NCBI GenBank assembly: GCA_905480475.1 | Contig: CAJQQO010000074.1 | Location: 1-40,540, forward strand | Source of the DNA: an uncultured Pseudomonadales bacterium | GTDB taxonomy: Bacteria > Pseudomonadota > Gammaproteobacteria > Pseudomonadales > UBA7434 | DNA: 40,540 bases | Reading direction: 5' to 3' | Part shown: piece after piece, positions 1-40,540 of the stretch | Layout: the number at the start of each line of letters is the position of its first letter | Numbering within the stretch: the first letter of the stretch is position 1 | The notes under the pieces: model-generated | The model's input: only the letters and a program-made list of their open reading frames with translations | Told to the model about the DNA's origin: nothing | Database searches by the model: none | Position numbers and translations under genes: made by a program

Positions 1-683
1 TTAAATAAAAAATGTGAGCCAATCCACGCGCCAATCATTTGCCCCAACATCATCAGCAAACCAAGCATCCATACAACATGACCCGCTGCAATAAATACAA
101 ACAAGGAAGCTATATTGGTTGCAAAGTTAAGTGGCTTAGCCATCGCAATTGAATAAACCAATCCATAGCCCCTGCATGCAACACCGGCCAAAGCAAAAAA
201 AGAACCGGTGCCGGGGCCAAACAAGCCGTCGTAAAAACCTATCGCAGGAACCGCCGTGCTTTTATATTGTTTATTCGACAAAACAGCAATACCTTGATGC
301 TCTTTTGGCATGGGTGAGACCAAAAAATAAATAGCAATAAACAACAGGACAATGGGAATAACCAAAGAAAGTATTTTTGTATCGATAAATTGAATGACTA
401 AAGTACCCAGAGCCGACCCAATAAATGCGGACAGTATTAACGGTTTAATTTCAGCCCATGTGATTCTTTTGTTTTTTAGCATTAAAAATGTAGCGGTTGC
501 CGTCCCCATACTTCCTTGTAATTTATTAGTGCCAAGGGCCGCTAAAGGAGGCATGCCTGACAAAATCAATGCTGGAAGAGATATTAATCCACCGCCGCCC
601 GCTAATGTATCGAGCAACCCTGCGATAACTGCGACAAAAAACAGCAACACTAATAATTCAATCGAGAAATTTACGACTTCCAA
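1..683 (-). CDS. TSUP family (TauE/SafE, YfcA-like) membrane permease, truncated by the window's left edge
   Basis: Reverse-strand reading from a TTG at 683 (GGAG upstream) stays open to base 1: LEVVNFSIELLVLLFFVAVIAGLLDTLAGGGGLISLPALILSGMPPLAALGTNKLQGS...GFYDGLFGPGTGSFF...MAKPLNFATNIASLFVF; characteristic TSUP motifs. Not in the ORF track because it runs off the edge. Confidence 0.9.
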   Translation of the reverse strand, partial: MEVVNFSIELLVLLFFVAVIAGLLDTLAGGGGLISLPALILSGMPPLAALGTNKLQGSMGTATATFLMLKNKRITWAEIKPLILSAFIGSALGTLVIQFIDTKILSLVIPIVLLFIAIYFLVSPMPKEHQGIAVLSNKQYKSTAVPAIGFYDGLFGPGTGSFFALAGVACRGYGLVYSIAMAKPLNFATNIASLFVFIAAGHVVWMLGLLMMLGQMIGAWIGSHFLF

Positions 684-1137
684 TATATAACTCCATTTGT
701 CAGATTTGTTGGATCGGCAGCCTGTGGAGTATCCTCATTTAACTGCGAATTAAAAAATTGGATTACGAGAAGAGAGTATATTTTTCAAAATAATAAAACC
801 ACCGGTAAACCCGATCGCCAAAAACGAGGACCTCAAAGGATCTGCTATTGCTTCGCTAAAAGCGATAATGATGACTAAATATTTGATTCCCTAGCTTTAT
901 TCTTAGCAAAAGAACTAACGTCGGGATTGACGGGATAGACTCAAAGAGCTGAGCCACAGGACAAGGATTTTCTATTTAGCGACTAAAGTCACGCTCACAA
1001 GTAGCTAAGAGTTAGCGCTTCTTAATGGATTTGAAGTAGAGAAATCCTTTGCGCTTACAAAAGATTTCTCTATGACAGCTTTAACACCGGTCGGTTTTTA
1101 CGCCGCCCGAGTGCCTAAAGCTGTTATATGCTTACTA

Positions 1138-1344
1138 CTAGATTGCTACAACTTTATTTGCACAAGGGCCTTTTTGGCCTTGGCCTACTTCAAATTCAAC
1201 AGCTTGGCCATCATTCAATGTTGCGAAGCCTCCGCCACTTTGAATTTCAGAGTGATGAACAAAAAGATCTTTGCTTCCATCTTCTGGGGTAATAAAACCA
1301 AAACCTTTATCAGGGTTGAACCACTTAACGGTACCTTTACTCAT
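1138..1344 (-). CDS. Cold-shock domain protein (CspA family)
   Basis: 68 aa, [38 protein letters not shown]1/RNP2 motifs. Confidence 0.97.
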
Positions 1345-1824
1345 TTTCTTTACTCGTATTGTTGGTGAAATTTAGTACATTATCTTCGAATTCACCGGTT
1401 CGAAAACAAAACAGGCCGATTATACAGTACACCGCCGTAAAAGGCGCGGTTTAGCCGACCTAAAGTAGGACATTGCAAGGTGATTATTAACAACTTTGCG
1501 AGAATTCCTAAGCTGTTTCGAGGTGACTTAGCCCTTAGTAATGCCCAGCAACGCCATCAAATGCCGCCAATATGACAAATATATGTGCCATAAGCTCTAT
1601 ATATCAATCAGATACACGTAGCACATTTCTTAGCGATAGCGCCATAAACAAGCAAAAGCTCCCTCCTCCATTGCTCGACGATATCTAGACCAAAGAATGG
1701 ATGGGTAGATATGAGGAAATACTCTAGAGAAACCATATGCTGAGATAATTGCCGCGATTAAGCTATACGCCATACCTATATGAACTGAAGAGACTTCCCG
1801 CATCGCTAATCAACCACACGACCC

Positions 1825-2097
1825 TTACGCATTGTATAAAGTAAAAATTCCAATCCCGATAAATCCTACACCAGCAATATAGTGCAGGTACTTCTCGTTA
1901 ATATATTCAGACAATAGCGTACCCGCTAAAACCCCAAGCGCCGATGCCACAATTAGAGCGGCTGAGGCAGCGAGGAAAACGGTGTACTTACTCACTTCCT
2001 TATCGGTAGCGAACAACATCGTGGCCAGCTGAGTTTTATCACCCAGCTCGGCTATAAATACTGCCGCAAATATTGTTAAGAAAACTTTCCAGTCCAT
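1825..2097 (-). CDS. TMEM165/GDT1 (UPF0016) family protein, half-size
   Basis: MDWKVFLTIFAAVFIAELGDKTQLATMLFATDK; single ELGDKTQ motif. The ORF extends to 2130 but the internal Met at 2097 fits the family N-terminus. Confidence 0.9.
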   Translation of the reverse strand: MDWKVFLTIFAAVFIAELGDKTQLATMLFATDKEVSKYTVFLAASAALIVASALGVLAGTLLSEYINEKYLHYIAGVGFIGIGIFTLYNA

Positions 2098-2179
2098 AAC
2101 TAGCAACCTAATCCAATCGACAAATAACATTTTAAATCAGCGACATCGATAACAGTCCGCTGGATTCTCTTGTTAACCT

Positions 2180-2617
2180 TCATAACTGCTTACTCATAAA
2201 ACTAGAAGTTGCTGGGCACAGTGTTGAAAACTGCGCTGTATTTTTTATCACTGCAGGAGCATTTTCTCGTAATAATAGTTGATAGCTTAGCTTGGTAAAA
2301 AATTGCTCAGCGGTATCTGTAAGCAAAAATAAATCGCTAATCCCCATTGATTTCGCCTCGGACTCTGCAAACCCAACGAGTTTACGACCAAGCCCCGAAC
2401 CTCTTAGCTCTGCTGATACGGCTAATGAGCGCAATAAAGCCACTGCGCCGAAACGCTCAAGACCAACAACGCCTACCAACCTCCCATCTTGATAAGAACC
2501 AAAAAAGTAGAGTGCGTTAGATAAGCTTATATCTGAAACCAATAAATCACAGCTTTCCAGGAGCTTCAACAACTCGTCGTTTGCAAATACAGATTTAATT
2601 TCCATTGAGGCGCCCAT
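2180..2617 (-). CDS. GNAT N-acetyltransferase, ArsN2-like
   Basis: LRSLAVSAELRGSGLGRKLVGFAESEAKSMGISDLFLLTDTAEQFFTKLSY...CPATSSFMSK resembles arsenic-resistance acetyltransferase ArsN2. Confidence 0.75.
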   Translation of the reverse strand: MGASMEIKSVFANDELLKLLESCDLLVSDISLSNALYFFGSYQDGRLVGVVGLERFGAVALLRSLAVSAELRGSGLGRKLVGFAESEAKSMGISDLFLLTDTAEQFFTKLSYQLLLRENAPAVIKNTAQFSTLCPATSSFMSKQL

Positions 2618-2751
2618 TAAAATTTAACGCTGTTTAAATACCTCAGCGATAGCCGTATCCATTTATATTGTCTTTGGCTTAAAAAGTTTATCTTATAGGT
2701 TTCAAAGACAGAAAATCTTACCTTTTAAAACCATTCACCTAAACTGAAAAC

Positions 2752-3645
2752 CTACTCAGCAATTAAGCCATCATGAAACTCAACAAACGCCTGCTCCACC
2801 GCCACGGGCTTTTCAACATGCGGATAATGACCGGCATCATCCAACAAAGTAATATCCGCATTCGGTACCACCACGCGAAAACGCTTCGCAGCATGGCCAC
2901 CTGATACCGGATCTAAAACACCATTAATTAACTTAAGCGGTATCTTAGGATTCTCCAACGGCGCTACCCATCGACTACGATTTTCACGACGCTCCTGCAT
3001 ATAACGAATCAATACCGGCAACATTTGCTTGCCATTATTTTCTACCGTTAACTGCCAAGTGCCTTCGATAAACGCATCGCTTGGCGGGTACTTCGGCCCA
3101 AAGATCGTCGTCATGGTTTTACGATAACTACGCTTACTAATCAGCCGCGCCAATAAGGGACCAAGCGGTGATGCTAGTAACTTCTGCACCTTACGCGGTC
3201 GGTGCGCCTCTGGAAATATTCCGCCATTTAAAAATACACACGAAAGCCATTGTACGCTGGCACTGCCGTCGTATTGCCGCGCCAATAACTCCTGCGCGAC
3301 CGTATCTCCTAAATCATGCGCAAGAATATGCGCTTGGCTTATGCCCAAATCTATGGCCAACCGCTCAATAATATCGGCCTGCAACTTCACAGTAATATCA
3401 CGACGGGTTTTATCCGAGCGACCAAAACCCAACATATCGTGGGCGATCACGTCAAAGCGTTCGCTAAGCGTCGGCCATAGCTCTGCAAAATCCCAAGACG
3501 CAGTTGGAAAACCATGGATACAAACTAGTGTGTTTTTTTGATGGTCGGTATTATCAGTTTTATTATTACCGTCGCGCCGATAAAACACTGGACGGCCTAA
3601 CACCTCAGTATTGATTCCGCCGCTGTACCATTCGTCCACTTGCAT
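2752..3645 (-). CDS. Alpha/beta-fold hydrolase
   Basis: VCIHGFPTASWDFAELW, HDMLGFGRSDK, LAHDLGDTVAQELLAR, DDAGHYPHVEKP. The ORF extends to 3663; the Met at 3645 (MQVDEWYSGG) avoids overlapping the upstream gene. Confidence 0.88.
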   Translation of the reverse strand: MQVDEWYSGGINTEVLGRPVFYRRDGNNKTDNTDHQKNTLVCIHGFPTASWDFAELWPTLSERFDVIAHDMLGFGRSDKTRRDITVKLQADIIERLAIDLGISQAHILAHDLGDTVAQELLARQYDGSASVQWLSCVFLNGGIFPEAHRPRKVQKLLASPLGPLLARLISKRSYRKTMTTIFGPKYPPSDAFIEGTWQLTVENNGKQMLPVLIRYMQERRENRSRWVAPLENPKIPLKLINGVLDPVSGGHAAKRFRVVVPNADITLLDDAGHYPHVEKPVAVEQAFVEFHDGLIAE

Positions 3646-3649
3646 AATC

Positions 3650-4222
3650 TTATCTTGGCGCAAAACTCGACCGCCCTTTAATTGCCCAACGATTATCTTC
3701 CTTGGTTAATATATACAAGGATTCAAATACCTTAATCACATTACCCTTGGTATCAATACGAACCAAAACCGTATCAACATGCGCCTTGCTCTCGCCTAGC
3801 GACAATAGCCGACGATACTGCCACTCGGTTTTATCCCAGTTGGGCCCTAATGCATCGACCATCGCCTGCTTTTGCTGCTCCACCGGCAACACAAGCATAG
3901 GCATCGCTTCTAACGGCGTATGCCAGATCTCAACCTTTGCTTTAACAAAGCGATAATGCGGAAAGTGATAAGTGTCGGTAACGCCCGTTAAATCAATGCG
4001 GTTTACTGCCGCCATATAATTATCAAGCACTGTCATCACTTCTTGTTCGGCTGAATGCGTTGATACTGCATCGCTGTTATCAGCATAGGCATAGTTAAAC
4101 TGATTACCAAGCACTAAGATTGGCAGCGCTAGTGTTTGAACCAGCGTCAACACCATTGACCTGACGCGAGTGCGTCGACTCACTGGCTGACGACTTGACG
4201 TCTTCGTCTGTTTACTCATCAA
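3650..4222 (-). CDS. Exported SnoaL/NTF2-like protein
   Basis: 190 aa; N-terminal hydrophobic segment then MTVLDNYMAAVNRIDLTGVTDTYHFPHYRF..., immediately upstream of the hydrolase. Confidence 0.7.
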   Translation of the reverse strand: MMSKQTKTSSRQPVSRRTRVRSMVLTLVQTLALPILVLGNQFNYAYADNSDAVSTHSAEQEVMTVLDNYMAAVNRIDLTGVTDTYHFPHYRFVKAKVEIWHTPLEAMPMLVLPVEQQKQAMVDALGPNWDKTEWQYRRLLSLGESKAHVDTVLVRIDTKGNVIKVFESLYILTKEDNRWAIKGRSSFAPR

Positions 4223-4888
4223 TCATTACCTTATGGGTGGATTTATTGTTCTTGGTTTTACTCAATCAGATTGCTTATGGTTACAGCTTCGCCTGCTAGT
4301 AACGCTTCGCTAACAACTCGTTTCTAACAATTCAACTCCAGCCATTCAGCCTTAGATCGCCATATTAACCTTAGCTATTGGATAAATTATCTTAACGCGA
4401 ACAAAGCCTATAGGATTGCATCCCGAATAAAAAGCCTGCTAAACCAAGCAAAGCATCTGACAGCCAGTTAGCCACTCTGCCATTTAAAATCATAGGGCTG
4501 GCGCTTAACTGATTATTTTTCGACCCTTTTGTCAAAATTCGGTAAAAATTATTCATATACGGCCTAGTCGTACTTGCGCCGCCACGCATAGACGCATAGC
4601 ATCCCACCGTTGGCTTTCAGTCAGTTAGCGCATCTATTTACACTCGATGCTCAGCGACAAGCCAAATAATAAAAGGCTGATAGCAAATGCCTATTTTCTG
4701 AATAATGGATGTTTTTACTGATAAATGCATATTGCTGGATTCACAAAAGCTTCAGATAAAACAACAGCGTGCTAGCTACCGGCTTAAGCCATTAGCTAAG
4801 CACGCAAATAGCAACACTTGCTTAAACCAAATTATTTTAAAACTTTAATTAAGTAATTTTATTTCTAACTACAGTGGGGATTTAACAA

Positions 4889-5308
4889 ATGAGTATGATG
4901 AGCGAATTTAAAGACTTTGCAATGCGCGGAAACGTGGTTGATATGGCCGTTGGTATTATCATTGGCGCCGCATTCGGCAAAATTGTTTCTGCCTTTGTTG
5001 GCGGTATAGTAATGCCACCATTAGGTTTATTAATTGGCGGAGTTGATTTCACTGATTTAGCAGTTACCTTACAAGCCGCTACCGAATCAGCCGAAGCCGT
5101 TACCATCAAATACGGCGCATTTTTGCAAACCGTTTTTGACTTTTTAATTGTTGCCTTCGCTATCTTTATGGTCATTAAAGCCATGAATAGCATGAAGCAA
5201 GAAGAAGAAGCGCCTGCTGCAGAGCCTACTACTCAAGAATGCCCTAAATGCATTTCTGAAATTTCAATTAAGGCTAGCCGCTGTCCAAACTGTACTTCCG
5301 AAGTCTAG
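4889..5308 (+). CDS. mscL: Large-conductance mechanosensitive channel with C-terminal zinc-ribbon-like tail
   Basis: [47 protein letters not shown]-terminus [23 protein letters not shown]. Confidence 0.96.
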
Positions 5309-5317
5309 TTTCGCAGC

Positions 5318-5388
5318 TAGCATCGAAGTTCGCTTCGATGCTACAAGCTAAAACAAAAAAGGGGACATATTTTGTGCCCTTTTTTTTA
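5318..5388 (+). terminator. Tandem hairpins after mscL, the second a rho-independent terminator
   Basis: Perfect 11-bp stem tagcatcgaag-ttcg-cttcgatgcta (5318-5343), then aaaaaaggggaca/tgtgcccttttttt with T tract (about 5355-5388). Confidence 0.8.
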
Positions 5389-5717
5389 TTGCTCAAACTT
5401 ACCACCACCACTTTGCTCTGCTTAATACCCCTTAGCTAGGCAGTCACAAACCACTCTCTATTTCTTATCGCTTGCTTACCATCATTCCTTATCAGTAATC
5501 TATTGAAGACCTGCAAGCTACTCAAGACTTACAACATAGCGTTTAGCATCATGTTCATTGTCGATGGCGCATTTGATACCTAATCGCTCACAACATTTAT
5601 AGGATAAGGCAAAGCTGAATCTTTTTGTCAGGTTTTAAGCGGCTAAGGCTATTGGAATGTCAGTCGATGAAGGCTACCTTAACGTCAATCGAAATAAGCA
5701 TCCCACCGGAGAGAATC

Positions 5718-6839
5718 ATGCAAACCAAATTATGTAAACAACTGGGCGTAGATGTACCCATTTTCGCCTTTACTCATTGTCGCGATGTGGTGGTTGAAGT
5801 GAGCAAAGCCGGTGGTATTGGCGTGTTGGGCGCTGTGGGTTTCTCGCCAGCGCAACTGAAAGAAGAGCTCGATTGGATTGACGAGCGCATTGGCGATCAT
5901 ATTTATGGCGTGGATACTGCGATTCCACAAAAGTATGAAGGTCAGGGCGAAAGCGATCCCGATAAATTAGTTGAAATGCTGCAAGCGGCAATTCCTGAGC
6001 AGCATCGCCAGTTTGCCGAAAAGCTTTTAAGCGATCACGGCGTACCAGCATGGCCCGAAGGCGATGACGAAGTCACTTTAAGCTTCTCACTCGCACAAGC
6101 ACAACTGTTAGTCGATGAAGCATTAACCCGGCCACAATGTCGCATGATCGTTAACGCACTTGGCACACCACCGCCAGAAATTGTAGAGCAGGTTCATAAG
6201 TCCGGCCGTTTAATTGGCGCACTCGCCGGTCGCTTAAAGCACGGTATCAATCATAAAAAAGCCGGTCTAGATTTTATTGTTTGCCAAGGCTCTGAAGGTG
6301 GCGGTCACGCTGGCGAAGTCACCTCAATGATCTTATGGCCACAAATGGTTGAAGCAGTTGCGCCACTGCCTGTATTAGCGGCAGGCGGTATTGGTAGCGG
6401 CAAACAAATTTTGGCCGCTATGAGTATGGGCGTAGAAGGTGTTTGGTTGGGCTCGATGTGGTTAAACGCAACCGAAGCTGCAGCCGAACCTGCACAACGC
6501 GACTCGTATATGAAAGCCAGTTCAGAGGATACCGTTCGATCGCGTTCATTTACTGGTAAAACAGCACGTATGTTAAAAAATGAATGGACCGAGGCGTGGG
6601 ATCGTGAAGATACGCCTGATCCACTGCCTATGCCTTTACAAGGTTATTTAACCTTTGATGCAACGCGCAGAACGCATCGCTATGCTGGCAGCGGCGAAAC
6701 GCAAAAAGTCGCTTTTAACCCTGTAGGGCAAGTGGTTGGGCAAATTAATCAAGTGGAGTCATGTAAGGATATTATGATGCGCTTAATGACCGAGTATAGC
6801 GAAGCGCTAGATCATATTACGGCAATTACGCCTGAGTAG
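5718..6839 (+). CDS. Nitronate monooxygenase / 2-nitropropane dioxygenase family
   Basis: MQTKLCKQLGVDVPIFAFTHCRDVVVEVSKAGGIGVLGAVGF...FIVCQGSEGGGHAGEV...VLAAGGIGSGKQILAAMSMGVEGVWLGS; GGAGAG upstream of ATG 5718. Confidence 0.9.
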   Translation: MQTKLCKQLGVDVPIFAFTHCRDVVVEVSKAGGIGVLGAVGFSPAQLKEELDWIDERIGDHIYGVDTAIPQKYEGQGESDPDKLVEMLQAAIPEQHRQFAEKLLSDHGVPAWPEGDDEVTLSFSLAQAQLLVDEALTRPQCRMIVNALGTPPPEIVEQVHKSGRLIGALAGRLKHGINHKKAGLDFIVCQGSEGGGHAGEVTSMILWPQMVEAVAPLPVLAAGGIGSGKQILAAMSMGVEGVWLGSMWLNATEAAAEPAQRDSYMKASSEDTVRSRSFTGKTARMLKNEWTEAWDREDTPDPLPMPLQGYLTFDATRRTHRYAGSGETQKVAFNPVGQVVGQINQVESCKDIMMRLMTEYSEALDHITAITPE

Positions 6840-6866
6840 TTGTTAGGCTAGCTGTCTGAGAAAACC

Positions 6867-6911
6867 ATAAGGCTCGCTGTTAATTTAATTAACAGCGAGC
6901 CTTATTTATTT
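6867..6911. terminator. Bidirectional terminator between convergent genes
   Basis: Perfect 17-bp arms ataaggctcgctgttaa/ttaacagcgagccttat (6867-6883, 6889-6905) with a 5-nt loop and T-rich flank. Confidence 0.85.
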
Positions 6912-7297
6912 TACCCCGCCAATATTTCACCCATTTTTTGATGAATAATATTAATCGCCTTAAGCGGTCGAATCATTACTTTAAATTCGACAATCTGCCC
7001 TTGCTCATTCCATTGAATTAAATCAATGCCGTTAACTTGAATACCATCAATGATGACTTCAAATTCCAAACCCGCGCTATCATTGCTGCGTAGCTCGCGA
7101 ACGTAATTAAAGGTTTCATTAAAAAACACCTTAAACGCCGCAGCCAAATATAACTTGGTAATTGCTTTACCCTCTTGCGGCTTAAATACTACTGGCGAAA
7201 GCATAACCGCGTCTTCTGCCAACAATGTATCAAGCGCATCAACATCACCAGCTTTAGCTACTTTGTACCAAGTGTCTATCGTATCGATTTTTTTCAT
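6911..7297 (-). CDS. SnoaL/NTF2-like domain protein
   Basis: 128 aa, WYKVAKAGDVDALDTLLAEDAVMLSPVVF...GIDLIQWNEQGQIVEFKVMIRPLKA. Confidence 0.8.
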   Translation of the reverse strand: MKKIDTIDTWYKVAKAGDVDALDTLLAEDAVMLSPVVFKPQEGKAITKLYLAAAFKVFFNETFNYVRELRSNDSAGLEFEVIIDGIQVNGIDLIQWNEQGQIVEFKVMIRPLKAINIIHQKMGEILAG

Positions 7298-7542
7298 TTC
7301 TAATCCAAAGATTTACTTTTATCTTTATACCCGCTTAAGTAATAAGCAAGGTATTGCAGTTTTTGTTAATGAGTAGTTGCGTAAAGTGTCAACTTACTCT
7401 TAAAAGTTCATTAGTAATTTCAAACGGCGCCCAATCATTGTATTTTTAGCCCCACTGAAATTACAGCAATCATTAGCGACGATCAACTAACATCGGTCAG
7501 CGAATAACAATCAAGCGCCAAAACATAATAAGGTCAATATTT

Positions 7543-8196
7543 ATGAGCTCATCACTAGAAAAAACACTTAGCGACTTTCAAGCTTCGGTTGCAGAAAATA
7601 TGCCTGAAGATATGTTGAATGCATTACAAGGCGCTATTGATAAGCTTGCCGCTACCGAGATTGCCAACAATGCGCTTAAGGCCGGTAGTGATTTTCCTGC
7701 TTTTGAATTAGTCAACGCCACCTATGAAATGATCTCTCTAAAATCATTGCTGAAAAAAAGCCCGCTAATTATTAATTTTTATCGTGGTAGTTGGTGTCCG
7801 TATTGCAATTTTGAATTACAAGCCTACCAACAGTTACTACCAGAAATTAAAGCCGCTGGCGGCCAGCTAGTTGCCATTTCACCGCAGCAAGTTGATAACT
7901 CTTTAGATACGGTAGAAAAAAATAATCTTCAGTTTGAAGTACTAAGTGATCACAACAATATACTGGCCGATAAATTAGGTATTCGATTTGATTTTGATAG
8001 CGCTTTAAAGCCGATCTACGAACAACTTAATTTAGACCTAGGAAAAATGCACGGCGTTGAAGATTGGCAACTACCTATGCCAGCAACTTATGTTGTTGAT
8101 CAACACGGTATTATTGTTCTTGCTAGTGTTAATGCCGATTACACCAGCCGATTGGAACCCGAAGAAGCACTAGCAGCGCTTAAATCAATTAGCTAA
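7543..8196 (+). CDS. Peroxiredoxin-like (AhpC/TSA) family protein
   Basis: INFYRGSWCPYCNFELQAYQQLLPEIKAAGGQLVAISPQ; thioredoxin-fold redox motif. Confidence 0.9.
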   Translation: MSSSLEKTLSDFQASVAENMPEDMLNALQGAIDKLAATEIANNALKAGSDFPAFELVNATYEMISLKSLLKKSPLIINFYRGSWCPYCNFELQAYQQLLPEIKAAGGQLVAISPQQVDNSLDTVEKNNLQFEVLSDHNNILADKLGIRFDFDSALKPIYEQLNLDLGKMHGVEDWQLPMPATYVVDQHGIIVLASVNADYTSRLEPEEALAALKSIS

Positions 8197-8241
8197 CCGT
8201 ACAACACTGACGCTACCTATCAAATTTCCCAGCAGATCGAA

Positions 8242-10569
8242 TTAAGCGGCCGTTACACTTGCTGGAACAAATTTATGTAAGGGCGTACCAATAAATTTGT
8301 CACGATGTTTAACGAGTGTCAGCTCATTGGCATATACACCGGTATCCATTCGCTCGCCATTGTCATCATCAAAGCGCATACCTTGGCCATTAGGAATAGC
8401 AACCGTACCCATTTGCATTCGATCATCGTAGGCCAGATCGGCCTCGGCCTGCCCGCCTTCGGTTTTAAGCATGACGCGAACGCCCTCTTCCAAACCCAGT
8501 CGCTGCGCATCTTGCGGATTCATAGTTAAAGCCGTTACCCCTTTACCTTTTGCCCAACGTGGATCGCGTATTGCGCAATTGGCGGTATAAGCGCGACGCG
8601 AACCGGCGACCAAGGCAAACTCATATTCTTTGCTGGTTGTAATCAATGGCGTCAGTTTTTCTAGCTCGTCTAACTCCTCAAACAACTCACCAATCACTAA
8701 CTGCAAACGATTTTCCGGAAAAGGTATCCGCGAAAAACAATCATCATACGATGCAACCGCAACTGTTGCGCCCGATGGTGACGTCAACAAACGATTAAAC
8801 AAATCAGTACCCGCAGTAGGACCTTCAAAACCAGCCGCAGCAACATACTTTGAATGCTTCATCGCAAACACCTGACATAATCCCCAGATTGCGGCAGTGT
8901 TTGCTTTACCTTTGTCGGTATTAACACCTTCGACTGCGGTAACAGCATCATTCGATGGTTTCGCAAGTACAGGCCCAAGCGTTCGATACAAGACATAAGA
9001 AATTGCTTGCTTAATCTTTGGATTAGAAAATACTGCATCAAAAAAGCTAGCTTGGTATTGCTCCATCCCAGCGGCAGCAGCTTGATGCAGTGCATCTAAC
9101 TCGCCATCCTCAAAATAACCTAGCGCTTCAATTAGACGCGCATGGATTTCAGGCTCTGATAAAGTATTCTGCATTGGCTCAAATACTGGCGGACGCATAT
9201 GGAAATAATTATCCGGAAAGTTTCTAGGGAAATAAGTGGCTTCCCATTTTTCATATTGTGACGAGGCCGGTAATACATAATCACATTCGCTTGCGGTTTC
9301 GGTCATTGCAACATCAATTGCAACACTGCATTGTAATGATCGAATCGCTTTACGTAACTTTTTTGCCTCTGATAATGAATGCACCGGATTAGCACTTTCG
9401 ATAATCATTGCCCGTGGTCGCTCTTCACTATCGTTAAGAATTTCTTCGGCAAGAAAGTTACCCGGAAAAAGATCGCTATAAATAGGCGCACCAGTTACTG
9501 GCAAGCGCGGCCGCGTTAGCTCTTTGTAATTATTATCAAGCTCGCCGATTCTATCGTTAGGAAGAATATTAACCAACTGTACTGGCAAGGCTATTGTGCC
9601 CTCGCGGCCAAAGTGACCGGTAATCAAACTCAGTAATAAATTTAGGTAAGACACTAATGTAGAGTGCGGCGCCATTTGTATACCAATATCTTCTTCCAGC
9701 GCAAAGCTTTCTGACTCTGCGATTACTTTGGCGACTTGCTGAATTTGCGCTAAGTCAATACCAGCAAAGTTTGCGTAGTCGGCAACTGAAATGCTTTTAA
9801 ATTTCTCTATTATTAGCTCGTAACCGTTAGTATGTTCTTTTAACCAATCAATGGGTAAGGATTGATGCTGAACTATCTCGGCAATAATTGCAGCCATACA
9901 CCATGCATCACGACCGGGCTTAACCGCCAAATGAATATCTGCATAATCAGTAGTTTCTGTTCGTCGAGGATCGATAACAATTAATTGTCTATTGCTATCT
10001 TTTTTTATTGCTCGTAAAAAGTCTCTGGCTTTATTCATGCCATTACTCATAAAGGGGTTTTTGCCAACAAACATAACGGTTTTCGCATGATCGACTTCCG
10101 GGTGATGCCCCATACCAATCATGCGACTGAACACCCAGGATAATCCGGTTTTTTCTTGCGACAAGGCATTCGCTTTATACTTAATGCCCAATACATTCAT
10201 TAACGAGGCGCCGTATGCCGCACCTAAATGATTACCCTGCCCACCACCTCCGTAATAAAAAATGCGTTCGCCACCGTAAGTCGATTTGATCGATTGCATC
10301 TTCTCAGCAATTTCCGCAATGGCGATATCCCAGCTAATTTCTTCATAACTGCCGTCGGCACGGCGACGCATAGGCGAGTCGATACGAGCAGAATTATTTT
10401 GATAATAATTGAGTCGCGCCGCTTTGTTACAGATATAACCTTGCGACTTGGGATGGGCTTTATCACCACGGACCTTAATAATCTCGCTATCGTTTTCTCC
10501 ACCAACAAGCACCTCAATACCGCAGTTAACAAAACAGAGATTACAGGCAGTTTGCTTCCAATCAGTCAT
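8242..10569 (-). CDS. Molybdopterin-dependent oxidoreductase (formate dehydrogenase / DMSO reductase superfamily)
   Basis: 775 aa; N-terminal CNLCFVNCGIEVLV...GYICNKA [4Fe-4S] motif, GGGGQGNHLGAAYG, MFVGKNPFMSNG, C-terminal MopB-like domain. Confidence 0.92.
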   Translation of the reverse strand: MTDWKQTACNLCFVNCGIEVLVGGENDSEIIKVRGDKAHPKSQGYICNKAARLNYYQNNSARIDSPMRRRADGSYEEISWDIAIAEIAEKMQSIKSTYGGERIFYYGGGGQGNHLGAAYGASLMNVLGIKYKANALSQEKTGLSWVFSRMIGMGHHPEVDHAKTVMFVGKNPFMSNGMNKARDFLRAIKKDSNRQLIVIDPRRTETTDYADIHLAVKPGRDAWCMAAIIAEIVQHQSLPIDWLKEHTNGYELIIEKFKSISVADYANFAGIDLAQIQQVAKVIAESESFALEEDIGIQMAPHSTLVSYLNLLLSLITGHFGREGTIALPVQLVNILPNDRIGELDNNYKELTRPRLPVTGAPIYSDLFPGNFLAEEILNDSEERPRAMIIESANPVHSLSEAKKLRKAIRSLQCSVAIDVAMTETASECDYVLPASSQYEKWEATYFPRNFPDNYFHMRPPVFEPMQNTLSEPEIHARLIEALGYFEDGELDALHQAAAAGMEQYQASFFDAVFSNPKIKQAISYVLYRTLGPVLAKPSNDAVTAVEGVNTDKGKANTAAIWGLCQVFAMKHSKYVAAAGFEGPTAGTDLFNRLLTSPSGATVAVASYDDCFSRIPFPENRLQLVIGELFEELDELEKLTPLITTSKEYEFALVAGSRRAYTANCAIRDPRWAKGKGVTALTMNPQDAQRLGLEEGVRVMLKTEGGQAEADLAYDDRMQMGTVAIPNGQGMRFDDDNGERMDTGVYANELTLVKHRDKFIGTPLHKFVPASVTAA

Positions 10570-10688
10570 AGGACACCCTTAGCAATTGATAGTATTAGCG
10601 GAGCAGTTTATATTTTTGACTATAACAACAGCCAGAAAACTAACATCTAAGGTTTCTTTATGCAACTATAGAATGTTATGCTATCGCC

Positions 10689-11171
10689 ATGTCAAGAAAA
10701 CGTTTTAAAGGTATGAATTGCTCTATCGCCCAAGCACTAGAGGTTTTGGGCGATTGGTGGACTCTGCTAATTATTAGAGAGTGTTTTTTAGGCACTCGAC
10801 GATTTAGCGATTTTGAAAAGCATCTTGGCATTGCCAAAAATATTTTAAGCAGCCGCCTACTGCATTTAGTCGAAAATAATATTCTGGAAAAAATTGAGGT
10901 GCAACATCGCGGTAGTCGCTACGAATACCAATTAACCGCGCAAGGCAAAGATCTTTACACCACGATATCGGCTATTAGGCAATGGTCGGATAAATGGATT
11001 ATGGGTAAAGGTAACGAGCCTTTGCTGGTAAAAGATTCTCGTACCGGCAAACCTATCCCAGCAGTTAAAGTGTTAGATAGTGAAGGCAAAGTGATTAAGC
11101 AACAGCACTTAGAAATAATGCCGGGACCTGCAGCAGACCAAGAGATACTGGATCGCTTTAATACCCCATAG
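10689..11171 (+). CDS. HxlR family winged-helix transcriptional regulator
   Basis: CSIAQALEVLGDWWTLLIIRECFLGTRRFSDFEKHLGIAKNILSSRLLHLVENNIL. Confidence 0.93.
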   Translation: MSRKRFKGMNCSIAQALEVLGDWWTLLIIRECFLGTRRFSDFEKHLGIAKNILSSRLLHLVENNILEKIEVQHRGSRYEYQLTAQGKDLYTTISAIRQWSDKWIMGKGNEPLLVKDSRTGKPIPAVKVLDSEGKVIKQQHLEIMPGPAADQEILDRFNTP

Positions 11172-11182
11172 CGCTTAGATTG

Positions 11183-12427
11183 TTAAAATGAAATACAAGC
11201 GACCGTTTCAAAATGATAGCTGGCAGGAAATAAATCCAATAACAATATTTTATCTACCGTAAATCTGCAATCTAAACTCTGTAAATCTCTGGCCATAGTA
11301 GCCGCATTACAACTGACGTAAATCAAATGCTTGGGTTTATATTGTTTTACCCAATCCGCTAGCGCTGGAAAACCTTTACGTGGAGGATCAAGCAAAATCT
11401 TATCAAAAGCCTTAGCTTTATTTTGTTTTTTAAATTGCTTTAAAGCCGTGTCATCAAATAAATCTATTTTAAAATAATCGGCATGTTCTTTATCGGCAAT
11501 ATCTATCATTGTACGTTCGATGACGACGGTAGAATTAGTGCCTATATCATTCGATAAGTTGCCATTGCCAGAAAATAAATCCAACACACTGCAAGCGGCT
11601 CCCTCGTTATTTTTAGATTTATGAGCTTGTAATTCGCTATTGACTAACTGCTTAAGCACCTCGTTCATCGCTTCGTTAACTTGGCTAAAACCCCCTTCGG
11701 CGTAATCCGCGTCCCAAGTTTGTTTAATCGTATCACCATCCAAATATAATTCGCAGTGCCCCTTGCTCTTATCTTTATCCTTTCCCTTACCCCTGCTTTG
11801 CTCATCATTCTCGGAAGCTGTATCCGAATATAAGTTATCGAATGCCTGCTGTAGTTCCGGACGAATAATTTTGCAGTTGGGAATCTCGACTATTTGATCG
11901 CTTGCTGAATCGACTAAACCAATATATTTATGCCGGTAATGCAGCTGCATACGGTTTCGATAAGCTAAACGCTGCTCGGCTGCAATCACTTCAATAGCGT
12001 CGGCGTTAAAACCTTTAGCGGCAATCAATGGCTGCATTATTTTTGTTAACGCCGCTTTTTTATAGCCGAGCTCACTTTGATAATCGGTATGCAGATAATG
12101 ACAACCCGGACACTGATTAAAATGCTCGCACTCAGGCTCAATACGATTACTTGCGGGCTGGTCTAGCGACTCAAGCCTTGCAAACTGAACACCTTTACTG
12201 CGTTTATAAATCCGCGCAGTACCCGTCTCATCAGGCAAGGTTTTAGCAATAAAGCTTATCGCCCCATCTTGTTTACATACGCCCTGGCCTAAGCCATCCA
12301 TATGCTCAATTTTAAATGGGTGTTTTTGTAAGCCGTGTCTGCGCTGTTTAGCGCGATCACGTACCGATAGACCGCGACCGGAAGATTTTTTTGATATTCG
12401 ATGGCCGGGCCTTTTTGATTGACTCAA
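11183..12427 (-). CDS. TrmA/RlmC/RlmD-type RNA m5U methyltransferase
   Basis: CEHFNQCPGCHYLHTDYQ Fe-S region, ILLDPPRKG, LIYVSCNAATMARDLQSL, FPASYHFETVACI. Confidence 0.88.
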   Translation of the reverse strand: MSQSKRPGHRISKKSSGRGLSVRDRAKQRRHGLQKHPFKIEHMDGLGQGVCKQDGAISFIAKTLPDETGTARIYKRSKGVQFARLESLDQPASNRIEPECEHFNQCPGCHYLHTDYQSELGYKKAALTKIMQPLIAAKGFNADAIEVIAAEQRLAYRNRMQLHYRHKYIGLVDSASDQIVEIPNCKIIRPELQQAFDNLYSDTASENDEQSRGKGKDKDKSKGHCELYLDGDTIKQTWDADYAEGGFSQVNEAMNEVLKQLVNSELQAHKSKNNEGAACSVLDLFSGNGNLSNDIGTNSTVVIERTMIDIADKEHADYFKIDLFDDTALKQFKKQNKAKAFDKILLDPPRKGFPALADWVKQYKPKHLIYVSCNAATMARDLQSLDCRFTVDKILLLDLFPASYHFETVACISF

Positions 12428-12472
12428 TTGCAGTCCTTATTTATTGCGGAAATATTATTTCGGGCACCAAGA

Positions 12473-12853
12473 CTAAGCCACTCGATGCAATGCACAAATT
12501 TTATTGCCCGATGGATCACGCAAATAAGCAAGATAGAGTTTACCGAGCCCGCTTTCACGTATACCGGGCGCATCTTCGCAAGTCGTTCCGCCGTTGGCTA
12601 ATCCCGCTGCATGCCAAGCATCCGCCATCTCGGGGCTATCGGCTGCAAAGCCAATAGTGCTGCCATTGCCATGGCCAGCTGGCTCGCCATCAATCGGCTT
12701 GCTTATCGCAAAGATACCGCTGCTGGTAAAGTAAAAGCAGCGACCTTTTTCATCGACCACACCCGGCTCATTACCCATTGCGCCTAATACTGCATCGTAA
12801 AACACTTTTGCCGCTTGAACGTCATTTGCGCCAACCATAATATGACTAAACAT
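12473..12853 (-). CDS. VOC (glyoxalase/bleomycin resistance) family protein
   Basis: MFSHIMVGANDVQAAKVFYDAVLGAMG...YLRDPSGNKICALHR. Confidence 0.92.
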   Translation of the reverse strand: MFSHIMVGANDVQAAKVFYDAVLGAMGNEPGVVDEKGRCFYFTSSGIFAISKPIDGEPAGHGNGSTIGFAADSPEMADAWHAAGLANGGTTCEDAPGIRESGLGKLYLAYLRDPSGNKICALHRVA

Positions 12854-13026
12854 TTTCTTCTCCCAAATCTAAAATTTAATATGCTGAATAGCACTGGCGA
12901 TAGTATACGGCTATTCGATGCTGATATGACAACATAAGCAGTATTCTTTGAACGTTATAAAGATCGCTAAGAAGGCTAAGGCGCAGTGTTAGCTTAAGGT
13001 ACAGGGCATAGCGTTAGATCGACGCG

Positions 13027-14007
13027 CTATCTGGCGTCATCAAAAAAGGCCCAAATCGCTTCGGCTGCATTAATATCCTGATTACTGCCGCCTAATACTT
13101 TAGGTGATTTCATATCGGGATGCGGCGCACCATGACCGCCACCTACCACACGAAATAAGGCGACTGAGTCGCGAGGGTTTTCACTGTCATTATCCTGCCA
13201 ACGAGTAACTTCTATCGTACTGTTATCATCCACAACCGTATCTTCTAACAGAATAATGCTTGGATTATCAGTATGTCCTGCCAGCTCGGCAAAATATTTA
13301 ACCGTTGCGATAGAAGAGATCACTTCACCGCGGCCACCTAGCAAGCCATATAACGCCACTCTACCACCATGAAACGGATTCATTGGATCGTCAGTGCCAT
13401 TCATTACCAAGACACTTGCAGACTTAGCTGTCGGAACACAATCCAAATTATCTTGTGTTGGTAAACTCGCCGCGACCGACGCCACAGCCGCAACAAGATC
13501 TGGCGCCTCTAAAGCTAAGCGTAAAGCCATTTGCCCACCGTTTGAAACACCCGTTGCAAACACTTCCCGAGGATTGGCCTGATGCGTTTGAATAAACTGT
13601 GCGACTAAGCCCTGCATAAAGCCGACATCATCAATCGCTAATTTATTTGCCTCGTACGATCCATCCTTACGGCAATCGTTGAAGTGCTTTTTATAACCCT
13701 CCGGGTAAATAACAATAAAACCATTTTCTTCCGCTATTTGCTCAAAGCCATAGCCATACATGGAGCGACTCATTTCGGCATCACCCAGCGAGCCATGAAA
13801 AACAAATACCAATGCAGGATTAGTGGATATTTTTTCCGGAATATAATAGGCGTAACTACGCGTGTAACCACCCCAATCCATTGACGCAGTATGCAAACTA
13901 CCCGGCAGCGAGAGTTTTGGAGGCGATTTAAAATGAAGCCCATAGAAAGCTACTGCAAATAGCAAGCAAAGAAGGATCAAGATAAAAGATTTTATTATTA
14001 TGCGCAT
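13027..14007 (-). CDS. PHB depolymerase / feruloyl-esterase-like alpha/beta hydrolase (LpqC type)
   Basis: N-terminal hydrophobic anchor; LVFVFHGSLGDAEMSRSMYGYGFEQIAEENGFIVIYPEGY; nucleophile elbow ATGVSNGGQMALRLA. Confidence 0.85.
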   Translation of the reverse strand: MRIIIKSFILILLCLLFAVAFYGLHFKSPPKLSLPGSLHTASMDWGGYTRSYAYYIPEKISTNPALVFVFHGSLGDAEMSRSMYGYGFEQIAEENGFIVIYPEGYKKHFNDCRKDGSYEANKLAIDDVGFMQGLVAQFIQTHQANPREVFATGVSNGGQMALRLALEAPDLVAAVASVAASLPTQDNLDCVPTAKSASVLVMNGTDDPMNPFHGGRVALYGLLGGRGEVISSIATVKYFAELAGHTDNPSIILLEDTVVDDNSTIEVTRWQDNDSENPRDSVALFRVVGGGHGAPHPDMKSPKVLGGSNQDINAAEAIWAFFDDAR

Positions 14008-14109
14008 GGTGATAATTGTTTCTTACTGGATTACATTATTAGAATATTGATAGACTAAATTATTTTGATCCAAAAAATAAAGTAACAATATTGATTTAAA
14101 CTATTGCGT

Positions 14110-15264
14110 TTACGTACAACTAAACTCCACTTCGGCAAATGACCGCGACCAACCCGAGGCCTTATAGCGACGCTTGCCAATTTGATAATCCGGAAAGCGA
14201 TTTAATAATTGCTTAAAGTAGACACTGGCTTCCATCTTGGCCAAATGCCGACCGACGCAAGTATGCACACCCATACCAAAACTAATATGATCGACAAGCT
14301 CTCTCTCAATATCAAAGTTATCGGCGTTAGCGAAGTGACGCTCATCAAGATTTGCCGAACCGATCATCAAAAGAATTTCATCGCCTGCTGATAATTTTGT
14401 CTGATGCAGCTCCACATCCTCTCGCGCTCTACGCGGAATCATTTGCGTGGGCGATTCCATACGTAGCATTTCGTCCACCGCGTTTGGCATTAACTGCGGA
14501 TCGGCAATTAGCTTTTGCCGCTGCTGAGGATTATCGGCCAGTAATACTGTTCCATTTGCTAGTAAGTTAATCGTAGTATCAAAAGCAGCAAAGGCAAAGC
14601 TTCGGGCAATCATAGCTGAACCGCCAACATCGATATCGCCTTGCGCCTCCAGTGCAAGCAATTCGGTCATAATATCTTCGCCGGGATGCTGACGCTTGTA
14701 ATCTATTAGCTCATCGATTAATGAGATTAATGAATCACCTAAAGTACGGTCCGGAAAGATCGGATCAAGCGGATCATAACCCGCTAAGGGATCAACCAAT
14801 TTAAGAATGCGATCAGCAAGATGATCGGGAAAACCCAGCAATAACGGTACCACCTGTCTTGGCACCTCAAAGGCAACGTCCTGCGCTAATTCGCAACTGC
14901 CTTTTGCTTCTACATCATCGAGGATTCGGCTAACAATATTTTCAACCGTTGGCTCTATATGAGCGATGGCAGACATAATTAATTTGGGGAAAACTTGTGA
15001 GCGAAGCCCTTTATGCAAATCATCATCGGAGCTTTGAAACTGTGGAATCAAATCATTACGGGTTTGGGCATTTTGAAAACGGTTTTTATCTCTAAAAATA
15101 TCGCGCACATCATCATAGCGGGATACTATCCAACATTTAGCCAGATCGTTGCTATCGGATGCATATTCAAAGACAGGAAAGTCATCGCGTAGCGTTTTAT
15201 AAATCTGCTGCAAATCATCCTGATACTGTGGCGACCAGATATCGAAATCTAATTTGGCACTCAT
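14110..15264 (-). CDS. Cytochrome P450
   Basis: Heme-binding HISFGMGVHTCVGRHLAKMEASVYF; I-helix-like region AFAAFDTTINLLANG. Confidence 0.95.
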   Translation of the reverse strand: MSAKLDFDIWSPQYQDDLQQIYKTLRDDFPVFEYASDSNDLAKCWIVSRYDDVRDIFRDKNRFQNAQTRNDLIPQFQSSDDDLHKGLRSQVFPKLIMSAIAHIEPTVENIVSRILDDVEAKGSCELAQDVAFEVPRQVVPLLLGFPDHLADRILKLVDPLAGYDPLDPIFPDRTLGDSLISLIDELIDYKRQHPGEDIMTELLALEAQGDIDVGGSAMIARSFAFAAFDTTINLLANGTVLLADNPQQRQKLIADPQLMPNAVDEMLRMESPTQMIPRRAREDVELHQTKLSAGDEILLMIGSANLDERHFANADNFDIERELVDHISFGMGVHTCVGRHLAKMEASVYFKQLLNRFPDYQIGKRRYKASGWSRSFAEVEFSCT

Positions 15265-15512
15265 TGCAGAAACTCCTAACGATTAACCTATGCTTGAATA
15301 GTCCATTAAATCCTAAGAACTGATTGCAAAGGGTTAAATGTTAGTATTGTTGGGCGAGCAAAAAGCCTACAAACGCACCCTATTCCAATATTGTCTAAGC
15401 TCCATCTTCTTACATCAACGCCAACTTTTGGTGTTTCGGAATTGTAACGGCAGCGCAAATACACAACGCGTAAAATTAACTCATTATTTATACTAAGAAT
15501 ACGTGAGACCTT

Positions 15513-16322
15513 ATGACAAACGCAGTGCTGGTTAACTACGATAATGGTATTGCCGATGTACGCATTAATCGACCCGAAAAACGTAATGCTATAGATAGCG
15601 ATGTTATTCAAGGTTTGCTCTCAACCGCAGACGAAATAAAATCAAACCCTAAAATTCGTGTGGTTGTATTATCGGGTGAGGGCAAAGGTTTTTGCGCCGG
15701 GCTTGATATGGCTAATATTGGCGCAATGGCCAGCGGTGATTTAACCACCGATAGCGTAGGCAATGCTTATGATGACTTAAGCCCTGCCGGTGCAAATCTG
15801 GTTCAACGTCTGGGCTGGGTTTGGCAAGAACTACCTATTCCGGTGATTGCCGCCGTATATGGCGGCGCAATGGGTGGCGGTCTTAATGTTGCACTTGGTG
15901 CTGATATTCGTATTGTAGACCCCAATGCAAAATTGGGCTTTGTTGAAATTGGTTTTGGTTTATTACCCGACATGTCCGGGACCCAAGCGCTGCGCCACTT
16001 AACACATTTGGATCGAGTAAAAGAATTAATTTTTACCGGTCGAAAATTTTCCGGCACAGAAGCATATCAATATGGTATTGCCACGCAATTAAGCGATACG
16101 CCGCTGGAAGATGCTCTCGTCATGGCGCGTACCATTGCTAACCGCAGCCCCGATGCAATAAGAGCCGCTAAAAAATTATTAAATTCGATTCCGCATAGTT
16201 CAGTTCGCGAGGGCCTAATTGCCGAGTCAAATTGCTCGCGCGAATTAATGGGTAAAGAAAACCAATTAGAAGCGGTAATGGCAATGTTTGAAAAACGCGA
16301 GCCTAATTTTATAGACGAGTAA
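15513..16322 (+). CDS. Enoyl-CoA hydratase/isomerase (crotonase) family
   Basis: INRPEKRNAIDSDVIQGL, SGEGKGFCAGLDMANIG, YGGAMGGGLNVALGADIRI. Confidence 0.95.
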   Translation: MTNAVLVNYDNGIADVRINRPEKRNAIDSDVIQGLLSTADEIKSNPKIRVVVLSGEGKGFCAGLDMANIGAMASGDLTTDSVGNAYDDLSPAGANLVQRLGWVWQELPIPVIAAVYGGAMGGGLNVALGADIRIVDPNAKLGFVEIGFGLLPDMSGTQALRHLTHLDRVKELIFTGRKFSGTEAYQYGIATQLSDTPLEDALVMARTIANRSPDAIRAAKKLLNSIPHSSVREGLIAESNCSRELMGKENQLEAVMAMFEKREPNFIDE

Positions 16323-16462
16323 GCTGTTTGCTTATTGAAAGAATTCAGCGAATTTAGATCAAATAGAGTTAATACACATGAGACAATAAAATCATCTTAG
16401 TCTGGCGAGTTTAAATCAAACACCTGCTGGTAATGATTAAACGCACCAACGGAAACTAAACC

Positions 16463-16897
16463 TTAAAAGCGATCGAATAGATTAACAAACCAATCTTTAT
16501 GCTGTGGAGTAGTGCTCTTATCTTTTAAATAAATCTCCAGCTCATTTGCCAATGTAATCTCGAGCAATTGAGAAAGCGCATCAGGCGGCAGTATACTTTC
16601 TGCTTGCGTAAACCTATCTCGATATTGCAATCGGTCAGCGCCAATCTGCGGATAGACATAATCACGATCACAGGCTGCATACAGATAGACAAGACTCTCT
16701 GACTCTATGCCAATAATTTTTTGAATATGCCGCCTGTCAGATTCTACAAATTCTTTATGCGCTAAACCCAATTTTTTCATAGGCTGGGTGCCATAGGATG
16801 CATGATAAAGACCGGCATCGCAGACAAACTCACCAACACCTAGCGCTTTTAAAGCCGCAAATTTTTCCTCTACAGTGACCATATTTGAATTCTCCAT
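16463..16897 (-). CDS. DUF6817-like protein
   Basis: FAALKALGVGEFVCDAGLYHASYGTQPM resembles the HSG/GLFHSVYGT pattern of this family (recalled, not searched). Confidence 0.6.
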   Translation of the reverse strand: MENSNMVTVEEKFAALKALGVGEFVCDAGLYHASYGTQPMKKLGLAHKEFVESDRRHIQKIIGIESESLVYLYAACDRDYVYPQIGADRLQYRDRFTQAESILPPDALSQLLEITLANELEIYLKDKSTTPQHKDWFVNLFDRF

Positions 16898-17075
16898 AGG
16901 TTTTTTTAGGTGCGTATTGATCCGGCTCTCGAATATGATGACAATCTCAACATCGAATTGCCCTCCGACGCCCTTTTTCGTTTAAACTACTTTACAATTT
17001 ATTTATCACCACCAGCGTATGATACACATACAGTAATAGAAACTTAATTACGCAATAAAAATACGAGGCAGCCTC

Positions 17076-18593
17076 TTGGACAAACCCGCCCCTTTAGTTC
17101 AGCGCTTTTTAAGTAATATCGAATCTGCCGGTAACCGCTTACCCGATCCGACCATGATATTTTTGTTGTTATGCGCAGTGATTCTTATCATATCGGGGCT
17201 TGCCGCATGGCTTGGTGTTAACGCAATCCATCCAGTTAACGGCTCAAGCATCGAAGCCGTTAACTTACTCAACGCCGAGGGCTTGCAAAAAATACTGACC
17301 AAGGCAGTGACTAACTTTACCGGCTTTGCGCCGGTGGGCACAGTACTGGTTGCCATTATGGGTATTGCCGTCGCGGAACATAGCGGCTTGTTAAGTTGCG
17401 TATTAACACAAACGGTACTGCGCGCACCCGCACGATTAATGACCTTTACCGTTGTGCTTGCGGGCGTCTTATCTAGCCTTGCAGCCGACACCGGCTATGT
17501 AGTGCTGATACCTTTAGCAGCAATGATTTTTCTCGCCGCTGGACGACACCCTTTAGCCGGTATTGCTGCAGCATTCGCTGGCGTGTCGGGCGGCTTTAGT
17601 GCCAACTTATTAATTGGCCCACTCGATGCAATTTTATCGGGGATCTCCACCGAAGCTGCCGCTTTAATTGATCCAAGTTATCAAGTTAGCGCAGCCGGTA
17701 ATTATTATTTCATTGTTGTATCGACATTAGTTGTAGCCTTTGCAGGCACTTGGGTAACCGAGCGCTTAATTATTCCACGCTTGGGCGACTACACAGAATC
17801 ATCAGCAGGCACTGGCATTCCCACGCTCAGCGAAAGCCAACGTTCCGGGCTTAAACAGGTTGGTGTATTTACATTGGCATTTTTGGCTTTGCTTTTACTT
17901 GCGACCGTACCTGAGAGCGGCGTACTTCGCGACACCCAAACCGGCAGCTTGTTACGCTCACCTTTTATTGGCGGTATTGTCGTTATTATTAGCGTATATG
18001 CCGCCATTGCCGGTTGGATATTTGGCCGCGCAACAAAAACCTTTAAGCAATCACGTGATTTTGTTTTAGCCATGGATAAAGGCATGGCAACCATGGCGAG
18101 CTATTTGGTATTAATGTTTTTCGCCGCGCAGTTTGTCAATTACTTTGCTTGGAGCCAGCTAGGCGCGATTGCAGCGATTAAAGGCGCAGAGTTACTACAA
18201 TTTATGTCGCCCGACACTCCCGTGTTGCTAGTGTGTTTTGTATTAATGGCGGCATCGATTAATTTACTAGTTGGTAGCGCATCTGCAAAATGGGCATTGC
18301 TGGCACCGATCTTTGTGCCGATGTTTTTATTAGCGGGTATTTCACCGGAGGCAACGCAAGTGGCTTATCGCGTGGGCGATTCGGTGACTAATATTATTAC
18401 GCCGCTAATGCCTTACTTTGGCGTGGTCGTAGCGTTTACTCGTCAATACGATAAAGACGCTGGCATAGGAACATTGATAGCAATGATGCTGCCGTATAGC
18501 GTGGCGTTTTTATTATTGTGGTCATTATTATTGATTGGCTGGATTATTGGCGACTTTCCGCTTGGGCCGGGGGCTAGTGTTTTTATCAACTAG
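17076..18593 (+). CDS. AbgT family (p-aminobenzoyl-glutamate type) transporter
   Basis: 505 aa polytopic; NRLPDPTMIFLLLCAVI, GIAVAEHSGLLSCVL, SANLLIGPLDAILSGIS, PYFGVVVAFTRQYDKDAGIGTLIAMMLPYS. TTG start in the ORF track. Confidence 0.93.
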   Translation: MDKPAPLVQRFLSNIESAGNRLPDPTMIFLLLCAVILIISGLAAWLGVNAIHPVNGSSIEAVNLLNAEGLQKILTKAVTNFTGFAPVGTVLVAIMGIAVAEHSGLLSCVLTQTVLRAPARLMTFTVVLAGVLSSLAADTGYVVLIPLAAMIFLAAGRHPLAGIAAAFAGVSGGFSANLLIGPLDAILSGISTEAAALIDPSYQVSAAGNYYFIVVSTLVVAFAGTWVTERLIIPRLGDYTESSAGTGIPTLSESQRSGLKQVGVFTLAFLALLLLATVPESGVLRDTQTGSLLRSPFIGGIVVIISVYAAIAGWIFGRATKTFKQSRDFVLAMDKGMATMASYLVLMFFAAQFVNYFAWSQLGAIAAIKGAELLQFMSPDTPVLLVCFVLMAASINLLVGSASAKWALLAPIFVPMFLLAGISPEATQVAYRVGDSVTNIITPLMPYFGVVVAFTRQYDKDAGIGTLIAMMLPYSVAFLLLWSLLLIGWIIGDFPLGPGASVFIN

Positions 18594-18640
18594 TGTCTTT
18601 ATACTTTAGACTCAACTTGACTATAAGTGCTTGAGTTAAC

Positions 18641-19108
18641 TTACTGACTTATTTCAGCTAGTGCTCCGTTTGTGAGTTTTACTAAGTCATCAGGACCTAA
18701 TTCTATCTCTAAGCCTCTGCGACCTGCGCTAACGTAAATCGTAGAATAATGTTTAGCAGATAAATCGATAATAGTTTTCAGTCGTTTCTTTTGTCCAAGC
18801 GGACTTACTCCACCTAGTACATATCCCGTCGAACGCTCAACATCAGATTTATCTGCCATGGCTGCCTTCTTCGCGCCGGCAGCCTTTGAGATAAGTTTCA
18901 TACTAAGCATTGAAGAAACAGGAATAATACCTACAGCTAACTCCTTATTATCAAGAGTTACGACCAAGGTTTTGAAAACCCTCTCCTCAGGCACGCCCAT
19001 TTTCTCGGCCGCCTCAAGCCCATAGGACTCACTTGACTCATCATGAGAGTACTCATGCACTGTATGTACGATTTTATTTTTCTTGGCCTGATTGATTGCG
19101 GGAGTCAT
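18641..19108 (-). CDS. ybaK: Cys-tRNA(Pro) deacylase YbaK/EbsC family
   Basis: ESYGLEAAEKMGVPEERVFKTLVV...GAKKAAMADKSDVERSTGYVLGGVSPLGQKKRLKTIID...RRGLEIELGPDDLVKLT. Confidence 0.93.
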   Translation of the reverse strand: MTPAINQAKKNKIVHTVHEYSHDESSESYGLEAAEKMGVPEERVFKTLVVTLDNKELAVGIIPVSSMLSMKLISKAAGAKKAAMADKSDVERSTGYVLGGVSPLGQKKRLKTIIDLSAKHYSTIYVSAGRRGLEIELGPDDLVKLTNGALAEISQ

Positions 19109-19241
19109 TTTTATTGGGTGCTTCTAATAGTTAAATGGAAAACCAATGATCCAATATGATTTGGCCGTTGATCTAAAAAATTGATTGGCGAGAAGGGGCA
19201 CCATTTAAACCCCCGTCATTGACTTGTTTTATAAACACCTT

Positions 19242-19679
19242 TCAGCTATCCAACCAACTCATTTCAAGCCCAGAGTCCATCGTTAAACCCGCATAAATCA
19301 ACTCAATCACTTCGCCCAACTTATCTTTACCATAAGCCACCGCAGGCACCGCACCCCATACAGGCTTGGGCCACGCCACATCTTCTTTAAACCGCGCAAT
19401 ATGATGAATATGCAACTGCTCAACCATGTTGCCCAAGGCGGCAATATTCAATTTGTAAGCATCAAACTGGCTTTGCAATAGTTTTGCTACCGCGTTTGAT
19501 TCAAGAAAATACTGCTGTTGATCTGTATCGGATAACTCGACCAACTCGCGTAAACAAATGCGCCGTGGCACTAAAATAATCCATGGGTAATTGGCGTCAT
19601 TCATTAATAACAGCTCGCATAGCGGTAACGATGCCAATGCGATAGTATCTCGCTCTAGTCGCGAATCCAGTTTAAACAC
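19242..19679 (-). CDS. HIT domain protein
   Basis: MFKLDSRLERDTIALASLPLCELLLMNDANYPWIILVPRR...NMVEQLHIHHIARFKEDVAWPKPVWG. Confidence 0.9.
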   Translation of the reverse strand: MFKLDSRLERDTIALASLPLCELLLMNDANYPWIILVPRRICLRELVELSDTDQQQYFLESNAVAKLLQSQFDAYKLNIAALGNMVEQLHIHHIARFKEDVAWPKPVWGAVPAVAYGKDKLGEVIELIYAGLTMDSGLEMSWLDS

Positions 19680-19769
19680 GCTTTAATCTCCTGATAGAAA
19701 TATTACTTAACGGCTTATCAAATGGTCTCGAAGCAATTGACCTCTAAGCAATTAACAAAGGATGCCAAC

Positions 19770-20357
19770 ATGGAAAAAGCCACTGACAAAATTAAGCGCT
19801 GCGAGTGGTGCGGCACTGACCCACTTTACCAGAAATATCATGATGAAGAATGGGGCGTGCCCGTTTTTGATGACAAAACCTTATTCGAGTTTTTAACACT
19901 CGAAGGTGCGCAGGCCGGCCTTAGCTGGATTACCGTGTTAAAAAAACGCGAGAACTATCGCAAATCCTTTAACAATTTTGACCCAAAAAAAATAGCTCGC
20001 TATTCCGAAAACCGGATACTTAAACTCAAAGAGAACGCAGGTATTATTCGCAACGATCTAAAAATTAGATCAACGGTGAGTAACGCGCAAAATTATTTTA
20101 AGCTTTGCGAAGAGAAAGGTAGCCTATCGGAGTATATGTGGAATTTTGTCGATGGCATACCGATTCAGAACAAATGGCGCTCACTAAAACAGATCCCGAC
20201 TAGCACATCAATTTCTGATGCGCTGAGTAAGGATTTAAAAAAACGCGGTTTTAAGTTTGTCGGCACAACCATTATGTATGCTTATATGCAGGCAGTGGGT
20301 ATGGTTAACGACCATACCGTGCACTGCCATCGCTTTAAGGCTTGTGGTGGAAAGTAG
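19770..20357 (+). CDS. tag: DNA-3-methyladenine glycosylase I
   Basis: RCEWCGTDPLYQKYHDEEWGVPVFDDKTLFEFLTLEGAQAGLSWITVLKKRENYR; ATG 19770 preceded by AAAGGA. Confidence 0.95.
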   Translation: MEKATDKIKRCEWCGTDPLYQKYHDEEWGVPVFDDKTLFEFLTLEGAQAGLSWITVLKKRENYRKSFNNFDPKKIARYSENRILKLKENAGIIRNDLKIRSTVSNAQNYFKLCEEKGSLSEYMWNFVDGIPIQNKWRSLKQIPTSTSISDALSKDLKKRGFKFVGTTIMYAYMQAVGMVNDHTVHCHRFKACGGK

Positions 20358-20380
20358 CTGCTTTTATACCAGCTACTTTT
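20351..20380 (+). terminator. Hairpin overlapping the tag stop codon
   Basis: aaagtagct ... agctacttt, 9-bp arms (20351-20359, 20371-20379) followed by a short T run. Confidence 0.5.
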
Positions 20381-20411
20381 ACTCCCTACTTATATCAACT
20401 ACTGTTACTCA

Positions 20412-21530
20412 CTACGGCGCTACCGCTTCCCAGCTATCAAACCCGTACGGAGTATATAGTCCAAACGCTGCGTTTTCATGCATGCCATAACCGATTTCAC
20501 CGGTTGATAATTCCCAGCGACAGAGCATTTCATTTAGACCCTGAATCTGCGCAAACTGTTCCGGGTCGTTCATATCCCATTGCATGCCTTCAACTTTTAA
20601 CGGGCCTTGATAACAACCCAAGGAATGCGGCTCACCCGGGCGATACCCCGAACCACCCAATAAGTAGTTAGTTCTAAGCGGCGTGCCTGTCACCACCAAA
20701 TCGGAGTGCGCAAAACGAATAATGGTTTGAGCAATTTCACGCGTACCGGATTTATAGCTAATCTCATGCATAGGACTACCCAAGTGCACGATAGGCTCAT
20801 CAATACCATAACGTGGTACCTTAACCGCTTCTTCCAACATCCGATTACCTTGACCATCTTCATCAAAATAAATTTTGATCATATAGTCTTTAAACTGAAT
20901 CGGAATCCAGTTGTGAAAATGGCCGAATTTATCCAGCTCACGGTATTTGGATTTAATGCCTTCAGGTTCCATCTCGCCCACATTAGGTCGAACACCCCAG
21001 CTGTGATCACGCGCGCCCATCCAGCGATCCGGCGTTACTTCATAACGCTTGCCGCCAACATTAATATGGCCAGTATAATTACCAACCTGAGCAAAGCGGG
21101 TAGTATGTTCGGTTAAACGATTGCCAGTACGACGGTAAGTCACCGGCTCTTCTAAGGCCGGAACAAAGCCGTCGAAGGTTATATCAAAATCGAGATTCCA
21201 TTCGTTGGAGTTACACCACATACGAATTTTGCGCAGACCTTCAATCACCTCAACACCAAATGGCCCTACCGTGGTATCGAGCCGATCATTACCCAATTCT
21301 CTGGACGCGCGCACACAGTAGTGATTATCGCCATGCGAGATCGTGACAAAGGCATCGATCACACCCAAGTTCGGGTACTGCCCCATACCGGCGACTAAAA
21401 ATAATTCGTCATCACAACCGTGGCAATTAAAGTAGTAACGATCATAAAAATTGCGATCACCTGTGTATACATGATCAAAGGTGTCGGGGGTTTGATGGGC
21501 AAGTAAATCGTCTAATGGGCTAAGAGGCAT
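20412..21530 (-). CDS. Conserved hypothetical protein, possibly DUF7064/DUF7065-type
   Basis: 372 aa soluble ORF; DRWMGARDHSWGVRPNVGEMEP and FYDRYYFNCHGCDDELFLVAGMGQYPNLGVIDAF; family assignment from memory only. Confidence 0.55.
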   Translation of the reverse strand: MPLSPLDDLLAHQTPDTFDHVYTGDRNFYDRYYFNCHGCDDELFLVAGMGQYPNLGVIDAFVTISHGDNHYCVRASRELGNDRLDTTVGPFGVEVIEGLRKIRMWCNSNEWNLDFDITFDGFVPALEEPVTYRRTGNRLTEHTTRFAQVGNYTGHINVGGKRYEVTPDRWMGARDHSWGVRPNVGEMEPEGIKSKYRELDKFGHFHNWIPIQFKDYMIKIYFDEDGQGNRMLEEAVKVPRYGIDEPIVHLGSPMHEISYKSGTREIAQTIIRFAHSDLVVTGTPLRTNYLLGGSGYRPGEPHSLGCYQGPLKVEGMQWDMNDPEQFAQIQGLNEMLCRWELSTGEIGYGMHENAAFGLYTPYGFDSWEAVAP

Positions 21531-21861
21531 GCGTACTCCTGATCAATGCGGGTTAATACTGTGTCAATCGCGGCCGTTTGTAAAATGTGTCTGGCGGCCT
21601 TTGCGGCGTGAAAGATGCAGGAATATAAACATTGCCAGCCAAGATTTCGATTACATTCAAGCCATTGAATAGACCGAGCTGTACAAAAAGCTTCTTACGA
21701 TTATCGCAAAAGCGTCACAATTGGTTGTTAGTATTTTATCCGTCCTCTAGAAGCAACTAGACGCAAAGGACAGATTAAGCAGGACTTGATAGCACTAAAA
21801 AAATAAGAGCCAAAATAGAAGAGCGAACAATAATAGATAACTAAAAGAAGTTGAATTGAGA

Positions 21862-21901
21862 AGCAAGCCCGTTAAAGGTTTCGGGCTTGCTTTTTATTTT
21901 T
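21862..21901 (+). terminator. Strong rho-independent terminator oriented on the + strand
   Basis: agcaagcccg-ttaaaggttt-cgggcttgct with tttttatttttt tail; perfect 10-bp stem. Confidence 0.8.
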
Positions 21902-21914
21902 TGATGGTCACTGG

Positions 21915-22646
21915 CTAATCAGAAAGATAGTACTTAACCGTTGATACCACTCTGACCTTTTTAATATGCGGATTATTATTATCTCTAGCGCTAATACTAA
22001 ATTGACCCTGCGAAGCTTGTTTGATTTTTCCTAAAGTACTCTGCGAATCAGAGGCAAACTTTTCGGCAACCTCGCGGGCTTTTCGCGTTGCCTCTTCAAT
22101 CATTTCGGGCTTTACTTCATTTAGACGGGTAAATAAATACTGCGTAGGTGAGCCATAGTTGTCGCCACCAAAAACAATACCTTGCTTACCTAACTCGGCT
22201 AATGAACCCATAACCGATCTAACACCTGCAATATTTTTTGAATAAACGGTTACTGTTTGAGAGGCCGTATAACGAAACTCCGGCCTTGCATTGCCGCCGT
22301 ATTGATTTGCTAACTTATCGTGGATGGTTGGCGATGCAAAAGTAATCTCATTAGCATCAATACCTTTACTGACTAGAAACGAAGTTATTTTATTAGTATT
22401 CCCTTCAATGGCGTTATACAAAGCTTCAAGGTTATTGCCTGCCGCAGAAAACTGTATAGGCCATAAAACTATATCCGCTGTATATTCTCGTTCGGATAAC
22501 CCTTTAACCGTCACGCTGCGCTCGTATTGCTTAAACTCAATGGCAGCGCTGGACAAAAAATTCCCCAGCAGCGCTAAACCTAAAGCAATAGATACTCCTA
22601 GTATCAATGCGCTGGCTTTGCTTTGCGATGATAGAGTTGTTTGCAT
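21915..22646 (-). CDS. SIMPL domain (DUF541) protein
   Basis: RSVTVKGLSEREYTADIVLWPIQFSAAGNNLEALYNAIEGNTNKITSFL...ATRKAREVAEKFASDS. Confidence 0.9.
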   Translation of the reverse strand: MQTTLSSQSKASALILGVSIALGLALLGNFLSSAAIEFKQYERSVTVKGLSEREYTADIVLWPIQFSAAGNNLEALYNAIEGNTNKITSFLVSKGIDANEITFASPTIHDKLANQYGGNARPEFRYTASQTVTVYSKNIAGVRSVMGSLAELGKQGIVFGGDNYGSPTQYLFTRLNEVKPEMIEEATRKAREVAEKFASDSQSTLGKIKQASQGQFSISARDNNNPHIKKVRVVSTVKYYLSD

Positions 22647-22782
22647 AAGAGACTCCCAAGATAGAAACGGACTAATAGATGCGTAAGGGAAGCATATATC
22701 GATTGACGTTAAAGCGCAAAATAGCTCGTCCGAAAACCTTATTGTTTAGCGCTTAGCAATAAGCAATTTTTGGTCTACAGAA

Positions 22783-23445
22783 TTAAGCGCTAGCACTCCG
22801 CTTTGAAATAGCGGCAATTAGATAAACAGCAACCGCAGAAACAAGGGCGACAGCAGCAGCCGGTATTAGATGATGGGTTAATCCATGATAAGCATCGTAC
22901 ATGCAAGCCACTTGCATCATTAACGCAGTGACCAATCCAGCCGACGCACCTGCGAGTAAACCGCTGGAAAAAGGTGTAAGCGTGTAACGCCTAAGCACTA
23001 GAACATTGAGAACAATACTCGCCGGCACACTGTAATAGAGCGCTTCAAAGTAGCATTGCGGTCGCTTGCCAGCCATTGATGGCTCCAGCGCTGGAACATA
23101 AAGCCCAAAACTAATATGGCCTATCCAACTTACAGTTACCGAGACAGTCAGCCAAAATATGGGGCGTGAAAGCGAACCCGGCACCGATGATTTAATTGCG
23201 CAGTAAGCCAGTAGTGAAACGGATAAAAAACCGAGTACGGTTTCAAGTGCAAAACGAGGTGTTGTTAATAACTGGGTAAGAACATTGTCGCGAAACGGCG
23301 CCAACCACCACATAAGACTTGCAAGTAATGGGATATAAATAAACAGCCACAGGGCAGTGACACGATTAGCAGATAAAACCGTACGCTGTTTATTTTCAAT
23401 ATCGCTGCTCAAGCTATCAATTAGCGATTGATGTTTACCGTTCAT
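22783..23445 (-). CDS. NrsF/DUF1109-like membrane anti-sigma factor
   Basis: About 6 TM helices after an N-terminal cytoplasmic segment; start overlaps the stop of the upstream sigma-factor gene by 4 nt. Confidence 0.8.
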   Translation of the reverse strand: MNGKHQSLIDSLSSDIENKQRTVLSANRVTALWLFIYIPLLASLMWWLAPFRDNVLTQLLTTPRFALETVLGFLSVSLLAYCAIKSSVPGSLSRPIFWLTVSVTVSWIGHISFGLYVPALEPSMAGKRPQCYFEALYYSVPASIVLNVLVLRRYTLTPFSSGLLAGASAGLVTALMMQVACMYDAYHGLTHHLIPAAAVALVSAVAVYLIAAISKRSASA

Positions 23446-24068
23446 ATAGCATCGGCCTCTAACAAAGCGCGAGTTTTAACAATAGCACGTCGCACATGCT
23501 GCTTTACCGCAGACTCGGAGATATCTAACATTTTTGCTGTGTCGCAAACACTAAAACCCATTAACTTGGTTAATACCATTGCCTTACCATAATGGATGGG
23601 CAAGAGGGATAGCAACTGGGATGTGAGTAATTGCTGCTCAACTTTATCATTGACCGCATAGCCACTGCTCATTGAATCACCGTTACTATCAACATCGGAT
23701 TCTAGCTCTGAGACATATTGGTTTTCTATTCGTTGGTTTTTACGTAAAGCATCAATGGTTTTATATTTAACTATCGCAAATAACCACGGTTTAAATGGTC
23801 GGCCAAATTGATAAGTGTGTCTGGCATGATGAATAGCGATTAAGGACTCTTGCACGCAATCATCAACAAACGCCATATATCCGAAGCGCTTGCGCAGGTA
23901 GGCGGTGATCGCGCTGGATAACTCTTGTAACAACACATTATACGCCTGACTATCGCCCGTATGCGCCAGCCGCATTAAATCGGCCCAACGCTGTTCGTCG
24001 TCAAGTACTTTAGCCATAGTAGAAAACCGTCGGCGATGCAAAGGCATCGCCGACGACCTGATGATCAA
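23442..24068 (-). CDS. ECF-type sigma-70 family RNA polymerase sigma factor
   Basis: Region 2 DDCVQESLIAIHHARHTYQFGRPFKPWLFAIVKYKTIDALRK; region 4 LLPIHYGKAMVLTKLMGFSVCDTAKMLDISESAVKQHVRRA. Confidence 0.93.
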   Translation of the reverse strand: MIIRSSAMPLHRRRFSTMAKVLDDEQRWADLMRLAHTGDSQAYNVLLQELSSAITAYLRKRFGYMAFVDDCVQESLIAIHHARHTYQFGRPFKPWLFAIVKYKTIDALRKNQRIENQYVSELESDVDSNGDSMSSGYAVNDKVEQQLLTSQLLSLLPIHYGKAMVLTKLMGFSVCDTAKMLDISESAVKQHVRRAIVKTRALLEADAI

Positions 24069-24128
24069 ATGAGCTGCTATCGTACTGTTTTAAATATTAA
24101 AATTTTGGAACGGTACAGCAGGCGATTA

Positions 24129-24812
24129 TTAGTAAACGCGTTTGACCACAACACGGGCTACTGGGTTCCGCCAATCATAGGTAAAAGGCTTAAGAATTTC
24201 GTTACCGGCTTCATCGGCATCACCTAAGTCATGAAAACCATTGCTAATATGGATAAAACCTTCATCACTGGCTAAGGGCTCGGGCGAATGACCTTCACCA
24301 CCACAACGTGGGCCGGGGATATTGATACACTTTTGATCATTGGCTTCGGTACCAGCATCATAGGCTTGTAAGTAAAACGTTTTAGAACCACGACGTGGCA
24401 AACCGCCAGAATTTAAAGCCACAAAAGTATCGTTAGTTGGAATTAACATCGCAGCAAGGCTGATACGACGAATATACGAGTTTGCTTCCAAAGTCATAGT
24501 TACCGACTTACCAGGCCCCAATAAACCGGGAATGGTTTGTATATCGGCTACCTTAGCGCCAGCACTTTGCAATAAAGCGGTGACATCAGCGGTGGAACCA
24601 CCCTCTGCCAACACTTCCAGCTCTGGACTTGCCGCATCGCCCACGGTAAATAAAGATACAGCACGCGAATGCGAGGTAATTAATTGCGGGGTAAAACTTT
24701 GCCCTTTAGTGATATTGGTAATGGTTACTTCGTAAAAACGCTTATAACCCTCTGCCGCAGCCATACTGCTGGCAGCACATAGACCAACGAATAATAGTAT
24801 TTTTTTGAACAT
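24129..24812 (-). CDS. Spondin-domain secreted protein
   Basis: Signal peptide MFKKILLFVGLCAASSMAAAEG then YEVTITNITKGQSFTPQLITSHSRAVSLFTVGDAASPELEVLAEGG. Confidence 0.88.
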   Translation of the reverse strand: MFKKILLFVGLCAASSMAAAEGYKRFYEVTITNITKGQSFTPQLITSHSRAVSLFTVGDAASPELEVLAEGGSTADVTALLQSAGAKVADIQTIPGLLGPGKSVTMTLEANSYIRRISLAAMLIPTNDTFVALNSGGLPRRGSKTFYLQAYDAGTEANDQKCINIPGPRCGGEGHSPEPLASDEGFIHISNGFHDLGDADEAGNEILKPFTYDWRNPVARVVVKRVY

Positions 24813-24987
24813 GTCACTCTCCTGTTATTAAAATTAGCTAGTTTGGTATGGCTCAACCCATAACGGGTGATTTCATACGCTTGCCTTACTAATTCGTTGG
24901 GGAGAGCGAAAAGGTGACAGTCGCAGCAAAAAATAAGTAGAGAAATAAATAAAACAATCTATTTTGCCACGAGATTCCAATCAGCTG

Positions 24988-25434
24988 TTAATCTTCACTT
25001 GGCCTACAGCGCGCTATAAATGCCGTTTCATAAACGAATACTTTTTCTTGGTTCTGGTTAAATATTTCGCAGCTCATCGTTAAAATCCCACAGTTCTTGT
25101 GACTGTTGGATAAGCGTGCCTCGATAACCTTTTCGGACATTTTTAATTGATCACCAGGACGAACTGGCAGTAAGGTTCGCATATTGGAAAACCCCAGCGC
25201 ACTTACCGCTGCGACCGGATCAGATCGGGTACCAAAACTCAGTGCCGCTGCAATAATATGACTGGAGCAAGCAACCAAACCACCAAAGATGGATTCAGCC
25301 GCCGCCGCTTTGTCTATATGAAAAGGCTGAGGATCCCATTGCCGGGCAAATTCGATAATTTCTTTTTCAGTAAAGGTATAAGCTTCGTCAAAGTGACTAA
25401 CATCACCGACATGGATATCTTCAAAATATCTCAA
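24988..25434 (-). CDS. MaoC family dehydratase
   Basis: MRYFEDIHVGDVSHFDEAYTFTEKEIIEFARQWDPQPFHID...VACSSHIIAAALSF. Confidence 0.92.
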   Translation of the reverse strand: MRYFEDIHVGDVSHFDEAYTFTEKEIIEFARQWDPQPFHIDKAAAAESIFGGLVACSSHIIAAALSFGTRSDPVAAVSALGFSNMRTLLPVRPGDQLKMSEKVIEARLSNSHKNCGILTMSCEIFNQNQEKVFVYETAFIARCRPSED

Positions 25435-25703
25435 AACAACTCCTAAGGATTTTTAATCAGGCCACCAAAGAGACCATGGGCGGTTTTCAACGACAGTATG
25501 CTGGCTTGATCAGCTCAGTACATTAACGATAGGAATCAATTATAAAGCACCAAAATTTAGCCACAACAACATCTGCACAACTCACCATCCGGGCGCAGAC
25601 TCATTATGATCATCATCACCGCTACTTGAATTTTAAGCTTTGCATTTCAAGCACTTAAAATTTATGACTGGCTAACAGATTAACTCAGCAGCGAGCTTAG
25701 TGC

Positions 25704-26303
25704 TTGACGCTTTGCAAATTCACGGTTATGTTGAATATTGATGCAGCGCTGAACTTTAACGCGAACCACGGCTCTATTGATATCATTACTGACACAAACG
25801 CTATGACTCACGCCAACACTACAAAGGAATTAAGCAACGCTAGCGCCGCACGGCCTCGCTGTGCAGTGAGCAGTGGCGTATTGCGTAGCGAAAAATTAAA
25901 AACTTCTGCCTTACAAAACATAATCAAATTGTTAGTTATTGTACTGTCGTTAAATTCAATCAATGGCTTTGCAGCTTGCTGCGTTGATATGAATATGGGT
26001 ATAAATAGCAATGAGGTTAACACCCTAAGTGCAAGTGAATCACCGAAGCAATCGATGCCCTGCCATCAAAGCAATACAGATAACGATACGATCAAGCTCG
26101 CCAACAGCCAAAGCCCCAACACGGCTATCGATAGCAACACAGTAGATACATGCTGCAATGCTTGTGCATTTACTGCCTTGCCTATCTCCTTAGCCATCAA
26201 CGCCAGCAGTGAACTACCGGAGTTTATAGCTACTAGGTTTTCACAATTTGTTTCACTTGCTGCCGCACCGCTATTTAGACCCCCTATTTCATCGCTTTCT
26301 TAG
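25704..26303 (+). CDS. CopL/DUF2946-like putative metal-binding protein (start uncertain)
   Basis: Hydrophobic NIIKLLVIVLSLNSINGFAACC, then MPCHQ...TCCNACAF...LFRPPIS, the Cys/His and C-terminal pattern of CopL/DUF2946-type proteins. True start may be ATG 25728 or 25803. Confidence 0.6.
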   Translation: MTLCKFTVMLNIDAALNFNANHGSIDIITDTNAMTHANTTKELSNASAARPRCAVSSGVLRSEKLKTSALQNIIKLLVIVLSLNSINGFAACCVDMNMGINSNEVNTLSASESPKQSMPCHQSNTDNDTIKLANSQSPNTAIDSNTVDTCCNACAFTALPISLAINASSELPEFIATRFSQFVSLAAAPLFRPPISSLS

Positions 26304-26400
26304 AATCCAAATCTGACTATCAGTCAGCTTAGTTCTTTTATTTTCAGTTCGGCTACGCTTAATAAGCGTTGACCGTATTGCTTACAAGAAAGGTGAAATC

Positions 26401-26745
26401 ATGAAGAGATTAATTTCCCTACCCAATATTTTATTACTACTTGGCTCACTAGCATTGGCCGCGCCGACATTTGCCCAACAATATGTTGTGGATGTTCACG
26501 GCATCGTTTGCGAGTTTTGCTCTTACGGTGTGGCCAAAAAAGTGCGTAAGCTCGACTTTATTGACCCATCACAATTTGATAAAGGCGTAAAAGTCGATAT
26601 CGAAAAGCAGATGGTCTATATCGCCGTAAGCGACAATGCGGCACTGGATAAATCGGCACTATTTAAAGCGATAGAATCCGGCGGATACAAACCCGTAACG
26701 CTTTGGCGAATTGCCGAAAGCGGCGAAAAAGTGGAGGTGCAATAA
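26401..26745 (+). CDS. Periplasmic heavy-metal-associated (HMA, MerP-like) protein
   Basis: Signal peptide ending TFAQQ; VVDVHGIVCEFCSYGVAKKVRKLDF (CxxC), VDIEKQMVYIAVSDNAALDKSALFKAIESGGY. Confidence 0.88.
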   Translation: MKRLISLPNILLLLGSLALAAPTFAQQYVVDVHGIVCEFCSYGVAKKVRKLDFIDPSQFDKGVKVDIEKQMVYIAVSDNAALDKSALFKAIESGGYKPVTLWRIAESGEKVEVQ

Positions 26746-27476
26746 TGCGACTCCCTTTAAAGCAATTCAAAAAGCGGCTCCCATTTGGATTCACGTTTGG
26801 CGCGCTTAGCATTTCGATAGCGAGCGTATCAACACTTGCCCATCAACCAGTAATGGATATGGCACCAAGATGGAATAGTGGTTACGGCGTACAAACACGT
26901 ATCGAACATACGGAAGCAAAAACCACTACATGGCTTGAAGGCGTTTATACCTTCAAGCCGTCAGTACGAGTTACCTTAAAGCTTCCTTATATTGATAGCG
27001 ACAACACGGATCGTTACGCCAGTGGCACCGGCAATGCCATTCTTGCAGTGCCATTAAAGCGTTATCACAATAATGGCGCGTTTACTTCCAACTGGGGCAT
27101 TACCCCTTCTGTGCGAATGCCTACTGGCAGCAGTAACTCCAAAGATAATGATTGGGATACAGGCTTAAGCTTGAGTTATAGCTCTGAATCACGAAGCGTT
27201 TATCAGCTTTACGATTTTTATACTTTAGATGATAAAATCGGTATCGATATCAACTATGGTTTTGTTTTTGCCGATGGCAAGGGTTCATCATGGTTTACGC
27301 TATGGGATATTTCTGCGCAGGAATCAAATGACGGCGAACGTATACTTACCGGACCAGTGCTGGTTTATTTTAAAAGCAACACGATTGTTCGAGCCGAGTA
27401 TAAATTTGCCGCGTTAGATAATGATGATGTCTGGAAAGGCGACTCAATTAGTATTGGAATTGGTTTTGTCTACTAA
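26745..27476 (+). CDS. Outer-membrane transporter-like beta-barrel protein
   Basis: TAATG start/stop overlap with the HMA gene; exported, APRWNSGYGVQTRIEH...GNAILAVPLKRY...SVRMPTGSS, aromatic C-terminus GIGFVY. Confidence 0.75.
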   Translation: MRLPLKQFKKRLPFGFTFGALSISIASVSTLAHQPVMDMAPRWNSGYGVQTRIEHTEAKTTTWLEGVYTFKPSVRVTLKLPYIDSDNTDRYASGTGNAILAVPLKRYHNNGAFTSNWGITPSVRMPTGSSNSKDNDWDTGLSLSYSSESRSVYQLYDFYTLDDKIGIDINYGFVFADGKGSSWFTLWDISAQESNDGERILTGPVLVYFKSNTIVRAEYKFAALDNDDVWKGDSISIGIGFVY

Positions 27477-27503
27477 ATTTGTTCACGCTAGCAGGAAAGG
27501 ATT

Positions 27504-27872
27504 ATGAATAAACCTCGCTCGTGGAGCTGGTTATTATTATTTACCACCACAGGGACTTTATTGTGCTGCGCCATCCCCATCACTTTAGTATCGCTAGGGT
27601 TTGGCGCGGCAGTGGCGTCCATGGCGTCGTCGGCACCTTGGTTAATCGCTTTAAGCCAATATAAAGTGTGGATGTTTAGCGTGTCGGGATTATTGATTGC
27701 ACTGGCAGCGTGGTCAGTTTATCGACCGGGCCGCAGCTGCCCTACCGACCCTGAGTTGGCTGCTGCTTGCCAACTTGCCGACAAATGGAATAAACGGTTT
27801 ATCGCATTGTCTGCGGGTATGTGGCTGATTGGTTTTTTTGCTGCTTATGCCTTACCGGTTTTGCAACAATAA
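27504..27872 (+). CDS. MerT-like small inner-membrane metal transporter
   Basis: 122 aa; TM1 with vicinal Cys LLCCAIPITLVSLGFGAAVASM; later YRPGRSCPTDPELAAACQ. Confidence 0.7.
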   Translation: MNKPRSWSWLLLFTTTGTLLCCAIPITLVSLGFGAAVASMASSAPWLIALSQYKVWMFSVSGLLIALAAWSVYRPGRSCPTDPELAAACQLADKWNKRFIALSAGMWLIGFFAAYALPVLQQ

Positions 27873-27934
27873 AGTTTTGTATTGGCAACAAGCGCTTTGG
27901 CTAGATTGCCTTATTTGGATTGATTAGTTTAGCA

Positions 27935-28822
27935 CTAGGTTTGCCAAAACTCTTTGCACAAATCAATAAACGCCTCACAACTGCTGTTTAGATTTTTACC
28001 TTTTTTATAATACAGACCGACCTGCCTTTCAATGCTACCAAAAGAAAAATCCTCTAGCGCTTCAAACTCACGACAAACCGGATGCTCTTCCAATAATTTA
28101 CTATCAATAAAAGCAGCACCCAAACCTTGATCCACTAAATAGATACGCATACTTAAACTCGACACTTCCCATACCGATTTAAAGCGATCGCGAATCCGTT
28201 GAATCGCTGGTCGCATTTGCGGGTTATCGAGTGATGATGCAATTAGCGGTGTTTGGCGCAAGGTTTTACTATCACCCTTAATCATATTTTTAAATTCAGG
28301 ATGCTTGGGGCTAACTACTAGATAACGCGTTTCATCAAACAGTGGAACAGTCGTAAACGCGTCCATCTTTTTTTGAAACGGCCCCATCGCTAATTCAGCG
28401 CGACCGGATAGAATGCTATAAATTAAATCTCTACTGGGTAACTCGGCCACTTTAAGTTGAGTATCTTGTTGCTGCTCGCAAAAACGACTAATCAGCTGCG
28501 GCGCATAAAATCGATTGATAGTGCTGTTGATCGCCAAATTAAACACTTGCTGATCACCTCGCTTAATACGCGATAAATCTTCCAGCACCTGCTTCTCTTC
28601 GCGCAACACTTCGTTGGCGTATTCCAGCAGCCGCCTACCCGCATCTGTTAGGGTTAGCTTTTTGTCCCGCAGTAGTAACTTCACATCCAACTTAGCTTCA
28701 AGGTTGGCGATCGACTGGCTAACCGCAGACTGGCTGATATGCAGATGCTCGGCCGCACGATTAAAACCATGCGCCTCAACCACCGCCTGAAAAGCTTTTA
28801 ACTCATTGTTTTCTAATCTCAA
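27935..28822 (-). CDS. LysR family transcriptional regulator
   Basis: MRLENNELKAFQAVVEAHGFNRAAEHLHISQSAVSQSIANLEAKLDVKLLLRDKK. Confidence 0.95.
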   Translation of the reverse strand: MRLENNELKAFQAVVEAHGFNRAAEHLHISQSAVSQSIANLEAKLDVKLLLRDKKLTLTDAGRRLLEYANEVLREEKQVLEDLSRIKRGDQQVFNLAINSTINRFYAPQLISRFCEQQQDTQLKVAELPSRDLIYSILSGRAELAMGPFQKKMDAFTTVPLFDETRYLVVSPKHPEFKNMIKGDSKTLRQTPLIASSLDNPQMRPAIQRIRDRFKSVWEVSSLSMRIYLVDQGLGAAFIDSKLLEEHPVCREFEALEDFSFGSIERQVGLYYKKGKNLNSSCEAFIDLCKEFWQT

Positions 28823-28948
28823 TTTCTAGCCCTACCGCCTAAGCCGTTGATATTAGTACTGCTTATTATCTGATAAGTAAAATTAACTTATCTAATTCTA
28901 GAGCAATCACTAAAATATCACCATTACAGCACTTTCTACGGAGTAAGC

Positions 28949-30055
28949 ATGAGTACAGAGACAATTTTTTCGGCCGACCTTGCTGGTATTGAGGTAGGCG
29001 AAACCGCGATATCCCACGTTAACGGCGCGGACGGCGAACTTGCTTATCGCGGCGCACCGATTGAAACATTGGTCGATAAACCTTTTTGGCAAGTGGTCTG
29101 GCTAGTGCTGTTTGGTGATTATCCTAATGCCAGTCAAGAAGACGCGCTGCGAATATTTATGGCTAACAACAGCAGCCTTAGCGAACAAGAGTTGGCCATA
29201 CTGAAATTGCTGCCCAATGATTTACACCCTATGTTGATGCTGCAAGCGATGGTGCCGATTATAAATTTAGACGCCGCTGATCGAATCGATGGACTTTCCA
29301 ACGACGCCCATAGCGGCCTTATCATTGCCAGCAAACTACCTTCACTGATCGCTGCCAAGCGCCAGTTTGAATTAGATAGAGACGCTATTGCTGTCGATAT
29401 AAATGAGAGCTTTCATACAAATTTTTTACTGATGTTTAACGACCAAGCGCCTACCGAAAAACAAATTCAAATGCTCGACACCGCACAAATCCTGCAAATG
29501 GAGCACGGCTTTAATGCCTCTACCTTTGCCGGTCGCGTTTGTGCCAGTACGCTTGCGCCGATTCAAAGTGCTATCACTGCATCAATCGCCACACTATACG
29601 GTGAGCTACATGGCGGCGCGGATCAAGCCGCATTGGAAATGGCGCAAGCCATTGGCAAACCAGAACTCGCCGCAGCCTATGTTGACGATTGTTTAGCGAA
29701 AAAAATTAAGATTATGGGCATGGGGCATCGCGAATATAAAGTACTTGATCCGCGTGCAAAAATTCTTAAACCGATGGCGCAGGAACTCTGTGATAGCGGC
29801 GATGCAAAAGCAATCTTCTCCACATTAGTTGCGGTAGAAGATGCCTGTCGCGAAGCCTTTAATAAAAAGGGCAAAGAAATAAGAGCGAATGTCGAGTTTT
29901 ATAAAGGCGCGGTGTTTTATCAGTTAGGCGTTCCATCGCACTACTTTACTAGTTTGTTTGCGATGGCAAGAGTGTACGGTTATATCGCGCACTATTTAGA
30001 GTTTAGCGGCAATAGTCGGTTGATTCGGCCTAAAGCAAGATATGTGGGTAAGTAG
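28949..30055 (+). CDS. Citrate synthase / 2-methylcitrate synthase
   Basis: GELAYRGAPIETL, ELHGGADQAALEMAQAIG, IMGMGHREYKVLDPRAKILK. Confidence 0.93.
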   Translation: MSTETIFSADLAGIEVGETAISHVNGADGELAYRGAPIETLVDKPFWQVVWLVLFGDYPNASQEDALRIFMANNSSLSEQELAILKLLPNDLHPMLMLQAMVPIINLDAADRIDGLSNDAHSGLIIASKLPSLIAAKRQFELDRDAIAVDINESFHTNFLLMFNDQAPTEKQIQMLDTAQILQMEHGFNASTFAGRVCASTLAPIQSAITASIATLYGELHGGADQAALEMAQAIGKPELAAAYVDDCLAKKIKIMGMGHREYKVLDPRAKILKPMAQELCDSGDAKAIFSTLVAVEDACREAFNKKGKEIRANVEFYKGAVFYQLGVPSHYFTSLFAMARVYGYIAHYLEFSGNSRLIRPKARYVGK

Positions 30056-30109
30056 GTAGATCGCTAAGAATTGTCTTGTTAACCAATAGTCTTTAAGACC
30101 CACGGTAAA

Positions 30110-30538
30110 CTAAGTGTCTTTACGCTGGATAATAAAGACTCCGGTTGCATGCGCTAATAATTTATTATCAGCAGAATAAAGATGCCCTTCGCTAACTGCA
30201 GTTCGTTTAGATAAATTAATTAACTTACCCTTAGCAAGCAGCGGCTCGTTGCGTGGAATAGGCCGCAGCATTTTTATCGATAAATCCAGTGTCGCATAGG
30301 GAATGGTGGCATCTTCAAGTTGGCACATCACAATACAACCCGTGACCGTATCCAAAACCGTTGCCGCAAAACCACCGTGCACTGCGCCGGCAGGATTTAA
30401 GTGTTGATCACCTGCAGTGGCTTCAAACTCTATTAAATCGGCGCTAACGGTAACAGGCTGCATCTGCATAGTTAAACCCATGGAAGGTGGCGGTATCTTA
30501 CCGGCGGCCATCAGCTGCAAACACTCTAAACCTGTCAT
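30110..30538 (-). CDS. PaaI family hotdog thioesterase
   Basis: HLNPAGAVHGGFAATVLDTVTGCIVM...LDLSIKMLRPIP. Confidence 0.92.
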   Translation of the reverse strand: MTGLECLQLMAAGKIPPPSMGLTMQMQPVTVSADLIEFEATAGDQHLNPAGAVHGGFAATVLDTVTGCIVMCQLEDATIPYATLDLSIKMLRPIPRNEPLLAKGKLINLSKRTAVSEGHLYSADNKLLAHATGVFIIQRKDT

Positions 30539-30580
30539 ATTAATTTGTCTCTTAAAAAATATTGGCTGTTTTGAAATAAC

Positions 30581-31012
30581 TTAAAGCGCAATAAGCTCAT
30601 CAAACAATGGGCCAATCATACGCTTAATTACCTGCTCGCTGGCAAATACGCGCTCGCCGGATAACTTATTACCCTCGACTAATAACACACCCAAAACCCG
30701 ATGCGTTTCTTTTACCCCATTAAAAGAGCACTCAATCACATACTCTTGAGCCACGCTATTCTCATTTACCCATTGTCCGATCAAGGTCCCACCGACAACG
30801 TTAGGCGAATAGCTTGCAAAAAAATACTGATAAAAACGCAAGGCATTGTCAGTGCCTGAGAACTGTTTATCTAAAGTAGGATACTCATAAACCGGGTTAT
30901 CACTGAGCGTTGTCATAACGCCATCAAGGTCTTGCGCCGCCTCGCACTCTGCATGTAATGCACCGAGTGCCGCAACTTCATTGAGCGATAGAATAATCGA
31001 TGAAGAACTCAT
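30581..31012 (-). CDS. SnoaL/NTF2-like protein
   Basis: 143 aa; HAECEAAQDLDGVMTTLSDNPVYEYPTLDKQFSGTDNALRFYQYFFASY. Confidence 0.8.
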   Translation of the reverse strand: MSSSSIILSLNEVAALGALHAECEAAQDLDGVMTTLSDNPVYEYPTLDKQFSGTDNALRFYQYFFASYSPNVVGGTLIGQWVNENSVAQEYVIECSFNGVKETHRVLGVLLVEGNKLSGERVFASEQVIKRMIGPLFDELIAL

Positions 31013-31048
31013 CAGTTATTTTTCTCCTGTTTTTATTTTAAAATGCGT

Positions 31049-31651
31049 TTAATCAACCAGCTCAACGTCCAAGCTTTCCAATAAGCTTACCGCTTCATAA
31101 CGACTAAACTTAGCTTGATTAATCCGGTTATTGTAAATATCAATATGATAATCTGTTGCTTCAGTAAAATCAGCAGCGGTTAGATTAGTGCTATTAAACA
31201 GACTGCCACTGAATTTGCTATAGCTAAAATTGGCCTCGGTAAAATCACCTTCTCTAAAATCTACATCGTGAGCCTTGCACTCTTCAATCACTAACTCTTT
31301 TAACTTAAGTCCGTAAAACGAACTGTCGCTGATAATACATTTTAGTAATTTGATAGGCGCACATAAAGCCAAACTTGGCCAATCCGCTTTAGTCCAATTG
31401 ACTCCCACCATTTTGCAATCCTCAAAGATTACATCGAAGAATTTACTGTACTCAACTTTGAGCACACTTAAATTGCATTTCAAAAAATGGCAATCAATAA
31501 ATTTGCAGCGAGTAAAATTAGCATCGCTAAAGTCGCATTCGGTAAACTTACAGCTATCAAATTCAATACCGTCAAATGATTCGGATGGATTTTGAAGATT
31601 ATTAAATTGCTTTCCGTAATACTCAGTTGAATCTTTGGCCAAATCAATCAT
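31049..31651 (-). CDS. Pentapeptide repeat protein
   Basis: CKFTECDFSDANFTRCKFIDCHFLKCNL...DFREGDFTEANFSYSKFSGSLFNSTNLTAADF. Confidence 0.95.
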   Translation of the reverse strand: MIDLAKDSTEYYGKQFNNLQNPSESFDGIEFDSCKFTECDFSDANFTRCKFIDCHFLKCNLSVLKVEYSKFFDVIFEDCKMVGVNWTKADWPSLALCAPIKLLKCIISDSSFYGLKLKELVIEECKAHDVDFREGDFTEANFSYSKFSGSLFNSTNLTAADFTEATDYHIDIYNNRINQAKFSRYEAVSLLESLDVELVD

Positions 31652-31839
31652 TAGGTTTCCAATTACAAACTATTTTTATCAATGAACTTTTACTTAGCCA
31701 TCGTTAACTTATCGAATCCGACTTAAACAATTGTCATGGTCATTGCAGCTAAATCTGAATGGCTTATATAAAGATATAGGTTTTGGTTTATTAATCGTCG
31801 GTAAGACACTTTTTAGCCAACGTAAATTTTTCCAATAGT

Positions 31840-32421
31840 TTACTTTAACTCTCGCATCAGCTTAGCAATTTGATATGAGCCCTGATCTTCCAGATGCGTT
31901 GCTACACTTTCCCTATCCGCCGCCGAACGATTCTGGTTTAACTTAAATTTAGCCTGTATATCGCTAATTAAAATCTCAACGCCAACGATAGCATTTAACA
32001 TTGATACTGGATAACCCGGCTGCCAAGGCGATGCAAATCTTGCTTCATTGCTTTCCGTTAGCTGATCAAGCAATAATTTTAATTTCTCTTGGTCAGTAAA
32101 CACTTTAGCCGTGCCATAGATATGCGCTGCTTGGTAGTTCCATGTTGGCACGCCAGAAGATAAATACCATGAGGGAGAGATATAATCGTGCGGGCCTTGC
32201 AGTGTGACCAGCACGGCTTGATTATCCAGCTCAAGATGCTGAGGGTTTTGCTTGGCAAAGTGTCCAATTAGCCTGCTGTTATCATCGCTTAAAAGAAAAG
32301 GCATATGAGTAACAAAGGGTTTATCTGTGACGCTTGAAATTAACTGGCCAAAGCTATTGGCGCGAATAAAATCCAATACCTGCTCTTGATCAGTAACTGC
32401 AAAATGTTTAGGTACGTACAT
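31840..32421 (-). CDS. paiB: FMN-binding negative transcriptional regulator, PaiB type
   Basis: MYVPKHFAVTDQEQVLDFIRANSFGQLIS...HMPFLL...YISPSWYLSSGVPTWNYQAAHIYGTAKV. Confidence 0.93.
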   Translation of the reverse strand: MYVPKHFAVTDQEQVLDFIRANSFGQLISSVTDKPFVTHMPFLLSDDNSRLIGHFAKQNPQHLELDNQAVLVTLQGPHDYISPSWYLSSGVPTWNYQAAHIYGTAKVFTDQEKLKLLLDQLTESNEARFASPWQPGYPVSMLNAIVGVEILISDIQAKFKLNQNRSAADRESVATHLEDQGSYQIAKLMRELK

Positions 32422-32461
32422 TATCGCCTCTAATACAATCCCTATGTATTAATTAAAAGTT

Positions 32462-32872
32462 TTATTCGCCCCAGAACTTCCACCACTTTTTAGCATTTTC
32501 ACTGCGCGCTTCCTGTCCTTGCTCTGAACCTTTATCCAATTCATTTTGCACTTGCTCAGATTTTCTTGCCTGTTGCTTTTCAAGACCGCTTAATTTTTCT
32601 GCCTTTTCCAGTTTTAGCTTTTTCTCTTTCTTATCTTTTTTCTCGATCTTTTCCTTCTTTTCTTTTAGCGCTTTTATTTCATCATTATCTTTATAGTCTT
32701 GCAGATCATCCTCAAGCTTTTCTTTAGCTTTTATCGTCTCATTATGCGCTTCTTTTTGCTCTGCGGTCGGCTTACCCTTGCCTGCCCATTCAGGCTTTTC
32801 GGCAATGGCAGAAGCGGAAAGCGCAGCAATGGACACTGCTGTTGTTAGCGCTATAAGTATTTTTGATTGCAT
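32462..32872 (-). CDS. Secreted Lys/Glu-rich low-complexity protein
   Basis: Signal peptide (ASAIAEKPEW) and strongly charged helical repeats, ending AKKWWKFWGE. Confidence 0.7.
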   Translation of the reverse strand: MQSKILIALTTAVSIAALSASAIAEKPEWAGKGKPTAEQKEAHNETIKAKEKLEDDLQDYKDNDEIKALKEKKEKIEKKDKKEKKLKLEKAEKLSGLEKQQARKSEQVQNELDKGSEQGQEARSENAKKWWKFWGE

Positions 32873-32941
32873 AATAATCTCCCGGATTATGTTTTTTTCT
32901 TTATACCAATGATTTATCTTATCGCTTGCTTTTTTCGCAAG

Positions 32942-33340
32942 CTACTTAAGACTGGGCCTGCTATCCAGCATAATGATATCCAGATTGCGCTGTGCCTGCT
33001 TGGGATTTTGCAAATCCTTTGGCTCTAACATCTCACAGTCATCACGAACCATTTCATCGATATGGCTTGGATAATGCCGACAGTCATCCGGACGATCATG
33101 ATAAATTTGGCAGCTATAAATGGTTTTATTACTCGCGTTAGTGGATGACTGCAACCATGGACAACGCTTTAGCGCTTGACCCGATTCTGGATCAACCCAG
33201 ATTTCGCCTTCGCTAACATAGCGAGCAATATTCGGCCTAAAGATTTCCCACCAATCAATTTCATCTTGCGTGGCCGACAATCCACCATCACTGTATTTAA
33301 TGCAGCACTTGCCACACTGATTACAATCCTTCACAAGCAA
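32942..33340 (-). CDS. YkgJ family cysteine cluster protein
   Basis: CNQCGKCCIKYSDGGLSATQDEIDWWEIFRPNIARYV...CPWL...CQIYHDRPDDCRHYPSH. Confidence 0.92.
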   Translation of the reverse strand: MLVKDCNQCGKCCIKYSDGGLSATQDEIDWWEIFRPNIARYVSEGEIWVDPESGQALKRCPWLQSSTNASNKTIYSCQIYHDRPDDCRHYPSHIDEMVRDDCEMLEPKDLQNPKQAQRNLDIIMLDSRPSLK

Positions 33341-33364
33341 TAACGCTTTTGCGATTTTGCTTTG

Positions 33365-34227
33365 TTATTCTTCATCGGCGGCTTGAATTCGCTCTAACCT
33401 TTCTTGCTCTTCTTCCATCGCTGCTTTGATTTCTTCTAATACCGAATCCACATTAGCGCTTTCGGTATCTTCTTCAAAGTAACCGGTTAATTCTGTTTCG
33501 GGCAGCAAGTCACCCTCTTGATATAAGGTCCATATTTCTTCGGCAAAATGGGTTTGTAATAACTGCGGTGCAAACAAGCCATAGTAGCGGCTCATATTAT
33601 TTACATCGCGCGCCAACATCGCTTCTGCCGAGTTATTAGCTGCCGCATTAACCGCTTGCGGTAAATCAATAATAACCGGGCCGTTTTCATCGACCAGCAC
33701 ATTAAACTCTGACAAGTCGCCATGGATAAGACCGGCACATAACATCCGCACCACGTAGCGCATCATAATTGCGTGATCTTCTAGCGCCTGCTCTTCAGAC
33801 ATGGTGACATCATCAAGTCTTGGCGCGGCGGCACCGTCTTCATCAACGATCAGCTCCATTAGCAATACACCGTCAATACACCCGAAGGTCTCGGGCACAC
33901 GCACATCGGCTCTAGCTAACTTACTTAAGGCATCCACCTCGGCGTTTTCCAAATTTCTTCTTGCTGCGCACGACCATAGGTCGAGCCTTTCTCTACCGCA
34001 CGAGCACGTCGGCCGCTGCGCATCTTACGACCTTCTTGATACTGAGCGGCTTTTTTAAAACTGCGTTTTGCGGCATCTTTATAGACCTTGGCGCAACGAA
34101 TAGCATCGCCACAACGGACAATAAACACATCAGCTTCTTTACCACTCATTAGGCGACTAAGCACTTCATCAACTAGCCCATCGTCGACCAAGGGCTGGAT
34201 TCGCTTTGGAACTTTCATAACATCCAA
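33365..34227 (-). pseudogene. RIO-type serine protein kinase, split into two frames by a single-base frameshift
   Basis: 34227-33925 encodes KRIQPLVDDGLVDEVLSRLMSGKEADVFIVRCGDAIRCAKVYKD...EEIWKTPRWMP*; 33952-33365 continues in another frame NAEVDALSKLARADVRVPETFG...AGLIHGDLSEFNVLVDENGPVIIDLPQAV. Adding one A at tgg-AAAA-cgcc restores a continuous RIO domain. Confidence 0.85.
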
Positions 34228-34446
34228 TTAACTAATTTAAAACTTAAGCTGAATTGTATAGGATTTTGCACAGTAGCCAATTTATTTTTTTATTGGGCGA
34301 GACAATTAGCCACTTTTGCAAAGCTTTGCCAACTATCGACAAAATTCAGGGAAGGGATCGAAATTTTATTCGGAGAAAAGTAGGGATTACGTGGAACTTA
34401 GGGGATTGGCACGCGCAATGCTATAAGCGCGCCTGAGACAAACGAG

Positions 34447-35187
34447 TTAATCGTAACTAACATCAAATGCGCCGGTAGCTTTTAGCTGACGCTTTTCTGG
34501 CTGACCGTAAACCACTAAATCGCCAGCACCTAATACCCTCCCAGAAATCGAAGCATTGGCGGTCAGTACGATATCAGAACTTCCTTGCGACTCAATATTG
34601 ACATGCTTGCAACGCAGCTTTTCCATATCCAAATCGTTGGCTCCACGTATATCAAGTTTACAGTTATTTGCCGTGCCTCTAACCGAAACATCAGCGCTAC
34701 CGCGCATTGATAATTCAAAGCGGGTACTTTGAATGCCACTAAAACGCGCTTCTTGCGAGCCGCGCAACAAAACCTCTTCTAATTGACTACCCGACAACTC
34801 AATCTTAACGCGCTGATTGGTTCCAAAGCCCTCACTGTTAATTAGCAAGCGACCACCTCGCACCTGATACGTTAACGAATCCAATACCGACTGCGTTGCT
34901 GAAATTTTTATTTTAGCGTCTCTACCACCGCGGTAAATAATCTCGGCCGGCACACGAATATCCAATTTACTATAGTTGGCCAGCGTTCGCTCTTGATCAA
35001 TAACAACTCTATCGCTAAACGCTGAGTTATCATCAGTTTTATTGGACTTATAACTGCCAACATTTAATTGATTAACATTACCTAACTCATCTTGCTCGAT
35101 TAGCTCTAACGCTGCGCATAAACCAGAGCCAACTAACATGATTAGTGGTGCGACCAAGGCCCTGAGTTTTTTTGTTGCTGTTATCAT
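34447..35187 (-). CDS. Head GIN domain (DUF2807) protein
   Basis: Exported; YSKLDIRVPAEIIYRGGRDAKIKISATQSVLDSLTYQVRGGRLLI...VSVRGTANNCKLDIRGANDL. ATG 35187 has GGAAAAG upstream. Confidence 0.85.
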   Translation of the reverse strand: MITATKKLRALVAPLIMLVGSGLCAALELIEQDELGNVNQLNVGSYKSNKTDDNSAFSDRVVIDQERTLANYSKLDIRVPAEIIYRGGRDAKIKISATQSVLDSLTYQVRGGRLLINSEGFGTNQRVKIELSGSQLEEVLLRGSQEARFSGIQSTRFELSMRGSADVSVRGTANNCKLDIRGANDLDMEKLRCKHVNIESQGSSDIVLTANASISGRVLGAGDLVVYGQPEKRQLKATGAFDVSYD

Positions 35188-35418
35188 AATTCTTTTCCGG
35201 TTGAGGCAGATGATTAAGCCCATACTTTGCACCCAGCAAACGTTTTTCGCGCACGAGGTTTAAGCGGGCTTTATATCTGCCTTACACAACCTCCGCCAAA
35301 ATTTTTCTGGCACTACAACGCAATGGGTACAATTTAATTTTTAATATCCTTACTTTTAAACCTTCCGCTACATTCGTGATGCAAAATCTTTTCACTCACG
35401 ATATCTAAACAGTATTAG

Positions 35419-35982
35419 TTACTCGGCAATAATGCTTACACGACGATTCACACCACTATTGGGATTATCACCATCTAGCAATTGTGATTCACCTCGACCT
35501 TGGGCGATAACCCGAGTCGGCTCTACAGAATATTCGTTAACAAAGAAGTTCATAACCGCTCTTGCGCGCTGCTCCGACAAGCTTAGGTTGTAGTTATCAT
35601 CGCCAGCCGCGTCGGTATGCCCTTCTAATGTAAAGGCTAACTCTGCTAGCTCATTTGATTGCAGTGCTTCGCCTACAGGACTTAACTGCGCCTTGGCGGC
35701 GGCGGTTAGCTTGGCAGAATCAAAATCAAAATAAACCTCAAGTGATAAACCACGCGGTGCAGACGTTTGCGCAGCTAGTGATTCTGCCGGTTGATTTTTT
35801 AATCGAATACCGCGAGTCAGTGGCTGACCGCTAACACCGTTTGGCGACAATAAATTAATCACCTGCTCTTTGCTCACCTCTTTACCTAAGTGAACGGTAT
35901 CGGCTGACTCAGCGATAGCAAGCGTGCTTAGTGCACAGCAAGTGCTTAATGCGATGGCTTTGATTAATGCTTTCATGTTCAT
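35419..35982 (-). CDS. OmpA family protein
   Basis: Signal peptide; LEVYFDFDSAKLTAAAKAQLSPVGEALQ...LEGHTDAAGDDNYNLSLSEQRARAVMNFF...RVIAQGRGES...NRRVSI. Confidence 0.94.
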   Translation of the reverse strand: MNMKALIKAIALSTCCALSTLAIAESADTVHLGKEVSKEQVINLLSPNGVSGQPLTRGIRLKNQPAESLAAQTSAPRGLSLEVYFDFDSAKLTAAAKAQLSPVGEALQSNELAELAFTLEGHTDAAGDDNYNLSLSEQRARAVMNFFVNEYSVEPTRVIAQGRGESQLLDGDNPNSGVNRRVSIIAE

Positions 35983-36061
35983 GATGTTCTCCGTTTGGTA
36001 CTGGCTGCTAATTGAATAGCTCGTGCAATTGTTTGCGTATTAGTTAATAAATGGGTTTGGT

Positions 36062-36421
36062 TTAAATCTTTTCGTATAAGCAAGTCGCTGTGCCTACATC
36101 AATTAAATACAGCTCGCGATCTTTGCTTGATCCATCATCCTCAAAAACCATAATGCCGTTTTTATCATTGAGTTTTTTGTTTTTCAAATGCGTTTGTTCG
36201 AACAACAATTCTCCTTCCTGCCAGCAACGTAAGTTTGAAGTGTCACGTGCTGTTTGTCGTTCGGGCTGCGCTTCAACGATTTGCTGCTGACGTTCGGCTT
36301 GCGGTGCACTAGTGCTTACTTCTGCACTTGCAAGCTTGGTACCTGCGGCCAATGCCGTAACGCTAGTGACAATGGCCAGTGAAACACTTAATAAACTGAC
36401 GGTAGAAGATTTGCGACTCAT
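36062..36421 (-). CDS. Exported hypothetical protein
   Basis: Signal-peptide-like N-terminus, LRCWQEGELLFEQTHL...CLYEKI; 12 nt downstream of the CsgG-like gene. Confidence 0.7.
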   Translation of the reverse strand: MSRKSSTVSLLSVSLAIVTSVTALAAGTKLASAEVSTSAPQAERQQQIVEAQPERQTARDTSNLRCWQEGELLFEQTHLKNKKLNDKNGIMVFEDDGSSKDRELYLIDVGTATCLYEKI

Positions 36422-36433
36422 TTTGTATAACTC

Positions 36434-37990
36434 CTAGTTAACCTGTATTTGGAAGCTAGCTTCAGCTAGGCTGCCGTTACTTGCGGCGCGAAAGCCTTCC
36501 CGCACTTCGTTAACTGATTTGACGGACAAAGTTTCAAAGTCGTACGCTCTTATTTTATTTGGTAGCTGATGATAGACATTTTTAGGCGTCGCAAAGCAAG
36601 TGATCGACTCACCTGATACATCAGCAGTTATATCAAACGGCATATTGCCAGGCAGAGTTACCGAGTTGCCATAAGGTATAAAGTTATCGGACTGAAAGCG
36701 ATTAGGGAAAAATCTTTGCACCGTGTTGTCAGTATCGACAAAGTAGCAATACACATAGGCCGAAGTATTACTGCTCGCTAACAATGAGATAGCCGCGCCC
36801 CGTTTAAAGCTTTGACTGCCACTCGCCGTACGCAGATTTAGCGATAAGTTCTGCGGCTGGGTTTGCTCAACCATAACTGGTGTTGGCTTACTGCTTGGCT
36901 TAGGTGCTGTTTTAGGCGCGTCTTCGATATTGGCCGAGAACACAATGTCCGGGCGTTTAAGCGCGCTAACATCTCTGCCTTTTAGTAATAGTTGGAAAAA
37001 GCTGTAGTTAAGCTTGCCATCAACACTTTCGCCTGAGGCTTGTTGATAGTTACGAATGCCTTGCGATAAGGCTCTACCAGCATTGGGTTCAGACATTGGG
37101 TATAAACCGCGAGCGATAAGTCTTGAGCGCACAAACGGCTGTAATTCACCGTGGGCATTCATCGCGTAATACCAGTCTTCAATTTCTCGCTGAATTTCAG
37201 GGCTGCTGTTAGGAATACCTACACACTGCCAGTAAGGGACTTTAACCAGCTTACCGATTAACTCAATACTGGCTAACTCAATTAGATTTCTAAGCGCCTG
37301 CACAGTTGCTTCACTTTTTGATACTTGAAAGTCAAAGCTGATGCCGGTTTTTTTAATCGTTGCATCAGCGTCACCGCCTTTGCCGGATTTGAATAAGATT
37401 ACCGAGTTACTAGAGGTCACACCTGGAAGCACCGATAAATCTTCAGTAGTCAGAACGCTTAAATCAATCCCTAATATCGAACCTGCAGTACTCTGTGATG
37501 CGCCCGCACCCCATTTGCCAGCAGCTACTGATGCGCCAAGCTGTTTACGTACTACGCTGCTATCAAGCTGTGAAATCGAACCGCGAATATCGTACTTAGG
37601 CACAACGTTATAAGCTGAGTTTGCGCCTGCTGCACCTAGAAAAGAAATAAGGTTACCGGAATCATTACCAAAGGGAATCAACTTAACTGCGCGACTGCGG
37701 CGAGTCATTTTAGAAACTGCGGTAATCAGCATATCTTTAGTACCGGCGTTGACCTTGGAAGTTTGATCTTCCAAATCTTCAACCAGCATAGAGATATCAC
37801 TAATACCGTATTCAATCATCATGTTATCCATGCAACGCAGTCCATCAGAAAAATTGGTGATGGACTTATGTGGCGTTGCCGATGGACCTGTTTGCGCTTT
37901 CTTGACCTCATTGTGCACCGCTTCTTGCGTTGCGCAAGACATCAACGCAAAACACGCGATGCTTGTTAACAGTTTCTTGTTGATAGCCAT
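36434..37990 (-). CDS. CsgG/HfaB-like lipoprotein with peptidoglycan-binding-like and DUF4384-like C-terminal regions
   Basis: Lipobox LMSC; N-terminal CsgG-like RAVKLIPFGNDSGNL...YDIRGSISQLDSSVVRKQLGASVAAGKWGAGASQS...ILGIDLSVLTTEDLSVLPGVTSSNSVILFKSGKGGDADA; middle RALSQGIRNYQQASGESVDGKLNYSFFQLLL; C-terminal GAAISLLASSNTSAYVYCYFVDTDNTVQRFFPNRFQSDNFIPYG. Confidence 0.8.
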   Translation of the reverse strand: MAINKKLLTSIACFALMSCATQEAVHNEVKKAQTGPSATPHKSITNFSDGLRCMDNMMIEYGISDISMLVEDLEDQTSKVNAGTKDMLITAVSKMTRRSRAVKLIPFGNDSGNLISFLGAAGANSAYNVVPKYDIRGSISQLDSSVVRKQLGASVAAGKWGAGASQSTAGSILGIDLSVLTTEDLSVLPGVTSSNSVILFKSGKGGDADATIKKTGISFDFQVSKSEATVQALRNLIELASIELIGKLVKVPYWQCVGIPNSSPEIQREIEDWYYAMNAHGELQPFVRSRLIARGLYPMSEPNAGRALSQGIRNYQQASGESVDGKLNYSFFQLLLKGRDVSALKRPDIVFSANIEDAPKTAPKPSSKPTPVMVEQTQPQNLSLNLRTASGSQSFKRGAAISLLASSNTSAYVYCYFVDTDNTVQRFFPNRFQSDNFIPYGNSVTLPGNMPFDITADVSGESITCFATPKNVYHQLPNKIRAYDFETLSVKSVNEVREGFRAASNGSLAEASFQIQVN

Positions 37991-38021
37991 TCTGATATTA
38001 CTCCCCGTTAAAATAAGTGTT

Positions 38022-38339
38022 CTATCGACACTTGTTGTTGGCGTTGATTACGTCGCCTTTGATGATGACAACATTGTCGACGTTTCTACCGCCACCTTGT
38101 ACGTTGCCGATGTCTACACTTCCGCAAGAAGCATCTTGATTCTTTTTCGCCGCAGCACGTTCTTCTGGCGTCATATTCGCTTCGCGCGCTCTTTGCTTGG
38201 CGGTGTACTTTTGTACTTTTGCATTTGAATCATCTTCCATAAAGTCACCATCTTCGCCCCAAATATCGTCGGCTTGAGCCAACGGGCTAAGCAAAAATAG
38301 TGCCGCTGAAATCATGATTAAGCTTTGTTGGATTTTCAT
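38022..38339 (-). CDS. Small secreted protein of unknown function
   Basis: Signal peptide MKIQQSLIMISAALFLLSPLAQADD; C-terminal CGSVDIGNVQGGGRNVDNVVIIKGDVINANNKCR. Confidence 0.75.
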   Translation of the reverse strand: MKIQQSLIMISAALFLLSPLAQADDIWGEDGDFMEDDSNAKVQKYTAKQRAREANMTPEERAAAKKNQDASCGSVDIGNVQGGGRNVDNVVIIKGDVINANNKCR

Positions 38340-38477
38340 TTTGATGATCCTTTGCTGTCTGCTTATTGGATAGAGATAAAAGTTTTGTTTAAGTGACTAT
38401 CCAATGGGTTGAATTAAATATGCCGGGAGGGACTGGTTAAGCGACTGGCTTTACCAGCCGCCCCCGGGCATGAATCA

Positions 38478-38771
38478 TTAGTCAGTAACTGAACCAATGT
38501 TGACTTCATTTTTGTTAGCGATACCGGTGTTTTTCTGGATTACCGCACCGGTTTTAACGTTGATTTTTACGTCGCCGCCAATGTCAGTGCTTTTGCCAGT
38601 AACCGAACCTAGGTTAGCTTCGTTTTTGTTTGCAATACCTGTGTTGCCTTGCAAAATAACGCCTGTTTTAACGTTGGTTTTAACATCGCCGCCCACGTCT
38701 GCGGCTTGAGCTACGCTCATCCCCATGGCAAGTACGCTAGCAACTGCAGTAGTGATAATGATTTTCTTCAT
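38478..38771 (-). CDS. Small secreted two-repeat protein, candidate surface polymer subunit
   Basis: ATG 38771 with GAGGAG upstream; signal peptide MKKIIITTAVASVLAMGMSVAQA; two 38-residue-period repeats. Confidence 0.85.
   Translation of the reverse strand: MKKIIITTAVASVLAMGMSVAQAADVGGDVKTNVKTGVILQGNTGIANKNEANLGSVTGKSTDIGGDVKINVKTGAVIQKNTGIANKNEVNIGSVTD
38481..38699 (-). repeat. Tandem protein-coding repeat, two units, period 38 aa (114 bp)
   Basis: DVGGDVKTNVKTGVILQGNTGIANKNEANLGSVTGKST / DIGGDVKINVKTGAVIQKNTGIANKNEVNIGSVTD. Confidence 0.9.
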
Positions 38772-39190
38772 TGTGATACTCCTCATTTAGTCAATTAATG
38801 TCCTAAAAACGATTAGCAAAGCTCGCATCCATCGCCGGACACTTGTATTAGAAGGCCAACAGCAGCTTTTTGAAACCGATTTTTTTAAAAAACATCGAAA
38901 ATTGTCAAACGTACACTTATTTGTATGAATAAGTGCTTAAAAAGTGAGCATGTGTGTAGAATATGCTTTTGCTAAGTGACTGCAATTGCAGGAAAAATAG
39001 CTGAATATCCCTCTTGCTAAGTGTAAACTTGGTTTTTTATACATTTGCGTCACTATTGTTGCGCGTTAGGCTGATTATTAAGTAAGAGCCTAACTGCTCA
39101 GCCAACAAGCAGACGAAGATAGTTGCCGGTTAAATTGCCAGCGAGATTTGCCGCTTGAACAATTTATGCCGTGCTTTGCCAATATACGGT

Positions 39191-39236
39191 ACAAAGCCTA
39201 TTAACATGACATGGCCTACATGCAGTACATAGCCTA
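39191..39236 (+). repeat. Three direct repeats of ACAWRGCCTA at exact 18-bp spacing
   Basis: acaaagccta (39191), acatggccta (39209), acatagccta (39227), just upstream of the sigma-factor ORF. Confidence 0.75.
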
Positions 39237-39253
39237 TAAAAAGGAACGAAGTT

Positions 39254-40159
39254 TTGGTTGAAAGCAATTCCAGCGCTATCGATTGGCCAATGTTGGTGTT
39301 TGATCCGCAGTTTATGGCAACACTAGATAAGCTTGCCGCTAGACGCTTTGGCGCTGGCGGGCTAGCCGAAGAAGCGACCACCCATGTCATTGAGTACCTT
39401 TCCGATAACGACTGGGGCAAATGCGCCTCGTTTCAGGGTAAATCCAAACCTTCTACCTTCCTTTATACGCTGGCAAATAATGCGATTGAAGAGTTCTCTC
39501 GCAAGCGTTTTGGCCGCCCTAGGCCACCGGTTTGGCTGCAAGATTTAGGCGAGTTATGGGTAAAACTATGGCGTAGCCTTTGCCTGGAACGCCAGCTATT
39601 ACCTGCACTGGTTGACCGGTTCTCCGACAATGGCTTTCGCGAGCCTGAGCAAGTCACCCAAGCCGCCAAGGTTATCAAAGCCCGTATCCCCAATTGTGGA
39701 CAGAGCTCGATGGATAGCCTTGCAGTTGATGATATTGATGCCGTCAGTGATGCAGCCCAATCGACTACTGAATCCATAGACAATAGTGGTAATGAGAGCG
39801 TCGAGCTGGAGTTTGAAAACCCATTTCACGCCGAATTGATCATGATGGTAAGAGCGGTGGTTGACGATGATATCTGCTGCTCCAGCTTTGCTGACGAGGA
39901 GCTTGATAAAACCGATAGCGTCGCCGGTAACTTATTGAATAATTTAGATAACTTGCGAAACTCGCTAAGTTTGAGTGATGAAGAGCGGGTGATGCTTAAA
40001 ATGATATATGTAGAGGGGTTATCCAAAACCGCCACCTCAAAAGCGCTGGGAATGCAGGCTCATCAAGCCGGTCGTATCGTTAATGACGCACTGGAGCGCA
40101 TTGGTGCCGGAATCCGTACATGCGGTATTGATCTCGAAGAATTGCTGGAGTTGGTGTGA
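39254..40159 (+). CDS. Divergent sigma-70 family sigma factor with a long inter-domain insertion (start uncertain)
   Basis: Region 2-like RRFGAGGLAEEATTHVIEYLSDNDWGKCASFQGKSKPSTFLYTLANNAIEEFSRKRFGRPRPP; region 4-like LSDEERVMLKMIYVEGLSKTATSKALGMQAHQAGRIVNDALERI. Confidence 0.75.
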   Translation: MVESNSSAIDWPMLVFDPQFMATLDKLAARRFGAGGLAEEATTHVIEYLSDNDWGKCASFQGKSKPSTFLYTLANNAIEEFSRKRFGRPRPPVWLQDLGELWVKLWRSLCLERQLLPALVDRFSDNGFREPEQVTQAAKVIKARIPNCGQSSMDSLAVDDIDAVSDAAQSTTESIDNSGNESVELEFENPFHAELIMMVRAVVDDDICCSSFADEELDKTDSVAGNLLNNLDNLRNSLSLSDEERVMLKMIYVEGLSKTATSKALGMQAHQAGRIVNDALERIGAGIRTCGIDLEELLELV

Positions 40160-40220
40160 TGTCTGTACAGTTTTGGCATATTGTCCATCTTATAGATTGT
40201 AGTCACTGGTATGGAGTCGA

Positions 40221-40540
40221 ATGCCTATGAAAAATCAATCTAATGAAAAAGAATCAAAGCTGGATAAAGCAGCTGCACTGTTAGCACTGGGGCTTAGCCA
40301 GTCAAAAGCCGATAACGCCACATTTGCCGCCCCGAGCGACGAAGAGCTGGCCGCTATGCTCGAAGGTAAACTCGATACCACTCGCCGCGCCCAAATTATG
40401 GATAGCATGGCGAATGATAGCGAAACCTTTGCGCGCTGGATGGCGCTAGTTGAAACCGCCGATACGTTAGGCCTTGAGAGTTTTGCTCAGGCTGAAGCCG
40501 TAACGACACCCGGCTTTTTTGCCAGCATTGCAGAGTCGTT
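40221..40540 (+). CDS. Putative anti-sigma factor N-terminus, truncated by the window's right edge
   Basis: In-frame ATGs at 40221/40227, open to the end: MKNQSNEKESKLDKAAALLALGLSQ...APSDEELAAMLEGKLDTTRRAQIMDSMANDSETFARWMALVETAD, the usual short anti-sigma helical N-terminus; directly follows the sigma gene. Confidence 0.55.
   Translation, partial: MPMKNQSNEKESKLDKAAALLALGLSQSKADNATFAAPSDEELAAMLEGKLDTTRRAQIMDSMANDSETFARWMALVETADTLGLESFAQAEAVTTPGFFASIAES

Follow-up and report, generated by a model that had tools for sequence, protein, structure and literature searches.

A CsgG/HfaB-type locus with its own sigma/anti-sigma pair and a putative role in the export of small beta-repeat proteins in an uncultured Pseudomonadales bacterium

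The window, i.e., the whole 40,540-bp stretch of an uncultured Pseudomonadales genome analysed here, carries at positions 34447-40540 a cluster of six minus-strand genes and a divergent sigma/anti-sigma pair. This locus probably secretes small repeat proteins that accumulate at the cell surface, and we consider it reasonably likely to be a dedicated outer-membrane secretion-and-assembly locus, a branch of the CsgG/HfaB type whose exported beta-repeat subunits self-assemble and are under the control of a dedicated sigma factor. The six genes encode, in order, a secreted two-repeat protein (38478-38771), a small secreted two-cysteine protein (38022-38339), a CsgG-like lipoprotein (36434-37990), an exported protein of 119 aa whose unnamed family bears the signature L-x-C-W-Q-x-G ... 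C (36062-36421; hereafter LxCWQ), an OmpA-family protein with a signal peptide (35419-35982; PF00691, E 3e-21) and an exported DUF2807 (head GIN) protein (34447-35187; PF10988, E 1e-25). The genes for the sigma factor (39254-40159) and the anti-sigma (40221-40540) lie on the plus strand. Every ORF that the initial annotation had placed within 35419-40540 was confirmed in coordinates and strand, and the gene set reaches past that start to the DUF2807 gene. The window end cuts the anti-sigma gene, which continues at L025:2-481; its C-terminal half starts contig C96 of the same genome, and is followed there by three repeat-protein paralogues, an autotransporter-domain protein and a caspase/Sel1 protein. 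Horizontal transfer or misbinning of the locus was rejected, as its GC content is the same as that of the flank. The citrate synthase encoded in the window is distant from same-genus homologues (31%), which says little about the contig because the genome encodes a further one, of the usual same-genus type.

The gene set is conserved in distant genomes, a point that the initial annotation had proposed to survey. An Oleiphilus MAG (L004) keeps the order repeat - small - CsgG - LxCWQ - OmpA - DUF2807 together with the divergent sigma/anti-sigma genes. The core of the set was found at approximately 29 loci across Pseudomonadota, including plasmids of Azospirillum, on which the genes are annotated as 'hypothetical' or 'DUF4384'; the carriers include A. 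lipoferum and A. ramasamyi, and next to the locus of A. ramasamyi lie sigma-70 and zf-HC2 genes of its own. Subsets of the genes recur at loci of many other families, and the CsgG-like and sigma genes were not found in the 11 same-genus genomes searched. The small protein is present at 19 of the 29 loci. Its N-terminal segment is conserved (D-x-M-D-x-x-S-x-A-K-V), and its C-terminus consists of one repeat-like unit between two cysteines (C..IGNV...VV..GDVIN..C), both of which are nearly invariant across 14 loci (alignment A8). The LxCWQ gene, a single copy in the genome, is present at 12/29 loci, and the L, C, W, Q, G and second C of its family are invariant across 10 loci (alignment A9). By hand count, an OmpA gene lies near the CsgG-like gene at 22/29 loci, and a DUF2807 homologue occupies the same place in L004 and is found near the CsgG gene in L040, L041, L094 and L109.

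The CsgG-like product was modelled with AlphaFold, and in a Foldseek search the top 20 PDB matches were all CsgG (best E 4e-6). Its predicted structure is thus of the CsgG type. Confidence in the model is moderate (mean pLDDT 71.5, pTM 0.53), and the pLDDT values are 26-42 in the first membrane-hairpin region. The family searches suggested by the initial annotation gave a divided result: the DUF4384 domain was clear (PF14326, E 2e-14), whereas CsgG (PF03783) scored 17.2 bits, below the Pfam cut-off of 20.8. The NCBIfam model for HfaB gave 19.6 bits (E 4e-4) against a cut-off of 300. Profile alignments related the protein to both E. coli CsgG (hhalign, E 2e-4) and an HfaB-type protein encoded in the source genome (E 6e-7); the family is about equally close to CsgG and HfaB, and its clade was separate from both in the tree. 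A lipoprotein signal was recognised by inspection, and the fold and profiles together place the protein among the outer-membrane lipoproteins of the CsgG/HfaB superfamily, as a putative export pore. With regard to the nonameric pore and 36-stranded barrel of curli secretion, both membrane-hairpin regions of CsgG align with it at similar length. The constriction stretch comprises 26 residues, compared with 38 in CsgG, and the constriction loop of CsgG (C-loop, residues 47-58, with Y51, N55 and F56; PMC9245180) is missing from this protein and most of its clade. The initial annotation had named three observations that would speak against its idea; with a CsgG fold found and the genes kept together in distant genomes, the idea has therefore survived two of them.

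The 38478-38771 product had been described as a small secreted protein of two repeats, and its 38-aa repeats stood up to statistics, with 26 residues identical at a lag of 38 (P <= 1e-4 in a shuffle test). A 19-aa half-unit within the repeat was significant in only about half of the proteins. The protein is rich in Gly, Asn, Thr and Val, and contains zero aromatic residues and zero Cys; in the AlphaFold model, its mature part is a confidently predicted beta structure (pLDDT 73-87) of two strand-turn-strand units. The genome has four such paralogous genes, and the three located on C96, just beyond the window end, encode proteins 63-65% identical to that of the window. Pfam and NCBIfam searches with the repeat, small and LxCWQ proteins assigned no family, profiles A5 and A7 of the repeat family, run against the PDB, returned nothing relevant and no FapC chain, and kinship of the repeats to HfaD was rejected (hhalign probability 1%). 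Foldseek found no significant structural relative of the repeat-protein model in the PDB. As the weak matches include ice-binding beta-helices and bactofilin, the repeat proteins might be beta-solenoids of a surface-binding or ice-binding type, acting as single molecules that do not polymerise. Nevertheless, those matches are not significant (E > 3), the amyloids HET-s and FapC share the same weak list, and visual inspection showed no TxT ladder of the ice-binding kind, so that we regard such solenoids as very improbable.

The ECF-like sigma factor (301 aa), in which a long linker joins regions 2 and 4, matched TIGR02937 with E 5e-7, under the curated cut-off. A relative of the anti-sigma gene follows a homologous sigma gene at eight loci (L004, L055-L057 and L059-L062), the N-terminal domain of the anti-sigma is conserved beside homologues of the window sigma, and most full-length relatives have a transmembrane-like segment. 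Judged from sequence, the two genes, with sigma-70 regions 2 and 4 and an adjoining membrane anti-sigma, are an ECF sigma/anti-sigma pair. All seven repeat genes of the two closest genomes (four of the source genome and three of L004) are preceded, at a distance of 77-111 bp, by the motif KTTCRR-N15-CN-TCTA; the window copy, TTTCAA-N15-CTTCTA, occupies 38849-38875 on the minus strand, 77 bp ahead of the repeat gene. The anti-sigma gene of L004, whose site was left out of the motif derivation, is also preceded by the motif, at 11/11 positions, and the chance matches expected per locus are 0.03-0.14. The copy preceding the anti-sigma gene in the window (40165-40191, plus strand) agrees at 9/11 positions, and is weak alone because a score of 9 is reached in 13% of random 250-bp stretches. 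The motif was not enriched genome-wide (25 occurrences vs 27 for the reversed control); therefore only its local clustering counts, and no further regulon members can be claimed. Regulation by the adjacent sigma factor, as initially proposed, thus gains a common promoter element on subunit and anti-sigma genes, while recognition of this element by the sigma factor is what we infer; the adjacent sigma probably acts on the promoters of the subunit genes.

That the genome carries four paralogous subunit genes, with a promoter motif at every one of them, suggests production in bulk. This, together with the lack of polysaccharide synthesis genes seen near the window locus, argues against a surface-polysaccharide anchor like HfaABD of Caulobacter, in which the repeat and small proteins would stay at the pore as a short polymer-holding complex, not as long fibres. 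Such an anchor, which we regard as unlikely, would agree with the nearness of the CsgG-like family to HfaB, with the very short, two-repeat subunits, with the amyloid-like and HfaB-dependent nature of HfaA (PMC6707917), and with a related locus (L097) lying ~4.5 kb from a gene that by eye looks like PelG.

Most relatives of the window sigma adjoin other gene sets, several with caspase-domain genes, and not CsgG. If this association is taken as a guide, the locus could be an envelope-stress module, in which the CsgG-like and OmpA proteins serve as a tether or sensor in the periplasm, where the repeat proteins would be soluble and sigma-controlled, with no export across the outer membrane. The missing constriction loop is consistent with such a module, as are the matches of the model to PelC and FlgT, ABD-fold proteins without pores; these two and HpaA are lipoproteins that secrete no protein and match only slightly worse than CsgG. 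Nevertheless, CsgG ranks above PelC (E 1.5e-3) and FlgT, both membrane-hairpin regions keep their length, and two-cysteine, repeat-like proteins beside a CsgG-type gene resemble secreted nucleators. We judge the module to be quite improbable.

Under the secretion-and-assembly reading that we prefer, the membrane anti-sigma would hold the sigma factor until an envelope signal releases it, and the freed sigma would transcribe the main operon as well as the subunit genes, starting at KTTCRR-N15-CN-TCTA promoters; transcription of the anti-sigma gene by the same sigma would amount to negative feedback. The repeat proteins would be exported by Sec and then pass the outer membrane via an oligomeric pore that the CsgG-like lipoprotein would form, and their strand-turn-strand units may stack into a beta-rich surface fibre or coat. 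The two-cysteine small protein, which ends like a single repeat unit, may act at the pore as a coupler or nucleator, and the PG_binding_1 and OmpA domains would fasten the complex to peptidoglycan.

If this is the case, many Pseudomonadota have a surface-polymer system overlooked by surveys of curli and Fap, as neither CsgA nor FapC is matched by its subunits; operons of these two kinds are counted in a recent survey (PMC12822426). A CsgG-type pore that lacks the constriction loop would bear on the gating of amyloid secretion and on nanopore work, and the locus would provide a case of a sigma/anti-sigma pair apparently controlling subunit genes directly. Our literature search found no paper combining CsgG with DUF4384, and, by their titles and abstracts, none of the DUF4384 papers found deals with secretion. 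It is tempting, albeit somewhat doubtful, to speculate that, next to curli and Hfa, the CsgG superfamily has a third secretion-assembly system, widespread among Pseudomonadota, with a pore lacking a built-in constriction, gating maybe by a disulfide-bounded single-repeat coupler, and a subunit supply under a dedicated sigma/anti-sigma pair able to sense envelope assembly.

Among known systems, curli (CsgBAC/CsgDEFG; type VIII secretion, or extracellular nucleation-precipitation) share with the locus a CsgG-fold outer-membrane lipoprotein beside small secreted repeat proteins. The proposed absence of curli homologues was borne out: neither curlin CsgA/CsgB (PF07012) nor CsgF (PF10614) matched in the source genome (absent in 17 and 18, respectively, of the 19 genomes with the system), and no CsgE match was found among the locus proteins. 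The 38-aa repeat also differs from that of curli, as the CsgA motif (Q-X10-Q, N-X-psi-X-psi-X-Q) is absent; the CsgG-like protein is deleted at the constriction loop and carries additional PG_binding_1 and DUF4384 domains; and a sigma/anti-sigma pair stands where curli have CsgD. PelC, the lipoprotein of Pel polysaccharide export, shares the ABD-type lipoprotein fold, and no pel genes were recognised at the window locus. The Fap system of Pseudomonas (FapA-F) also secretes a subunit, made of imperfect repeats of 30-40 aa in which Asn/Gln are conserved; nevertheless, profiles of the window repeats matched no FapC chain in the PDB, the structural match was not significant, and the export partner at the locus is CsgG-like, with no FapF-type gene recognised. 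The Caulobacter holdfast anchor (HfaA/HfaB/HfaD) is similar in its HfaB-type lipoprotein, to which the window protein has a weak profile match, and its secreted small proteins, but the match is far below the HfaB cut-off, the clades are separate, and the HfaA and HfaD profiles did not match the subunit proteins. The same comparison identified a true Hfa-type locus in L111 (HfaA, E 2e-39) and a possible one in L110 (HfaD, E 1.5e-6, under the cut-off). The initial label 'curli/holdfast-anchor-like' is therefore sound as a working analogy, albeit not as membership in either family, and the locus is best read as a branch of the CsgG/HfaB superfamily distinct from curli and the holdfast anchor and, on present evidence, undescribed.

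The locus (window 34447-40540) comprises six genes on the minus strand, encoding in order of transcription a two-repeat secreted protein of 97 aa (38478-38771), a small secreted protein of 105 aa with two cysteines within its last 35 residues (38022-38339), a CsgG-like lipoprotein of 518 aa (36434-37990), an exported 119-aa protein with the signature L-x-C-W-Q-x-G ... C (the LxCWQ protein; 36062-36421), an OmpA protein (35419-35982) and a DUF2807 protein (34447-35187). Signal peptides and lipoboxes were assigned by eye. Divergent from this set, a sigma gene (39254-40159) and an anti-sigma gene truncated by the contig end (40221-40540) lie on the plus strand. As contig C96 of the same genome starts within the C-terminal half of an anti-sigma gene, we infer that the two contigs join, with a gap of ~35 residues of the anti-sigma protein (judged by eye against the protein of an Oleiphilus MAG, L004). 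After the anti-sigma end, C96 (locus L025) carries three paralogues of the repeat protein (from positions 980, 2306 and 5675). It also encodes a protein with an autotransporter domain (PF03797, E = 8e-55), one that resembles hydrolases, and a caspase/Sel1 protein. The paralogues at 980-1270 and 5675-5965 have identical protein sequences, and their upstream regions are nearly the same, so they may have arisen by recent duplication.

Several other genes in the window deserve mention. A RIO-kinase gene (33365-34227) is apparently split into overlapping frames (33365-33952 and 33925-34227), possibly by a frameshift or an assembly error. An NrsF-type negative regulator of sigma factor (22783-23445; PF06532, E = 5e-8) adjoins a 208-aa ORF (23442-24068), which could be its cognate sigma, and lies near a Spondin_N protein (24129-24812). 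The citrate synthase C-terminal-domain protein at 28949-30055 shares ~31% identity with same-genus homologues and 54% with a homologue from another family; the genome has a second citrate synthase copy of the usual type.

The CsgG assignment of the lipoprotein was marginal by sequence alone. In a Foldseek search of the PDB, CsgG ranked above all other structures (best E = 4e-6) for its AlphaFold model (mean pLDDT 71.5), with length-normalised TM-scores of 0.36-0.48, modest values expected for a single protomer with badly modelled hairpins. In the phylogenetic tree, 27 sequences including that of the window formed one group, separated from CsgG, HfaB-type and own-genome CsgG sequences (support 97/97), albeit with several long branches whose joins are unsure. 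The aligned constriction region spans 38 residues in CsgG and 34-37 in HfaB-type proteins, and 26 in the window protein and most of its clade, from which the constriction loop is absent; a side branch (L040, L041, L104 and L112) retains 33-34 residues. The CsgG domain is followed by a PG_binding_1-like domain and DUF4384.

The repeat unit is 38 aa long, rich in Gly, Asn, Thr, Val and Lys, and devoid of Cys and aromatics. Both units contain Q-x-N-x-G-I-A-N-K-N and G-S-V, positions that hardly vary among the four paralogues and three Oleiphilus proteins. The predicted structure contains two strand-turn-strand units (pLDDT 73-87 per ten-residue block from residue 31 onward). Structural comparison yielded no significant match, the weak ones including bactofilin, HET-s, ice-binding proteins and FapC; the model is compatible with a beta-solenoid or an amyloid.

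The gene order is common to the window and L004, in which the anti-sigma and sigma genes run in one direction and the repeat, small, CsgG-like, LxCWQ, OmpA and DUF2807 genes in the other, followed by two more repeat genes, an autotransporter and a hydrolase. The two CsgG-like proteins are 65% identical over the best segment. Across the phylum, a profile of the CsgG-like domain matched 29 of 399 genomes, ~19 of them at E < 1e-19; the weak matches include Hfa-type loci such as L111, which carries HfaA. Neighbours were counted by hand at 29 loci of the CsgG-like clade (L140 and L141 included): an OmpA gene was found at 22, the two-cysteine small protein at 19, the repeat protein (by profile) at 16 and the LxCWQ protein at 12, counts biased upward by the use of some loci in building the profiles. 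Loci that had not contributed to the profiles also gave matches, among them L095, L100 and L101 for the small protein, and L093 and L108 for the repeat protein. None of the repeat, small and LxCWQ families was detected at the 15 comparison loci. Among named organisms, Azospirillum lipoferum 4B and A. ramasamyi carry such genes on plasmids, where they are annotated as hypothetical, DUF4384 or OmpA. Our search, which covered open-access literature, found no publication on the locus, and the system is undescribed in that sense.

Two further loci were also seen. At L016:2714-4772, a distant third variant, two genes precede that for the CsgG-like lipoprotein, one for a 123-aa protein with two cysteines and one for a repeat protein (VKIKN...VGEKAK...GVVIG). 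The CsgG-like locus L014:569-6333 directly adjoins two genes identified by eye, one for a protein resembling filamentous haemagglutinin and one of two-partner-secretion (FhaC-like) type.

The window sigma had matches in 7 of the 392 genomes of the order, its own included, and an anti-sigma-like gene followed the sigma gene in every pair examined. Several pairs lie beside caspase-domain genes without CsgG, indicating that the pair acts as a module that can be reused; it was linked to the CsgG locus in the two closest genomes only. The A. ramasamyi locus has a sigma-70 (ECF) gene and a zf-HC2 gene beside it, a pair not matched by the window sigma profile. Sigma/anti-sigma pairs, DUF4384 proteins and caspase-domain (C14) proteins recur together in varied combinations (L017, L018, L025, L039, L055, L058 and L061); at L017 and L018 all four genes are apparently close together (partly by eye).

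The motif KTTCRR-N15-CN-TCTA lies upstream of all four own-genome and all three L004 repeat genes, with 77-111 bp between its end and the start codon, against a chance expectation of 0.03-0.14 per locus (Markov shuffles). The L004 anti-sigma gene has it too, 32 bp upstream, at a site left out of pattern building. The 9/11 copy at the corresponding position of the window anti-sigma gene is weak, as 13% of random 250-bp stretches reach that score. Genome-wide, the motif was not commoner than the control. The neighbouring sigma probably recognises this promoter.

The genome has a second CsgG-superfamily locus (contig C248, 4773-7730) with an HfaB-type lipoprotein (HfaB, E = 7e-26, below that model's strict cut-off; CsgG, E = 2e-9), flanked by N/S/T-rich exported proteins of 201 and 348 aa, for which no family match was found. 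As for the locus studied here, it is not curli, since the genome yielded no curlin or CsgF match and the constriction loop is absent, nor Hfa, since the HfaB model scored far below its cut-off and neither HfaA nor HfaD was found at the locus. By the tests possible on sequence and model, it is not a member of the Fap system either. The locus probably functions in the manner of curli or Hfa secretion, combining short beta-repeat subunits with a putative CsgG-type pore.
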